Origin: Clostridia bacterium
Lineage (GTDB): Bacteria; Bacillota; Clostridia; UBA1381; UBA9506
Assembly: GCA_017546245.1 (NCBI GenBank)
Contig: JAFYXI010000022.1
Coordinates: 1 to 64,000, forward strand
Length of the DNA: 64,000 bases
Direction: 5' to 3'
A program made the position numbers and the translations under genes. Shown piece after piece: positions 1-64,000 of this stretch (positions are counted from its first letter, which is position 1; every line of letters begins with the position of its first letter). Below the pieces are notes generated by a model. It saw nothing but the letters and a program-made list of their open reading frames with translations, was not told the origin of the DNA and did no database searches.

Positions 1-233
1 AACTGTTTGACAGCGGGGTACGTGTTGAGCTTGACAGCCGAAATGAAAAAATCGGTTACAAGATAAGACAGGCACAGATGGAAAAAGTTCCGTATATGAT
101 AATAGTGGGCGAAAAAGAGCAGGCAGATGGTATGGTTTCTGTACGTTCAAGAAAAGATGGCGATAAAGGTGCAATGCCACGCAAAGAATTTATTGATGAA
201 ATCTTAACAGAAATCAAAGAAAGAAGAAGATAA
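1..233 (+). CDS. thrS: Threonyl-tRNA synthetase, C-terminal end (partial)
   Basis: The left edge of the window cuts this gene; the readable frame starts at base 3 and ends at TAA 231-233, giving about 76 residues. They match the C-terminal anticodon-binding domain of ThrS, with the recognisable runs RVELDSRNEKIGYKIR, VPYMIIVGEKE and VSVRSRKDGDKG. The enzyme charges tRNA-Thr in the cytoplasm. The upstream part, and any T-box leader, is outside the window. The TRAP homologue follows after 45 bases on the same strand and is probably co-transcribed. Identification is firm because this domain end is highly conserved. Confidence 0.93.
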   Translation, partial: LFDSGVRVELDSRNEKIGYKIRQAQMEKVPYMIIVGEKEQADGMVSVRSRKDGDKGAMPRKEFIDEILTEIKERRR

Positions 234-278
234 ATAATAATTTGTACAAAATGAACTATCATTTATAGGAGGAAACAA

Positions 279-512
279 ATGAGCGCAGAAGCTGTTTTTG
301 GACAGTCCAACGATTTTATTGCAGTAAAAGCTGAAGAAGACGGTGTTTGCATCATTGGCTTAACCCGTGGAAAAGATACACGTTTTCATCATACCGAAAA
401 GCTTGATAAGGGCGAGGTATATATTGCCGAATTTACAGAAATGACCTCAGCGATGAAAATTAAGGGTAAAGCAAAAATCTATACAAAGCACGGCATTATC
501 GAATCTGAATAA
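279..512 (+). CDS. mtrB: TRAP, trp RNA-binding attenuation protein (MtrB)
   Basis: A 77-residue protein that aligns almost without gaps to Bacillus subtilis MtrB as I recall it (shared [27 protein letters not shown]). TRAP forms an 11-subunit ring that binds tryptophan between subunits and wraps (G/U)AG-repeat RNA to attenuate trp genes. Taking an offset of +4 from B. subtilis numbering, the pocket threonines T29 and T53 and the RNA-contacting K41 and K60 are kept. The pocket glutamine (Gln47 in B. subtilis) is E51, and the RNA-contacting Arg58 is K62. An AGGAGG site at 268-273 sets the start. It lies behind thrS, not next to folE as in B. subtilis. No trp genes or anti-TRAP are present in the window. 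Confidence 0.9.
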
Positions 513-529
513 GATAGGGGACTAAAGCT

Positions 530-727
530 ATGTGGATGGTAGTATATATTGCGCAGACTTCAGAAACTGCAGAAAAAATACGTAGTCTGCTTCAAGAGGC
601 AGGATTACTCGTAAAAGTCAGAGCAGTTAATCAGACACAGGCAGAAAAATACGGCTGCTACGAAATATTAGTTACCGAATCTGAACTTGATGCGGCACAC
701 AGTATTATAATTGAAAAGGCGCTGTAA
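530..727 (+). CDS. Small DUF2007-like protein
   Basis: A 65-residue soluble protein beginning MWMVVYIA, with a ferredoxin-like beta-alpha-beta pattern: an N-terminal strand, a helix (TAEKIRSLLQEAGLL), a middle strand, and YEILV followed by a helix ending in the C-terminus. Similar short proteins sit upstream of pfkA or accD in many Clostridia and resemble the DUF2007 signal-transducing family; some databases mislabel them as glutamate decarboxylase. I know of no biochemical role. The gene follows mtrB by 17 bases and has a GGGGAC-type ribosome site. Being real rests on its strong start, its spacing and the family pattern. Confidence 0.65.
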   Translation: MWMVVYIAQTSETAEKIRSLLQEAGLLVKVRAVNQTQAEKYGCYEILVTESELDAAHSIIIEKAL

Positions 728-735
728 AAATTAAG

Positions 736-770
736 ACAAGTATCTGCTGCGTGCACGACACTTGTTGTTT
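736..770 (+). terminator. Weak hairpin after the mtrB group
   Basis: ACAAGT (736-741) pairs with ACTTGT (760-765), extended by TC/GA across a mismatch and followed by TGTTTT. The stem is short with a large loop, so this is only a possible terminator between the thrS-mtrB group and pfkA. Confidence 0.3.
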
Positions 771-847
771 TAACAAAAAATAACGATTATTACAAATAAA
801 CGAAGGATTGTAAAGATATTTTTATAATCCGAGAGGAGAAAAGCTGT

Positions 848-1810
848 ATGAAAAGAATTGGTGTATTAACAAGCGGTGGCGATGCTCCGGGTATGAATGC
901 TGCAATACGTGCGGTTGTTCGCGGCGGTATTCATTACGGCATGGAGGTTATCGGTATCCATAAAGGCTATAACGGTCTTATAAACGGTGATTATGAAATT
1001 ATGTCTGCACGCAGCGTTTCTGATATTTTACACAGAGGCGGAACAATTTTGCAGACTGCCCGTTGTTTGGAGTTTAAAGAGCAGCCGGGTATAAAAAAGG
1101 CTGTAAGAATGGCAAAAGATATAAAACTTGAAGGCTTGGTGGTAATCGGCGGTGACGGTTCATTTAAGGGCGCTCGCGATTTATCTGCTGCCGGTCTTCC
1201 GACGGTTGGTATTCCCGGAACGATTGATAACGACATTGCATGTACAGACTATACAATCGGATTTGATACAGCTCTTAATACTGCCCGTGATGCAATAGAT
1301 AAAATACGTGATACTGCACATTCGCACGAACGTTGCTCGGTTGTTGAGGTTATGGGCAGAGATGCCGGCTATATTGCAGCGTATGTTGCAATGGCGTGCG
1401 GTGCAGAAGTTGCAATTGTTCCTGAAGAAAATTTTGATTTTGAACGCGATATTATTATGCCGATTAAAGAGGGTAAAATGCGCGGTAAAAAGCAAAATCT
1501 GATAATTGTTGCCGAAGGTGTAGGCGGAAGTGTTGAAATGGCTAAAGCTATTCAGAAAGAAACAGGAATCGAAACCCGTGCAACAATCTTAGGTCACATT
1601 CAGCGTGGCGGAAGCCCGACTGTTACAGACAGAATTATTGCAAGTCAGATGGGTGTTCACGCAGTTGAACTTTTAGCAAACGGCGTTGGCAACAGAATAG
1701 TTGCAAAACAAAAAGATAAAATTGTTGATTACGATATTATGGAAGGTCTTAATATGGAGAAAAAGATGGGAAATGAAATATTAAACCTTTCTAAAATTCT
1801 TAGTATGTAA
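848..1810 (+). CDS. pfkA: ATP-dependent 6-phosphofructokinase
   Basis: A 320-residue enzyme of the usual bacterial length that phosphorylates fructose 6-phosphate to fructose 1,6-bisphosphate in glycolysis. The ATP site GGDAPGMN is at residues 10-17, and GGDGS with Gly104 (the ATP-type residue) is at 101-105. GTIDND carries the catalytic Asp127. MGRDAGY and GHIQRGG contribute to substrate binding. A GAGAGGAGA site at about 831-839 sets the ATG. It stands alone between a weak hairpin upstream and the gdhA control region downstream. The numbering of the key residues matches the well-studied Bacillus enzyme exactly, so the call is firm. Confidence 0.97.
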   Translation: MKRIGVLTSGGDAPGMNAAIRAVVRGGIHYGMEVIGIHKGYNGLINGDYEIMSARSVSDILHRGGTILQTARCLEFKEQPGIKKAVRMAKDIKLEGLVVIGGDGSFKGARDLSAAGLPTVGIPGTIDNDIACTDYTIGFDTALNTARDAIDKIRDTAHSHERCSVVEVMGRDAGYIAAYVAMACGAEVAIVPEENFDFERDIIMPIKEGKMRGKKQNLIIVAEGVGGSVEMAKAIQKETGIETRATILGHIQRGGSPTVTDRIIASQMGVHAVELLANGVGNRIVAKQKDKIVDYDIMEGLNMEKKMGNEILNLSKILSM

Positions 1811-1838
1811 TATTTTTAATGAAAACTGCATAAAAACC

Positions 1839-1863
1839 TCGTGTTTTTTAATAAAAACGGTTA
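1839..1863 (+). repeat. 25-base element, copy 1 (upstream of gdhA)
   Basis: This stretch matches 48516-48540 (5' leader of the TolC-like gene) at 24 of 25 positions, same orientation; the single difference is C versus T near the right end. The core contains GTTTTT-TAAT-AAAAAC, an inverted repeat. Function unknown. Confidence 0.5.
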
Positions 1864-1874
1864 TCGTGAACTTG

Positions 1875-1917
1875 AAATGAAATTTTTGTTGCGAAAAATT
1901 TCATTTTGTGGTAGAAT
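1875..1917 (+). promoter_or_regulatory. gdhA promoter overlapping a 13-bp inverted repeat
   Basis: AAATGAAATTTTT (1875-1887) is perfectly complementary to 1894-1906 across a 6-base loop. A sigma-A-like promoter lies over it: TTGCGA (1889-1894), a 17-base spacer, TAGAAT (1912-1917). The -35 box occupies the loop and edge of the inverted repeat, so the repeat could be a repressor operator. It could instead serve as a pfkA terminator, but the run of T after it is short. Confidence 0.5.
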
Positions 1918-1934
1918 GATGCTTGTATTGTTAA

Positions 1935-3305
<1,371 letters not shown>

Positions 3306-3324
3306 TTTAAGAAGATAATTGTTA

Positions 3325-3353
3325 ACACCCGACCAAGCGGTCGGGTGTTTTTG
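3325..3353 (+). terminator. gdhA terminator
   Basis: ACACCCGACC (3325-3334) and GGTCGGGTGT (3339-3348) form a perfect 10-bp GC-rich stem with loop AAGC, followed by a T run. It separates gdhA from the convergent sigG. Confidence 0.92.
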
Positions 3354-3363
3354 TAATGAATAA

Positions 3364-4137
3364 CTATATATACTTCTTCATTCTGTCAAGTGCACCTTTT
3401 TCGAGGCGCGAAACCTGTGCCTGTGATATTCCTATTTCGTCAGCTACCTCCATTTGAGTTCTGCCGGAGAAAAAACGCAGATTTATAATGTGCTTTTCGC
3501 GGTCAGAAAGCCTTTTCATTGCCTCTTTAAGTGCGATTTCTTCAAGCCAGGATTCGTCTGTATTTTTAGTATCCTTTACCTGATCCATTACAAAAATTGT
3601 GTCAGTTCCGTCGTTATATGCCGGCTCGTAGAGAGATACCGGGTCTTGTATCGCCTCTAAAGCAAAAACTATGTCTTCTTTTGGAATGTCAATAAGTTTT
3701 GCAAGCTCTTCGACCGTAGGCTCTTTAGAGTGCTCATTTATATATGCCTCTTTCGCCTTTAGTGTTTTATAAGCGATGTCACGCATCGAACGGCTTACAC
3801 GTATCGAATTGTTATCTCTTAGATAGCGGCGGATTTCGCCGATTATCATAGGTACAGCATATGTGGAAAATCTTACGTTATGTGATGTGTCAAAGTTGTC
3901 AATTGCCTTAATTAAACCTATGCAGCCTATCTGAAATAAATCATCAGGATTTTCGCCTCTGGCTGAAAAACGTTGAATAATGCTTAAAACCAACCTTAAA
4001 TTTCCGCCTATAAAAGTTTCGCGAGCCTGCATATCGCCTTGCTTTATTTTTTCAAAAAGTGCCATTTTTTCATCATTTGTAAGCACAGGAAGCTTAGAAG
4101 TGTTTACACCGCAAATTTCTACTTTGTTCGCCATCAT
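3364..4137 (-). CDS. sigG: Sporulation sigma factor SigG
   Basis: A 257-residue late forespore sigma factor that directs RNA polymerase to forespore genes after engulfment. The N-terminus NKVEICGVNTSKLPVL is the SigG hallmark. Region 2 contains NLRLVL, DLFQIGCIGLIKAI and FSTYAVPMIIGEIRR; region 4 contains LSDREKHIINLRFF and the helix-turn-helix EVADEIGISQAQVSRLEKGA. The start is ATG 4137, with an adjacent in-frame ATG at 4134, and AGGGTGA upstream. In B. subtilis and many Clostridia sigG follows spoIIGA-sigE; here it stands alone between gdhA and a Clp gene. I found no convincing GMATR/CATNHTA promoter upstream. Confidence 0.95.
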   Translation of the reverse strand: MMANKVEICGVNTSKLPVLTNDEKMALFEKIKQGDMQARETFIGGNLRLVLSIIQRFSARGENPDDLFQIGCIGLIKAIDNFDTSHNVRFSTYAVPMIIGEIRRYLRDNNSIRVSRSMRDIAYKTLKAKEAYINEHSKEPTVEELAKLIDIPKEDIVFALEAIQDPVSLYEPAYNDGTDTIFVMDQVKDTKNTDESWLEEIALKEAMKRLSDREKHIINLRFFSGRTQMEVADEIGISQAQVSRLEKGALDRMKKYI

Positions 4138-4361
4138 ATCACCCTGACCTTTGCCTAAATATATGATTTAACAGTACAGAGTTATATTTTCCAATTTAAG
4201 TAAAAAATATACTGAATTTGGAAATGGATATTTTTGTTTAAATTATTGCAAAGTTGTAAACTTTTTAAGTTTAGGCTTTTTATTCGTTGTATTTTATGGT
4301 AGAATTATTTACATAAAAATTAAGATATAAAATAGTGATAATATACAGATAAGGTGATTTT

Positions 4362-6680
4362 ATGAATATGTTATGCATAAGATGCAAAAAACAGCCTGCG
4401 GTTGTTTTTGTAAATAAGATGGACACAGCCACAAAAGAGCAGACCACAGACGGTTACTGCTTAAATTGTGCGCGTGAATTAGGTCTTGCGCCGGTCGATA
4501 ATATTTTAAAGAGCATGGGTCTTACCCAAGAGCAATATGACGAAATAAGCAGCGGCATGAACGAGCTTATGTCAAGTATGGATGAATTTGACCCTGATGA
4601 TTTTGATGGTGAAGATATGGAAAATCAGCCTCTTGCAATGATGGGTAATTTTAAAGATATGCTTTCTAACTTTATGGGTGGCGGCAATTCAAATACTCAA
4701 AACGAAAGTAGTGGCGGCGGCACCAAAACCGCAACTAAAAAGCAGAAAAAAGAAAAACAAAGACTTTTAGACGGTTTTGGTACAAACCTTACCAGAAAGG
4801 CATCACAGCGTTTAATTGACAGAATTATCGGAAGAGATAAAGAAATTGACCGTGTAATTCAGATTTTAAACCGTCGTTCTAAGAACAATCCCGTTCTTTT
4901 AGGCGAACCGGGTGTAGGTAAAACTGCAATTGCTGAGGGTTTAGCTGTCAGAATCGTTGAAAAAAGAGTTCCTCCAAAGCTTTATAATAAAGAGGTATAT
5001 CTGCTTGACTTTACCGCTATTGTTGCAGGAACACAGTTCAGAGGACAGTTTGAGGCACGTCTTAAAAAACTGCTTGAAGAAGCAAAAGAGCTGGGAAATA
5101 TTATTTTGGTAATAGACGAGCTTCATAATATTGTAGGTGCAGGCGATGCCGAGGGCGCAATGAGTGCGGCAAATATTTTAAAGCCGGCTTTGGCACGAGG
5201 GGATATTCAGGTTTTGGGTGCAACAACCTTAGATGAATATCGTAAACACATAGAAAAGGATTCGGCATTAGAGCGTCGTTTTCAGCCGGTTAAGGTTGAT
5301 GAACCCTCAATTGCTGATACTATTGAAATAATTAAAGGAATACGTGATTATTACGAAAAATTTCATCACGTTAAAATTTCTGACGAGGTAACCGAGCAGG
5401 CGGTAATTATGTCTGAAAGATATATTACAGACCGTTTTCTGCCTGATAAAGCCATAGATATAATTGACGAGGCAGGCTCTAAAGCTAACTTAAATAACAA
5501 GGCTTTAGTTCAAATGACACAATTGCAGGAAGACTTGCGCAAGATTCAGATAGAAAAAGAAAATGCTGTGTCGGGTGATTCTCCTGAAGATTATCAGAAA
5601 GCAGCAGAATTAAAGGCTAAAGAATGCGCAATAGTTGAAAAAATGAATGCCTTAGAAGCAAGCGGAATAGATACAGAGCTTACTGTTGAAAATGTTGCCG
5701 AGGTAATTGAAGACTGGACAAATATTCCGGTCAAAAGCATAACCGAGGCAGAAAGCAAAAAGCTTCTTGAACTTGAAGACAGACTTCACGAACGTGTAAT
5801 TGGTCAGAATCACGCAATAGAGTTAATTGCGCAGGCGATAAGACGCAACAGAGCAAGACTTACCAAAATCCGCAGACCTGTGTCGTTTATATTTGTCGGT
5901 CCTACCGGTGTTGGCAAAACTGAACTTGCCAAAACCTTAGCTCAGGTTATGTTCGACAGCGAAGATGCGATGATTCGTGTCGATATGTCAGAATATATGG
6001 AAAAGCACACGGTATCGAAACTTATCGGCGCACCTCCGGGATATGTTGGTTATGACGAAGCCGGTCAGCTTACTGAAAAGGTGCGCAGAAAGCCGTATTC
6101 TATTATTTTGCTTGATGAGATTGAAAAAGCACACGAAGATGTGTTTAACATCTTGCTGCAGATTTTAGATGACGGCAGAGTTGCCGACAGTCATGGCAGA
6201 ATGGTTAATTTTGAAAATACTGTTATTATAATGACATCAAATGCCGGTACAAATCATATATCTTCAAGCTACGGATTTAATAAAACAGAGGCTGAATCTG
6301 TACAAAACAGTGTTCAGGCGGCTTTAAAAGATATTTTCAGACCTGAGTTTTTAAACCGTATTGACGATGTTATAGTATTTAATCAGTTAAAGAGAGACGA
6401 GCTTGAAAAGATTGTTGATTTAATGCTTAATGAGCTTGCAGGCGAACTGTTTAAAAAGAATATGATTTTAGATGTGACAAAAGCTGCCCGTGAGTTTATT
6501 TTAGATAAAGGCTATGACGTTAAATTTGGCGCACGTCCGCTTAGAAGAACAATCGAAAAGCATATCCAGAATCCTATTGCAGAAGCAGTTATACGCGGTG
6601 AAGTTAATAAGCACAGTACAATCAATGTAGATGCAGCAGACGGAGAAATAAAAGTAAATATTAAATCGTTAATCGACTAA
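4362..6680 (+). CDS. clpE: Clp unfoldase with N-terminal zinc finger (ClpE type)
   Basis: A 772-residue AAA+ Hsp100 chaperone that unfolds proteins for ClpP. It has no Clp_N repeat domain. It starts with a four-cysteine finger (C5, C8, C33, C36), as in ClpE and McsA, then an acidic, Gly/Asn-rich linker to about residue 130. The first ATPase module has Walker A GEPGVGKT (181-188) and Walker B VIDELHN. The second has GPTGVGKT (513-520) and LLDEIEKAH. The tripeptide YGF sits where the ClpP-docking loop is expected. The ribosome site AAGGTGA sets the start. I saw no CtsR-type heptad repeat upstream. clpP is not in the window. Confidence 0.88.
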
Positions 6681-6685
6681 TGACT

Positions 6686-6715
6686 AACTGCCGCAATTTC
6701 GCGGCAGTTTTGTTG
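6686..6715 (+). terminator. Terminator after the Clp gene
   Basis: AACTGCCGC (6686-6694) pairs with GCGGCAGTT (6701-6709), loop AATTTC, followed by TTTGTT. Confidence 0.9.
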
Positions 6716-6756
6716 TATAATTAAAAATATGCTAATATTGTAATTTTTGTTTAAAT

Positions 6757-6785
6757 TTGACTAATTCGTATAAATATGTTACAAT
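6757..6785 (+). promoter_or_regulatory. Sigma-A promoter for the LRR-GTPase-rho run
   Basis: TTGACT (6757-6762), 17-base spacer, TACAAT (6780-6785). It is the best promoter ahead of the gene at 6881; the three following genes are closely spaced and may share it. Confidence 0.6.
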
Positions 6786-6880
6786 TCTTATATAGTAAAT
6801 AGGTGTTTTTATGCAATGTAAAATAATTTGAATTTTTAAATATATATTGTCAAAAATGTCGAAAAGGAGAGCGTGTAAAC

Positions 6881-8107
6881 ATGTTAAAAAACATCAAAGC
6901 AAACATCACTTTACTTTTGGCGATTTTTATTTCTTTTACTTTAGCAATGGTTTTACCTATTTTGGTTGTAGATGCGGCAGAAGACGGAGAGTATAGGTAT
7001 GATGACTTGCTCAATTATCGTGTAACAAACAACGAAGCAGAAATTATATCTGTAAACTCAACTATTGGTGGAGAACTTATTCTTCCGTCAACTATAAACG
7101 GATGCAAGGTTACGAGTATAAGCGGTTATGCTTTTTGGGGTTCTTCATTTGAATCAATAACACTTCCTGATACTATAATAAGCATAGGTGATAATGCTTT
7201 TGAGGGGGCAGATTCTAAAAGGATAATTTTACCTGACAGCGTAACATCTATAGGTAATAAAATTTTTAGTACTTGTTTATATTTAGAAGAGGTTCGTCTT
7301 TCGGAAAACTGTAACTATGTAAGCCAGCAGGCGTTCGATGGTTGTTTTGCTTTAAAGAATATTAAAATTCCTGATTGTGTAACAAGAATAGAAGCAAACG
7401 CTTTTGCTTATTGCAAAAGTCTCGAAGAACTGAACTTACCTGCCAACCTTGAATACATAGGCGATTATGCGTTTGTCGGATGTAATAAGCTGACAGAGGT
7501 TGAAATTCCGCAAAGCGTTTTAAATATCGGCAGTTTTGCATTTGCGTACAATGATGCACTTAAATTGGCGAATATAAATAGCCCTTTGGCGAATGTCGGT
7601 GAATATTGCTTTTGCTACAATCCGGCGCTTGAGACCATAAGGGTAAACTCAAAAACTATAGGAAAAAATGCTTTTTATAATTGTTCGTCATTAAAAAATA
7701 TTTATATTTCAAAAAACGTTAAAGCTATAGGTGTTGCTGTTCTTTATGGCAGTCCGGTTGAGAATATATATTATTCAGGTACAAAAAAACAATGGGATGA
7801 AATTGTGATAGAGACGGGAAATGCTGAACTTGAGAATAAAGATGATATTATTTTTGTGTCGACAAATACAATGTTAGAGTCCGGCAAATATATTATAAAA
7901 ACAGAGGGCGATATTACCGATTGCCTGTTATTGTTTGCTTGCTTTAATGATAACTGTATGGAATATGTGCGCGTAATTAATTGTACGTCTTCGAATGAAT
8001 ATGTGGTATCAATGCCTGAAAATATTGTTTATGATGATATAAAAATATATGTATGGGACAAACAATTAAAGCCGATTTTTGAAGGCGAAAGTGCACCTTT
8101 ATCCTAA
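6881..8107 (+). CDS. Secreted BspA-type leucine-rich-repeat protein
   Basis: A 408-residue exported protein. A signal peptide with a long hydrophobic stretch (about residues 10-32) ends near VDAAED. Residues about 60-310 hold around ten LRR_5/BspA-type repeats of about 23 residues, with the pattern IxLPxxVxxIGxxAFxxCxxL. The last 75 residues form a small beta domain ending DIKIYVWDKQLKPI, which resembles the C-terminus of the cohesin protein at 45126. No LPXTG or S-layer anchor is visible, so it may be released. BspA-type repeats usually mediate adhesion or protein binding; the ligand here is unknown. It follows its own promoter and lies 32 bases before the GTPase-nuclease gene. Confidence 0.82.
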   Translation: MLKNIKANITLLLAIFISFTLAMVLPILVVDAAEDGEYRYDDLLNYRVTNNEAEIISVNSTIGGELILPSTINGCKVTSISGYAFWGSSFESITLPDTIISIGDNAFEGADSKRIILPDSVTSIGNKIFSTCLYLEEVRLSENCNYVSQQAFDGCFALKNIKIPDCVTRIEANAFAYCKSLEELNLPANLEYIGDYAFVGCNKLTEVEIPQSVLNIGSFAFAYNDALKLANINSPLANVGEYCFCYNPALETIRVNSKTIGKNAFYNCSSLKNIYISKNVKAIGVAVLYGSPVENIYYSGTKKQWDEIVIETGNAELENKDDIIFVSTNTMLESGKYIIKTEGDITDCLLLFACFNDNCMEYVRVINCTSSNEYVVSMPENIVYDDIKIYVWDKQLKPIFEGESAPLS

Positions 8108-8139
8108 TATGTGATTAATAAAAATTATACGGAGGAAGA

Positions 8140-10767
8140 ATGAAACGTATAGCAGTAGGAATATTAGCTCATGTTGATGCCGGTAAAACGACTTTATCTG
8201 AAGGTATTTTATTTTCTGCGGGAGAAATACGCAAGCTTGGCAGAGTTGATACCAAAGATACATTTTTAGATACTGACGAATTAGAACGCAAAAGAGGCAT
8301 TACAATTTTTTCTAAACAGGCTGTAATAAGCTTGGAAAATACGATAATAACTCTATTAGATACACCGGGCCACGTCGATTTTTCGGCAGAGACAGAACGA
8401 ACATTAAGTGTGCTTGATTACGCCATTTTAGTTATAAGCGGTACAGACGGCGTACAAAGTCACACTAAAACACTTTGGGATATGCTTAAAAAACATCAGA
8501 TACCGGTATTTATTTTTATAAATAAGCTTGACCTGGCAGGAAGTGATAAAAAAAGTGTTATTGATGAACTTAAAAATGAATTTAAAGAAAATTTTGTTGA
8601 TTTTTCTGATAATGAAGAAATTTTGTCCGAAAATCTTGCTGTTTGCGATGAAGAACTTATGGAAGAGTTTGAAAATGGCGTGCTTTCTGAAAGTTCAGTT
8701 GCAAATGCTATCGAAAAAAGAAATGTTTTTCCTTGTCTTTCAGGCTCTGCTCTTAAAATGGAGGGTGTAGAGTATTTTATTAAAGTCTTTGACAAGCTTA
8801 CCAAAGAAACAAGCGCAATGAACGAATTTGGCGCAAAAATATTTAAAATTGCTCAGGATGATAAAGGCAACCGTCTTACTTTTATGAAAATTACAGGCGG
8901 TAGTCTTAAAGTAAAAAGCCTGATTGAATCTGATGAAAATACCCGGGAAAAAATAAATGAAATAAGAATATATTCAGGCGATAAGTATACAACGCAAACC
9001 GAGGCATTCCCCGGCTGTGTTTGTGCAGTTACCGGACCTAAAAAAACGGCTGCAGGGCAAGGATTAGGCTTTGAAAAAAATGCATCAAAACTTGTATCAG
9101 AGCCGATTTTTGCCTATCGTGTAATTTTGCCAAAGGGTTTAGAGCCGTCTGTTGCGTTTGACAAACTCAAGGAGTTGGAGGAAGAAGAAACACAACTCAA
9201 AGTAACGTGGAATTCTCAGCTTAAAGAAATCCAGTTGCGCCTTATGGGCGAAATTCAGCTTGAAGTATTAAAACAGCTTATATTGAAACGTTTTGATATG
9301 GCGGTCGAGTTCGAAGAAGGGCGCATAGTCTACAAAGAAACTATAGAAAATACCGTCGAGGGTGTGGGTCATTTTGAACCATTAAGACATTATGCAGAGG
9401 TACATTTGGTTTTATCTCCTTTACCGCAAGGTTCGGGTATGCAATTTGAATCTGATTGCCCTGAAAATGTACTAGATAAAAACTGGCAAAGACTTATCTG
9501 GACACATCTTATGGAAAAACAACACATAGGCGTCCTTACAGGCTCACCAATAACCGATATAAAAATAACATTAAAATCGGGTGCAGCACATTTAAAGCAT
9601 ACTGAGGGAGGCGATTTCCGTCAGGCAACATACAGAGCAGTAAGACACGGTTTAAGATGTGCAAAATCTGTGCTTTTAGAGCCTTATTATGATTTTGTTA
9701 TTGATATTCCTGCCGAAAATGTCGGCAAGGCTATGACTGATTTAGACCTTTTAGGTGCAGAGTTTTCTGTCTATCACGCAGGAGGTGAAATGGCTAAAAT
9801 CAAGGGTAATGCACCTGCTGCGGCAATCAGGAACTATCATAGTCAAATTACCGCATACACACACGGCAAAGGCAGAATGGCCTGCAATTTAAGCGGATAC
9901 GGTAAGTGTAAAAATGCAGATTCTGTTATTGAATCAATAGGCTATGATGTTGATAGTGATATTGAAAATACCGCTGATTCTGTCTTTTGTTCTCATGGAG
10001 CTGGTTTTAATGTTAAATGGAGTGAAGTAACAGAATATATGCACTTAGATAGTGTATTAAAACCTAAAAAAACAGAGCCGGAGAGGGCAAATGCTGTTCG
10101 TTCAGTAAGTAATATTAATGCGTCTGATGATGAGCTTTTAAGAATATTTGAAAAAACGTATGGCAAAGTTGAAACAAAGCTTCCGACTTATGCTTTAAAG
10201 ACAAAAAAAGAAACAGATAATATGCATAAGCCACATAATAGCAGAAAAAAACACGATAAAGATTATCTTTTAATTGACGGATATAACATAATCTTTGCGT
10301 GGGAAAATCTTAAAGAAATTGCCAAAGACAGCTTAGAGGCGGCAAGAAATGCATTGATTGAAAGAATATCGGTTTATAAAATATTTAAAAAATGCGAAAT
10401 TATAATTGTATTTGACGCATATAAAGTAAAAGGGAATCGTGGAGAGGTAGAGCACGACAAAGGTATAACCATTGTCTACACCAAAGAATCACAGACTGCT
10501 GATGCTTATATTGAAAAAGCGGCAAAAGAGCTTACTAAAGATTATAATGTAACTGTTGCGACATCAGACGGTGTAGAACAACTAATAATTTTCAGCAGCG
10601 GAGCATACAGAATGCCCGCAAGCCATTTAGAAGATGAAGTTATAAATGTTGAAAAAAATATTAAAACCTTGATGGAACAAAATAATGCAGAAACTGATGC
10701 ATCAGGATTTTTAAAGATTTTAGAAGAAAAACTGGTCGAATGGAAAAGTAAAAACAGCGAAGATTAA
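8140..10767 (+). CDS. Tet(M)/EF-G-like ribosomal GTPase fused to a Rae1/YacP NYN nuclease
   Basis: An 875-residue two-part protein. Residues 1 to about 660 form a translational GTPase of the ribosomal-protection class: P-loop AHVDAGKT (10-17), RGITI (52-56), DTPGHVD (74-80) with His78, and NKLD (128-131), then EF-G-like domains II-V. A linker rich in charged residues leads to a NYN/YacP domain (about 708-855): DGYNII with Asp713, VFDAY with Asp759, TADAYIE with Asp788 and ATSDG with Asp810. These are the acidic positions expected of an active NYN RNase. B. subtilis Rae1 (YacP) cuts mRNA in the ribosomal A site. The reading frame is open throughout. rho follows after 20 bases. It is unlikely to be a dedicated tetracycline resistance gene. 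Confidence 0.88.
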
Positions 10768-10787
10768 CATTTAAAAGAGGTGATTTT

Positions 10788-12143
10788 GTGGATTTAGCAT
10801 CCAAAAAGATTGACGAATTAAAAGAAATTGCAAAAAATATGGGTATAAAAGGAATTGCAAAGCTTAAAAAGAATGAACTGATTGAATGTATTAAAAATAA
10901 CAAAGAAGATATTTCAGAACAAATTACCGAAAAGGAAACGATGTCTGAAGAAATGCCGAAAACTGAGCATAAATCGGGTTTGATGCTGCAGGGTGACGAT
11001 AATTTAGTCGGCGGAGTTTTAGAGGTTATGGAAGATGGATTTGGTTTTTTGCGTGGCGAAAATTATCTTTCTACGCCTAAAGACGTTTATGTTTCTCCGA
11101 CACAGATTCGCAGATTTAATTTAAAAACCGGAGATAAAGTAACCGGTATAGGCAGAAAACCCAAAGAGGGCGAAAAATTTCCGGCACTTATTTTTGTTCA
11201 GCACGTTAACGATGATACGCCGGATAAAGCTATCCGCAGAAAACCGTTTGAATATTTAGTACCTATTTTTCCGGAAGAAAGGATACGTCTCGAAAACGGT
11301 TCATCTGATTTTGCAATGCGCTTGGTTGATCTTATTGCACCAATAGGCAAGGGTCAGAGAGGTTTGATTGTTGCGCCGCCAAAAGCAGGAAAAACCACAC
11401 TTTTAAAAAATATTGCAAACAGTATCGAAACCAATCATCCCGAAGTTGAGCTGATTGTATTATTAATTGATGAGCGACCTGAAGAAGTAACTGATATGAA
11501 ACGCTCAATAAAAGGCGATGTTGTTTATTCAACCTTTGACCAGTTGCCTGAGCATCACGCAAAGGTAGCAGAAATTGTATTAGAAAGAGCACAGCGTTTG
11601 GTGGAACAGAAAAAAGATGTAGTGGTGCTTTTAGATTCAATAACCCGTTTGGCAAGAGCTTATAACTTAACCGTTCCGTCATCGGGCAGAACCTTGTCCG
11701 GCGGACTTGACCCCGGAGCACTTCACAAGCCTAAAAAGTTTTTCGGAGCTGCCCGAAATATTGAAAATGGAGGAAGTCTTACCATACTTGCTACCGCACT
11801 TGTTGAAACAGGCAGCCGCATGGATGATGTTATTTTTGAGGAGTTTAAGGGAACGGGTAATATGGAGTTGCACTTAGACCGCAAGTTGTCTGAAAAAAGA
11901 ATTTTTCCTGCTATTGATATTGCAAAATCAGGAACGAGAAAAGAAGAACTTCTGCAAACTCAAAAAGAACTCGAGGCTATTTGGAGTATAAGGAGAGATT
12001 TGTCTAATCAAAATGCACAGGATGTTGCCGAACAACTTATTTCTAACCTAATAAGAACTAAGACAAATGAAGAGTTTATAGTGCATATTTTAAATGGATT
12101 TGAAAGAAATAAATCCTCATCAAGAATGAATAGTAAATATTAA
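10788..12143 (+). CDS. rho: Transcription termination factor Rho
   Basis: A 451-residue hexameric RNA-dependent helicase-ATPase that ends transcription. The N-terminal SAP-like Rho_N helix pair (about 1-40) comes first, then a cold-shock RNA-binding domain ([14 protein letters not shown], about 75-150), then the motor with Walker [10 protein letters not shown] and the [15 protein letters not shown] Walker B/Q-loop region. The start codon is GTG, supported by AGAGGTGA seven bases upstream. It is 20 bases after the GTPase-nuclease gene, so the two are probably co-transcribed. A bidirectional hairpin terminator follows. Confidence 0.97.
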
Positions 12144-12145
12144 TT

Positions 12146-12178
12146 AAAAGCACAGATTACATTGTAATCTGTGCTTTT
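12146..12178. terminator. Bidirectional terminator between rho and the metal exporter gene
   Basis: A perfect 15-bp stem, 12146-12160 with 12164-12178, loop ATT. The outer AAAA/TTTT arms give a U tract on either strand, serving the convergent genes. Confidence 0.9.
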
Positions 12179-12180
12179 AA

Positions 12181-13047
12181 TTATATACCTAAGGTTTGAA
12201 GAATTAAGCCTGTAATAATTCCGGTTAAAGCAACGATTAAAACTATATATACATTTTCTTTTGTATGTTTATTTACTTTAAATAAAACTAAAATTCCGAC
12301 ACCTGCACCGGCACATAATCCGCTGACCGCAGAACCAAAGCTTATGGCTCCGTTTATTAAAAGCTCGGTTAACAAGACGGAAGAAGCACAGTTAGGAATA
12401 AGACCGATAATTGCAGCAATTACGGGCTGCAATACCGAGCCGGAAAGCAAGAGAGAAGCTAAACGTTCGTGACCGATTAACTCGATTGCAATGTTTAAAA
12501 TAAACGATATTAAAAATATAAAAACATATATGCTGATTGTATGGCTAAAAGCACCATATAAAATGCCGTGTTTTTCGCAGTTGCAATCTGTGCATATATC
12601 TTCATGGATTTGTTCGGACAGAGGAGTTTTGTTATGATTTAGCTGTCGTGATAAAAATAAATCGGTTAAAAACCCTGCGATGACTGCGACTAAAATTTTT
12701 ATAACAATAAGTTTTAAAACCATACCTGCACTGTCAGGATTGCTTAAAAGTACAGGAATTGCCTCGTCAGACGTGGATACAAATACAGCGACTAAAGTTC
12801 CTGCCGTTATAATTCTGCCTGCATAAAAATTGGATGCTAAAACCGAAAATCCGCATTGAGGAATACAGCCTAAAAACGAGCCGGCCGCAAAACCAAATTT
12901 ACCTGTATGGGCAAGAATTTTTTCGATGCTATGCGATTTTCTGTATTCTATATATTCAATTAAAAAGTATGCTAAAAACAAAAAGGGCAACATTTTAAAC
13001 GAATCATAAACAGTATGCTTGAATACATGTAAAAGAATATCCGACAT
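12181..13047 (-). CDS. Putative 10-TM metal exporter (ArsP_2 / putative manganese transporter family)
   Basis: A 288-residue polytopic membrane protein with two homologous halves. Each half has a helix break with a conserved motif: IPQCGFS (about residue 61) and IPNCASS (about 221). This is the pattern of the family annotated as putative manganese transporter or ArsP_2 exporter. The cytoplasmic loop between the halves contains CTDCNCEKHG, a likely metal-binding cluster. AAAGGTAG sets the start. It lies 35 bases after rdgB on the same strand and shares the convergent terminator with rho. No metal riboswitch or regulator is visible nearby, so the substrate is open. Confidence 0.75.
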   Translation of the reverse strand: MSDILLHVFKHTVYDSFKMLPFLFLAYFLIEYIEYRKSHSIEKILAHTGKFGFAAGSFLGCIPQCGFSVLASNFYAGRIITAGTLVAVFVSTSDEAIPVLLSNPDSAGMVLKLIVIKILVAVIAGFLTDLFLSRQLNHNKTPLSEQIHEDICTDCNCEKHGILYGAFSHTISIYVFIFLISFILNIAIELIGHERLASLLLSGSVLQPVIAAIIGLIPNCASSVLLTELLINGAISFGSAVSGLCAGAGVGILVLFKVNKHTKENVYIVLIVALTGIITGLILQTLGI

Positions 13048-13082
13048 TTAAAACTACCTTTCTTTAGTTTAAAGTAAAAATA

Positions 13083-13685
13083 TTAAAGTACCTTATTTAA
13101 AATTTCGCGCATTTTTTCTAAGGCAATGCCTCGGTGGCTTATGGTATTTTTTTCATCAATTGTCATTTCGGCAAAAGTTTTTTTGTAAAACTCATTGTAA
13201 AAAACAGGGTCATAACCAAAACCGTTATCGCCTTGAGGCTTGGTTAAAATTATGCCTTCACTTTCTCCGCGCGTATCGTAAACCATTCCATCCGGCATAA
13301 CCAAGCACATTACGCACACAAAACGCGCTGTACGCTTTTCATACGGCACAGATTCTAATGCGCAAAGCAGCTTTTGAGTGTTGCTTTCATCTGTTGCGTT
13401 TTCGCCTGAATAGCGTGCTGAATAAACACCCGGCTCTCCGCCTAAAGCATCCACCTCAAGTCCTGAATCGTCAGCTAAAACAGGAACAGACATTTTTTCG
13501 GCTAAAACAGAAGCTTTTTTTAATGCGTTTGCATAAAAAGTATCTCCGTCTTCTTCTATTTCTATAGAGAAGGGAAGGTCAAAAAGTCCTAAAACTTCTA
13601 CGTTGCTTAAAATTTCACGGATTTCTTTAAGTTTTCCTTTATTTCCGGTTGCTACTAATAGTTTTTTTGAACATGCAGTATCCAT
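13083..13685 (-). CDS. rdgB: Non-canonical purine NTP pyrophosphatase (RdgB/HAM1)
   Basis: A 200-residue house-cleaning enzyme that hydrolyses ITP, dITP and XTP to monophosphates and pyrophosphate, keeping deaminated purines out of nucleic acids. Family motifs are VATGNKGKLKEI near the N-terminus, ADDSGLEVDALGG, GVYSARYSG, GFGYDPVF and the C-terminal SHRG. AAGGAG seven bases before ATG 13685 decides the start. It is divergent from the histidine phosphatase/purL operon and precedes the metal exporter gene on the same strand. Confidence 0.95.
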   Translation of the reverse strand: MDTACSKKLLVATGNKGKLKEIREILSNVEVLGLFDLPFSIEIEEDGDTFYANALKKASVLAEKMSVPVLADDSGLEVDALGGEPGVYSARYSGENATDESNTQKLLCALESVPYEKRTARFVCVMCLVMPDGMVYDTRGESEGIILTKPQGDNGFGYDPVFYNEFYKKTFAEMTIDEKNTISHRGIALEKMREILNKVL

Positions 13686-13828
13686 TTGTCGCTCCTTGTG
13701 ATGTATTTTATTTTATAATTTTTGGCATAAATTTGCTTCTTTTAAAAATATTATACTTTAAATATTGACTGTTATCAAGAAAAATAAACAATTTGCAAAT
13801 TTTTATTTGTTTTAAGAGTAAAATTTGA

Positions 13829-13857
13829 TTGCAAAAATTGTCAATATGTGATATGAT
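13829..13857 (+). promoter_or_regulatory. Sigma-A promoter of the phosphatase-purL operon
   Basis: TTGCAA (13829-13834), 17-base spacer, TATGAT (13852-13857), followed by an AGGAGGGG ribosome site and the ATG at 13887. Confidence 0.65.
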
Positions 13858-13886
13858 TATACACATATGATATAGGAGGGGATAGT

Positions 13887-14483
13887 ATGCTCGAATTGAT
13901 TTTTGTTCGACATGGCGAAACTGCGAGTCAGATTACAAATAAATATATCGGAGTTACGGATATTCCTTTAAGTGAACGTGGGAAGAGACAAGCATTGTCA
14001 CTTGCACGCACCTTTGCACGCGAAAAATTGGATGCAATATACACAAGTCCTTTAACAAGAGCTAAAGAAACAGCTGACCCAATTGCTAAAATGCTGTATT
14101 TAGAGTCGCAGGTTGTAAGCGACCTGTGTGACCGCAATTATGGTATATGGGAAGGGCTTACAATGGATGAAATTCAGGAAAAATATCCAAATGAGCACGA
14201 CTTATGGTATAAAACATGGCCTGAATACGAAGTACCGCAAGGAGAGAGCGAACGTCAGGTTTATGAACGCAATGGCGTTGCTTTAAAGAAAATTCTTGAA
14301 AATCACGATAAAGGTAAAATTTTAGTTGTGTCTCATCAAGTTTGCATAAGAAATATGCTCTCGATGCTTTTTGAAATGAACATCGACAGCGGATGGCATT
14401 TTCAGATAAACCACGCAGGAATATGCCGCTTGAAAATTGATGAATACGGCTATGCAACTATGACATCGTTTAACGAAATATAA
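13887..14483 (+). CDS. Histidine phosphatase family protein
   Basis: A 198-residue member of the phosphoglycerate-mutase-like superfamily. The phosphate-accepting histidine is in VRHGET (residues 7-12), followed by PLSERG and the YTSPLTRAKETA helix. The second catalytic histidine is in VVSHQ (about 149-153). The GIWEGL segment resembles GpmB, PhoE and CobC enzymes, so the substrate may be a sugar phosphate or alpha-ribazole phosphate; no cobalamin genes are near. It is the first gene of a run leading into purL 44 bases later. Confidence 0.85.
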   Translation: MLELIFVRHGETASQITNKYIGVTDIPLSERGKRQALSLARTFAREKLDAIYTSPLTRAKETADPIAKMLYLESQVVSDLCDRNYGIWEGLTMDEIQEKYPNEHDLWYKTWPEYEVPQGESERQVYERNGVALKKILENHDKGKILVVSHQVCIRNMLSMLFEMNIDSGWHFQINHAGICRLKIDEYGYATMTSFNEI

Positions 14484-14527
14484 AATCCCCTGTAAAATAA
14501 ATTATTAGTATCTTTTGGAGGTCGCAA

Positions 14528-17500
14528 ATGGCAAACGTAAGAAGAATTTTTGTTGAAAAAAAGAAAGGCTTTGATGTTGAGGCAACTCATTTGTTAAAGG
14601 ATTTAAAAGAAAATCTGTCAATTGGCGGATTAAAAGAAGTACGCCTGGTTCATCGTTATGACGTAGAGGGAATAACTGATGAAGAATATGCTGCTGCAAG
14701 AAATTTAATTTTCAGCGAGCCACCGGTAGATTATGCATACGATGAAGAATATCCGCTTCCTGCAGGCGCGAAAGTTTTTGCAAGTGAGCTTTTACCGGGG
14801 CAGTATGACCAACGTGCAGATTCTGCTGCTGAGTGTATTCAGTTGCTTACAAAAAAAGAACGTCCGAATGTTCGCGTTGCAAAGCTTACTGTACTTGTTG
14901 GCGATGTATCAGATGCCGAAGTTGAAAAAATTAAAAAGTATTTAATAAATCCTGTAGAATCATGGGAAACAACTCTTGAAAAGTTTGATACATTAGAGAT
15001 GGAAGCTAAGATTCCTGACGATGTGGCAATTATTTCCGGCTTTATTTCGTTATCGGAAGACGGATTGAAAGAAATGCTTGCAAACTATGGTTTTGCAATG
15101 GATTTAGACGATATTAAATTCTGTCAGGACTACTTTGCAAACACCGAAAAACGTGACCCTACAATTACAGAAATGCGAATGATTGACACATACTGGTCTG
15201 ACCATTGCCGTCACACAACTTTTTCAACAAAAATTAATGATATATCTTTTGAAGACGGAAAATACACAAAGCCGGTAGAAGAGGCTTTTAAAAAGTATAA
15301 AAAAGCAAGAGAAACCTTGTATGTTAACAAGAAAAAAGACCTCTGTTTAATGGATATTGCTACAATTGCGGCAAAAGAGCTTAAAGCAGGCGGATATTTA
15401 ACAGCACTTGACGAATCGGAAGAAATTAATGCTTGCTCGATTTGTGTTGATGTTGATATTGACGGAAAAACAGAAGAATGGTTAGTTATGTTTAAAAATG
15501 AAACCCATAACCATCCTACCGAAATTGAACCGTTTGGTGGTGCTGCCACTTGTCTTGGCGGTGCTATTCGTGACCCGTTATCAGGCCGTTCTTATGTGTA
15601 TCAGGCTATGCGTGTTACCGGTTCAGGTGACCCTAGAAAAACCTTGGCTGAAACAACTCCCGGAAAGCTTATGCAGCGTAAGATTTCTACCGGTGCTGCT
15701 GCAGGATACAGCTCATACGGAAATCAGATTGGTCTTGCAACCGGTCAGGTTACTGAAATTTTTGATGAGGGTTATATTGCAAAAAGAATGGAAATCGGTG
15801 CAGTTATTGCAGCCGCTCCTAAAAAGAACGTTATCCGCAAACGTCCTGAAGCCGGCGATGTTATAATTCTTCTTGGCGGAAGAACCGGTCGTGACGGTTG
15901 CGGCGGTGCAACAGGTTCATCAAAAGCGCATACCGAAAAATCATTGGAAAGCTGTGGTGCAGAGGTTCAAAAGGGTAATGCTCCTGTTGAAAGAAAGCTC
16001 CAGAGATTATTCCGTGACGGTGACGTTACAAGACTTATCAAACGTTGTAACGACTTCGGTGCAGGCGGTGTTTCAGTTGCAATCGGCGAGCTTGCAGATG
16101 GTCTTATAATTGACCTTGACAAAGTACCTAAAAAATACGACGGCTTAGACGGCACAGAGCTTGCTATTTCTGAATCGCAGGAACGTATGGCGGTTGTTGT
16201 TGCTAAAGCTGATATGGATAAATTTATCGAATATGCACACAGAGAAAATCTTGAGGCAACAAAGGTTGCGGATGTAACTGACTTAAACCGTCTTACAATG
16301 TACTGGAGAGGTAACGTAATTTGTGATATTTCGCGTGATTTCTTAAATACAAACGGTGCAGTTAAAAATGCGGATGCTAAAGTTGCAGCTCCGGCTGAAG
16401 AATCGTATTTTGATAAAAAAGCATCAGCCGATGATATTAAAACCGAATGGTTTAATTTGATGTCTGACTTAAATGTTGCAAGCCAGAAGGGTCTTTGCGA
16501 ACGTTTTGACTCAAGCATAGGTGCAGGAACAATTTTAATGCCTTTTGGCGGAAAATATCAGCTCACACCAAACATCAGTATGGCTGCAAAAATTCCTGCA
16601 CTTTCAGGCGAAACAAATACAGGTACGTTAATGGCATACGGCTACGATCCGAAACTTTCTTCATGGAGTCCGTTTCACGGTGCAGTTTATGCGGTTGTTG
16701 AATCGGTTTCTAAAATCGTAGCAACTGGCGGTAACTACAAAAATATTTATCTTACTTTCCAGGAATACTTTGAAAAACTTGGTGCAGATTCTACTCGTTG
16801 GGGCAAGCCTTTTGCAGCTTTGCTCGGCGGATATTGGGCACAGTCAAGCTTAAAGCTTGCAGCAATCGGCGGTAAGGATTCGATGTCCGGCTCGTTTAAC
16901 GATATGGACGTTCCACCGACTCTGGTTTCGTTTGCAGTTGACCCTGTAAAAGCTGACAAAGTAATTTCCGGTGAGTTAAAGAATACTGACAGCGATTTAT
17001 ATATGCTTAAAGTTGAGCGTACAGATGACGATATGCCCGACTTTGATGCACTTACTAAAATGTACGAAATGGTTTATAATATGGCAGAAGAGGGTAAAAT
17101 ACTTTCTGCATATACTGTTCGTGCAGGTGGCTTGGCAGAAGCAATCAGCAAAATGGCATTCGGTAACAAAATAGGTGTCAGCCTTAACGATGCTGCTAAA
17201 GAATATCTGTTTGCTCCCGAAATTGGCTCGATTGTAATCGAAGTTTCAAAAGATTGTGCAGTAGACGGAATTAAAATCGGTGAAACTACAAAAGCTTCTG
17301 CAATTGTTTGCGGTGATACAAAACTCGATATTGACGAACTTATCGCAGCTTGGCAGAAACCGCTCTCGGGTGTATATCCTATCAGCGCTGAAGAGCCGAA
17401 AGAGGCTGTTCCTACATTCAGCTTTGTAAATGAGCATCCGATAGTTGCAGGCGAAACCTTTGCAAAACCGCGTATATTTATTCCGGTATTCCCCGGTACG

Positions 17501-18265
17501 AACTGCGAATACGATTCAGCTCGTGCCTTTACACGCGCAGGCGGTGTTTGCGAAACATTTGTAATCAAAAACTTAGTGCCGAGCGATATTGAAGAATCGG
17601 CGGCAGAAATGGTTAAACAGATTAAAAACAGCCAGATTATTATGATTCCGGGTGGATTCTCTGCAGGTGATGAGCCTGAGGGTTCGGGTAAATTTATTGC
17701 AACAGTATTCCGTCATCCTGATGTTAAGGATGCGGTTATGGAGCTGTTAAATCACAGAGACGGCTTAATGCTGGGTATCTGTAACGGATTCCAGGCGTTA
17801 GTTAAGCTCGGTTTAGTACCGTACGGCGAAATTTGTCCGATAAGTGAAGATTCACCGACGCTTACATTTAACACTATCGGCCGCCATGTATCTCAGATGG
17901 TATATACAAGAGTTTGTTCAACACTTTCTCCTTGGTTCTCAGGTGTTAAGGTTGGCGACATTCATACAGTACCTGTATCACACGGTGAAGGTAGATTCGT
18001 AGCAAATGCCCAGTGGGTTAAAAAGCTTGCCGAAAACGGTCAGATTGCAACTCAGTACGTTGACCTTGACGGCAATCCGACATATGAAACTGCATTTAAT
18101 CCGAATGGTTCTGTTTGTGCTATCGAGGGTATTACAAGTCCGTGCGGAAGAATCTTAGGTAAAATGGCACATTCTGAGCGCAGAGGCAACAGCGTAGCAC
18201 AGAACGTATTCGGAAATCAGGATCAGAAAATATTTGAATCCGGTGTACGTTACTTTAAGGATTGA
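14528..18265 (+). CDS. purL: Phosphoribosylformylglycinamidine synthase, single-chain PurL
   Basis: A 1245-residue enzyme that converts FGAR, glutamine and ATP to FGAM in de novo purine synthesis. It is the long single-chain type in which synthetase and glutaminase are fused, unlike the PurS/Q/L set of Bacillus. The linker and ATP-grasp-like modules show DTYWSDHCRHTTF, MFKNETHNHPT, DFGAGGVSVA and GGKDSMSG. The C-terminal class I glutaminase has its nucleophile at Cys1085 in LGICNGFQAL and the histidine motif PVSHGEGRF. TGGAGG before ATG 14528 sets the start. Purine nucleoside phosphorylase begins seven bases after the stop. Confidence 0.96.
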   Translation: MANVRRIFVEKKKGFDVEATHLLKDLKENLSIGGLKEVRLVHRYDVEGITDEEYAAARNLIFSEPPVDYAYDEEYPLPAGAKVFASELLPGQYDQRADSAAECIQLLTKKERPNVRVAKLTVLVGDVSDAEVEKIKKYLINPVESWETTLEKFDTLEMEAKIPDDVAIISGFISLSEDGLKEMLANYGFAMDLDDIKFCQDYFANTEKRDPTITEMRMIDTYWSDHCRHTTFSTKINDISFEDGKYTKPVEEAFKKYKKARETLYVNKKKDLCLMDIATIAAKELKAGGYLTALDESEEINACSICVDVDIDGKTEEWLVMFKNETHNHPTEIEPFGGAATCLGGAIRDPLSGRSYVYQAMRVTGSGDPRKTLAETTPGKLMQRKISTGAAAGYSSYGNQIGLATGQVTEIFDEGYIAKRMEIGAVIAAAPKKNVIRKRPEAGDVIILLGGRTGRDGCGGATGSSKAHTEKSLESCGAEVQKGNAPVERKLQRLFRDGDVTRLIKRCNDFGAGGVSVAIGELADGLIIDLDKVPKKYDGLDGTELAISESQERMAVVVAKADMDKFIEYAHRENLEATKVADVTDLNRLTMYWRGNVICDISRDFLNTNGAVKNADAKVAAPAEESYFDKKASADDIKTEWFNLMSDLNVASQKGLCERFDSSIGAGTILMPFGGKYQLTPNISMAAKIPALSGETNTGTLMAYGYDPKLSSWSPFHGAVYAVVESVSKIVATGGNYKNIYLTFQEYFEKLGADSTRWGKPFAALLGGYWAQSSLKLAAIGGKDSMSGSFNDMDVPPTLVSFAVDPVKADKVISGELKNTDSDLYMLKVERTDDDMPDFDALTKMYEMVYNMAEEGKILSAYTVRAGGLAEAISKMAFGNKIGVSLNDAAKEYLFAPEIGSIVIEVSKDCAVDGIKIGETTKASAIVCGDTKLDIDELIAAWQKPLSGVYPISAEEPKEAVPTFSFVNEHPIVAGETFAKPRIFIPVFPGTNCEYDSARAFTRAGGVCETFVIKNLVPSDIEESAAEMVKQIKNSQIIMIPGGFSAGDEPEGSGKFIATVFRHPDVKDAVMELLNHRDGLMLGICNGFQALVKLGLVPYGEICPISEDSPTLTFNTIGRHVSQMVYTRVCSTLSPWFSGVKVGDIHTVPVSHGEGRFVANAQWVKKLAENGQIATQYVDLDGNPTYETAFNPNGSVCAIEGITSPCGRILGKMAHSERRGNSVAQNVFGNQDQKIFESGVRYFKD

Positions 18266-18272
18266 TTTTTAT

Positions 18273-19082
18273 ATGATTAAAAATACCGAACAAATTTTAA
18301 AAGCTGCAGAATATATTAAAAGTATTATAAAAACTGTGCCTGAAACAGCTCTTGTTTTGGGCACAGGCTTAGGATATTTTGCAGATTATGTTGAAAACAA
18401 ACAGATTATTCCTTATAAAGAAATTCCTCATTTTCCTGTTTCAACAGTACCTGACCACGCAGGTCAGCTGGTGGTTGGAAATATCGGAGAAAAGCCTGTT
18501 ATGATTATGCAGGGACGCATTCATTATTACGAGGGATATTCTATGGACGAGGTGGTTTTTCCTATTCGTGTAATGAAAGTATTAGGAATAAAAAATCTGT
18601 TTTTGACAAATGCTGTCGGCTCTGTAAATCTTGATTACAGAGTAGGCGATTTGGTTATTTTAAAAGACCACATCAAGTTTTTTAACGATTCACCGCTAAG
18701 AGGAGAAAACATAGATAGCTTTGGTCCGCGCTTTAATGATATGAGTGATGCTTATACCAAAAAACTGCGCGAAATGGCAAAAACAATTGCGACGAATGAA
18801 AATATTCCGATTCGCGAAGGCATTTACAGCTATATGCCCGGTCCCAGCTTTGAAACACCGGCAGAAATAAGAATGATTCGCACGCTGGGCGCAGATGTTG
18901 TCGGAATGTCAACAGTTCCTGAAGTTTTATGTGCGGCACATGCCGGAATAAAAATTTTCGCAGTATCATTTGTTACAAACTTAGCGGCAGGAATTTTAGA
19001 CGAAATAAAAGAACTTGAATATACAGATGACAGTAAAGATAATTTTAACAGACTAATTAAAGGCATGATTGCGCAAGTCTAA
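18273..19082 (+). CDS. punA: Purine nucleoside phosphorylase, class I (trimeric)
   Basis: A 269-residue enzyme that cleaves purine nucleosides with phosphate, for purine salvage. Motifs of the trimeric class are LVLGTGLGYFAD near the N-terminus, GRIHYYEGYS, LTNAVGS, GPSFETPAEI and the C-terminal MSTVPE...VTNLAAG. An open frame extends upstream to 18234 inside purL, but ATG 18273 follows AAGGA at a usual distance and gives the family's normal length. It lies between purL and lepA in a tight operon. Confidence 0.93.
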   Translation: MIKNTEQILKAAEYIKSIIKTVPETALVLGTGLGYFADYVENKQIIPYKEIPHFPVSTVPDHAGQLVVGNIGEKPVMIMQGRIHYYEGYSMDEVVFPIRVMKVLGIKNLFLTNAVGSVNLDYRVGDLVILKDHIKFFNDSPLRGENIDSFGPRFNDMSDAYTKKLREMAKTIATNENIPIREGIYSYMPGPSFETPAEIRMIRTLGADVVGMSTVPEVLCAAHAGIKIFAVSFVTNLAAGILDEIKELEYTDDSKDNFNRLIKGMIAQV

Positions 19083-19106
19083 TTGTGCTATTGCTTGGAG
19101 GGTTAA

Positions 19107-20915
19107 ATGAACCGATTGGACAAAATCAGAAATTTTTCTATTATCGCACATATTGATCACGGAAAATCAACACTCGCCGACCGACTTTTAGAAAAAACGG
19201 GTGTTTTAACCGAGCGCGAAATGGAATCACAGGTTTTAGATAATATGGATTTAGAGCGCGAGCGCGGAATAACAATAAAAGCTCGTGCTGTTCGTTTGCG
19301 TTATAAAGCATCGGACGGGGAAGAATATATATTAAATCTTATCGACACACCGGGACACGTGGATTTTAACTACGAGGTTTCGCGAAGCTTGGCTGCGTGC
19401 GAGGGTGCAATTTTAATTGTAGATGCAGCTCAGGGGATAGAAGCACAAACACTTGCAAACACATACTTAGCGCTTGACCACGACCTTGAAATTATGCCGG
19501 TAATAAACAAAATCGACCTTCCGGCAGCAAGACCTGATGAGGTTGTTGAAGAAATTGAAAATATAATAGGAATACCTGCAGAAGATGCTCCCAGAATTTC
19601 TGCGAAAAACGGAATAGGAATTGAAGATGTATTAGAGCAGATAGTAAAGATTATTCCTGCCCCAAAAGGTGACGAAAACGCACCGCTTAAAGCTCTTATT
19701 TTTGATAGCTTTTATGATTCTTATAAAGGTGTAATTATCTATTTCAGAGTTAAAGAGGGCAAGGTTAAAGCAGGTGATACTATTCATCTTATGGCAACAG
19801 GCAAGGACTTTGATGTTGTAGAAGTTGGATATTTACATCCGTCAGGATTTTTAAAATCTGACGAGCTTTTAGCCGGCGAGGTTGGATATTTAACAGCAAG
19901 TATCAAAAATGTTTCTGATACCCGTGTTGGTGATACAATCACTTTAAAAGACAATCCTGCAAAAGAGGCTCTTTCAGGATACAAACAGGTAAACCCTATG
20001 GTTTTCTGTGGTATTTATCCGGCAGACGGTGCTCGTTATGATGACCTGCGTGATGCTTTAGCGAAACTTCAGCTTAACGATGCAGCCTTGGTTTACGAGC
20101 CTGAAACATCCGTTGCATTAGGGTTTGGCTTCAGATGTGGATTCTTAGGTCTTTTGCATATGGAAATTATTCAGGAACGCTTAGAAAGAGAATATAATTT
20201 AGACTTGGTAACCACAGCGCCTAGTGTTATATACAAGGTTATGAAAACCAATGGTGAGCTTTTAGAAATATCTAATCCTACAAACCTTCCTGATGGCAGC
20301 GAAATGCAGTATATGGAAGAACCTATCGTAAAGGCAGATATTATGGTTCCTACCGAATTTATCGGAAATATTATGGAGCTGTGCCAGGATCGACGCGGTG
20401 TGTATATAAATACAACTTATATTGATTCAAGTCGTGCGCAGCTTCATTATGAATTGCCGCTTAACGAAATTATTTATGACTTTTTTGATGCACTTAAATC
20501 TCGTACTAAAGGTTATGCATCTTTTGACTACGAAATGAAAGGCTATCAGCAATCAGAGCTTGTGAAGCTTGATATTTTGTTAAATGGTGATATGGTCGAT
20601 GCCTTATCCTTTATCGTTCATTCTACCAAAGCGTATGCAAGAGGCAGAAAAATAGCCGAAAAATTAAAAGCATCAATCCCGAGACAGTTGTTCGAAATTC
20701 CGATTCAGGCGGCTGTGGGCAATAAAATAATAGCGCGCGAAACCGTAAAAGCTATGCGTAAAGACGTTTTGGCAAAATGCTACGGCGGTGATATAACGCG
20801 TAAGAAAAAACTGCTTGAAAAGCAGAAGGAAGGAAAGAAACGGATGCGTCAGGTTGGTTCTGTCGAAGTGCCGCAAGAGGCGTTTATGTCCGTGTTAAAG
20901 CTTGATGAAGATTGA
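19107..20915 (+). CDS. lepA: Elongation factor 4 (LepA)
   Basis: A 602-residue translational GTPase that acts on the ribosome, promoting back-translocation and assembly steps. P-loop [24 protein letters not shown] and NKIDLP are intact. The LepA-specific C-terminal domain is present, with [14 protein letters not shown] and the end [22 protein letters not shown] site sets ATG 19107. Its last 11 bases overlap hemW, a gene order common in Firmicutes. Confidence 0.97.
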
Positions 20916-22041
20916 TAAAAATGCGGTATATGGAGTTTATATCCATATACCGTTTTGCTTAAAAAAATGTGCATACTGTGACTTTGCATCGTATCCTAAC
21001 TTGTTATCCAAAGCAGATAGTTATTTAGAGGACGTAGCAACCGAAATGAAGCAATATAAGGGAATATATGCAAATTCTGTTTATATAGGCGGCGGAACGC
21101 CTACCTGCTTAAAAAAAGAACAGCTTTTAAAGCTTGTTGATAAAATTAAATCTACTTTTTTACTTACTGACGACTGTGAATTTACAGTCGAGTGCAATCC
21201 TAAAACGGCAGATTACGATTATTTTTGTGCGTTAAATAATGTCGGCGTAAACCGTCTGAGCATAGGTGTTCAATCCTTTAATGAAGATGAATTAAAGCTG
21301 TTGGGCAGAGCGCATAATGCAGAAGAAGCAAAAGAGTGCATACAAATGGCAAAAAAAGCAGGATTTTTAAACTATAATTTAGATTTGATGTTTGGTTTGC
21401 CAAATCAGTCGCTTTTAGATTTTAAAAAATCAATACATGATGCACTTGCGCTTGAGCCTGCCCATATATCGTGTTACAGTCTTATTGTTGAAGAAGGTAC
21501 AAAAATGTGTGATATGGTAAACAGAGGAGAACTTATTTTGCCTGACGAGGATGAAGAACGCAGAATGTATCATGCATTAATCAAAATACTTTCTGATAAT
21601 GGATATGAACATTATGAAATATCTAATTTTGCTCTTAGGGGTATGCAATCAAGACATAATAACAAATACTGGAATCGTGAGCCGTATATAGGCATTGGTG
21701 CTGCGGCGCATTCGAATATTGGGGATTTTAGATTCGGAAATCCACCGGAACTTGATTTATATACTGATATTGTAAAAAATAATGTTCCTGATGGCAGAGA
21801 AACAGAAAAACTAACCGCAGAAGATAAAATGTCTGAATTTATATTTTTAGGTTTACGCAAAACAGAAGGCATAAGTAAAATTAAATTTAAAGATAATTTT
21901 GGTATTGATATTTATGAAAAATATGGTGAACAAATTAAAAAATTCTGTGGTTTAAAACTTTTAGAAGATAAGAGCGATACGATTCGCCTTACATCAGCAG
22001 GTATAGATGTATCAAATTCTGTATTTTGTGAGTTTTTGTGA
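20905..22041 (+). CDS. hemW: Radical SAM protein HemW
   Basis: A 378-residue HemN-like radical SAM protein thought to act as a heme chaperone; many databases call it coproporphyrinogen oxidase. The Fe-S/SAM motif CLKKCAYC gives Cys18, Cys22 and Cys25. YIGGGTPT and RLSIGVQSF are family signatures. The start is taken as ATG 20905, overlapping lepA by 11 bases; a TTG directly before it is also in frame. Overlap with lepA supports translational coupling. HemW versus true HemN rests on the missing extra N-terminal region of HemN. Confidence 0.9.
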
Positions 22042-22055
22042 TTCGGGGTGAAAAA

Positions 22056-23636
22056 ATGAACGTACGTGTTCACAATATAAAATTGCCTTTAGATGCCAAC
22101 GTAGATGAAATAAAATACGAGGCACTTAAAGCGGCAGGTGCAAAAGAATGCGACTGTAAAGCTTTTAAAATAGCAAAGCAGTCGGTTGACGCACGCAAAA
22201 AACAGGTTTCTTTTGTGTACAGCATTGATTTAGAACTTACTAAAAAGGTTAAAACAAACGGCACAAATGTTGTTGAATTAATAATAGAAGAAGAAAAAGA
22301 AATTATAACCGGCAATATAAAGCTTGCGCACCGACCGATTGTGGTGGGTAGCGGTCCGTGCGGTCTTTTTTGTGCCTTAACACTTGCACGAAAAGGATAT
22401 ATGCCGCTGCTTTTAGAAAGAGGAGCAGATGTTGATACACGAACAAAGGCAGTACACAATTTTTGGCAAAACAGAAATTTTTCTCCTGACACAAATGTAC
22501 AGTTTGGCGAAGGAGGTGCAGGTACTTTTTCTGACGGAAAGCTTACAACGAGAATATCTGACCCTAAAATTATGAAAATCTTAAGCGAATTCGTCAAATT
22601 CGGTGCGCCTGAAGAAATTTTATATAAAGCTAAACCGCATATCGGCACAGACATTTTAAAAAATGTAGTTAAAGCAATCAGAAATGAAATAATAAGATTG
22701 GGCGGAGAGGTACGGTTTAATTCAAAGGTTTCGGATTTAGATATAAGCGGTAATAAAATAAGGTCTGTAAGGCTGTCTTCGGGTGAAGAAATACCTTGTA
22801 ATGTACTTGTTTTAGCTTTAGGTCACAGCGCGCGCGATACTTACAAAATGTTGTTTGACAAAGGCATTTTAATGCAGGCAAAAGCTTTTTCAGTTGGTGC
22901 GAGAATTGAGCATAAGCAACAATTTATCAATGAAGCTATGTATGGAGGTTTTGCAGGACATAAGCTATTAGGTGCAGCCGACTATCAGCTTTCTTACAGA
23001 AACGGCGATGATGCGTGTTATTCTTTTTGTATGTGTCCGGGTGGCGTTGTGGTTGCTGCCGCATCTGAAGAAAATACTGTAGTAACCAACGGAATGAGCT
23101 ATTTTGCACGTGATGAAGAAAATTCAAATGCAGCCATATGCGTTAATGTAACTAGAAAAGATTTTGAAAGTGAGCATCCGCTTTCCGGTGTTAAATATCA
23201 GCAGAAGCTTGAAAAAAGAGCATTTAATTTAGGTGGAAGTAATTACAATGCACCGGCGCAGTCAGTTTCTGATTTCTTAAACGGAAAACGTTCTTATAAA
23301 TTTTTAAGCGTAAAACCCAGCTATGCGCCTGATGTAACACCGGTTGACTTATGCGATATGTTCTCTCAAAGAGTGAGTAAGATTTTATCTGACGGACTAA
23401 GGCAGTTTGAAAGAAAAATTAACAGCTTTACCAAAAACGGAGCAATTTTAACCGGGCCTGAAACAAGAACGTCAGCACCTGTAAGAATTTTGAGAAATGA
23501 TGAGTTTGAAAGCTGTTCAGCAAAAGGAGTTTATCCAGCAGGTGAGGGTGCAGGATACGCCGGTGGCATAATGAGTGCTGCAGTTGACGGAATAAAGGTT
23601 GCAGAAAAGATAATCTCTATATATTGTGTTTTATGA
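22056..23636 (+). CDS. FAD-dependent dehydrogenase (COG2509 type)
   Basis: A 526-residue flavoprotein. Residues about 1-85 form a small basic domain; a dinucleotide-binding motif follows (PIVVGSGPCGLFCALTLA), then FGEGGAGTFSDGKL and the C-terminal GEGAGYAGGIMSAAVDG that closes the FAD site. This layout fits the COG2509 uncharacterised FAD dehydrogenases, common in Clostridia. The substrate is unknown. ATG 22056 is preferred over the upstream in-frame GTG at 22038 because GGGGTG lies five to six bases before the ATG. It is the last gene of the operon starting at 13829. Confidence 0.85.
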   Translation: MNVRVHNIKLPLDANVDEIKYEALKAAGAKECDCKAFKIAKQSVDARKKQVSFVYSIDLELTKKVKTNGTNVVELIIEEEKEIITGNIKLAHRPIVVGSGPCGLFCALTLARKGYMPLLLERGADVDTRTKAVHNFWQNRNFSPDTNVQFGEGGAGTFSDGKLTTRISDPKIMKILSEFVKFGAPEEILYKAKPHIGTDILKNVVKAIRNEIIRLGGEVRFNSKVSDLDISGNKIRSVRLSSGEEIPCNVLVLALGHSARDTYKMLFDKGILMQAKAFSVGARIEHKQQFINEAMYGGFAGHKLLGAADYQLSYRNGDDACYSFCMCPGGVVVAAASEENTVVTNGMSYFARDEENSNAAICVNVTRKDFESEHPLSGVKYQQKLEKRAFNLGGSNYNAPAQSVSDFLNGKRSYKFLSVKPSYAPDVTPVDLCDMFSQRVSKILSDGLRQFERKINSFTKNGAILTGPETRTSAPVRILRNDEFESCSAKGVYPAGEGAGYAGGIMSAAVDGIKVAEKIISIYCVL

Positions 23637-23742
23637 TTGAAACATAATTTGCAAATTTGTGCTATAAAGCCACACTTTGTCACGATTTTTATTGTAATTT
23701 TTAATTTTATTTTAAATATTGTAGTTTTTTCTTGTTCTATTT

Positions 23743-23772
23743 GTGACTAAATTGTAAATATTTACGTATAAT
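23743..23772 (+). promoter_or_regulatory. Possible promoter for a small RNA
   Basis: TATAAT (23767-23772) is a perfect -10 box. GTGACT at 23743-23748 with an 18-base spacer is a four-of-six -35 box. No open frame of note follows before the terminator at 23865. Confidence 0.4.
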
Positions 23773-23778
23773 TGTAAT

Positions 23779-23895
23779 CATTCCGTAATATGAAGCTTAT
23801 AAAACCTGTAGCTGCAAGTTTTATAATATAAACAAAAAAGAAAATAAAACAAATATGCAAAGATTGCCACACTTTAAACAAAGTGTGGCATTTTT
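23779..23895 (+). ncRNA. Candidate small RNA in the 344-base gap before 23981
   Basis: The gap 23637-23980 has no credible gene. A likely transcript runs from just after TATAAT 23767-23772 to the terminator. It would hold a 9-bp stem-loop (TTATAAAAC 23797-23805 with GTTTTATAA 23818-23826), an A-rich single-stranded linker with no obvious frame, and a strong terminator. This organisation resembles bacterial trans-acting sRNAs, but no known family was recognised. The 5' end is a guess. Confidence 0.35.
23865..23895 (+). terminator. Terminator before 23981
   Basis: TGCCACACTTT (23865-23875) pairs perfectly with AAAGTGTGGCA (23880-23890), loop AAAC, followed by TTTTT. Confidence 0.92.
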
Positions 23896-23980
23896 ATGAT
23901 GTTTTATACTGGATTTTACTGATTCTATACTATATAATGTATTTAAGAAATGAAAAGGTACGAGATTTGGAGGAAATTTT

Positions 23981-24331
23981 ATGGCAAACAGAAAATTATA
24001 CAAAACAGTTAGTGTAAACAGTAAAAGTGATGCGGCGAATTACGATTTTGATTTGGAGTATTATATTTTAGAAAAAGAAATTAAGCTCGACGGCATTTGT
24101 GTTAATACATATGGTGTAGAAATATGCAAAAGCCTAAAAGATTCGGACGGCGTTGTACATAAAGAATACAGAAAAGTTTTTGATGTGTTTTGTACCGAAA
24201 AAGAAACAAAAGAAATATTAGAAAAGCTGGCAAGAAATACCGTAACGCCCATAAGCCTTTTAGAAGTTTTGGAAAATCTGATAGGAACAGGTGATTTGAT
24301 TAACGAAGAAACATCATTTTTAATCGTATAG
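23981..24331 (+). CDS. Small hypothetical protein (possibly DUF6514)
   Basis: A 116-residue soluble protein with no signal peptide or membrane segment. The N-terminal half is beta-rich (YYILEKEIKLDGICVNTYGVEI), and the C-terminal half has two amphipathic helices ending in LIV. Its length, the early YGVEI segment and the helix ETKEILEKLARNTVTP recall the DUF6514 family of Clostridia, from memory and unverified. TTTGGAGG at 23968-23975 supports the start. It is followed by its own terminator, so it is a single-gene unit. Function unknown. Confidence 0.6.
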   Translation: MANRKLYKTVSVNSKSDAANYDFDLEYYILEKEIKLDGICVNTYGVEICKSLKDSDGVVHKEYRKVFDVFCTEKETKEILEKLARNTVTPISLLEVLENLIGTGDLINEETSFLIV

Positions 24332-24356
24332 CCAACTAACATAAAGGGTTTGTCAT

Positions 24357-24404
24357 AAAAATAAAAAGTGCTTAGTATATATAATACTGACACTTTTTAT
24401 TTTT
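24357..24404 (+). terminator. Long hairpin terminator after 24331
   Basis: 14-bp stem 24357-24370 with 24391-24404; the 20-base loop contains a second small stem (AGTAT 24374-24378 with ATACT 24384-24388). A T-rich run follows. Confidence 0.75.
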
Positions 24405-24445
24405 TATTTTTAAACTTTTATTTAAACAAAAGGAAGGTGACCGAT

Positions 24446-25129
24446 ATGAGTCGGCAATATCGAAGAAAAACTTGCGCAAGACAAAAAAACTCAAGCAATT
24501 TGTTTATACATAGCATCAGGCTAAGTACAGTAAAACAAACAGTAGCATGTTTATTAATTTTTATGGTAATGCTTTTTGTTAAAATGTCAGCTGATTCAAC
24601 ATTTGACATTGCGAAAAGCTGCATCAGCTATACGATTGACAAAAAGACAGACTGGAAAAACATAGCAGTTAGTGTTAAAAATTTTATAAAAGAAACAGTA
24701 ATAACCGATGAAACCTTAAACGAACACGAGGCGCTGACTAAAATGGAAATGCCAATAAAGACGGATGTAATATCACAATTCGGAACGCGTACCGATAAAA
24801 ATGGTAAAAATGAATTTCATTATGGAGTAGATTTTGCAGGAAATGCTGGCGATAAAATTCGTTCGGTATCTGACGGAACTGTTGCAGAAATCGGAAATTC
24901 CGAAGAATACGGCAACTTTATTTTAATAAAACATAATGACAGCATATCCAGTTTTTATGGTAATTGTGAAAAGATTTTGCCTCAAAAAAATGACAAAATA
25001 AAAAGCGGACAAGTTATAGCAACACTAGGAATTAATAAAGCATCTGATGTTGCTCATCTGCATTTTGAAATAAGAGAAGGAGATTCGTCTTTAGACCCTA
25101 TGGTATTTTTAGAAGATAAAACACGTTAA
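24446..25129 (+). CDS. spoIVFA: SpoIVFA-like membrane protein with M23 domain
   Basis: A 227-residue protein: a basic cytoplasmic N-terminus, one membrane helix (about residues 35-52), an extracytoplasmic linker, then an M23/LytM peptidase fold from about 105. The fold keeps HYGVD (His and Asp zinc ligands) and HLHFE (HxH). The M50 protease gene follows after 11 bases, the arrangement of spoIVFA-spoIVFB, where SpoIVFA holds the SpoIVFB protease in check in the outer forespore membrane. As I recall, the B. subtilis SpoIVFA M23 domain is degenerate, so an intact site is notable. ATG 24446 follows AAGGAAGGTGA; an in-frame extension to 24368 runs through the terminator and is rejected. Confidence 0.75.
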   Translation: MSRQYRRKTCARQKNSSNLFIHSIRLSTVKQTVACLLIFMVMLFVKMSADSTFDIAKSCISYTIDKKTDWKNIAVSVKNFIKETVITDETLNEHEALTKMEMPIKTDVISQFGTRTDKNGKNEFHYGVDFAGNAGDKIRSVSDGTVAEIGNSEEYGNFILIKHNDSISSFYGNCEKILPQKNDKIKSGQVIATLGINKASDVAHLHFEIREGDSSLDPMVFLEDKTR

Positions 25130-25140
25130 GGAGAAAACAC

Positions 25141-25992
25141 ATGATAAAAATTACACGTTATCTGTATATAAATATTTTAACTGTGCCGCTTTTTGTTTTA
25201 GCATATATAGTAAAAGCGCACCATACGATGCTTATGGCATATGCAATTGTAACAGTTCACGAACTGTTTCATTTGTTTGCGGCGCTAATACTTAAAATTC
25301 GCATTGGTTCTGTAATCGTTATGCCTTTTGGTATGACTTTAAGATTATCGGGTGCGGTTATTAAAAATCCGATAAAAGAAAGCCTGATAGCGATAGCAGG
25401 ACCGTTTTCAAATATACTTATGATTGTGCTTGGTGTACTTTTAAAGCATTTTTATGTATATACAGAAGAAAGTATGTTTTTATATATGAATCTTAATTTC
25501 TTAATTATGCTTATAAATCTTATGCCTGTACTTCCGCTTGACGGCGGCAGAGTTTTTCGTTCGGTTTTAGCACATTTTTTCGGATATATAACAGCAATGC
25601 AAATATTGAGAAAGCTTACGGTTTGCATTATTTTGTGTCTTGTTTTTATATCAGTTATATTGACTGCGTTTATAGGTATAAATGTGTCCTTAATAATGGT
25701 AGCTGCATTTTTAATTTTTAACCTTATAGAAGAAAAGAAAACCTCTGATTTATTTGTTCTTAAAGAGCTTTTGCGCTCAAAGGAAAAATTACTTAATAAA
25801 AAATTAATTCCGTCTAAAGTCATTTCGGCATCAAAAGATGCTTATGCCAAAAATATTATTGAAAAAATAAGTTATGACAGTTTTTGTCTTATATATATCG
25901 CTGATGATTCGGGTGGATATTTGGTTTCTGAATCAGAATTAATTGATGCAATAACAACGCGAGGGTATCGCATTAAAATGGGACAAATTTAA
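25141..25992 (+). CDS. spoIVFB: Site-2 intramembrane protease SpoIVFB
   Basis: A 283-residue M50 metalloprotease with several membrane helices. HELFH (His40, Glu41, His44) supplies the zinc site and LPLDGG (Asp134) the third ligand. After the last helix (about residue 205) the cytoplasmic tail looks like a CBS-type half domain (SKVISASKDAYAKNI...). Length and layout match B. subtilis SpoIVFB, which releases active sigma-K in the mother cell from pro-sigma-K. sigK is not in this window. Together with the preceding M23 gene this is a late-sporulation operon. Confidence 0.85.
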   Translation: MIKITRYLYINILTVPLFVLAYIVKAHHTMLMAYAIVTVHELFHLFAALILKIRIGSVIVMPFGMTLRLSGAVIKNPIKESLIAIAGPFSNILMIVLGVLLKHFYVYTEESMFLYMNLNFLIMLINLMPVLPLDGGRVFRSVLAHFFGYITAMQILRKLTVCIILCLVFISVILTAFIGINVSLIMVAAFLIFNLIEEKKTSDLFVLKELLRSKEKLLNKKLIPSKVISASKDAYAKNIIEKISYDSFCLIYIADDSGGYLVSESELIDAITTRGYRIKMGQI

Positions 25993-26027
25993 TTAAAAAT
26001 AAATTATCTGTATTTAAATTATATATC

Positions 26028-26056
26028 TTGAAAAAAATAGTAATATCTGATATAAT
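26028..26056 (+). promoter_or_regulatory. Sigma-A promoter of the pyrKD operon
   Basis: TTGAAA (26028-26033), 17-base spacer, TATAAT (26051-26056). The leader to ATG 26095 is short and shows no attenuator or PyrR-type hairpin. Confidence 0.75.
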
Positions 26057-26094
26057 AACAAAGATAATATATTTTCAGTAAAGAGGTATTGTTT

Positions 26095-26862
26095 ATGAGT
26101 CATGACGTTTATAAATGCAAGGTAATATCAAAAAAAGAAATTGCGCCAAATATTATTGACGTAACAGTTGAAAGCAAAGAAATTGCATCCGCTGCAATGG
26201 CAGGTCAGTTTTTGCACGTAAAGTGCGGAGATGACATTTCCATGCCGCTTCGCAGACCTATAAGTATTTGCGATGCAGAAGATGACAAATTGCGTTTTAT
26301 TTTTGAAGTAAAGGGCAGAGGAACTAAAAATCTTCTTTTAATTGATGATGAGATAGATATTATGGGTCCTTTGGGAACGCCATTTACCATCGATAACGAT
26401 AAATATAAAAATCCGGCAGTAATCGGCGGAGGCATAGGAACATATCCGCTGTTTAAGCTTACAAAAGAGCTTGATAACCCTACTGTTTATTTAGGATTCC
26501 GTTCTGAAGCACAAGTAACGTTAGAAGATGAATTTAATTCTGTCTGCGATATGACAGTTGTTGCAACCGATGACGGCAGTTACGGATATAACGGATATGC
26601 AATTGACTTGTTAAAAGGAAAAATTGAAAATGATGTTGTTGATATAATTTATGCCTGCGGTCCTAAGCCAATGCTTAAAGCTGTAAAGGCGCTTGCCGAG
26701 GCAAATAATATTCCCTGTCAGATTTCGCTCGAAGAACGTATGGGTTGCGGAATAGGTGCGTGCCTTACCTGTTCTTGCGAAACTAAAACCGAGGGAACGT
26801 GGAAATATAAAAGAGTTTGTAAAAATGGCCCTGTATTTTGGTCTACGGAGGTGGTTTTATAA
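26095..26862 (+). CDS. pyrK: Dihydroorotate dehydrogenase B, electron-transfer subunit
   Basis: A 255-residue FAD and [2Fe-2S] subunit that lets the class 1B enzyme pass electrons from dihydroorotate to NAD. An FAD-binding beta-barrel with MPLRRPISI is followed by a nucleotide domain (VIGGGIGTYPL, YACGPKPML). The C-terminal ERMGCGIGACLTCSC and later VCKNGPVF provide the four cluster cysteines. ATG 26095 is seven bases after AGAGGT; the TTG at 26089 lies too near it. The stop overlaps pyrD by one base (TAATG). Confidence 0.95.
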   Translation: MSHDVYKCKVISKKEIAPNIIDVTVESKEIASAAMAGQFLHVKCGDDISMPLRRPISICDAEDDKLRFIFEVKGRGTKNLLLIDDEIDIMGPLGTPFTIDNDKYKNPAVIGGGIGTYPLFKLTKELDNPTVYLGFRSEAQVTLEDEFNSVCDMTVVATDDGSYGYNGYAIDLLKGKIENDVVDIIYACGPKPMLKAVKALAEANNIPCQISLEERMGCGIGACLTCSCETKTEGTWKYKRVCKNGPVFWSTEVVL

Positions 26863-27770
26863 TGAATATGAAGGTGAATATAGCCGGTGTTGAGCTTAAT
26901 AATCCGATAATTACAGCATCAGGCACTTATGGATTTGGAAGAGAATACGGCGAGTTCTACAGTTTAAACGAACTGGGAGCGATATGTGTAAAGGGCTTGA
27001 CCTTGTTGCCCAGAGAGGGAAATCCTCCGCCGCGAATTACAGAAACATATGGCGGAATTTTAAACAGCGTAGGTCTTCAGAATCCCGGTGTTGAAGCTTT
27101 TATAGAATATGAACTGCCTGAACTTAAAAAATATACCTGCAAGGTTATTGCAAATATGTCGGGTAATACTATTGAAGATTATTGCAAAATGGCAGAACGC
27201 TTGTCAGACAGTGATGTTGATATGTTGGAGATGAATATATCCTGTCCGAATGTAAAAGCAGGCGGTGTTGCTTTCGGTACAAATGCCGATACAATTTTAA
27301 ATATAACAAAAGAGGTTAAAAAATATGCTAAAAAACCTCTTATTGTAAAACTGTCACCTAATGTTACCGATATAACTGAAATGGCAAAAGCGGCAGAACA
27401 AGGCGGCGCAGATGCACTTTCTCTTATAAATACACTTTTGGGTATGGCAATAGATATTAAAACACGCAGACCGATACTTGCAAACGTAACCGGAGGCTTA
27501 TCCGGACCTGCTGTAAAGCCCGTTGCGGTCAGAATGATTTATCAGGTAAGACAATGCACCAATCTTCCCATTATCGGAATGGGCGGTGTTACTACCGGTG
27601 ATGACGCAATAGAAATGATGCTTGCAGGAAGTAATGCTATAGCTGTCGGAACGGCAAACTTTATGAATCCTTATGCATGTGTTGATATTAAAAAGGGAAT
27701 TGTTGATTATATGGAAAAATATAATATCGATGATGTAAACGATATATCAGGCAAGGTTATTGTAAAATAG
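26862..27770 (+). CDS. pyrD: Dihydroorotate dehydrogenase B, catalytic subunit
   Basis: A 302-residue FMN TIM-barrel enzyme that oxidises dihydroorotate to orotate. The class 1B active-site cysteine is in MNISCPNVKAGG. FMN-binding segments are ITASGTYGFG, GLQNPG and GMGGVTTGDDA. ATG 26862 follows GGAGGTGG; an earlier in-frame start at 26838 is inside pyrK and is rejected. It forms the complex with PyrK and overlaps it by one base. The rest of the pyrimidine pathway is elsewhere. Confidence 0.96.
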   Translation: MNMKVNIAGVELNNPIITASGTYGFGREYGEFYSLNELGAICVKGLTLLPREGNPPPRITETYGGILNSVGLQNPGVEAFIEYELPELKKYTCKVIANMSGNTIEDYCKMAERLSDSDVDMLEMNISCPNVKAGGVAFGTNADTILNITKEVKKYAKKPLIVKLSPNVTDITEMAKAAEQGGADALSLINTLLGMAIDIKTRRPILANVTGGLSGPAVKPVAVRMIYQVRQCTNLPIIGMGGVTTGDDAIEMMLAGSNAIAVGTANFMNPYACVDIKKGIVDYMEKYNIDDVNDISGKVIVK

Positions 27771-27783
27771 AGGAGAGGTTTAA

Positions 27784-29136
27784 ATGGCAAAATTAACTTT
27801 AGATTATTCAAAAGCACTTGATTTTATAACAGAAGAAGAAATTGAAAATATTGCCGGACAAATTTGCGATGCGCACAACAAATTAGTTAATAAAACCGGT
27901 GCGGGCAATGATTATTTAGGATGGGTAAATCTTCCTACAGATTATAATAAAGAGGAATTTAACAGAATTAAAAAAGCTGCAGAAAAAATCAAAAATAATT
28001 CTGATGTATTAATAGTAATAGGCATTGGCGGTTCATATCTTGGTGCAAGAGCAGCTATTGATATTTTAACAAATTCATTTTATAACTCTCAATGCAAAAA
28101 GGACAGAAAAACGCCTCAGATTTTCTTTGCAGGTAATTCAATCAGTTCTACGTATTTAAGTGAACTTTATGAAATGGTTAAAGATAAAGAATTATCTGTA
28201 AATGTTATTTCAAAATCGGGCACAACAACCGAGCCTGCAATTGCGTTCAGAATATTTAAAGAGCTTTTAGAGAAAAAATACGGAAAAGAAGGCGCAAAAG
28301 AAAGAATTTTTGCAACTACGGACAAGGCTCGCGGTGCACTTAAAGAGCTTGCAGATAAAGAAGGATACGAAACCTTTGTAATTCCCGATGATGTGGGCGG
28401 CCGTTATTCGGTTTTAACAGCGGTTGGTCTTCTGCCTATTGCTGTTTGTGGTGCTGATTTAGACCTTATGATGAAAGGCGCAAAGGATGCACAGGATGAA
28501 TTTTCGAGCTGTGATTTAAAAAATAACATTTGCTATCAGTATGCGGCTATCCGAAATTGTCTGTATCGTAAGGGCAAGACAACAGAAATTATGGTAAACT
28601 ACGAACCGCGTCTTCATTATTTCGCAGAATGGTGGAAACAGCTTTTCGGCGAGAGCGAGGGCAAAGATAATAAGGGTATTTTCCCGGCTGCTGTTGATTT
28701 TTCAACTGACCTGCATTCTATGGGACAGTATATTCAGGACGGTATGAGAAATATTTTTGAAACAGTTTTAAATGTTGAAAATCCTAAAGCCGACATTACA
28801 ATAGGAACTGACCCCGAAAATGTTGACGGATTAAACTTTTTGGCAGGAAAAACTATGGATTTTGTTAATCATAAAGCGTTTTTAGGTACAGTTTTGGCGC
28901 ATAACGACGGCGGTGTTCCTAATCTTATTATTAACATACCTGAGCTTAACGAATACTATTTCGGACAGCTTGTGTATCTGTTCGAACGAGCTTGCGGAAT
29001 AAGTGGATACGTATTAGGAGTAAATCCGTTTAATCAGCCTGGTGTTGAGGCATATAAAAAGAATATGTTTGCACTTTTAGGAAAACCGGGATATGAAAAT
29101 GAAAAAGCAAGTCTTGAAAAAAAACTCGGTTTGTGA
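27784..29136 (+). CDS. pgi: Glucose-6-phosphate isomerase
   Basis: A 450-residue glycolytic enzyme that interconverts glucose 6-phosphate and fructose 6-phosphate. Its length is that of the Bacillus-type group. The sugar-phosphate (SIS) loops show [10 protein letters not shown] and SKSGTT, followed by [14 protein letters not shown] and the C-terminal [12 protein letters not shown]. It follows pyrD by 13 bases with a GAGGAGAGG site and is co-transcribed with it. The thrC promoter lies partly inside its last codons. Confidence 0.96.
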
Positions 29137-29142
29137 TATAAT
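29114..29142 (+). promoter_or_regulatory. Internal sigma-A promoter for thrC-prmA
   Basis: TTGAAA (29114-29119), 17-base spacer, TATAAT (29137-29142). The -35 box and spacer are inside the end of pgi. It gives thrC and prmA their own transcription. Confidence 0.7.
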
Positions 29143-29189
29143 CGGTAAATAGTGCAAAAAACGATTAGTAAATTTTGGAGGTTATATAA

Positions 29190-30692
29190 ATGCAGTATCA
29201 AAGTACAAGGGATAAGAGTGTGCGCGTATCATCAGCGTATGCCATTAAAAATGGATTGGCTGCCGATGGTGGACTTTATGTTCCTGAGCAGATTCCCCAG
29301 CTTTCGCTTGATGAAATAGCGGCTTTAGCTCCGCTTAGCTATAACGAGCGTGCAATTAAGGTATTAAGTCGCTTTTTAACAGATTTTTCAGAAGAAGAAG
29401 TGACAAACTGTGTAAATAATGCATATAATAAAGAAAAATTTGAAACATCAGAGATAGCACCTATTTATAAGCTTGATGAAAATGTATATTTTCTTGAGCT
29501 TTGGCATGGTCCTACCTGCGCATTTAAAGATATGGCACTTCAGATTCTGCCGCATCTTTTAACTCGTTCTATCGAGAAAACAGGCGAAACCAAAGAGGTT
29601 GTAATTTTGGTTGCAACATCAGGCGATACCGGAAAAGCAGCATTAGAAGGCTTTCGCGATGTTGAGGGAACTCGTATTATCGTGTTTTATCCTGCCGATG
29701 GTGTCAGCGATGTTCAGAAACGTCAGATGGTAACTCAAGAGGGTAACAACGTTGACGTAGCCGCTGTATGCGGTAACTTTGACGATGCTCAGAGTGGTGT
29801 TAAACAGATATTTACCGATAACGAGTATGCAGATGTTTTAGCACGAAACAACTTTATGCTTTCAAGTGCTAACTCAATTAACTGGGGAAGACTGGTTCCG
29901 CAGATTGTTTACTATTTTTCATCTTACGCAAGTATGCTTAAAAACGAAGAAATCACCTTGGGCGAAAAGGTTAATTTTGTTGTTCCTACAGGTAATTTTG
30001 GCGATATTTTGGCTGCGTACTATGCAAAGGAAATGGGTCTTCCGGTTGGTAAGCTTATTTGTGCGTCTAACGAAAACAAAGTTCTTACCGACTTTATAAA
30101 CACCGGTATATATGATAAAAACCGTGAGTTTAAAACAACAACATCTCCGTCTATGGACATTTTGATTTCAAGTAACTTAGAACGCTTTTTATATCATGTA
30201 ACCGGCGGTGACGATGTTCGTGTTTCTGCTTGGATGAACGAACTTAAAACAGACGGTCGTTACGAAGTTCCTGAACTGACAAAAAATAAAATTAAAGAAA
30301 TTTTCTGGGGCGGTTGCTCAGACGATGCTGAAACCTTTACAGAAATTGAAAATGTTAACAACAAATATGGCTACGTTATGGATACACATACAGCTGTTGC
30401 TAAAAATGTTTATGAAAAATATCTTGCTGAAACAGGCGATAATACAAAAACTGTTATTGTGTCAACCGCAAGTCCGTTTAAATTCAGCGATAGTGTATTG
30501 GCTGCAATAAAGGGCAAAGAGGCGGTTGAAGGAAAAGACCCGTTTGATTTATTAGACGAGCTTGCCGAAAGTGCAGATTTAATGATTCCTGCAGGACTTT
30601 GCGGATTGCGCGACAAACAGGTTATCTTTAATGCGACCTGCGAGAAAACAGAAATGTATGATGTTGTGAGCCATATGCTCAATCTTGCATAG
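29190..30692 (+). CDS. thrC: Threonine synthase
   Basis: A 500-residue PLP enzyme that converts O-phosphohomoserine to threonine. The length and motifs match the long class: GLYVPEQIP near the N-terminus, the PLP lysine in GPTCAFKDMALQ, and ATSGDTGKAALEGF for phosphate binding. A TTTTGGAGG site supports the ATG. A good promoter just upstream suggests separate control from pgi. No threonine T-box is visible in the 47-base leader. Confidence 0.95.
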   Translation: MQYQSTRDKSVRVSSAYAIKNGLAADGGLYVPEQIPQLSLDEIAALAPLSYNERAIKVLSRFLTDFSEEEVTNCVNNAYNKEKFETSEIAPIYKLDENVYFLELWHGPTCAFKDMALQILPHLLTRSIEKTGETKEVVILVATSGDTGKAALEGFRDVEGTRIIVFYPADGVSDVQKRQMVTQEGNNVDVAAVCGNFDDAQSGVKQIFTDNEYADVLARNNFMLSSANSINWGRLVPQIVYYFSSYASMLKNEEITLGEKVNFVVPTGNFGDILAAYYAKEMGLPVGKLICASNENKVLTDFINTGIYDKNREFKTTTSPSMDILISSNLERFLYHVTGGDDVRVSAWMNELKTDGRYEVPELTKNKIKEIFWGGCSDDAETFTEIENVNNKYGYVMDTHTAVAKNVYEKYLAETGDNTKTVIVSTASPFKFSDSVLAAIKGKEAVEGKDPFDLLDELAESADLMIPAGLCGLRDKQVIFNATCEKTEMYDVVSHMLNLA

Positions 30693-30702
30693 GAGGAAAG
30701 CT

Positions 30703-31674
30703 ATGGACTGGATTCAGGTTACTGTTTACACAACAACTGAAGGAATTGAACCGGTAAGCGGCAGACTTTATCAGTTAGGTGTAACGGGTATAGAAATCGA
30801 GGACGAAAGCGAGTTTTACAGCTTTTTAGAAGAAACACGCGGCACATGGGACTATGTTGACGATGACTTGGTTGAACGTATGAAGGGCGAAACTAAAGTT
30901 AGAATCTATTTAAGCGATAATGCCGCAGGTCGCGATATGCTGCACAGTGTTCGTGACAGTATCTCGCAGCTTGCCTTGATGGATGAAGAAAAATTATACG
31001 GCAGACTCGAAATTTCGCTTGATAACGTTAATGAAGAGGATTGGGCAAATAACTGGAAACAGTATTTTAAACCCTTAACTGTCGGAGATAAAATTCTGAT
31101 TCTTCCTGAATGGGAAACTTTAAACGAGGAAACTGACAGAACTGTATTTACGGTTAACCCCGGAATGAGTTTCGGAACAGGCTCTCACAATACAACTCAG
31201 CTTTGTATTGAAGAACTTGAAAATGTGATAAACAAAGATACGCATGTACTTGATTTAGGTTGCGGCAGCGGTATTTTATCAATTATTGCATTGCTTTTGG
31301 GCGCGCCTGATGCTACTGCTGTTGATATTGACCCTAATGCCGTTGATATTGCATATCAGAATGCTGAAAGAAACGGAATTGATAAATCTGTATATCGTGC
31401 TTTTGCTGGTAACGTGTTGGCAGACAGCGAGCTTATTAAAAAAATATCTGATAAAAAATATGAGGTAGTGGTTGCAAATATTGTTGCAGATGTTATTATT
31501 GCCTTAGCTGATATTGTTCCTGAATTAATCGCACCTGATGGTATATACATAACATCCGGAATCATTACAAACCGCAAAGAGGATGTAATTGCACGTTATA
31601 AAGAAAGTGATTTTGAAATTATAAACATTCGCGAAAAAGGCGATTGGGTTTCTATTGTAATGAAAAGAAAATAA
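30703..31674 (+). CDS. prmA: Ribosomal protein L11 methyltransferase
   Basis: A 323-residue SAM-dependent enzyme that trimethylates L11. The N-terminal recognition domain is followed by NPGMSFGTGSHNTTQLC and the SAM loop VLDLGCGSGILSI, then VVANIVADVIIAL. AGGAGGAAAG six bases before ATG 30703 decides the start over an in-frame codon at 30685 inside thrC. A strong terminator follows, closing the pyrK-prmA run. Confidence 0.94.
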   Translation: MDWIQVTVYTTTEGIEPVSGRLYQLGVTGIEIEDESEFYSFLEETRGTWDYVDDDLVERMKGETKVRIYLSDNAAGRDMLHSVRDSISQLALMDEEKLYGRLEISLDNVNEEDWANNWKQYFKPLTVGDKILILPEWETLNEETDRTVFTVNPGMSFGTGSHNTTQLCIEELENVINKDTHVLDLGCGSGILSIIALLLGAPDATAVDIDPNAVDIAYQNAERNGIDKSVYRAFAGNVLADSELIKKISDKKYEVVVANIVADVIIALADIVPELIAPDGIYITSGIITNRKEDVIARYKESDFEIINIREKGDWVSIVMKRK

Positions 31675-31686
31675 AAACATAAGGGC

Positions 31687-31726
31687 TGCGACAAAATGCG
31701 CAAGCATTGGTTGTCGCACCTTTTTG
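31687..31726 (+). terminator. Terminator after prmA
   Basis: TGCGACAA (31687-31694) pairs with TTGTCGCA (31711-31718); inside, AATGC-GCAA-GCATT forms a second stem. CCTTTTTG follows. Confidence 0.88.
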
Positions 31727-31746
31727 CTAATTAAGGAGAATGAAAT

Positions 31747-32775
31747 ATGAGAAAAGCTAACGAAAGAAAATACATAGGCCATCTTTCTCAGGTTGAAAGA
31801 ATTGAAGAGCATATTTTAAAAGGCGGAAAAGGTGATGGAATGCGTCTTTTAGAAGTAAACAACGGTAACGGACTTGAATTTACAGTTTCATTGGACAGAT
31901 GTGCTGATATATCGCGTTTAAGCTTTAAGGGAGTTAATTTTGGTTATTTTACCCCTTGCGGATATGTGGCTCCAAGTTATTATGATGCAGAAGGCTTTGG
32001 ATTTTTAAAATCATTTACTGCAGGCTTTATGACTACTTGCGGATTTAATAATGTTGGCGGTCCTTGTGAGGTTGATGGCGAAAAACTGCCTCAGCACGGC
32101 ACAATTTCAAACACTCCGGCAGAAAACGTGAGTTATTGGACGGATGATAAAGGTCAGCATATAATTGCAGATATTCGCCAAGCTCAGCTTTTCGGCAATC
32201 AGTATTTACTAAGAAGAAAGATTGATTGCCCTAAAGGTGAAAACTATATTGATATAACTGATACAATAGTAAATGAAAGCGCACGTCCTGCGCCCGTGAT
32301 GCTTTTATATCATTGCAATATAGGCTATCCGTTGCTTACAGAAAATGCAGAAATGTACATTCCGTCTGTTAAATGTGAGCCAAGCGGTGAGTGGGCAGCG
32401 CAAAATGTTGATACCTGGAATAAAATATTAGCTCCTCAGGAGGGCTTCGAAGAGCAATGCTATTTCCATAAGATAAAAGATGAAAACGGAAAAAGTTTTG
32501 GTGCAATATTTAATCCTGAAGAGGAGATGGGTGTTGCTATAGAATTTGATACAAACGAGCTTGACTGCTTAACAGAGTGGAAAATGATGGGTGAGATTGA
32601 GTATGTAATGGGCATCGAGCCGGGTAACTCATATCCAATAGGAAGAGCCAGGGCTAAAGAAGATAACACACTTAAAATGCTGATGCCGGGCGAAGAAAAA
32701 ACAGTAAAGCTAAGAGTGCGCATTATTGAAAATGAAGAACAAGCAAAAGAATATAAGTCAAAAATTAGTCAATAA
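31747..32775 (+). CDS. Aldose 1-epimerase-fold protein (DUF4432 type)
   Basis: A 342-residue soluble protein of the galactose mutarotase-like fold. Recognisable segments are LDRCADISRLSFKG near the N-terminus, FLKSFTAGFMTTCG, LPQHGTISNTPAE and LLYHCNIGYPLL, typical of DUF4432. The histidines in LPQHG and YHCNIGYP are in places where mutarotases have catalytic residues. The substrate is probably a sugar or sugar derivative but is not shown. TTAAGGAGAA sets the ATG. Terminators lie on both sides, so it may depend on a promoter I could not find or on readthrough. Confidence 0.75.
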   Translation: MRKANERKYIGHLSQVERIEEHILKGGKGDGMRLLEVNNGNGLEFTVSLDRCADISRLSFKGVNFGYFTPCGYVAPSYYDAEGFGFLKSFTAGFMTTCGFNNVGGPCEVDGEKLPQHGTISNTPAENVSYWTDDKGQHIIADIRQAQLFGNQYLLRRKIDCPKGENYIDITDTIVNESARPAPVMLLYHCNIGYPLLTENAEMYIPSVKCEPSGEWAAQNVDTWNKILAPQEGFEEQCYFHKIKDENGKSFGAIFNPEEEMGVAIEFDTNELDCLTEWKMMGEIEYVMGIEPGNSYPIGRARAKEDNTLKMLMPGEEKTVKLRVRIIENEEQAKEYKSKISQ

Positions 32776-32815
32776 AACCAAAAGAGTGCAGAAATTCTGC
32801 ACTCTTTTGGTTTTT
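32774..32815. terminator. Bidirectional terminator between 31747-32775 and gerQ
   Basis: A near-perfect palindrome centred near 32794: AAAACCAAAAGAGTGCAGAA on the left is mirrored on the right through 32814, with A and T tracts at the ends for both convergent genes. Confidence 0.9.
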
Positions 32816-32820
32816 GTGTT

Positions 32821-33297
32821 TTAATATCCACGCATATTTCCGCGTGACCAATTCATGCCCATTCCTTGCTGCATATAGTTAGAGTTGTTTATATCATTAG
32901 ACCAGGTCTGCATTGATGCGTCATTGCTGTTTTCAAAAGCAAGTCTTCCGTTTTGTCTTAAACGGCTTGCAGGTACTGTTGTTGTATTATAAAATGTTAC
33001 AAATTTTACTGCATAAAGGTCGCACACAATATATCGGTCATCAATTGGGTCGTAAAGACTTAAAAAATTAATGCCTGAAGAATATAAAATACCTTCACGA
33101 GTTTCTAATCTGTCTGTACCGATTAAAAAGTCTACAACCACATACTGACCTAAATTCTGTGAGAGTATTGATGCAAATGAACCGTAATAAACCTGAGAGT
33201 TGCTTTGAGGGTCTGCGATTTCACCGGCTGTATCTGAAGGATTAACGTTTGCACGTCCGTTTGTATTTGGATTTATATTCATCATACCGTTTGCCAT
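32821..33297 (-). CDS. gerQ: GerQ-like spore coat protein
   Basis: A 158-residue protein with a low-complexity Asn/Gly/Met-rich N-terminus and C-terminus. The central domain (about residues 38-105) has the GerQ pattern YYGSFASILSQNLGQ, then beta strands ending DPIDDRYIVCDLYAVKFVTF. In B. subtilis GerQ is cross-linked in the coat and is needed for CwlJ to localise. Here it lies directly downstream of cwlJ, which supports the call. ATG 33297 is chosen because GGTGAT lies just upstream; three earlier in-frame starts are inside that site or in the cwlJ stop region. Confidence 0.8.
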   Translation of the reverse strand: MANGMMNINPNTNGRANVNPSDTAGEIADPQSNSQVYYGSFASILSQNLGQYVVVDFLIGTDRLETREGILYSSGINFLSLYDPIDDRYIVCDLYAVKFVTFYNTTTVPASRLRQNGRLAFENSNDASMQTWSNDINNSNYMQQGMGMNWSRGNMRGY

Positions 33298-33321
33298 ATG
33301 TATCACCATTCCTTTCAATTT

Positions 33322-33756
33322 TTATGTTCTGAAATATGCGTCTGTAGGATTATAAAAACAATGCTTGCCAATTTTGGTTACAAAGCTTCCGGTAATACCC
33401 GGAAAGTTTTGACGGCAAGAGGCAGAGTAGGGGTTATAAAACCACAAAGCCTGACCCAATGGGCTTAGTCTGTTGCCTGCAATTGCCCATGCGGCAATGT
33501 CCCAATGTATTTGTTCGGGATTCATATTGAACAAATTCTGGGCGTTGTATCTGCCGTTTTCTGTTTCGGAGGCGCAAACAAACTGTCCGGGCTGAAAAAT
33601 AATTTTTCTGATACTGCCCTGACCGACTCGTGCATATTCGCCTCCGGGTGCATAAACTCTGTTCATCACCACCGATGCAACCGCACGCATTCCGTTATCA
33701 CCTTCGCCTCCTGCTTCGCATTTTATCAGTTTTGCCAGTAATTCCTGATCGGACAT
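33322..33756 (-). CDS. cwlJ: Spore cortex lytic enzyme CwlJ
   Basis: A 144-residue SleB/CwlJ-type hydrolase (Hydrolase_2), close to the 142 residues of B. subtilis CwlJ. It has no signal peptide, as expected for a coat-associated enzyme that degrades cortex on germination. LIKCEAGGEGDNGMRAVA contains the conserved glutamates, followed by VVMNRV, FQPGQF and LWFYNP. GGAGGTGA before ATG 33756 decides the start; an in-frame extension to 33789 is rejected. Together with gerQ it forms a germination unit. Confidence 0.92.
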   Translation of the reverse strand: MSDQELLAKLIKCEAGGEGDNGMRAVASVVMNRVYAPGGEYARVGQGSIRKIIFQPGQFVCASETENGRYNAQNLFNMNPEQIHWDIAAWAIAGNRLSPLGQALWFYNPYSASCRQNFPGITGSFVTKIGKHCFYNPTDAYFRT

Positions 33757-33787
33757 TTTTTCACCTCCGTGATTTGCTGACAATAAC

Positions 33788-33795
33788 ATTATATG
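33788..33795 (-). promoter_or_regulatory. Possible mother-cell -10 box for cwlJ-gerQ
   Basis: Read on the minus strand this is CATATAAT, seven of eight against the sigma-E -10 CATACAnT, and it also fits the sigma-K form. No good -35 for sigma-A or sigma-E is found at the expected distance. Confidence 0.3.
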
Positions 33796-33828
33796 TGCAA
33801 AATAGCAATGTTGTTACTTAAAATAAAA

Positions 33829-33866
33829 AATGCGTTTTCTATAGTGTAAAATATAGAAAACGCATT
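33829..33866 (-). terminator. Terminator after qmcA (minus strand)
   Basis: A perfect 15-bp stem, 33829-33843 with 33852-33866. On the minus strand it ends in a T-rich tract (complement of 33821-33830). Confidence 0.85.
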
Positions 33867-33885
33867 AAAATTTTTTTAATATTTA

Positions 33886-34779
33886 TTATTCTGTTTTATC
33901 GGTCATAAGCTCTTTTAGTGATGTAGCAAGTCCTGCCAAACCCTGAATTTCAGATGGTATAATAATTTTTGTTGCTTTGCCGTCTGCGATTTTTTCAAAG
34001 GCTTCTAAGCTTTTTAAAGCAACAACGGCTTCTGACGGTTTAGCCTCGTTTATCATTTTAATACCTTCAGCAATAGCCTTTTGTACTTCTAAAATAGCCT
34101 GAGCCTCGCCCTCAGCTTCTTTTATGTGTGCAACTCTCTGTGCCTCAGCACGTAAAATTTCAGATTCTTTTTCACCCTCGGCTACTAAAATCGCAGAGCG
34201 TTTTTCGCCTTCTGCACGAAGTATGGATTCACGTCGTTCGCGTTCGGCCTTCATCTGTCGCTCCATCGAATCCTGAATTTCACGGGGCGGTAAAATGTTT
34301 TTAAGCTCAACTCGATTAACTTTAATTCCCCACGGGTCGGTTGCCTCGTCTAATATCGAACGCATTTTGGTATTTATTAAATCTCTCGATGTAAGTGTCT
34401 GGTCAAGCTCTAACTCACCGATGATGTTACGCAGAGTGGTGGCAGTAAGATTTTCAATTGCAGAAAGAGGGGCATCTACACCGTATGTGAACAGTTTAGG
34501 GTCGGTTATCTGAAAAAACACAACTGTGTCGATCTGCATGGTAACATTATCTTTTGTTATAACCGGCTGAGGTTTAAAATCTACAACCTGTTCTTTTAAT
34601 GATACTATTTTTGCAACCCTGTCAATAAACGGAATTTTAACGTGAAGTCCAACGCTCCATGTCTGATTATATGCTCCTAAACGCTCTGTTACAAATGCGC
34701 TTGCCTGAGGAACAATTTTAATGTTAGTAATCAAAAGAAAAATTGCAATAACTACGATAGCAAGAAAAAAGTATAACAT
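33886..34779 (-). CDS. qmcA: SPFH/Band-7 membrane protein (QmcA type)
   Basis: A 297-residue protein with one N-terminal membrane helix (about 2-20) and a stomatin-like SPFH domain (about 25-185) with VTERLGAYNQTW, VITKDNVTMQID and LPPREIQDSM. An Ala/Glu-rich coiled coil (about 185-250) follows, with repeats of the type RAEGEK and EAEGEA. Such proteins form membrane rings and microdomains. It lies four bases after the NfeD-type gene, the usual partner pair. An ATTAGTC-AGGAGG-like site overlaps the end of that gene. Confidence 0.9.
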   Translation of the reverse strand: MLYFFLAIVVIAIFLLITNIKIVPQASAFVTERLGAYNQTWSVGLHVKIPFIDRVAKIVSLKEQVVDFKPQPVITKDNVTMQIDTVVFFQITDPKLFTYGVDAPLSAIENLTATTLRNIIGELELDQTLTSRDLINTKMRSILDEATDPWGIKVNRVELKNILPPREIQDSMERQMKAERERRESILRAEGEKRSAILVAEGEKESEILRAEAQRVAHIKEAEGEAQAILEVQKAIAEGIKMINEAKPSEAVVALKSLEAFEKIADGKATKIIIPSEIQGLAGLATSLKELMTDKTE

Positions 34780-34783
34780 AACA

Positions 34784-35251
34784 TTAGTCCTCCTTAATAT
34801 TATTTACTGATTCAACAATCAGTTTAACACCTTGAATATCTTTAATGATTACATGTTTATTTTCGTTAATTATAGTGCCGTCAGCAGAACGTGCAGTCCA
34901 TAATTGTTCTAAAACACGAACCTGACCTTGCGCTGTCTGATTGTTAATTGTTTGTGTAACTATTGCCCGTTCGCCTATAACTCTGTCTGCATTGGTTCTT
35001 TCTGCTTTTTTATTAACCAATTTTTCAGATAGTGGTTTTGTAGCCAGAACCAAAACCCCCGATGCTGCAATAAAAATCAAAATCTGCAGCCATACAGCAC
35101 CGCCAAAAACAGCAACAATCATTGCTAAAATTGCTCCGACTGCAAACCAAATTGAAATCAGAGTGGTGCTTAATGCCTCTGCTGTAAAAAATGCAATTGC
35201 CAAAACCAGCCACACTATTGCAGCTGAATTCGTTAAAAACGCATCCCACAT
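34784..35251 (-). CDS. NfeD-family membrane protein
   Basis: A 155-residue protein: about three membrane helices in residues 10-75 (IVWLVLAIAFF, LISIWFAVGAI, ILIFIAASGVL), then an OB-fold tail (about 95-155) with VIGERAIV and VLEQLWTARSADG. NfeD proteins pair with SPFH proteins, and here qmcA follows by four bases. The start is ATG 35251, seven bases after GGAGAG; a much longer open frame to 35578 overlaps the divergent lipoprotein gene and is rejected. Confidence 0.88.
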   Translation of the reverse strand: MWDAFLTNSAAIVWLVLAIAFFTAEALSTTLISIWFAVGAILAMIVAVFGGAVWLQILIFIAASGVLVLATKPLSEKLVNKKAERTNADRVIGERAIVTQTINNQTAQGQVRVLEQLWTARSADGTIINENKHVIIKDIQGVKLIVESVNNIKED

Positions 35252-35379
35252 AAAAATCTCTCCTTTCATATGCAGATAAAAGTATATATTAATTATATCA
35301 CATAATATTAAAAAATACCAGTATTTTTTTGCATTCAAATACGCATATCCGGTTAAACTCAAGTAAGAGGTGAGTGCAG

Positions 35380-36126
35380 ATGAAAAAAAGAATTTTGTTG
35401 GTTTTAACTGTCGGGCTTTTATTGTGTTCGTGTTCAGCGAAGAACGAAAATAAAGAACAAATTCCGACAGAAATTTCGGTAATAAAAAATCATTTTTCAT
35501 CAATTTATAAGATGGTACTCGCAAACAAAAACAACAAAGAATATTTGCAAACAAACGAAGATGGTGTCGTTGCTGCATCTGTCGGTATTTCTTTATCTGT
35601 GAGTGATTCTGAAAATCAAATTATAAACTTTGACAGAAATTATTATTATATAAAAGAGTGTTTAAAGGCTATGGAAAATATAAGAGTGTTATTATCGGAT
35701 GACGGCATAGAAGCAGAGTTGATTACCGGACTCGATAACACAGTAAATAAAATGGTTCACTATATGAATAAAAATAACGGATACGAAACTATGCGAGCTG
35801 CAAATGACGGAATATATGTAATAGGTGCAATTTTACAGCATTACGAAAACAATAGCAGAGTAGATATGCTAAAACTTGAATATTGTTTAAATCTCATTGA
35901 AATAGAATCAGAAAATAAAGAAAAACTGATTGATGCCGTAGAACTTACGAAAACAGTAGTGCCGGAAATATGTACATCTGATGATGAAAAACATAAATAC
36001 CGTGAACAAATACTAAAAAGCCTTGAATCAATAAAATCTGCGTCTGTGTATTCTGATAGTCGTTTGATAAAAATGAAAGTGGCAATTATGCGCGAGAATT
36101 TAAAGAAAATTACAGCTTTAGAATAA
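35380..36126 (+). CDS. Predicted lipoprotein of unknown function
   Basis: A 248-residue exported protein. The N-terminus KKRILLVLTVGLLLCSC is a lipoprotein signal with the modified cysteine in the LCSC box (about residue 18). The rest is mostly helical with low Trp/Cys content and no recognised domain; LVSDSEN-type and MKVAIMRENLKKI segments suggest a helical bundle. AGAGGTGA decides ATG 35380 over the GTG at 35374. It is divergent from nfeD and precedes the DUF1540 gene by 53 bases. Function not recognised. Confidence 0.7.
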   Translation: MKKRILLVLTVGLLLCSCSAKNENKEQIPTEISVIKNHFSSIYKMVLANKNNKEYLQTNEDGVVAASVGISLSVSDSENQIINFDRNYYYIKECLKAMENIRVLLSDDGIEAELITGLDNTVNKMVHYMNKNNGYETMRAANDGIYVIGAILQHYENNSRVDMLKLEYCLNLIEIESENKEKLIDAVELTKTVVPEICTSDDEKHKYREQILKSLESIKSASVYSDSRLIKMKVAIMRENLKKITALE

Positions 36127-36179
36127 AAAAATTAAATATGCACAAGCTATGTAAAACATATAATAGGAGGATTTTTACT

Positions 36180-36359
36180 ATGTCAAATGTAAAAAAGAAC
36201 GACAGACCATTAGCAGGCGTTATGTGCACGGTAACAAATTGCGAATATCATGGTGAAAGTAACGAATGCGATGCGACAAGCATTGAGGTTTGTACATGCG
36301 ACCCTGTGCAGCAATGCTCGGTGCAATGTAAAACCTTTAAGCCGAAAGCCGGCAGATAA
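36180..36359 (+). CDS. DUF1540 cysteine-rich small protein
   Basis: A 59-residue protein with seven cysteines: MCTVTNCEYH, ECDA, VCTCDP, QCSVQC. This is the DUF1540 spacing, thought to bind zinc. Members occur in spore-formers; the role is unknown. AGGAGG (36164-36169) sets ATG 36180, and the longer frame from 36138 is rejected. A terminator follows. Confidence 0.8.
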   Translation: MSNVKKNDRPLAGVMCTVTNCEYHGESNECDATSIEVCTCDPVQQCSVQCKTFKPKAGR

Positions 36360-36367
36360 TCAAAAGC

Positions 36368-36397
36368 AAAAGAGAAGTTTTAAGCTTCTCTTTTTTT
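36368..36397 (+). terminator. Terminator after the DUF1540 gene
   Basis: AAAAGAGAAG (36368-36377) pairs with CTTCTCTTTT (36385-36394), followed by more T. Confidence 0.85.
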
Positions 36398-36431
36398 ATG
36401 TTAAAAATAGAATACAAATACATAATCGTGG

Positions 36432-36461
36432 TTGACAAAACAAACTGATAAATGGTATAAT
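36432..36461 (+). promoter_or_regulatory. Consensus sigma-A promoter of the rsmE-glyA group
   Basis: TTGACA (36432-36437), 18-base spacer, TATAAT (36456-36461): both boxes are perfect. Confidence 0.85.
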
Positions 36462-36509
36462 TAATTGGTATAGTGTTTTTTGTAAAACATAAGAGAAAAA
36501 GGTGATATT

Positions 36510-37247
36510 TTGCCGAAATTTTTTATAGATAAAGAGTCTGTAAATAATAATAAAGCCAAAATCTGCGGCGGTGATGTAACTCACATTGCAAAGGTTTTAA
36601 GATTGCCTGTTGGCAGCAATGTTACTCTTTGCGATGGTGATGGAACTGACTACGAGGCTCAAATTACAGAAATAAGAAAAGATGCAGTTATGCTCGATAT
36701 AATAAGCACGTGCATATGCGATACAGAACCGAAGGTTAAGGTTACGTTATTTCAGGGCATACCCAAAGCATCAAAAATGGAATATATAATTCAAAAATGT
36801 ACAGAGCTTGGTGTTATAAGTATCGTTCCGGTTATGACTAAAAGAACAGTAGTTAAACTTGAAAATGCACAAGCCGAAAAGAAAAAGCTTGAACGATGGA
36901 ATAAAATATCGGCAGAGGCTGTTAAGCAATGTGGACGAGGGTATATTCCAAAAGTATGTGATGTAGCAGAAATAAACAGTATTTCAGCAAAAGATTTTGA
37001 TTTGCTTTTAGTTGCATATGAAGAAGAAACGGATATTTCGCTTAAATCTGTTCTTAAAAACAACAACGAGGCAAAAAACATAGGTATAGTAATAGGACCA
37101 GAAGGTGGTCTTGAAAAAAGCGAGGTTGAGCATCTGATAAAATCAGGTGCAAAAAGTGTAACGTTAGGCAAACGCATTTTAAGAACCGAAACAGCAGGAC
37201 ATACAGTTTTAACCGCTGTTCTATACGAGCTGGGCGAACTGGAATAA
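36510..37247 (+). CDS. rsmE: 16S rRNA m3U1498 methyltransferase RsmE
   Basis: A 245-residue SPOUT enzyme that methylates U1498 in the decoding region of 16S rRNA. An N-terminal PUA-like domain (HIAKVLRLPVG) is followed by the knotted domain with QGIPKASKMEYIIQK, IGPEGGL and LGKRILRTETA. The start is TTG 36510, supported by AAAGGTGA six bases before and by the family's usual N-terminus; no ATG is well placed. Confidence 0.95.
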   Translation: MPKFFIDKESVNNNKAKICGGDVTHIAKVLRLPVGSNVTLCDGDGTDYEAQITEIRKDAVMLDIISTCICDTEPKVKVTLFQGIPKASKMEYIIQKCTELGVISIVPVMTKRTVVKLENAQAEKKKLERWNKISAEAVKQCGRGYIPKVCDVAEINSISAKDFDLLLVAYEEETDISLKSVLKNNNEAKNIGIVIGPEGGLEKSEVEHLIKSGAKSVTLGKRILRTETAGHTVLTAVLYELGELE

Positions 37248-37296
37248 CTTAAGTTTTTAAAAAAATTTACTATAAACATTTTAGGAGAGTGTTATT

Positions 37297-37770
37297 ATGA
37301 CAAACGAAATTACAAAAGAAAGAAAAGAACAGCTATCTAACAGACTGGTACTTAACTTCGGCATTTTACTTGCAGCAGCACTTATTTTGCTTTATGTAAA
37401 TAATGCATTAAGAAGCGGCGGAGTATATGCCGGTGTTACTTATACGATATTGCTTATCTTAGGTATTATCGGCGCAATCGGTGCTGTAGGATTTTTTGTG
37501 CTCGGAAAAGTAAAATATCCTAAACTTAAAAATTACAGTGCTATTTTTCTTGGCGAGTTTGTTATCTGCGCTATGCTTTATGCAGCTAAACTTTCGTTTA
37601 TTCCCGGTTACGGCAATATCGAAGCTGTAATTGCTGTATATGTTGCGATGGCTGTTTATTTTATCATTATGGCTATTTACACGAGCATCATGGTTAACAA
37701 GCCTATTGCTAAAGAAATTGAAGTAAGCGACACAAAATCAAAGCGCAAAGGCAAGAAAAAAAGAAAATAA
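37297..37770 (+). CDS. Four-helix membrane protein of unknown function
   Basis: A 157-residue protein with four predicted membrane helices (about 18-37, 46-68, 80-98, 108-130). The N-terminus is charged (KERKEQ) and the C-terminal tail is very basic ([10 protein letters not shown]), placing both ends in the cytoplasm. No family was recognised. AGGAGAG sets the start. It lies between rsmE and glyA in one apparent operon. Confidence 0.7.
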
Positions 37771-37811
37771 TAAAAAATAGACATATAGTATTACAAAGGA
37801 GATTTATTTAC

Positions 37812-39050
37812 ATGTTTGATTTAGAATGCGTAAAAAGTATTGACCCTGAAATAGTAGAGGTCATTGAAAAAGAAGTGGATCGTCAGAATCGCAATATTGA
37901 GCTTATTGCATCAGAAAACTGTGTAACCCCTGCCGTTATGGCAGCAATGGGTTCGCCGCTTACAAATAAATATGCCGAAGGATATCCGGGCAAACGTTAT
38001 TATGGCGGTTGCGAGGTTGTAGACGTTGCAGAAAGCCTTGCCATTGAGCGCGCTAAAGAGCTTTTTGGTGCAGATCACGCAAATGTTCAGCCACACTCCG
38101 GCGCACAGGCTAACCTGGCTGTATTTTTTGCGGCATTAAAACCCGGCGATACTGTACTTAGTATGAATTTATCACACGGCGGTCACTTATCACACGGAAG
38201 CCCTGTAAATATTTCAGGTAAGTATTTCAACATAATTCCTTATGGTGTAAGCGAAAAAACCGAAATGATTGACTATGACGAAGTTCGCCGTCTTGCAATT
38301 GAAAACAAGCCTAAGCTTATTCTGGCAGGCGCAAGTGCATATTCAAGAACAATTGACTTCGAAAAATTTGCAGAAATCGCAAAAGAAGTTGGCGCATATT
38401 TTATGGTAGATATGGCACATATCGCTGGCTTGGTTGCAGCAGGATTGCATCCAAATCCTGTACCGTATGCTGATTTTGTAACTACTACAACACATAAGAC
38501 TCTTCGTGGACCTCGCGGTGGCTTGATTCTTTGCAAAGAAGAACATGCTCAGATGATTAATAAAGCTGTATTCCCCGGAATCCAGGGTGGTCCGCTTATG
38601 CATGTAATAGCTGCAAAAGCTGTATGCTTTAAAGAAGCATTAAGCGATGAGTTTAAAGAATATCAGAAGCAGGTTGTTAAAAACGCAGCGGCATTGTCTA
38701 AAGCTCTTATAGATGAAGGCTTTAAAATTGTATCAGGCGGTACTGACAACCACTTGATGCTTGTTGATTTAACAAATATGGATGTAACAGGTAAAGATGC
38801 GGAAAAAATGCTCGATGAAGTACGCATTACCGTAAATAAAAATACCATTCCTCTTGAAACAAGAAGCCCGTTTGTAACCAGCGGTATACGTATCGGTACA
38901 CCTGCATCTACAACTCGCGGAATGAAAGAAGATGACATGGTAGAAATCGCAAAGCTTATAAAAATGACCTTGTCTGATTTCGAAGGCAATAAAGAAGAGG
39001 TTGCAAAACGTGTAGAAGCACTTTGCTCAAAATATCCGCTTTATCGATGA
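37812..39050 (+). CDS. glyA: Serine hydroxymethyltransferase
   Basis: A 412-residue PLP enzyme that converts serine and tetrahydrofolate to glycine and 5,10-methylene-THF, feeding one-carbon units to purine and thymidylate synthesis. Motifs are [41 protein letters not shown], and the PLP lysine in [14 protein letters not shown]. An AAAGGAGA site sets the ATG. No riboswitch is evident in the 41-base gap before it. Confidence 0.97.
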
Positions 39051-39081
39051 TTAAACCAAGTAAAAATAAGGAGGAATAAAG

Positions 39082-39327
39082 ATGGCAAAAGGAATGTCCG
39101 TATATTATAATGCATTTGGTGTTTTTAAAAAGAAATTATCAAAAAAGTTAAACGACGACGATGTGGCATCGCTTAAGCTTGCAGGCATAGCTTCGGGTGT
39201 TTTGCTAATGTCATTCATTCCCGATTTTACTAAAAAATTAAGAACTTTACTTTTGGTTATAAGCATTATATTAATAATCCCGACAATTATTAAAGTCATA
39301 AAGCTTTTGAGTGATATGTTAAAATAA
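39082..39327 (+). CDS. Small membrane protein
   Basis: An 81-residue protein: a basic N-terminal half (FKKKLSKKL) and two hydrophobic segments (about 33-45 and 51-72). It has a very good AAGGAGG site and follows glyA by 31 bases, so it is probably a real gene. No family recognised. The 265 bases after it hold only the promoter at 39515. Confidence 0.6.
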   Translation: MAKGMSVYYNAFGVFKKKLSKKLNDDDVASLKLAGIASGVLLMSFIPDFTKKLRTLLLVISIILIIPTIIKVIKLLSDMLK

Positions 39328-39514
39328 TATTATAATTTTAAATAATCCAAAAAATTCCAAAAATATGCAAAGTCATTTTTAATTGGTTTTGCAGTTTTTG
39401 GGATTTTTATTGTTAACATATTTCGCTGAAATAGGTTTCGTTTTTTATATGTCGGTTATGCTGTAGCTTTTAAAACTTTTAGGTTTCTATATGCACAATA
39501 ATCATAATTTTATG

Positions 39515-39543
39515 TTTACAAACAGATTAATTTATGATATACT
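39515..39543 (+). promoter_or_regulatory. Promoter of the cohesin/dockerin cluster
   Basis: TTTACA (39515-39520), 17-base spacer, TATACT (39538-39543). It is the only good promoter ahead of four closely spaced secreted-protein genes that end at the terminator near 46381. Confidence 0.65.
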
Positions 39544-39592
39544 ATATTTTGGTATATTAGATGTTTTGTATGTATTTTAAGGAAGTGTTTTG

Positions 39593-40636
39593 ATGCGTAA
39601 AATTTTATCCCTAATTTTAGCGTTGTTTATTTGTATTAACATAACAGCATATGCTGAAAATACAGCTTTAAAAATATCCTGCACACAAAATGATACGGGT
39701 TATTCGGTTAGCGTGTCAATAAGCGGCAATCCGGGGATTTGTGCCGGCTCGTTCGAAATTGAGTATGATAGCACAGCTTTTAAAATAAGCGATTTGGTTA
39801 GCGAAGAGGTCATAGGTAATGCGATGGCGGTAGTTAATGAAAATTTTAAAGAAAATCAGGCTAAGGTTACATTTATGTCTCTTTCGCCCATCAGCGCAGA
39901 CGGTGAGGTAATAAGTTTTAATATATCTCCTGAAACAGAAAGTGCCTATACTAAAATAGAAATTAAAAATTTGTTGCTTGCCGATGCAAACGAAAATCAA
40001 ATAGTCTGTGATGTATTTAATGCTGAAATCGGAGAAAAAACAGAACCAAAAGAAGAGTTGCCTGAAACCTCTGAGGATATAGTTTCGGATATTCACATAA
40101 ACACCGGTTCATCGGGAGGAAGTAAAAAAACAGATAAATCAACGAAGCAGGAATATACTTTTGAACAAAGAATTGCCGATGTAATTCTTTTGCAGATTGA
40201 TAACTGTTATGCTTCGGCTTATGGCGTAAGAAAGTCGATAGACGAAAACAACGACAAAGTAGTTCCTTACATCAGTCACGACCGCACTTTAGTTCCTTTA
40301 AGATTTATAGCTGAAACTCTTGGGGCAGATGTTTTATGGGAAAACGGATGGAATGGTTGCGTAATAAAAAAAAGCGATAAAGAAATAAAAATTACATTTG
40401 GTTCAAATGAATTTACAGTAAACGGAAAAACCATAATTTATGATGCTCCTATCGAAGTTGTCGAAGAAAGAACGATGGTGCCCATAAGATTAATTTCGGA
40501 AGAATTAGACTGTAATGTTTATTGGCAGAACAAAAACAGAGCAGTTGTTATTTCGCCGTTAACGAATCCGTGGAAAGAATCTGCTCAAACAGAAAAAACA
40601 GCACTTTTAAAAATGCTTGAACTTATAAAAAAATAA
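39593..40636 (+). CDS. Secreted protein: cohesin-like domain plus copper-amine-oxidase-like stalk domain
   Basis: A 347-residue exported protein. The signal peptide ends near AYAEN (about residue 20). Residues about 22-145 form a cohesin-like beta sandwich (SVSVSISGNPGICAGSFEIEYD). After an acidic, Ser/Gly-rich linker comes a pair of copper-amine-oxidase N-terminal-like motifs (about 220-330): RTLVPLRFIAETLGADVLWE and the half-repeat RTMVPIRLISEELDCNVYW. That stalk domain is common in Clostridia surface proteins and is not catalytic. ATG 39593 follows AAGGAAGTG; a TTG just before it is in frame. First gene of the cluster. Confidence 0.78.
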   Translation: MRKILSLILALFICINITAYAENTALKISCTQNDTGYSVSVSISGNPGICAGSFEIEYDSTAFKISDLVSEEVIGNAMAVVNENFKENQAKVTFMSLSPISADGEVISFNISPETESAYTKIEIKNLLLADANENQIVCDVFNAEIGEKTEPKEELPETSEDIVSDIHINTGSSGGSKKTDKSTKQEYTFEQRIADVILLQIDNCYASAYGVRKSIDENNDKVVPYISHDRTLVPLRFIAETLGADVLWENGWNGCVIKKSDKEIKITFGSNEFTVNGKTIIYDAPIEVVEERTMVPIRLISEELDCNVYWQNKNRAVVISPLTNPWKESAQTEKTALLKMLELIKK

Positions 40637-40695
40637 CGCGATGCGTTTTTAAATATATTTAATATTAAAATATTAAATTAAAGGGGATGATTTTA

Positions 40696-41523
40696 ATGAA
40701 AAAAACAGCGCAGATTTTGTTGGTGGCAATGCTTGTATTTTCGGCAATAAGCGTTTCGGCATACATGCCCGACGAAAATGACCGATACAGCATAACCTAT
40801 AACGCAGGTGTGGAAAATGCAGGAAATATGTATGGTCTGGCTGCTATAGCCGGAACGGATGAAAATATGGATGTAGCTGCAGACAATGCATTGGTTTATG
40901 TATATCAGACAACGGCAGATGCAGAGGGCAACATTACGTTTAACAGCTTCGGACCGATTGGACCTGATCCAAGCGATCCTGACTATGTCGAAAGTACTGT
41001 TTTTATAGGCGGTCAGGGTTTTGATACAGCTCAAATGATAGGTGTTTTAGAAGCGGCGTCCTCGTCCGGCGATGATGCAGAAAGCGCAGCTATCCGTGGT
41101 ATGGCTACCGATAGTGTCAGTCCTTCAAAACCGATAACGGTTACAGTTACCGGCGATGACGGCGTTGTTGTTGGCACAGCTACTGCAAACGATGACGGCA
41201 CTTATGAAATATATGTTCCGCATGGCACATATAGTATTAAATTCACAAAAGAAGGTTTTTGTTCTTGTACATATCGAAATGTTTCGGTAACGGGTGACAT
41301 TGACTTTGAAATGGTCGATATGACAAACTTAGCCGGTGATATTGTAGCAAACGGTACAGTTAATATTATGGATTTAAGCGCATTGCTAAATGACTACAAC
41401 AAGCAAATTCCTTATAATGAGTTATCAAATCCGTTATCTGATATTAACGGCAACGGCTCGGTTAATATTGCAGACCTGAGCTTGCTGCTTAGCGGCTATA
41501 ACTCAAGCGATATAATAAAGTAG
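40696..41523 (+). CDS. Secreted protein with C-terminal type I dockerin
   Basis: A 275-residue exported protein. The signal peptide ends near VSAYMP (about 20). The middle is of unknown fold, Ala/Asp-rich. Residues about 145-205 look like a carboxypeptidase-regulatory beta domain (GVVVGTATANDDGTYEIYVPHGTYSI). Two dockerin-type calcium loops end the protein: DIVANGTVNIMDL and DINGNGSVNIADL. The second has a full set of ligands; the first lacks the Asn/Asp at the third position (Val instead). AAGGGG nine bases upstream favours ATG 40696 over the ATG at 40687. No enzyme domain. Confidence 0.8.
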   Translation: MKKTAQILLVAMLVFSAISVSAYMPDENDRYSITYNAGVENAGNMYGLAAIAGTDENMDVAADNALVYVYQTTADAEGNITFNSFGPIGPDPSDPDYVESTVFIGGQGFDTAQMIGVLEAASSSGDDAESAAIRGMATDSVSPSKPITVTVTGDDGVVVGTATANDDGTYEIYVPHGTYSIKFTKEGFCSCTYRNVSVTGDIDFEMVDMTNLAGDIVANGTVNIMDLSALLNDYNKQIPYNELSNPLSDINGNGSVNIADLSLLLSGYNSSDIIK

Positions 41524-41563
41524 TTATTTACATTTTATAAATAAAATACAGGAGGAAAGTTTT

Positions 41564-44500
41564 ATGAAAAAAACATTAAAAAGCATGCTTCATATTCTTC
41601 TTGCTATTTTAATAGTTTTAGGTAGCTGTGGTATAGTTTTTGCTGCCGAAGAATTAGCAAAACTTGAAATTTATGAAGTAGATGCGTCAAATGATGTTGA
41701 ACCCGGCGTTTACAAGCTTGTGTTTAATGCAATATTACCGCCTGAAAATCCGAATGCTGCGGTAACAAGCCTTGTATTTTCTTACGACACGGATGTAATC
41801 CAGCCTGTAAGACATACCAATGGTGCGGATGTTGCTCTTTATGAGGGGGCATCAAATTCGCTGTTTAACAGAGTGTTTAAGGCATATGCAAATGAAGATG
41901 AATTTGTTGAACTTTCATTTGCTCCGTTTGCATCTGTAGCAAGCGGAAACAGACTTGCAATAAAAGTAGATACATATGCACTTGGCACTTATGTAGATGC
42001 TTCAAACGGAATGGTATTTACAGAGTTTTTCTACAAAATTAAAGAAGGCGCAAAACCGAATGCCGATACCTTTAAGCTTGAAACAGAATATTATGACGGC
42101 TCTGTTTTAAAACAGATGTATCCGGATGCGAGCGAGGCTGCTGCTGTATTGGTAGGTACATATCAATACGGAAAAGCATCAGGCAGTGATACAATGTATT
42201 TAGATTCATTTACATTTACAGGCTCTGACGTTAAAGGTGATGCTCCGGCTGAACCTGATGTTCCTGATGAACCTCCTGTAGATGAGCCTACCGAAGAACC
42301 AACAGAAGAACCCTCGGTAGAAACTGACGTTCCTTCAAAAGAACCTCCGGTAGAACCAACCGTAGAACCTACAGTTGCACCAACTGTTGAGCCTACTTCA
42401 GAACCTACTGAAGAACCGAAACCTTCTGAGGATGCTCCTGAGTATATAGGTACAGGCTCACTTAACATATACGAAACAAGTGTTGATGAGGCAGCAGGCG
42501 TTAACAAGCTTGTATTTAAAGCAAAGCTTCCCGATGGTGCTGAAGGAATTAACGTTACAGGTCTTGTGTTCTCTTATGATGAGTCGGTAGTTCAGCCTGT
42601 AAATAAATCAACATATTCTGATGTTGCTATTTCTCCGACAACAACCGATTCAGTTACTAGAAGAGCTTTTAATGCATATACAAGCGATGAATATGAATTT
42701 GCTTTCGCTCCGTTTAATGTAATACGCCAGAACGGCAGAGTTGCAATTAAAGTAGACACCTATCTTACTGATGGTACTGCAGATTTCTGTGATGAAACGA
42801 TGTTTACAGAATTTTACTTTAGAATTAAAGATGGAATAGTTCCAAATTACGAAACATTTAAACTCGAAACAGAGTATTCCGACGGAACAATTTTAAAGGC
42901 TATGTATTCTGATGAAACAGAAGCAGCAACTGTAATTTTAGGTAATAATTATAAATACGGTATGCCTTTAGGTAATGATACATTAGAATTGGAATCATTT
43001 ATCTTTGCCGGCTGTGATAATTATGAAGAGATAATACCGCCGGCAACAGCTGCACCGACAGAAGAACCGCCGGTAGTTGAACCGGATGTGCCTACTGATG
43101 AACCGGCAGAGCCTGATGTTCCTTCTGAAGAACCGCCGGTAGTTGAGCCGGAAGAATCTATTGAACCTGCTATTATAGATGTAACTGCAGAAATGGTAGA
43201 TCCTGACGAGGGAATTAAAAAATTGGTGTTTAAAGCAACTACTCCTGAAGGTGCAAAAGGAATTGCTGCAACAGGTATTGTATTCTCGTATGATACTTCT
43301 GTAATTCAGCCTGTTAGACATTCAAATGGTGCGGATATAACAATTACAACTGCATCTAATGATACAACATTAAAAAGAGTATTTAAAGCATATGAAGATG
43401 ATGAGTATGCATTCTCGTTTGCTCCGTTTATGGTTATGGAAGCCGACGGCAGAATTGCAATTAAAGCCGATTCTTTTTGTGTAGATACTGCAATTGATGC
43501 AAAAGACGGTATGATATTTACCGAGTTTTACTATAGAGTTAAAGAAGGTCAGCAGGTAACAGAAGATACCTTTAGACTTGAAGCTGATTATATAGACGGC
43601 TCTTTCTTAAAAGAAGCATATAGCGATCCGAATACAGCGGCTGCTGTAATAGTTGGTGACTATAAATACGGCTGGGCAAAAGAAGGAGTAACCGATACTG
43701 CTTGGTTAAATTCCTTCCCGACGGAAGATGCTGAGCCTGTATGGTATGATATCAGCGAATTTACAGATGCGTTAGAGTATCAATATGTTGACTACAACAG
43801 AGAAGAACAGTATTACGAGCTTCCTGAATTGCCGGAAATTCCTGATGCTTCTTTGACTGTTGATGTTACATATGTTGATGTAGACGGAAATGAAATTACT
43901 GCACCGAAAAATGCAGGCGTATATGACGTAATAATTAGCTTTAACAGCGAAAATCCGAACTATTATACACCGGATGATATAACAACCTGCTTTATAATCG
44001 AAAAGATTGATGCCGTTATCGCAGCTGATGCTGTTCAGGAATTTGTATATGACGGTACAGAAAAAACAGTTGCCGCCTCAATTGCAGAGGGTGATGAAGG
44101 GGTAGAACTTGTAATCGAAACCGCAACAGAAATCGGTGAATATGATGTCGCTGTAATATATCCTGAATCTGCTAACTATTACGAAACATATAAGTATGTA
44201 AGACTTAATATATTAAAACCAACAGTTCCGATTGCTTTTGTTTCAGATATTCCTGCTGTAACTGTTGATTACGGCACAACATATAATGTAAGCACATCAA
44301 AGCTCGCAGATAGTGTTAAAGTTCAGCTTGAAAATGGCGAAAGCGCAATGGTTAATATCATCTGGAGAGAAAACAGCACTCCGATATACGATGAAATTAC
44401 ACCGGGAACTTATACATTTACCGGCGAATTTGATTTAGACCCTGAAGGTCTTATCGTAAATCCGTACGGCCTTGTTGCAACCGCTAAAATTGTTGTTGCA

Positions 44501-45112
44501 GAGCCAACAATCATTAAAAATATGTATGTATCTTCAGATATTGGTATAATTGACGAAACAGTTGATGTGGTTATTTCAACCGAGGGCAATCCTGAAATGG
44601 CAAGCGGCAGCTTTGTTATTGAATACGATCCGGAATTATTAACTCCTGAACGTTATTCGAATTATGGTGTGCTTCCCGGATTGATGGTAAATCTTGATTA
44701 TGACTACGGTAAAATTAAGGTAACCTTTGCAGGAACCAGCGAAGCCGCAAAAGGCGGAGATGTGCTTAAGCTTAGCTTCTATGTAAGTTCTTGGAATACA
44801 GACAAGCAAAATACTGAAATCGCAATTAAAGATGCAAGCATTTACAACGCACAGGAAAAACGTATCAAGATTATAACAAACAACGGTACAATCACAGCAA
44901 GAAAGCTTATCTTAGGTGATGTAAATGATGATGGCTCGGTAAATATTCTTGATGCATACAGAGTACTTGTTTACGATGCAGGCTTATTAGATGCCGATTT
45001 CTCAAAGGTACAGAATAAAGCAGCAGATGTAAACAAAGACGGTTGCATTGACATCTTTGATGCTATGAGAATTCAACGTTACGTAACCGGATTTATCGGT
45101 ACATTAGAGTAA
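41564..45112 (+). CDS. Large secreted scaffold-like protein: three repeated modules, Ig-like domains, cohesin-like domain and dockerin
   Basis: A 1182-residue exported protein. After the signal peptide (end near VFAAEE, about 28) come three homologous modules of about 185 residues (about 30-224, 294-490, 536-719), each with LVFSYD, QPV, FKAY or FNAY, FAPF, IKVD and FTEFYY. Pro/Glu/Thr-rich linkers with repeated EEP, EPT and EPP units join them. Then follow two MBG-type Ig domains (about 725-885), a Big_4-type domain (to about 984), a cohesin-like domain (about 985-1112, with GNPEMASGSFVIEYD) and a type I dockerin (about 1115-1180) with GDVNDDGSVNILDA and ADVNKDGCIDIFDA. No sortase or S-layer anchor and no catalytic domain. 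AGGAGGAAAG sets the start. Confidence 0.85.
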   Translation: MKKTLKSMLHILLAILIVLGSCGIVFAAEELAKLEIYEVDASNDVEPGVYKLVFNAILPPENPNAAVTSLVFSYDTDVIQPVRHTNGADVALYEGASNSLFNRVFKAYANEDEFVELSFAPFASVASGNRLAIKVDTYALGTYVDASNGMVFTEFFYKIKEGAKPNADTFKLETEYYDGSVLKQMYPDASEAAAVLVGTYQYGKASGSDTMYLDSFTFTGSDVKGDAPAEPDVPDEPPVDEPTEEPTEEPSVETDVPSKEPPVEPTVEPTVAPTVEPTSEPTEEPKPSEDAPEYIGTGSLNIYETSVDEAAGVNKLVFKAKLPDGAEGINVTGLVFSYDESVVQPVNKSTYSDVAISPTTTDSVTRRAFNAYTSDEYEFAFAPFNVIRQNGRVAIKVDTYLTDGTADFCDETMFTEFYFRIKDGIVPNYETFKLETEYSDGTILKAMYSDETEAATVILGNNYKYGMPLGNDTLELESFIFAGCDNYEEIIPPATAAPTEEPPVVEPDVPTDEPAEPDVPSEEPPVVEPEESIEPAIIDVTAEMVDPDEGIKKLVFKATTPEGAKGIAATGIVFSYDTSVIQPVRHSNGADITITTASNDTTLKRVFKAYEDDEYAFSFAPFMVMEADGRIAIKADSFCVDTAIDAKDGMIFTEFYYRVKEGQQVTEDTFRLEADYIDGSFLKEAYSDPNTAAAVIVGDYKYGWAKEGVTDTAWLNSFPTEDAEPVWYDISEFTDALEYQYVDYNREEQYYELPELPEIPDASLTVDVTYVDVDGNEITAPKNAGVYDVIISFNSENPNYYTPDDITTCFIIEKIDAVIAADAVQEFVYDGTEKTVAASIAEGDEGVELVIETATEIGEYDVAVIYPESANYYETYKYVRLNILKPTVPIAFVSDIPAVTVDYGTTYNVSTSKLADSVKVQLENGESAMVNIIWRENSTPIYDEITPGTYTFTGEFDLDPEGLIVNPYGLVATAKIVVAEPTIIKNMYVSSDIGIIDETVDVVISTEGNPEMASGSFVIEYDPELLTPERYSNYGVLPGLMVNLDYDYGKIKVTFAGTSEAAKGGDVLKLSFYVSSWNTDKQNTEIAIKDASIYNAQEKRIKIITNNGTITARKLILGDVNDDGSVNILDAYRVLVYDAGLLDADFSKVQNKAADVNKDGCIDIFDAMRIQRYVTGFIGTLE

Positions 45113-45125
45113 GTAGGTGAATGAA

Positions 45126-46352
45126 ATGAAAAATAAAGTATTATCATTAGTATTAATATTATTAATTGCGTTTTCTATGTGTTTACCTGCTTATGCAGAT
45201 AATGCCACAGCTACAATAAAAGCTGTGGTAAGTGATTGCACGGTAAACAGACAGATTACCGTAAGTATTCAGATAAGCGGTGCGCAAGATGTTTGCGGCG
45301 CATCTCTCGAGGTTATGTATGATAATTCTGCTCTTGAATTAGTAAGTGCAACAAAAGGAAGTATAATTCCTGCTGATAGCTCACAGTTAAATGATAAGTA
45401 TACTGATTACAGTGTAAAACTAAACTGGATGAGCGGACAGGAAGCTATCGCTGACGGTGAAATCCTTTCACTTGTGTTTAACACAAAATTAACCGGAAAA
45501 GCTTTAATATCGTTTGATAAGATTAAACTTTCAAAGTTTGACGAAACCCCGGTTTCTTGTATTGCAGATGATGTTTTGTTTGATATTTATCCTGAGTGCG
45601 AAAGCATTACAATAAGCGGTCCTGATAAAATAACTGACAAGACAGCTTATTCAGCAATATGCGAACCGACCGGATTCCCAAGTAAATTTGTTAAATGGTC
45701 AATTGATAATGAAGAGATTGCATATATAAACGAGAGTGGAATCTTAACCCCGTACGTTGACGGTGAAATTACCATTACCGCAGAGGCAACAGACGGCACA
45801 GGCATTAAAGCAACCAAAACAGTATATGCTGACGTTGTTCTGTGTGAAGCTTTTGAAATTGACGACGAAAGCTCAGAAGAAGCAGCTGTTGTATGGTGTC
45901 CTGAAAATGGTATAACAACAGTAGATATTACTTTTGCAGCCTATGATGAACTCGGAAAAATGATTGCGTTTAAACCATATACAGCAGATTTAAAAGAAGG
46001 TAAAAATACTGTACCTGCAACAGACTTTAACTTTAGCGGTGCACGCAAAATTAAAATCTTTATGTGGGATAGTGTGTCAAACGCATTGCCTCTTTGTGTG
46101 GAAAAAGAGTTTTTAATGACGAATTATCCGACATCAAATATGGCAGTAGTAACAGGTGCATCTAATAATGGCGAAAACACAGAAACAGTAAAAGTTAGTT
46201 TTTTTGAGACTGGCGAAGCGGTACAGGCAGAAACAGACGTGTTTAAATATAACGAAATCGAGGAAATAACAAAAGCTAATGTTTTTGAGATTTATGATAC
46301 CTCTCGTTTTAACAAGGATATAGCAAAGGCATTGTCATCACTTACTAAATAA
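45126..46352 (+). CDS. Secreted cohesin-like / Big_2 protein
   Basis: A 408-residue exported protein. The signal peptide ends near AYADN. Residues about 23-150 form a cohesin-like domain (VSIQISGAQDVCGASLEVMYD). A Big_2-type Ig domain follows (about 157-238, with VKWSIDNEEIAYI and GILTPYVDGEITITAEA). The rest is a beta domain containing FAAYDELGKMIAF and KIKIFMWDSVSNALPL, the same type of ending as in the LRR protein at 6881. ATG 45126 lies after TAGGTG; a GTG at 45117 is inside that site. It follows the 1182-residue protein by 13 bases and precedes a strong terminator. Confidence 0.78.
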   Translation: MKNKVLSLVLILLIAFSMCLPAYADNATATIKAVVSDCTVNRQITVSIQISGAQDVCGASLEVMYDNSALELVSATKGSIIPADSSQLNDKYTDYSVKLNWMSGQEAIADGEILSLVFNTKLTGKALISFDKIKLSKFDETPVSCIADDVLFDIYPECESITISGPDKITDKTAYSAICEPTGFPSKFVKWSIDNEEIAYINESGILTPYVDGEITITAEATDGTGIKATKTVYADVVLCEAFEIDDESSEEAAVVWCPENGITTVDITFAAYDELGKMIAFKPYTADLKEGKNTVPATDFNFSGARKIKIFMWDSVSNALPLCVEKEFLMTNYPTSNMAVVTGASNNGENTETVKVSFFETGEAVQAETDVFKYNEIEEITKANVFEIYDTSRFNKDIAKALSSLTK

Positions 46353-46380
46353 AGTAGTTTTTATTCTGCATTAGTTGACA

Positions 46381-46413
46381 AAAAACCCAAGATACAATGT
46401 ATCTTGGGTTTTT
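46381..46413. terminator. Bidirectional terminator between the cohesin cluster and pdxK
   Basis: AAAAACCCAAGATAC (46381-46395) pairs perfectly with 46399-46413, loop AAT; A and T tracts serve both convergent genes. Confidence 0.92.
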
Positions 46414-46427
46414 GTTGCATATATCTT

Positions 46428-47258
46428 TTATTTTAACGCCTCTATTAATTTATAAATCACCGGTTCAAATGCTGCGCCGTACCAATGGTTATCGTGCTTG
46501 GCGGTTTCTTTAATACACTCTACAGTATATTCTGCTGCAATTTTTGCTGCATCGTATGCACTTTTGCCAATAGTTTTTGCTCCTACGAAAGCAGATGCAT
46601 AAATATCTCCTGTTCCGTGACTGCCGTTAGGTAAAAATTCGTGTTCATAGTACGAATAGCTGTCGTTTTCATAAATAACAACACCGGTTTTGCCTTCGCT
46701 GTATGAAACTCCTGTAAGAATAACATTTTTGCATCCTAAGTCAATTAAGCGGCTGATTAACATATCAATATATTTTCTGTCGTATGTAGTTTTGTATTCC
46801 GTTGCTGTTAAAAAGCAAGCTTCTGTAATGTTCGGCAGAATATAATCAGCTTTGCTGCACAGTTTTTTCATAGCAGCTACAAAATCAAGGTCAAATCCCG
46901 GATAAAGATTTCCGTTATCAGCCATAGCAGGGTCAATAATAACTAAAGCATCGTCTTTTTTTGTGCTGTTTATAATATCAATAACGTAATCAATCTGTTT
47001 TGCGCTGCCCAAATATCCGGTATAAATTCCATCAAATTTAATATTTTCTTTTTCCCAATGCGCTTTAATATCCGGTATATCATCGGTCAGGTCGCGAAAA
47101 GTGTAGCCTTTAAAACCCGATGTATGTGTAGAAAGAACTGCAGAAGGCAGAACGCAGGTTTCGATTCCGCAAGCCGAAATTATAGGAAGAGCAACGGTAA
47201 GTGAACATTGCCCAACGCAAGAAATGTCCTGAATAGTAAGTAATTTTTTGTAACTCAT
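46428..47258 (-). CDS. pdxK: Pyridoxamine/pyridoxal kinase
   Basis: A 276-residue ribokinase-fold enzyme that phosphorylates vitamin B6 vitamers for PLP salvage. The N-terminal IQDISCVGQCSLTVALPI, the TGYLGS segment and the C-terminal anion hole/catalytic SHGTGDIYASAF (Asp as base) fit the PdxK/PdxY family. It is transcribed away from a MocR-type gene, the classic pairing for PLP-sensing control. A -10 TATAAT on the minus strand near 47293-47298 has a -35 TTTAAA 17 bases upstream. Confidence 0.88.
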   Translation of the reverse strand: MSYKKLLTIQDISCVGQCSLTVALPIISACGIETCVLPSAVLSTHTSGFKGYTFRDLTDDIPDIKAHWEKENIKFDGIYTGYLGSAKQIDYVIDIINSTKKDDALVIIDPAMADNGNLYPGFDLDFVAAMKKLCSKADYILPNITEACFLTATEYKTTYDRKYIDMLISRLIDLGCKNVILTGVSYSEGKTGVVIYENDSYSYYEHEFLPNGSHGTGDIYASAFVGAKTIGKSAYDAAKIAAEYTVECIKETAKHDNHWYGAAFEPVIYKLIEALK

Positions 47259-47301
47259 TATTTAACCCCTTTACTTTTTTGTCGATTTATATTATAATCT
47301 A

Positions 47302-47312
47302 AATGTGACATT
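47302..47312. promoter_or_regulatory. Palindrome in the pdxK/mocR divergent region
   Basis: AATGTGACATT is a perfect 5-1-5 palindrome inside the 92-base gap, between the minus-strand -35 and -10 boxes for pdxK. It is a candidate operator for the divergent MocR-type regulator. Confidence 0.4.
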
Positions 47313-47350
47313 GTTTAAATAATCAGAAAAGGAGAATTTTATATATCCAG

Positions 47351-48400
47351 ATGACTGATAAAAAATATTTAAAGCTATACAGAATGATTAAAAATAAAAT
47401 TCTTAGCGGTGAATATAGAGCAGAGGATAAACTGCCTTCTAAACGTGTAATGGCAGACCTTACCGGCTGCAGTGTCGTTACGGTCGAAAAAGCATACAGT
47501 ATGCTTACGGATGAGGGATATATAGCATCGCGAGAACGCAGCGGATATTATGTGTGCCACTTAGATGCTTTTACAGCAGCAAAACCCGAAGAAAACGACG
47601 AATCTATTTCGTATCTTGATGAAGATTTTGGCGAGCCGCAGGATTTTGAATATTCTTTGTGGTTTAAAACAATAAGACGTGTTATTTCGGATAAAGGCGA
47701 ACGTTTATTTGTTAAATCGCCAAATAAGGGTTGTGCTGTTTTAAGAAACGCAATTTCTAATTATTTAAGAAGATACCGGGGTATGTATGCCGAGCCTGAA
47801 CGAATTATAATAGGTTCCGGTTCTGAGCAGCTTTACGAAACTGTTGTAAAAATGCTCGGAAGAGATAAAATTTACGGAATAGAAGAACCATCGTATTCTA
47901 TGATAGAAACGGTTTATTCATCAACCGGTGCTAAAATTCAAAAATTAGAAATGGGTAGCGGAGGAATTAAAAGTGAAGCATTGAAAAAAAGTACCATTGA
48001 TATTTTGCACGTAACACCGTTTCAAAGCTATCCTACCGGTGTAACCACTACAGTTATAAAAAGATATGAGTATTTAAAATGGGCAGAAAACGGCAGATAT
48101 ATTGTGGAAGACGATTTTAACAGCGAATTTTTTATTCCGGGTCAGCCTATTGAATCTCTTTATTCATTAGACCAAAACGATTCTGTTATATACATCAATA
48201 CTTTTTCTAAAAGTCTGTCGCCGTCAATGCGTCTGGGATATATGATTTTGCCAAAATCGCTATGCAGTACATATGATGAAAAGTTAGGACAATTTTCGTG
48301 TACTGTTCCCGTGCTTGACCAATATGTTTTGGCAGAATTTATATCCAGCGGAAATTTTGAAAGACATTTAAACAGAGTAAGACGAAAAATGAAAGACTAA
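47351..48400 (+). CDS. MocR/PdxR-type regulator, C-terminally short
   Basis: A 349-residue protein with a GntR winged helix (about 1-70; LPSKRVMADLTGCSVVTVEKAY), a short linker, and a fold-type I aminotransferase domain with IIIGSGSEQ, VTPFQSYPTG, EDDFNSEF and the PLP lysine in NTFSKSLSPSMRLGY. It ends at FERHLNRVRRKMKD, where family members normally continue for about 100 more residues. A terminator starts nine bases later, and the other frames do not continue the match. It may be a natural short form or a decayed gene. The GGAG site is about 16 bases from the ATG, longer than usual. Confidence 0.8.
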   Translation: MTDKKYLKLYRMIKNKILSGEYRAEDKLPSKRVMADLTGCSVVTVEKAYSMLTDEGYIASRERSGYYVCHLDAFTAAKPEENDESISYLDEDFGEPQDFEYSLWFKTIRRVISDKGERLFVKSPNKGCAVLRNAISNYLRRYRGMYAEPERIIIGSGSEQLYETVVKMLGRDKIYGIEEPSYSMIETVYSSTGAKIQKLEMGSGGIKSEALKKSTIDILHVTPFQSYPTGVTTTVIKRYEYLKWAENGRYIVEDDFNSEFFIPGQPIESLYSLDQNDSVIYINTFSKSLSPSMRLGYMILPKSLCSTYDEKLGQFSCTVPVLDQYVLAEFISSGNFERHLNRVRRKMKD

Positions 48401-48408
48401 ACTTATAT

Positions 48409-48445
48409 ACTGTCGCAATTTTTTACTGTTGCGGCAGTTTTATTT
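48409..48445 (+). terminator. Terminator after the MocR-type gene
   Basis: ACTGTCGCAA (48409-48418) pairs with TTGCGGCAGT (48429-48438) with one G-T wobble, followed by TTTATTT. Confidence 0.8.
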
Positions 48446-48481
48446 ATCCATAAATTTCATATAATATTAACAATTTATACA

Positions 48482-48510
48482 TTGATAAATCATAACAAAT
48501 GATGTAGAAT
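48482..48510 (+). promoter_or_regulatory. Promoter of the RND operon with an inverted repeat in its spacer
   Basis: TTGATA (48482-48487), 17-base spacer, TAGAAT (48505-48510). The spacer contains ATCAT-AACAA-ATGAT (48489-48503), a 5-bp inverted repeat filling the gap between the boxes. This is where a MerR- or TetR-type regulator could act. Confidence 0.55.
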
Positions 48511-48515
48511 ATTTA

Positions 48516-48540
48516 TCGTGTTTTTTAATAAAAATGGTTA
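48516..48540 (+). repeat. 25-base element, copy 2 (5' leader of the TolC-like gene)
   Basis: Matches 1839-1863 at 24 of 25 bases. It starts at about the predicted transcription start and ends just before the AAGGAG ribosome site, so it would form most of the leader. Confidence 0.5.
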
Positions 48541-48556
48541 AAGGAGATAATATTTA

Positions 48557-49678
48557 ATGAAAAATACTTTTAAAATGTTAGTGATAGCATTAATTGGTGT
48601 TTTATTGCTGCCAAATTTAGCATTTGCAGATGAGGTTAATGCTGCAAATAATGTAAAGTTATATACATTAACACTTGAACAGGCGATTAATATTGCAAAA
48701 AAAGATAATCCTCAGCTGATGTCGCTTGAAGCAGCGCAAAAAAGCAATAAAATAAACCTGGATTCGGCACAATTAACTAAGAAAAAATATAAAAATATTG
48801 CTCCAAGCACCAGCAATTACGAGCTTGCGTACATAAAAAAAGGCTATTATGTTGATATGTATGAAATGCTTATTCGTCTTAATGATAAAGAAACAGAGCA
48901 GGCAAATGCATCAATTGCATATAACACAACATCAGCTTATTTTAACTATAAAATAATGCAGGAACTCTGCAAGGTAGCAGAAAATGCATATAATCTTGCA
49001 AATGAAAATTATAATAATGTAAGCAAGCGCTTTGAACTTGGTATGATTGCAGAAATTGATTTAAACAATGCATACTTAAGTGTTGAACAATGTTTAAATA
49101 CTCTTAACAGCTATAGACAAAACAGCGATATAGCAAAAGAAAATTTAAAAATTTATCTTCAGCTAGAAAATGAAAATTGTGATTTTAATTTAACCGATTC
49201 GATTGAGTGCTCAGAATTTTCTGCAGATATAACAAAGGATATTAAGCTTGCTGAGGAAAGTCGCTACGATATAATTGCGCTTAAAGAAAATTACGAGATG
49301 GCTCAAAAATATTTTGAATATACCAAGCCATTAACAGCATATTCGGCAAGATACCAATCAGCGCATAGTGATTTGATGTCTAAGGAGTATTCGTATAACA
49401 ACAACAAAAATCTTATACTTCTTTCGGTAAGAAATAGCTACAATGCGGTTTTAAATGCAGATGACAGTTTAAAAATCGCTGAAAAAGCAACAGATATTTC
49501 ATATAAAAGATATGAAATTAATAAAATTAAATTTGAAAACGGAATGATAACAAACAGCGACCTCACAGCATCGCTGAATGAATATTTGAGTAGTGCGATT
49601 TCGCTTGAAAACGCCAAGCTTTCTTATAAATTAGCAGTTGAAAAATACAGCTATGATGTTACTATAGGATTGAAATAA
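48557..49678 (+). CDS. TolC-family protein
   Basis: A 373-residue exported protein, with signal peptide (end near AFADEV, about 25), made of long coiled-coil helices in two similar halves, as in TolC/outer membrane efflux proteins: LTLEQAINIAKKDNPQL at the start and repeated KRFELGMIAEIDLNNAYL / IKFENGMITNSDLTASL elements, one per half. It is shorter than E. coli TolC (about 470 mature residues) with reduced loop regions, as in Gram-positive relatives. An AAGGAGATAA site sets the ATG. It heads the efflux operon. In a one-membrane cell it may span the wall rather than an outer membrane. Confidence 0.8.
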   Translation: MKNTFKMLVIALIGVLLLPNLAFADEVNAANNVKLYTLTLEQAINIAKKDNPQLMSLEAAQKSNKINLDSAQLTKKKYKNIAPSTSNYELAYIKKGYYVDMYEMLIRLNDKETEQANASIAYNTTSAYFNYKIMQELCKVAENAYNLANENYNNVSKRFELGMIAEIDLNNAYLSVEQCLNTLNSYRQNSDIAKENLKIYLQLENENCDFNLTDSIECSEFSADITKDIKLAEESRYDIIALKENYEMAQKYFEYTKPLTAYSARYQSAHSDLMSKEYSYNNNKNLILLSVRNSYNAVLNADDSLKIAEKATDISYKRYEINKIKFENGMITNSDLTASLNEYLSSAISLENAKLSYKLAVEKYSYDVTIGLK

Positions 49679-49701
49679 GGAAAATATAAAGGAGTTTAAT
49701 C

Positions 49702-50988
49702 ATGCTAAAAAAATCAATTTATAAAAGTATATGTTTGTGTATTGCACTTGGAATGATGCTTGGTGGCTGCGGAAAGTCAAAAGCTACACAGCAAGCAGAT
49801 GATGCAATAAATGTAACTGTTTTTGAGGCAGGAGAAGATAGCATAAACGCGACTGCTGACTATACCGGTCAGATTATGGGTGCGCAAAGCACAACAGTAT
49901 CTGCTATGGTATCGGGTAAAGCTAACGGCATATATGTAGAAGAAGGTGATTATGTTACCGCAGGCACAATCTTGCTTTTGGTAGATGCTACAACATATCA
50001 GCTTGCATATAATCAGGCATTGGCTGCATATAACAGCGCTTTGTCAGGCAAAAAAAGTGCAGAAGCAAGCTATAACAGCGTAACCGGCGGAAGCACTCAA
50101 CAATCCTTAGCTCAGCTTGAATCAGCATTAAATGCTGCAAAGCTTGCGCACGATAATGCATTAGATACATATAACAAAAATAAAACTCTTTTTGATATGG
50201 GAGCAATAAGCCAGTTAGAATTTAATGGCTACAAAACCGCGTACGAAAATGCCAAACTTAATTATGATACAGCTCAGACAAATTATAATCTTACAAAAGA
50301 CGTAGTTTCTAACGAGTCAAAAGCGGTAGCGGCAGCCGGTGTAGACAGCGCACAGGCAGGAATACAGTCTGCTAAAGCCGCTTTGGATATAGCTGCAAAT
50401 AATCTTAAAAACTGTACTGTAACCGCGCCTATTTCAGGATATATTTCTGCTAAAAATGTTAATAAAGGTCAAATGGTATCGGCAGGAATTGCTTTGTTTA
50501 ATATAACAGATACTTCATCTGTAAATATTGAAATCAATGTTACCGAATCGGTAATACCGCTTATCTCGGTCGGAACAAAAGCGACTATTAATGTCAGCAG
50601 TGCAGGACTCAGTAATTTAGAGGGAACGGTAGCTATTGTAAATCCGGTTAAAAATGCACAGACGGGACTTTATACAGTTAAAATATCCTTACCAAATGCT
50701 GATGGTGCATTAAAAGAGGGTATGATTGCAAATCTTACTTTAATAACAGAAAGCAGCGATAACACATTGGTTGTTCCGTCAAATGCTTTGTTACAGTCAG
50801 ACGAAGATGGATATTATGTGTATATTGTAAATGGCGATGCTGCCGAAAAACGACCGGTACAAACAGGAATTGAAAGTTCAGAATTTACTGAAATTCTTTC
50901 CGGTATAAACCTTGGCGATAAGGTTGTTGTGGATGGAAAAGATTATATTTCTAAAAACAACAATAAAGTTAAAATTGTAACAGAATAG
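49702..50988 (+). CDS. RND efflux adaptor (membrane fusion protein), lipoprotein
   Basis: A 428-residue lipoprotein with the modified Cys23 in LGGC. Lipoyl half-motifs flank a long Ala/Asn-rich coiled hairpin (about 100-220): VSGKANGIYVEEGDYVTAG before it and TAPISGYISAKNVNKGQMV after it. A beta-barrel (TDTSSVNIEINV) and membrane-proximal domain follow. It links the RND pump to the TolC-like protein. GGAG sets the start. It lies 23 bases after the TolC-like gene and 12 bases before the pump. Confidence 0.9.
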   Translation: MLKKSIYKSICLCIALGMMLGGCGKSKATQQADDAINVTVFEAGEDSINATADYTGQIMGAQSTTVSAMVSGKANGIYVEEGDYVTAGTILLLVDATTYQLAYNQALAAYNSALSGKKSAEASYNSVTGGSTQQSLAQLESALNAAKLAHDNALDTYNKNKTLFDMGAISQLEFNGYKTAYENAKLNYDTAQTNYNLTKDVVSNESKAVAAAGVDSAQAGIQSAKAALDIAANNLKNCTVTAPISGYISAKNVNKGQMVSAGIALFNITDTSSVNIEINVTESVIPLISVGTKATINVSSAGLSNLEGTVAIVNPVKNAQTGLYTVKISLPNADGALKEGMIANLTLITESSDNTLVVPSNALLQSDEDGYYVYIVNGDAAEKRPVQTGIESSEFTEILSGINLGDKVVVDGKDYISKNNNKVKIVTE

Positions 50989-51000
50989 GGGAGAGATGTC

Positions 51001-54000
51001 ATGAAATTACATGAATTGTCAGTAAAACGCCCCATAGCTGTTACAATGGCGGTGCTTATTTTTGTTGTTATAGGTTTGTATTCGCTAACTATGCTGCCGC
51101 TTGAAATGATGCCCGAAATGGAAATGAACTATGCCTTGGTGTATACATCATATTCAAATGCCGGTTCTGCTGAAGTTGAATCATTAGTCAGTAAAACTAT
51201 CGAGGGTGCAATAGGTTCTGTATCAGGAATAGATACTATCCAAAGCCAATCTTCTGAGGGAACTTCAATTGTTATGGCATCTTTTGCTGCCGGAATTGAT
51301 ATGGATAAAGCGGTTATAGATATGGAAGATAATATTGATTTAATTGAAGATTATCTGCCTGAAAACTGCGCAGAACCTATGGTAATGAAGCTTGATACCT
51401 CCATGATGCCTGCGGCAATGATGAGCGTAAGTTACGAGGGATATGACCTTATTCAAACTAAAAAATTTGTAGAAGATAATCTTCAAAACAAACTTGAGGC
51501 GGTAGACGGTGTAGCTTCTGTCAGCGTTGCAGGTGCACGTGACAGAATAATAGAAGTGCAAGTTGACCCTGAAAAAATGTACGGCTATGATATGAGTGTG
51601 TCTTCGTTAGTATCTTCTATTTCTGCTCAAAATGTTAATATGCCTGCCGGTTCTACTGAAGGCATGAACAAAAATATGTCAGTCAGAGCATTAGGAAAGT
51701 TTACTTCAATTAAAGATATTGAAAATGTTCCGTTAACAACTACACGCGGTCAGCTTATATATTTAAAAGATGTTGCTAAAGTATCAGACACTTTTTCTGA
51801 CTACACCAACCACGCAAGATTAAATGGCGAAGATGCCATTTCTGTTTCAATTACAGCGGAATCTGATGCAAATACTGTTGATGTAGTAAATGGAATTTTA
51901 AAGGAATTGGAAGAACTAAAAAGCAAGCACCCGCATTTTACATATAACATGACAATGGAGCAGGCAAGCTTTATTGAAGAAGCAATAAGTTCTGTTGCAA
52001 GCAATGCTGTAACAGGTGCGTTTCTTGCTATAATTGTATTGCTTTTGTTCTTAGGCAATATTAGAACTTCTATGGTTATTGGTATAACTATGCCGGTTTC
52101 GATTATTACGACCTTTATAGGTATGTATTTTTCAGGCATGAGCTTAAACGTTGTTTCTCTTGGCGGTTTGTCGCTTGGTGTAGGTATGCTGGTTGATAAT
52201 GCGGTTGTTGTTATTGAAAATATATATAAAAGAAAATCGGATTTAGGCGAAGATGCCAAAACTGCAGCTATAAAGGGGGCAGGTCAGGTTATTTCACCGG
52301 TTATAGCATCAGTTCTTACAACATGTATTGTTTATGTGCCCATATTATTTATTGATAATATGGTAGCTGTAATGTTTAAACAATTAGCATTTTCTATAAT
52401 TTTTTCACAGCTTGCATCTTTAATTGTAACGTTTTTAATTATTCCGATGTTTACATCAAAAATGGAGAATGCCGAACAAAAAAGTAAGCGTTTATCATTT
52501 ATATTAACTCCGTTTGATAAAATGATGAATTATTTGTACGGAAAATATCAGAAGGTTTTAAAAGTGATGTTAAAAAACACACGCAAAACCGTTGCAATTA
52601 CTCTTATAATCTTTGTTATAAGCTTAATCGTGCTTGGTATGCAGGGAATGACACTTATGCCATCAACTGATGAAGGAACGTTAACCATAAGTATATCTAT
52701 GCCTCAAGGTACAAAAACAGAGGATACTGACAAACTTTCTGAAAAAATTGAAGAAAAGCTTAAAATACACGATGATATTGAAACAATTTTTGCTAATGTT
52801 GGCTCGTCGGGAGCAATGTCTGCAATAAGCGGTTCAGGCTCAAATTCGTCCAGTATTACTGTAACCCTGAAGGAAAAAAGAAAAAAGACCACAGACGATG
52901 TTGGGCAGGAAATACGAGAAATGCTTTCTGATATTGCAGGTGCTGAAATATCTGTTGCATCTTCTAACAGCGCTATGGCAGGTATGTCATCTGATGAAAT
53001 ATCTTTTGAGTTTTCGGGTAAGGATGATACACAACTCGATGAATTTATAAAACAAGCTGAAAATACGTTGTCAAAAATTGAGGGCGTAACAGAAACCGAA
53101 ACCTCACTTTCCGAAACTAAGTCAGAAGCCAGAATAAAAATTGATTCAGCCCGTGCTGCAAATTACGGATTTAATACAGCAACTCTGTCATCGCTCGTAA
53201 AATCTGTTTTAGAAGATACAACAGCGTCCAGATATACAGAAAACGGCAGCGAGTATGATATAAAAATTGTATATCCTGATGATTATGTAAAAAATTATAA
53301 CGAACTAAAAAAATTACAGATAAAATCACCTATGGGGCAATGGGTATCGCTTTCTGATATTTCAGATGTAGTTGTAGAGCAGGGGTATACAACACTTACC
53401 AGAATTGATCAAAAACGTGTAGTAACATTAAGCGGAAAGCTTTATGGAACAAATATGGGTGAAGTAAAATCAAAATTTGAAAAAGCACTTACACAAAATG
53501 AAATTCCTGAAGGAATATCTATGAATACCGGCGGAAATTATGAAGTAATGACAGATGCAATGAGTTCGCTTTTCATTGCCATAATATTAGGTATTTTGCT
53601 TATGTATTTTGTTATGGCTGCACAGTTTGAAAATTTAATGCAACCTTTTATTATTCTATTTACAATTCCGCTTTGCATGATCGGTGTTGTATTGGCATTG
53701 GTCGTTACTCAAAGTCCGTTATCGGTAATAGGCTGTATTGGTATTTTAATGCTTACAGGTATAATTGTAAACAACGCAATTGTTTTGATTGACTATGCTA
53801 ATATAAAACGCAGAGAAAATCCTGATATGCCATTGGATGATTTACTTGTCGAATCAGGCATGGCGAGAATGAGACCAATTTTGATGACAAGTTTAACATC
53901 CATATTAGGCTTCTTGCCTATGGCTATGTCATCAACGGGCGGAGCTGCTATGATGCAGCCACTTGCAATAGTATTAATCGGTGGTCTTACCGTAGGAACT

Positions 54001-54099
54001 TTTTTGACCTTGTTTATAATACCTGCTGTATATAAAATATTTGAGAATAAAGGTATTAAAAGAAAAATAAAAAAACAACAAATAAGTCAGAATATATGA
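51001..54099 (+). CDS. RND-family efflux pump (HAE1/SwrC-like)
   Basis: A 1032-residue AcrB-type transporter with 12 membrane helices in two halves and large extracytoplasmic loops. The N-terminus KRPIAVTMAVLIFVVIGLYS and the helix-4 stretch GVGMLVDNAVVVIENIYKR are typical. Of the AcrB proton-relay residues, Asp407 is kept (Asp399 here), Asp408 is Asn400, and Lys940 corresponds to Asn924 in IIVNNAIVLIDY; this D-N/N pattern also occurs in SwrC-like pumps. It probably exports amphiphiles or drugs. It completes a three-part operon closed by a terminator that begins inside the stop codon. Confidence 0.93.
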   Translation: MKLHELSVKRPIAVTMAVLIFVVIGLYSLTMLPLEMMPEMEMNYALVYTSYSNAGSAEVESLVSKTIEGAIGSVSGIDTIQSQSSEGTSIVMASFAAGIDMDKAVIDMEDNIDLIEDYLPENCAEPMVMKLDTSMMPAAMMSVSYEGYDLIQTKKFVEDNLQNKLEAVDGVASVSVAGARDRIIEVQVDPEKMYGYDMSVSSLVSSISAQNVNMPAGSTEGMNKNMSVRALGKFTSIKDIENVPLTTTRGQLIYLKDVAKVSDTFSDYTNHARLNGEDAISVSITAESDANTVDVVNGILKELEELKSKHPHFTYNMTMEQASFIEEAISSVASNAVTGAFLAIIVLLLFLGNIRTSMVIGITMPVSIITTFIGMYFSGMSLNVVSLGGLSLGVGMLVDNAVVVIENIYKRKSDLGEDAKTAAIKGAGQVISPVIASVLTTCIVYVPILFIDNMVAVMFKQLAFSIIFSQLASLIVTFLIIPMFTSKMENAEQKSKRLSFILTPFDKMMNYLYGKYQKVLKVMLKNTRKTVAITLIIFVISLIVLGMQGMTLMPSTDEGTLTISISMPQGTKTEDTDKLSEKIEEKLKIHDDIETIFANVGSSGAMSAISGSGSNSSSITVTLKEKRKKTTDDVGQEIREMLSDIAGAEISVASSNSAMAGMSSDEISFEFSGKDDTQLDEFIKQAENTLSKIEGVTETETSLSETKSEARIKIDSARAANYGFNTATLSSLVKSVLEDTTASRYTENGSEYDIKIVYPDDYVKNYNELKKLQIKSPMGQWVSLSDISDVVVEQGYTTLTRIDQKRVVTLSGKLYGTNMGEVKSKFEKALTQNEIPEGISMNTGGNYEVMTDAMSSLFIAIILGILLMYFVMAAQFENLMQPFIILFTIPLCMIGVVLALVVTQSPLSVIGCIGILMLTGIIVNNAIVLIDYANIKRRENPDMPLDDLLVESGMARMRPILMTSLTSILGFLPMAMSSTGGAAMMQPLAIVLIGGLTVGTFLTLFIIPAVYKIFENKGIKRKIKKQQISQNI

Positions 54100-54134
54100 A
54101 AAACAGAGCGGCTGTTTATAGCCGCTCTGTTTTT
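54099..54134 (+). terminator. Terminator of the RND operon
   Basis: Perfect 15-bp stem, 54099-54113 with 54120-54134, loop GTTTAT; the right arm ends in TTTTT. The left arm begins at the last base of the stop codon. Confidence 0.9.
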
Positions 54135-54230
54135 GCGTTAAATATAATTTTGGCATTATTAAAAGAAAAACTATATCAAAACATCAAAATGCGCTTAAAA
54201 CGCAAAAATAAGGCCGAAACAATAAAATAA

Positions 54231-54267
54231 AAACGAGGAAAGCTTTTTTGTAAGCATTTCCTCGTTT
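54231..54267 (-). terminator. Terminator after the yabE-like gene (minus strand)
   Basis: AAACGAGGAAA (54231-54241) pairs with TTTCCTCGTTT (54257-54267), with inner GCTT/AAGC. The minus-strand reading ends in a T-rich tract. Confidence 0.85.
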
Positions 54268-54271
54268 AAAA

Positions 54272-55318
54272 CTATTCTAAAACATAAACGGTAGCTGGCC
54301 GTCTGCCGAACTGATAACACTCGGATTTTGTGTTATAACAAAGGTCAACTTTGTTTCCTTTAATAGCACCACCGGTATCTGCTGCAACAGCAAATCCGTA
54401 AACCCACGAATCACCGCCGTCGGGAGATTCGACATAGACTTTTGAGCCAAGCGGAATTACCCTTGGGTCTACCGCTATAACACCGTATTGTGCACGCATA
54501 CCGGTTGCCGTAAGACCGCCGTATCCGCCATTGCTTGCAGGGGATGGATCATATGCAGTTGCATTACACTGAATAACTTTTTTATAACGAACGGGACCTT
54601 TAGATGTCTGCACGGTATTCGGTATATAAGTTCCGTATTCAACAATTTTAGCAACAGGCTCAACGATTACATTCTGAGAAAGCATAAGCTTTTCCGTTAT
54701 CACTCCGTCACGGGTTGTTACACGAAATGTTGCTTCAGCCCAGCCTGTGTCGCCTTCCTGAATAACATTTACGTAATCTGCCTGTTTATCATCGCGCATA
54801 ATTTTTGTTTCGTGAAAATCCATAACCTGTTCTTCGTTTACTGTTTCAATAGTAACACGAGTAATTTTAACTTCCAACCCCTCTGAAACAACGGTACTTA
54901 AATCCGGGGTTATCTCATCGTGTTCACTTAATGTAATATCTGCATCAATCAGCGCTGACTCAAGTGTTTTTTCACAGCTGTACATCTCTTTAAATACACC
55001 GCCGTCAGTCAGCAAAATTTTCGTTCCGCGTGTAATCGTAATTTCGTCGTTGTCTTTAACCTTTGAGTTGAGCGGAGCAGAAACTCTGTCACCGGCTCTT
55101 AAAATAATGTTTTGTTCTGCTAATGCTTCTTCAACATATAATTTTGTTGTTTGAGCAGAAATAACCTTTTCTCCATCTTTGATTGTGATTTGCTTTGGGC
55201 TGGCAAATCCGAAAAGAAAAACAGAAACACAGGCGATTAAAACTATTGTTGAAATCGTATAGAGTATTCCATGCACAGATAAGAACTGTGTGTTCTTCTT
55301 GTCGTTCTTTGTAACCAT
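54272..55318 (-). CDS. yabE: YabE-like wall hydrolase: DUF348, G5 and 3D domains
   Basis: A 348-residue protein with one N-terminal membrane helix (about 18-40; may be a signal anchor). Two ubiquitin-like DUF348 domains (about 45-140) and a G5 domain (about 150-225; QVMDFHETKIMRDD...GVITEK) follow, then a C-terminal 3D domain (about 245-348) with CNATAYDPSPASNGGYGGLTATG, GVIAVDPRVIPLGSKVYV and AADTGGAIKGNKVDL, whose three Asp residues mark the catalytic fold. Members resemble Rpf/YabE and act on peptidoglycan. GGAGG before ATG 55318 decides the start over an upstream in-frame codon at 55339. Confidence 0.9.
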   Translation of the reverse strand: MVTKNDKKNTQFLSVHGILYTISTIVLIACVSVFLFGFASPKQITIKDGEKVISAQTTKLYVEEALAEQNIILRAGDRVSAPLNSKVKDNDEITITRGTKILLTDGGVFKEMYSCEKTLESALIDADITLSEHDEITPDLSTVVSEGLEVKITRVTIETVNEEQVMDFHETKIMRDDKQADYVNVIQEGDTGWAEATFRVTTRDGVITEKLMLSQNVIVEPVAKIVEYGTYIPNTVQTSKGPVRYKKVIQCNATAYDPSPASNGGYGGLTATGMRAQYGVIAVDPRVIPLGSKVYVESPDGGDSWVYGFAVAADTGGAIKGNKVDLCYNTKSECYQFGRRPATVYVLE

Positions 55319-55603
55319 ATAAAACCTCCTCGTAATCATAACGCAGATATTACGAAAATGTTACATTTTTCAACGAACGCTGACTATTATAAAACATTTT
55401 TAGCGAAAAGTCAAACAAATATGCAATTTAAAGCATAAAACATTAATAAATTTACTTACATATTTTGGAAACAATGCTTATAAGCTCTGTTGAATACTAT
55501 TATAAGCAAAAAAATGGATTTTTATTCCAATTTTAATATTTTTTTCGTTTCTTGCTGAAAAAATTGCCTTTATTTTCAAATTTATTCCATAATTTGGTAG
55601 AAT

Positions 55604-55996
55604 TTATTGACGATTAACAGTAATATACGCTTCTATATCCTTAAATATTTTATCACCTATTCCGCTGACTTTTTTTAAATCATATATGGTTTTAAATGGT
55701 CGTTCGTTTCTGAATTCTATTATTCTGCCTGCTAAAACAGGGCCTATTCCTTCCAGGGTAGTCAGTTCTTCTTTGGTTGCGGTATTAATATCAAGTTTAT
55801 CGCTATCATTAATAATATTTATTTCAGAATCTTCGCTGATAATTTCTTCCGTTAAACTGAACTTTTCATTTTTTGGAGCGGATGTATGCATAGAAGCATC
55901 ATATGTCTTTTTATCTTCAACCAACCACCATGTACCTACAAGAGTCATAGTAGTTATTAATGCAAAGTAAATTAAAGCTTTTATAATTTTATTCAC
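55604..55996 (-). CDS. comEA: ComEA-like DNA-binding protein
   Basis: A 130-residue protein with an N-terminal membrane helix (about 5-24) and two C-terminal helix-hairpin-helix motifs (about 67-127): LDINTATKEELTTLEGIGPVLAGRIIEFR and IYDLKKVSGIGDKIFKDI. In competent bacteria ComEA binds incoming DNA at the cell surface. No comEB or comEC gene is adjacent, and the linker is short. It is divergent from purA. The 285 bases between it and the yabE-like gene hold no gene I can support. Confidence 0.85.
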   Translation of the reverse strand: MNKIIKALIYFALITTMTLVGTWWLVEDKKTYDASMHTSAPKNEKFSLTEEIISEDSEINIINDSDKLDINTATKEELTTLEGIGPVLAGRIIEFRNERPFKTIYDLKKVSGIGDKIFKDIEAYITVNRQ

Positions 55997-56127
55997 TTAA
56001 ATTTCTCCTTAAAATTATATGTAGATTTTTATTTGTGAAATCCGCACTGGATTATAGCATTATAAAGTTATTTAGTCAATATTTATATAATAAAAACAGT
56101 AAAAAGTTACTTTTTTTGTATTTTATA

Positions 56128-56156
56128 TTGCTTTTTTTGTTAAAATTTGATATTAT
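56128..56156 (+). promoter_or_regulatory. Sigma-A promoter of purA
   Basis: TTGCTT (56128-56133), 17-base spacer, TATTAT (56151-56156), 45 bases before ATG 56201. Confidence 0.6.
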
Positions 56157-56158
56157 AA

Positions 56159-57472
<1,314 letters not shown>

Positions 57473-57479
57473 TTTGATG

Positions 57480-57508
57480 TAATTTTACAGCTTGTTTATT
57501 CATATCTT
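57480..57508 (+). promoter_or_regulatory. Candidate sigma-E promoter of spoIIM
   Basis: TAATTTT (57480-57486), 14-base spacer, CATATCTT (57501-57508): six of seven and six of eight matches to sigma-E boxes. spoIIM is a sigma-E-driven gene in B. subtilis. A perfect AATATTGG/CCAATATT hairpin follows at 57509-57529. Confidence 0.45.
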
Positions 57509-57542
57509 AATATTGGGACAACCAATATTTTAGAGATGAGGG

Positions 57543-58166
57543 ATGAGCTTGCTGAAAAAACTGTTTAATAGAATACTATTTCACGTTAAGGAAAATTTTG
57601 CGTACTACGGCATTAGTACATCCGCTATTTTTTGCGGTTTTGTTTTAGCTGTCGTGTGCGCTTTTTCCTTGCCGGAGTTTAATGTAAAAGAACTTGCATT
57701 ATATTTTGAAGATTTTTTTACAGGATTTTTGAAATCCGGTGCAGATTCTAAGCTTATAATGTTTAGTGCACTAAAAATAAATGTAATTATATTTTGCACA
57801 CTTGCTGTTTTCTCTTTAATGATAGTAGGAATACCATTTATTGTTTTTGCAGGAGTGTGTATTGGTTTTGCTGTTGGTTTTGCTGTTACATTTATATTCA
57901 GAGTGTATAGTTTCAGCGCATTGCTTTTAATAGTTACTGCTATAATTCCGCATTTAATAATTGTGCTTCCGTGTTACGTTGCGCTTATAGCTTATAGTTT
58001 AAAATTTTGCTTTTTATTAAGGAATGACAGAAGCAATATAAAAAAAGCAATACCAAGTTTTATGTTTAGTGTAATAATTATTTTTGTTATAGCTTTTGCC
58101 GGCACTCTTATGCAGGCATATATCGAGCCTGTTTTAATACAACTAATTGCTGAATATTTTATATAA
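57543..58166 (+). CDS. spoIIM: Stage II sporulation protein M
   Basis: A 207-residue membrane protein of the SpoIIM family, part of the DMP complex that thins septal peptidoglycan for engulfment. About five membrane helices are visible, with the motif VGIPFIVFAGVCIGFAVGF and a C-terminal TLMQAYIEP segment. spoIIM next to xerD also occurs in B. subtilis, which supports the call. The start is uncertain: the GAGG site is only two to three bases from ATG 57543, so TTG 57549, six bases further on, may be used. Confidence 0.88.
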   Translation: MSLLKKLFNRILFHVKENFAYYGISTSAIFCGFVLAVVCAFSLPEFNVKELALYFEDFFTGFLKSGADSKLIMFSALKINVIIFCTLAVFSLMIVGIPFIVFAGVCIGFAVGFAVTFIFRVYSFSALLLIVTAIIPHLIIVLPCYVALIAYSLKFCFLLRNDRSNIKKAIPSFMFSVIIIFVIAFAGTLMQAYIEPVLIQLIAEYFI

Positions 58167-58237
58167 AATATTTTACTTTACTTTTGGTGTTAACTAGATT
58201 AAAATAATTGTTATAGAAAGTAAGAGAAGGGGTAGTA

Positions 58238-59125
58238 ATGCCACAAACATTAAATCAGTTTATTCTTTATTTAAAGAGAACTAAAAAATTGTCTGAAAAC
58301 ACGTTGCAGTCTTATCAGCACGACATAAAACTATTTGCCGATTTTTTAGAAAATACTCAATATAAAGATGTAAAAAACGCAACAAAATCTGCAGTTGAAG
58401 AATATATTACATATTTAGGTACTATTGGCAGGGTTACATCAACAATTGCTCGAAGTATAGTTTCTTTAAAATCGTTTTATCAGTATCTTTTGCTGTGCGG
58501 CATCGTAAAACACGACCCTACGACAGAGGTTCATCCTCCTAAGGTAGAAAAAAAGCTTCCGCAAATATTAAGCTTTAAAGAGGTAGAATTGCTTTTAGAA
58601 CAACCGGAAACTGATGATTTAAAAGGATACAGGGATAAAGCAATGCTGGAACTTTTATATGCAACGGGAATAAGAGTATCTGAGCTTATTGCACTTAATA
58701 TTCAGGATGTAAATGTAGATATGGGTTTTATAAGATGCAAAGATGCCCGAAAGGAAAGACTTATTCCTATAGGAAAAATCTGTGCAGCAGCGCTTTCTGA
58801 ATATATAGTAAATGCACGCCAAATGATTGTTTGTTCAGAAGAAGAAAATGCTCTTTTTGTGAATATGTCAGGTGTCAGAATTTCAAGACAGGGCTTTTGG
58901 AAACTGATAAAGCAATATGCTAAGCAGGCATGCATATCAAAAGAGATAACACCGCATACACTAAGACATTCATTTGCGGCACATCTTTTAGAGAATGGTG
59001 CAGATTTACAATCTATAAAAAATATGTTGGGTCATGCGGATATATCATCAACACAAATATACGCGCAACTTATGAATAATAAACTTATGGATGTGTATGC
59101 AAAAGCACATCCGCGCGCAAGATAA
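58238..59125 (+). CDS. xerD: Tyrosine recombinase XerD
   Basis: A 295-residue site-specific recombinase that resolves chromosome dimers at dif. The N-terminal SAM-like core-binding domain (LNQFILYLKRTKKLSENTLQSY) is followed by the catalytic domain with Arg in YATGIRVSELIAL, Lys in RKERLIPIG, HTLRHSFAAHLL, His in LGHADISSTQIY, and the tyrosine in that last motif. The length is standard. No dif site was sought in detail. It lies 71 bases after spoIIM with an AGAAGGGG site. Confidence 0.94.
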   Translation: MPQTLNQFILYLKRTKKLSENTLQSYQHDIKLFADFLENTQYKDVKNATKSAVEEYITYLGTIGRVTSTIARSIVSLKSFYQYLLLCGIVKHDPTTEVHPPKVEKKLPQILSFKEVELLLEQPETDDLKGYRDKAMLELLYATGIRVSELIALNIQDVNVDMGFIRCKDARKERLIPIGKICAAALSEYIVNARQMIVCSEEENALFVNMSGVRISRQGFWKLIKQYAKQACISKEITPHTLRHSFAAHLLENGADLQSIKNMLGHADISSTQIYAQLMNNKLMDVYAKAHPRAR

Positions 59126-59161
59126 ATATACATTGTTTATGTAGTTTAAAGGTGGTTACTA

Positions 59162-60160
59162 ATGAAAAAAATATTTGTTATTACAACAGCTATAATAGCA
59201 TCGATGTCTTTAACAGCATGTGGTTCTTTGAAAAAATCAGAACCAACGACGGAGCCAACACCAACGATTATGCCTACGCAGACTCCGAGGGCGTCGTTAG
59301 AGTACAGGGTTGATCCTGCAAAACAAAATCCTAACGGTGATTATTATCCGGATGCAAGTGCAGAGTTTGTTGAAAAGATAAATCAAATTTTTGCAATAAA
59401 TACAGATCCACAGAATGCAGTTTTTGAAAATGTTGTTGGTTTATACGAATATGTAACACGTAACATCTTATATAAAGAAGATGGTGCCGATGATGCAGCG
59501 AATGCTGTTTTAAGTGGTTCTGCAAGTAAAAAAGGTTTTACAAGAGCATTTCAGTACATGTTAGATCAAATTGGCGCAGAGGCACATATTGCGACGTCTG
59601 ACGACGGAACGCAATCGTGGGTTATGGCAAAAATGCCCGATGGTTTTTATCATTTTGATCCGGCAGAAGATGCAAAACTTACTCGAGGTCAATCGCTTTT
59701 ATATTTTGCTATGAATGACGAACTCCGTTGGGGTGGCGGTAAAATAGACGGTTGGTATCTGGGATCGGATGAAATGGGTGGAAAATACGATCCTCCAAAA
59801 AACGAAAAACAGACTTATGTTTTTTTACAAAACATTAACGATGGATACGGATTTGATTTTGAGAATGACAGCTTATACTATGCAGACAAATCTCAGGGAA
59901 ACGAGATTATTAAATGTAACTATATGACAGGTGCAGAAGAAAATCTGTATGGTAAAAGCGCAGGAGCGATGGTTTATTTCAGAGGAATGCTTTATTTTTC
60001 TGATATAACTCAGCGTCATCAGTTGTTTAAAATGGATGTATCAAACGGCCAGACAGAACTTTTAGACAGCGTTTATGTAACAAGAATGATGTTAAAAGGA
60101 GATACAATAATTTATTTTGATGACATAAGCAACTCAGAAAAGGGAATAAAAATAGGATAA
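59162..60160 (+). CDS. Lipoprotein with degraded transglutaminase-like domain
   Basis: A 332-residue lipoprotein with the modified cysteine in LTAC (about residue 20) and a Thr/Pro linker (EPTTEPTPTIMPTQTP). Residues about 60-185 look like a transglutaminase core, but the Cys position reads KKGFTRAF and the His position QSWVMAK; only the Asp of HFDP is kept. The C-terminal part (about 215-330) shows short beta repeats (GFDFENDSLYYADKSQGNEIIKCNYMTG, MVYFRGMLYFSD) like DUF5050-type propeller blades. It is probably a non-enzymatic binding protein. It is 36 bases after xerD. Confidence 0.7.
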   Translation: MKKIFVITTAIIASMSLTACGSLKKSEPTTEPTPTIMPTQTPRASLEYRVDPAKQNPNGDYYPDASAEFVEKINQIFAINTDPQNAVFENVVGLYEYVTRNILYKEDGADDAANAVLSGSASKKGFTRAFQYMLDQIGAEAHIATSDDGTQSWVMAKMPDGFYHFDPAEDAKLTRGQSLLYFAMNDELRWGGGKIDGWYLGSDEMGGKYDPPKNEKQTYVFLQNINDGYGFDFENDSLYYADKSQGNEIIKCNYMTGAEENLYGKSAGAMVYFRGMLYFSDITQRHQLFKMDVSNGQTELLDSVYVTRMMLKGDTIIYFDDISNSEKGIKIG

Positions 60161-60240
60161 TAAAGCTCCGCACCTCTTAAAACAATAACGAAAGCATAGG
60201 CAGTAGTCATAATACAAAGCGTATATTATTAAAAAACAAA

Positions 60241-60286
60241 AAACAGGCAGATGATGTGTAATTTAACACAATATCTGCCTGTTTTT
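60241..60286. terminator. Bidirectional terminator between the lipoprotein and MFS genes
   Basis: AAACAGGCAGAT (60241-60252) pairs with 60273-60284, with an inner TGTGT/ACACA stem; A and T tracts on the two sides. Confidence 0.88.
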
Positions 60287-60302
60287 CTATAATGCATGCG
60301 TT

Positions 60303-61547
60303 TTATTTATTTTGGTTGTATCTGTACCATAACAAAGCCATAAAACCAATCAACGGAAAAACAGAGCCAAAAAGCATTGCTGTACGCAAGCCAAATTGTT
60401 CTGCTGTAATACCTAAATTTTGTGCAAACGCAATTACAGTTGACTTCGTTGCGATGCTGTCTGCTATATTACCTAAAAGCCAGGGGGCAAATGATGCGCC
60501 AATGTCTCCTGCCGCTGCTAAAACAGCAAACATCCAGGCGCCTGCAAGAGGAAAAAAGTCTGCGGCTAACATTAAAGTTCCCGGCCATTGCAAAGATACT
60601 GCAAGACCACCAACAATAATAGCAAGAATATTAAGCCACGAAAATGGAGAAATGGCCGCAATAATTATACAAGCCACAAGTACAATATTGCCGTGCATCA
60701 TAATTTTTGAGGTATCTAGGCGAGAGCCCAGCTTTCCGGAAATTGTTCTGCCTATGCCCATCATAACCGCAAAACCGCACACTCCCAAAATATCACCTGA
60801 TATTTTAGGAAGATTTATCCCTTTTTCTATAAATGATGATGCCCATTGAGATATTGACAACTCTGCTGAACCGCCTGCAAAAATTATAATTAAAAATATT
60901 ATAAAATATTTATTTTTAATAAGGTCTTTCATGCCTTGCCGTTTTTCTTCAGGTACTCCTTCGGTGATAGGAACTCTACAAAACAAAATTGCATTAATAA
61001 GAGGCAAAAGCGACCATGCAAGCATTATATACTGCCACGATGTGCGTGAAAAAATCTGTATAGTAATTGTTGTTATTGATACAACTACAACAAACCCCCA
61101 GCAATACGATGCGTGCAAAAAGCTCATTGCACGTATTTTTTCATCGGTAGGAATAGCATTTACAATCGGACTTAATACTACCTCTGCAAGTCCGCTTCCC
61201 GCCGAAAAAATGATAGTAGATATTATAAATGCCGGCAGAGGATTAGTTGGAAAAATATTTGGAGAAAAAGCAAAAAGCACCAATCCGGTAAATATTAATA
61301 ATGGACTGATAACCGCAATAGGTCGAAAGCCGTGCTTATCTGCAGAATTAGAAAATATAATATCGCAAAAGAGTTGGGTAATAAAGTTTATCAGCACCAG
61401 CATACCTAATTGCCCATAACTTAATCCAAATTGTTCTTTTAACGGTATAAACAGAGTAGGGATAAGATTAATTGCAACCGCCTGCGTAAACAGACCAATA
61501 TTGCATGCAATTATTGTAGAACGGTACGAAATATTTGAGTTGCTCAT
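60303..61547 (-). CDS. MFS transporter
   Basis: A 414-residue carrier with 12 predicted membrane helices in two halves and a charged central loop (EEKRQGMKDLIKNKYF). The loop between helices 2 and 3 (NSADKHGFRPIA) fits the MFS A-like motif, and MGIGRTISGKLGSRLD is its second-half echo. The layout resembles the sugar or FucP/fosmidomycin-like carriers, but the substrate is not readable. GGAGAA before ATG 61547 decides the start; a longer frame to 61670 overlaps the S1 gene and its terminator. Confidence 0.85.
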   Translation of the reverse strand: MSNSNISYRSTIIACNIGLFTQAVAINLIPTLFIPLKEQFGLSYGQLGMLVLINFITQLFCDIIFSNSADKHGFRPIAVISPLLIFTGLVLFAFSPNIFPTNPLPAFIISTIIFSAGSGLAEVVLSPIVNAIPTDEKIRAMSFLHASYCWGFVVVVSITTITIQIFSRTSWQYIMLAWSLLPLINAILFCRVPITEGVPEEKRQGMKDLIKNKYFIIFLIIIFAGGSAELSISQWASSFIEKGINLPKISGDILGVCGFAVMMGIGRTISGKLGSRLDTSKIMMHGNIVLVACIIIAAISPFSWLNILAIIVGGLAVSLQWPGTLMLAADFFPLAGAWMFAVLAAAGDIGASFAPWLLGNIADSIATKSTVIAFAQNLGITAEQFGLRTAMLFGSVFPLIGFMALLWYRYNQNK

Positions 61548-61588
61548 ATGTAAATTCTCCTTAAGTAAAGCAATAGCTAAAAAAAAGA

Positions 61589-61606
61589 CCGCACCATACA
61601 GTGCGG
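61589..61606 (-). terminator. Terminator after the S1-domain gene (minus strand)
   Basis: CCGCAC (61589-61594) pairs with GTGCGG (61601-61606). Read on the minus strand a TCTTTTTTTT tract follows. Confidence 0.8.
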
Positions 61607-61617
61607 ATAATTTTAAA

Positions 61618-62061
61618 TTAAAATGAGCCGGTGGAGCGACGATAACTACCGCTGCCACGTTTGGATTCAAGACCTTTTTTTAAATCCTGCATTTTTTCAT
61701 CGCTGTCTTGTTTAAAACGATTCATCATCTCTTCAAAGCTAAGTGGAGCAGATGATGTTTTTTTAGAAAAATCTATTGTATCAAGTCTTTTGGGACGAGG
61801 CGGACGCGGTGTGTTTTTTCTTTCCGCTAAAATCGCCTGTTTAATTGAAAGACTTATTTTTCCTTTCTGGTCTATGGCTAAAATTTTAACTTTGACCTCA
61901 TCTCCGACTTTGATGTGGTCGTTAATGTCTTTTACATACTCCAATGCCACCTCTGAAATATGTACCAATCCGGTTTTTCCTTCGTCTAGAGCTACGAAAG
62001 CACCAAACTGTGTAATTCCGGTAATTTTACCTTCGACAATGCTGCCAGCTTCTAAAAGCAT
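61618..62061 (-). CDS. S1 RNA-binding domain protein (YabR-like)
   Basis: A 147-residue protein with one N-terminal S1 domain (about 1-78; VEGKITGITQFGAFVAL, GLVHISEVALEYVKDI, VKILAIDQKGKISLSIK), then a basic/proline linker and a charged tail ending in SGSYRR. Placement after divIC matches yabR of B. subtilis. It probably binds ribosomal or other RNA. It is 62 bases after divIC. Confidence 0.85.
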   Translation of the reverse strand: MLLEAGSIVEGKITGITQFGAFVALDEGKTGLVHISEVALEYVKDINDHIKVGDEVKVKILAIDQKGKISLSIKQAILAERKNTPRPPRPKRLDTIDFSKKTSSAPLSFEEMMNRFKQDSDEKMQDLKKGLESKRGSGSYRRSTGSF

Positions 62062-62123
62062 TAAAAGCTTCCTCCTTTAAATTTAAAAACATTTATCTTA
62101 AAGATGTATCAAATTAATCTGCA

Positions 62124-62429
62124 TTATTTAGATGCATCAATAAACACTTTTTCTCCGGGCTTCATATATCCGAGCTTTTCGCGTGCAACGCGTTCTATAT
62201 ATTCGTTTGTAACCGAAGCCTCCTTTTGAGCTATAAGTTCAGTTGCTTGTCTTTGCTGTGCTTCTATCTGAGAGTCGAGTTCACGTTCTTTAGCAGACAA
62301 ACGCGACAAGTCAAACTGTTGTGAAATAAGCATAAAAGATATATATATAATTGCAAAGCAAAACAAGCCCCGCGTTGCAAGGCGTTTAACATTTATTGTT
62401 TTGTTGCTTTTAGTTTTTTTGTTATTCAT
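62124..62429 (-). CDS. divIC: Septum formation initiator DivIC
   Basis: A 101-residue division protein of the FtsB/DivIC family. A basic cytoplasmic start, one membrane helix (about 20-38), an extracytoplasmic coiled coil (about 40-80) and the C-terminal VAREKLGYMKPGEKVFID motif are all present. It works with FtsL and DivIB at the septum. The order yabP-yabQ-divIC-S1 is as in B. subtilis. Confidence 0.92.
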   Translation of the reverse strand: MNNKKTKSNKTINVKRLATRGLFCFAIIYISFMLISQQFDLSRLSAKERELDSQIEAQQRQATELIAQKEASVTNEYIERVAREKLGYMKPGEKVFIDASK

Positions 62430-62447
62430 AACAATTCTCCGTGCGTT

Positions 62448-62948
62448 CTATTTTTTTATAAGAACCGTTTTTGTTTTTTTGCACCCTGATTTTATTTTTA
62501 AAACAAATCGTCGTATAATCTTTTGAAAAAACTTAAAAACAGGCACAAAAATAAACAATATACTTTTATATATTATATTATACGTAAAAACCAGCGGTGT
62601 CAAGAGAATTTTGCAAAAAAATACGAATATTTTAAAAAAAATCTCAATAAATTTTTTTAAAACCATACAAACAGTTTTGCTTATGGTTAAAAAATATAGT
62701 AAAGCACCTAAAAAAACGCCTAAAAACTCATACCATCGTACATAGCCATAATTGGTGTAAAAAACAGTAAAAAACATTATTATTAATGCTATGAACCAAA
62801 ATATAATATCTTCAATATTTGTAACTGCATATGATGTTTTCGCATACAAACGTATAACACGTAAAACGTCGTATATTACAGATATAAACACACCGCACAA
62901 CGCGCTTGCCAAAAAAACATAAGCCTCTTGCGCAATTGAAAATTCCAC
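62448..62948 (-). CDS. yabQ: Sporulation protein YabQ
   Basis: A 166-residue membrane protein with about five hydrophobic segments and a basic tail (KIKSGCKKTKTVLIKK). It has the family opening with a helix containing CGVFISVIYDVLRVIRL and then EDIIFWFIALIIMFF. YabQ is needed for cortex formation in the outer forespore membrane. It lies 23 bases after yabP and 18 before divIC. Confidence 0.9.
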   Translation of the reverse strand: MEFSIAQEAYVFLASALCGVFISVIYDVLRVIRLYAKTSYAVTNIEDIIFWFIALIIMFFTVFYTNYGYVRWYEFLGVFLGALLYFLTISKTVCMVLKKFIEIFFKIFVFFCKILLTPLVFTYNIIYKSILFIFVPVFKFFQKIIRRFVLKIKSGCKKTKTVLIKK

Positions 62949-62971
62949 CCGGTATATTCCTCCTAAAATAT

Positions 62972-63250
62972 TTACTTAAATATTCTTTTAAAAAAACCTT
63001 TTCCGTTTGTTCCGTAACTATTACGACCTGTATAAACAATGGCGCTTATTTCTCCTTCGATAAGCATTTCACCATCTGAAACACTTAATTTTTGTATGTG
63101 TAAATCTTCTCCTTCGATTTCGAGTGTATCATCTTGTGTATATAGAATAATTTTTGATTCGTCGAAGGTGTCTACATCTGTAACTCCTGATATTGACAAC
63201 CTGTTTTTTTCCTCCAAAATTAAATTGTGGGCAATAACTTTATCCTCCAT
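62972..63250 (-). CDS. yabP: Sporulation protein YabP
   Basis: A 92-residue soluble beta-rich protein with the YabP signature: HNLILEEKNRLSISGVTDVDTFDESKI, then TLEIEGEDLHI and GEISAIVYT. It is required for cortex assembly and is made in the mother cell. The ribosome site is GGAGGG. A near-perfect sigma-E promoter lies 32 bases upstream. It heads the yabP-yabQ-divIC-S1 group. Confidence 0.92.
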   Translation of the reverse strand: MEDKVIAHNLILEEKNRLSISGVTDVDTFDESKIILYTQDDTLEIEGEDLHIQKLSVSDGEMLIEGEISAIVYTGRNSYGTNGKGFFKRIFK

Positions 63251-63281
63251 ATTTATCCCTCCGGATATAATTTCTTAATAA

Positions 63282-63310
63282 AGTGTATGAATTGTGTTAA
63301 CGTATTATGA
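63282..63310 (-). promoter_or_regulatory. Sigma-E promoter of yabP
   Basis: On the minus strand, TCATAAT (complement of 63304-63310), 14-base spacer, CATACACT (complement of 63282-63289). The -10 box matches the sigma-E consensus at all eight places. It is separate from the divergent vegetative promoter. Confidence 0.75.
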
Positions 63311-63327
63311 CAAAGAGCAAAAATTCA

Positions 63328-63356
63328 TTGACGAAAAAGCTATAAAATGGTAAAAT
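63328..63356 (+). promoter_or_regulatory. Sigma-A promoter of the methyltransferase gene
   Basis: TTGACG (63328-63333), 17-base spacer, TAAAAT (63351-63356). Confidence 0.7.
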
Positions 63357-63418
63357 GAAAACATAATTATGATAAAAAGATTATATTTATATATTTTTAT
63401 TTGAAAGGCATGAATATA

Positions 63419-64000
63419 ATGTGGATTTGTAAAGAGTGGAATGAGTATAAAGTTTTAGATTTGTCTTCAGGAGAAAAGCTGGAAGATTGGAACGGATACA
63501 AGCTGATAAGACCGGACCCTCAGGTTATATGGAACAGACATGAATTTCCTGATTTATGGAAAAGCTTTCACGGAAGATATCATCGGTCTAACAAAGGCGG
63601 CGGAAGCTGGGAGTTTGTTAAAAAGGTTCCTGACAGATGGTATGTATCATTTGAACCGCTGGGATTAAAGTTTAATATAAAACCAATGGGATTTAAGCAC
63701 ACAGGTCTTTTTCCGGAGCAGGCTGCAAACTGGCAGTGGTTTTCGAAATTAATCCGCGAGGCAGGCAGACCGATAAACGTACTTAACCTTTTTGCATACA
63801 CCGGTGGCGCAACAGCAGCTGCAGCAGCTGCAGGTGCATCTGTTGCGCATATCGACTCATCAAAAGGGATGGTAACCTGGGCAAAAGAAAATCTCACCTC
63901 GTCAGGACTTGCCGATTGTCCTGTACGATATATTGTAGATGATGTTATAAAGTTTGTCGAACGAGAAATCCGCAGGGGTAAAAAGTACGATGCAATAATC
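63419..64000 (+). CDS. Class I SAM-dependent rRNA methyltransferase-like protein (partial)
   Basis: An open frame of 194 codons that runs off the right edge without a stop. The N-terminal 110 residues (DGHDF-free, with HEFPDLWKSFHGRYHRSNKGGG) precede a Rossmann core: VLNLFAYTGGATAAAAAAGASVAHIDSSKGMVTWAKEN, typical of RlmI/RlmK-type enzymes (COG1092). The usual PUA domain is absent in the visible part. AAGG at 63405-63408 favours ATG 63419 over the in-frame ATG at 63410. The substrate is unknown. Confidence 0.8.
   Translation, partial: MWICKEWNEYKVLDLSSGEKLEDWNGYKLIRPDPQVIWNRHEFPDLWKSFHGRYHRSNKGGGSWEFVKKVPDRWYVSFEPLGLKFNIKPMGFKHTGLFPEQAANWQWFSKLIREAGRPINVLNLFAYTGGATAAAAAAGASVAHIDSSKGMVTWAKENLTSSGLADCPVRYIVDDVIKFVEREIRRGKKYDAII

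Follow-up and report, generated by a model that had tools for sequence, protein, structure and literature searches.

The joint occurrence of cohesins and dockerins is usually taken as the mark of an enzyme complex, and gut genomes encoding both modules are counted as cellulosome-like. In the type-II cohesin/X-dockerin pairs of C. thermocellum and A. cellulolyticus (SdbA/ScaC with the XDoc of CipA), the X-dockerin is carried by an enzyme-loaded scaffoldin. Enzymes are similarly linked in the cohesin/dockerin glycosidases of C. perfringens and in the Limousia mucinolysome, a surface cohesin-dockerin assembly of gut Firmicutes that joins glycoside hydrolases (PMC12997984). Non-cellulosomal cohesin/dockerin proteins are nevertheless already known (Peer et al. 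2009, as cited in PMC9012536). They occur without cellulolytic enzymes in ANME archaea and the sulfate reducers associated with them, where a role in adhesion or extracellular structure has been proposed (PMC9012536, PMC10553843), while CipB of C. thermocellum (Cthe_1806) lacks known enzyme modules, has an X-module with a type-II dockerin at its end and binds anchoring cohesins (PMC5141474).

The operon described here lies in a window of 64,000 nucleotides (the whole stretch of DNA that was analysed) from the genome of a gut bacterium, and resembles the anchoring arm of a cellulosome rather than a cellulosome. Like the latter it encodes a non-catalytic, cohesin-bearing scaffoldin (P3, with three cohesin-like repeats and one Pfam cohesin, to which P1 and P4 add one cohesin each); unlike it, P1-P4 contain no carbohydrate-binding module (CBM) and the genome holds no dockerin-bearing enzymes. 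With the SdbA/ScaC-CipA pairs it shares the XDoc dyad, located in P2, and, in a paralogous operon, a type-II-like P1 cohesin and a P3 paralog combining cohesin-like with SLH repeats; here, however, the X-dockerin sits on a non-catalytic protein of 278 residues. CipB, by contrast, is a protein of 2177 residues that coexists with a full cellulosome, whereas P2 is small and encoded together with its putative cohesin partners (PMC5141474). No glycoside hydrolases are linked here, as they are in C. perfringens and Limousia. The non-cellulosomal systems of ANME archaea and sulfate reducers likewise have cohesins and dockerins without cellulolytic enzymes, but in the present case the whole genomic set has been mapped, and it comprises two paralogous operons, X-dockerins and putative SLH anchoring, with conservation in several genera.

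The operon (39593-46352) consists of four ORFs on the same strand, separated by gaps of 50, 40 and 4 nt and all beginning with signal-peptide-like sequences. The initial annotation of four secreted proteins in one apparent operon, with three cohesins and two dockerins, is thus confirmed by these gaps and by Pfam, whose matches in P1-P4 exceed the curated cut-offs, Big_2 excepted. The features are as follows.

39515..39543, + strand: promoter-like site, TTTACA-17-TATACT with extended TG, 50 nt before P1, its position being the sole support
39593..40636, + strand: P1, signal peptide, cohesin, Cu_amine_oxidN1 ('stalk')
39683..40030, + strand: P1 cohesin (PF00963 E=5e-8; own HMM E=4e-25)
40256..40552, + strand: P1 Cu_amine_oxidN1 domain (Pfam E=5.5e-30)
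40687..41523, + strand: P2, signal peptide, beta-sandwich N-domain (IxYIDQ motif family), X module, dockerin
40759..41061, + strand: P2 N-terminal beta-sandwich domain, without a Pfam name, conserved in six P2 proteins
41092..41502, + strand: P2 X-module/dockerin (XDoc) dyad, from family profile and structure matches
41564..45112, + strand: P3, signal peptide, three cohesin-like repeats with PT/acidic linkers, Ig-like domains, cohesin, dockerin
41645..42241, + strand: P3 repeat R1, cohesin-like (~46% identical to R3; hhalign against cohesins, probability 89%)
42440..43033, + strand: P3 repeat R2, cohesin-like (repeat comparison and hhalign)
43169..43741, + strand: P3 repeat R3, cohesin-like (PF00963 E=0.02; predicted model)
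43733..44425, + strand: P3 Ig-like region including Big_4 (Pfam E=1.1e-6)
44525..44893, + strand: P3 C-terminal cohesin (Pfam E=1.2e-10)
44912..45085, + strand: P3 dockerin (Dockerin_1, Pfam E=5.6e-10; both Ca loops canonical)
45117..46352, + strand: P4, signal peptide, cohesin, Big_2-like, C-terminal domain
45219..45566, + strand: P4 cohesin (Pfam E=1.8e-8)

A terminator-like hairpin lies upstream of the operon at 39366-39393, neither promoter-like nor terminator-like sites being clearly commoner than in shuffles of the region. The gene downstream of P4, at 46428, is convergent, and no RNA elements were found in the 64-kb window.

That the beta-sandwich domains of P1, P3 and P4 are cohesins, as had been proposed, is upheld by Pfam matches over the cut-offs. 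The Big_2 match of P4 is weak and falls under its curated cut-off, and the C-terminal domain of this protein recurs in a cohesin protein of another genome (G084). The N-terminal repeats of P3 are more divergent. Their common profile matches the local cohesins (hhalign 89%) and the best fold matches of the R3 model, predicted with low to middling confidence (mean pLDDT 59), are again cohesins; those to type-II structures reach Z 7.5 (rmsd 3.7 A over 126 residues), with type-I structures within 1 Z of them, and values of Z <8 do not separate the types. An assignment of the window cohesins to type I or type II from their folds was dropped because the Z values tie. Since a sequence search of R1-R3 against solved structures returned no match, their cohesin nature rests on the profile comparison and the modest model; with them, the operon has about six cohesin modules in all. 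An IMG/VR scan found no viral relatives of P3.

It is conceivable that such domains are generic beta-sandwich spacers with which the dockerins do not pair. The divergence of the R repeats from Pfam cohesins (E=0.02) and the abundance of Ig-like and SLH modules in the surface proteins of this genome are in keeping with this explanation; yet every dockerin of the genome sits in a cohesin-bearing operon, that of P3 has two canonical Ca loops, and P1 and P2 are linked, such that we regard it as unlikely.

The dockerins fall, on sequence, into two classes within the one operon, an X-dockerin in P2 and a type-I-like dockerin in P3. By Pfam the P2 end matches CarboxypepD_reg (5e-9) and Dockerin_1 (3.5e-6), but a family profile spanning both modules retrieves the XDoc of A. 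cellulolyticus ScaA (E=5e-15) and of C. thermocellum CipA (E=2.5e-10), and structure comparison also places the CarboxypepD_reg-like domain with the dockerin as an X-dockerin, using a model with mean pLDDT 65 whose dockerin part is under 50. Judged by profile and predicted fold, this end is therefore an X-module/dockerin dyad of the type-II kind that anchors cellulosomes. The P3 dockerin is closest to type-I dockerins, its PDB matches including those of CelS and Cel9. At the recognition positions of the Ca loops hydrophobic residues are found (I-L and I-F in P3, I-M and I-A in P2, L-P in the paralogous P2), the first Ca loop is degenerate in both P2 proteins, and these two have a D-L-S/T-x-L-L pattern in common. 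Taken together, the loop residues and this pattern suggest that the two P2 proteins share partners and that P3 has a different one.

The N-domain motif of P2 is also present in small dockerin proteins elsewhere in the order. Several families have small dockerin proteins that stand alone and carry a P2-like beta domain with an I(D/N)Q motif (L117 7028-7789; L122 7952-8590; L149 7760-8464; L150 2643-3338), and the gene for one of them adjoins an apparent rpoB.

The genome (2.03 Mb in 73 contigs, 96.7% complete) was searched for dockerins with Pfam, which found none beyond P2 and P3, and with a clade-tuned profile, which at E<=10 found only three, in P2, P3 and the paralogous P2. None is on an enzyme, and the window operon is therefore not a cellulosome scaffold locus; the expectation that no enzyme is connected to the cohesin and dockerin parts holds, and the genome-wide search proposed as its check yielded no enzymes with matching dockerins. 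With both searches an ordinary cellulosome locus was ruled out as a candidate. That it is one whose enzymes were missed through incompleteness of the MAG, for which the number of contigs and the completeness of the assembly leave some room, is hardly credible given zero enzyme-borne dockerins by two profiles, no GH/PL/CE family in the sampled dockerin proteins of relatives and no CBM in P1-P4.

Pfam cohesins over the cut-off likewise number only three in the genome, all in the window operon, and cohesins outnumber dockerins. One might then imagine that the organism borrows enzymes, its cohesins capturing dockerin-bearing enzymes of neighbouring species, the more so as a close relative comes from the goat cecum, where cellulosome producers are expected. 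But the operon has dockerins of its own and cohesin-dockerin pairs are usually species-specific, which makes such borrowing very improbable.

The claim that glycoside hydrolases, CBMs, S-layer and sortase anchors are lacking is correct for the locus and, as regards the S-layer, does not extend to the genome. In P1-P4 no CAZyme, CBM or SLH was detected by Pfam (CBM also by NCBIfam) and no LPXTG-like C-terminus was seen, the genome holding one sortase gene. SLH repeats are, however, found on a paralogous P3-like fragment. A second operon lies next to gapA where contig C7 ends, and comprises a P1-like gene (cohesin-like domain and Cu_amine_oxidN1) and a P2-like gene with an X-dockerin, followed by the first part of a P3-like gene; contig C62 begins inside a P3-like repeat, followed by a linker, FN3, Flg_new and three SLH repeats. 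From orientation and content we infer that the two ends belong to one P3-like SLH gene split by a contig gap. In another genome (G005) the P1-P2-P3 triad is unbroken on one contig, its P3 carrying a cohesin and, further on, three SLH repeats, and thus an operon with an SLH-bearing P3 does exist; the cohesin of this P3 was identified by the genome search (E=8e-9) and is missing from the Pfam whole-protein scan. The genome of the gut bacterium also contains ~90 SLH repeats and is matched ~15 times by the P1 profile, mainly through Cu_amine_oxidN1; for a genome of 2 Mb, its SLH surface proteome is very large.

Within the genome the two operons are 46% (P1) and 50% (P2) identical. A Clostridia MAG of the same genus from the goat cecum (G002) has both operons in part, and P1 of the same operon is 73% (first 144 residues, glyA copy) or 81% (gapA copy) identical between the species. 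As P1 identity is higher between species than between operons, the duplication predates the species split. The cohesin-like domain of the gapA-type P1 matches type-II cohesins in the PDB (A. cellulolyticus ScaB best at E=1.3e-5, with SdbA listed), and the hhalign match of the R repeats to these domains is weak. The window P1 has a different cohesin, and for this reason partner identity may differ between the operons.

Full-length relatives of P1 and P2 are present in the same five of 20 family genomes, from four genera, and at each of the six loci the two lie side by side. Two genomes (G007 and G012) have the P1-P2 pair without P3, and given the type-II matches of the gapA-type P1 domain, a type-II-like cohesin there adjoins an X-dockerin. 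In G052, a genome of the wider order, a cohesin-stalk protein comes directly after a small dockerin protein whose N-domain carries a related motif. These patterns bear on the notion that the operons are what is left of a former cellulosome, stripped of its enzymes, with anchoring components that survive but do little. An X-dockerin and type-II-like cohesins do make up the anchoring arm of cellulosomes, and the degenerate first Ca loop of both P2 proteins might reflect decay. Nonetheless, the ORFs of both paralogous operons are intact, P1 and P2 have stayed adjacent in five genomes of four genera, and non-enzymatic dockerin proteins occur throughout the order; all this argues for selection, and we consider the remnant explanation decidedly unlikely.

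The P3-P4 end resembles a recurring unit, a protein ending in cohesin and dockerin followed by one of cohesin and Big_2, which is found twice in a genome of the same genus (G003) and recurs in several genera across the order. The window operon may be a join of the P1-P2 unit with this unit. In G003 a Coh-Doc/Coh pair (L069 1-4100 and 5653-10316) lies beside apparent relaxase and tyrosine recombinase genes, which suggests transfer by a mobile element.

Related operons, which encode a cohesin-bearing SLH anchor, a protein with one or two cohesins and a long Coh-Doc protein, occur at seven loci across the order (L120, L127, L128, L133, L134, L135 and L136). The Coh-Doc protein of L120 has LRR_5 and Flg_new, and all seven three-gene loci are without glycoside hydrolases by Pfam. 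Among ~50 scanned dockerin proteins of relatives, a sample biased to high-scoring dockerins and including beta-helix regions that could conceal polysaccharide lyases, no GH, PL, CE or CBM family was found; their modules comprise LRR_5, Flg_new, SLH, Big_2, beta-helix, lectins and fn3, and their catalytic domains three S8 and two M60 peptidases and two Amidase_6. Three relatives in the order (G050, G061 and G040) have 14-29 dockerins each.

On this evidence the reading that we favour, with moderate confidence, is that of a small non-catalytic surface complex held together by cohesin-dockerin pairing in a cellulosome-like layout. P3 would act as the scaffoldin, R1-R3 holding up to three copies of P2 through its type-II-like X-dockerin, such that the bound copies display their N-terminal beta-sandwich domains. 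The C-terminal dockerin of P3, being of type-I character, would dock to the cohesin of P1 or P4 or, alternatively, bind that of another P3 and so generate head-to-tail chains. Attachment to the wall could be provided by the SLH-bearing P3 paralog of the gapA-linked operon, whose cohesin-like repeat would share the X-dockerins of both operons; the X-dockerin of P2 presumably also binds the type-II-like cohesins encoded beside gapA. P1 possibly adds to this attachment through its stalk domain. The proposal thus has the layout of the cellulosome, a multi-cohesin scaffoldin ending in a dockerin of the other class and anchored by SLH, with non-catalytic cargo in place of enzymes, and the role would be that of a structural or adhesive surface layer, or of a matrix. 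More tentatively, the same two-tier scaffold could be conserved in the family, X-dockerins carrying beta-sandwich cargo onto a tri-cohesin scaffoldin with an SLH base, again for a surface layer or matrix and not for degradation.

A near-complete genome with both modules and zero dockerin enzymes, and the same trend in its relatives, calls for caution in inferring fibre degradation from the presence of cohesins and dockerins. The system allows the role of very tight protein clamps without enzymes to be asked directly, and is a possible source of new orthogonal pairs for protein assembly.

Two further observations concern neighbouring genes. Near the cohesin operon, at 48557-54099, a complete efflux operon of OEP (TolC-type), HlyD and AcrB in an SLH-bearing Clostridia genome raises the question of envelope type. 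At 8140-10767, an EF-G-like GTPase is fused to a YacP-type NYN domain; the GTPase is similar to tetracycline ribosomal-protection proteins, with a match that stays under the curated cut-off.
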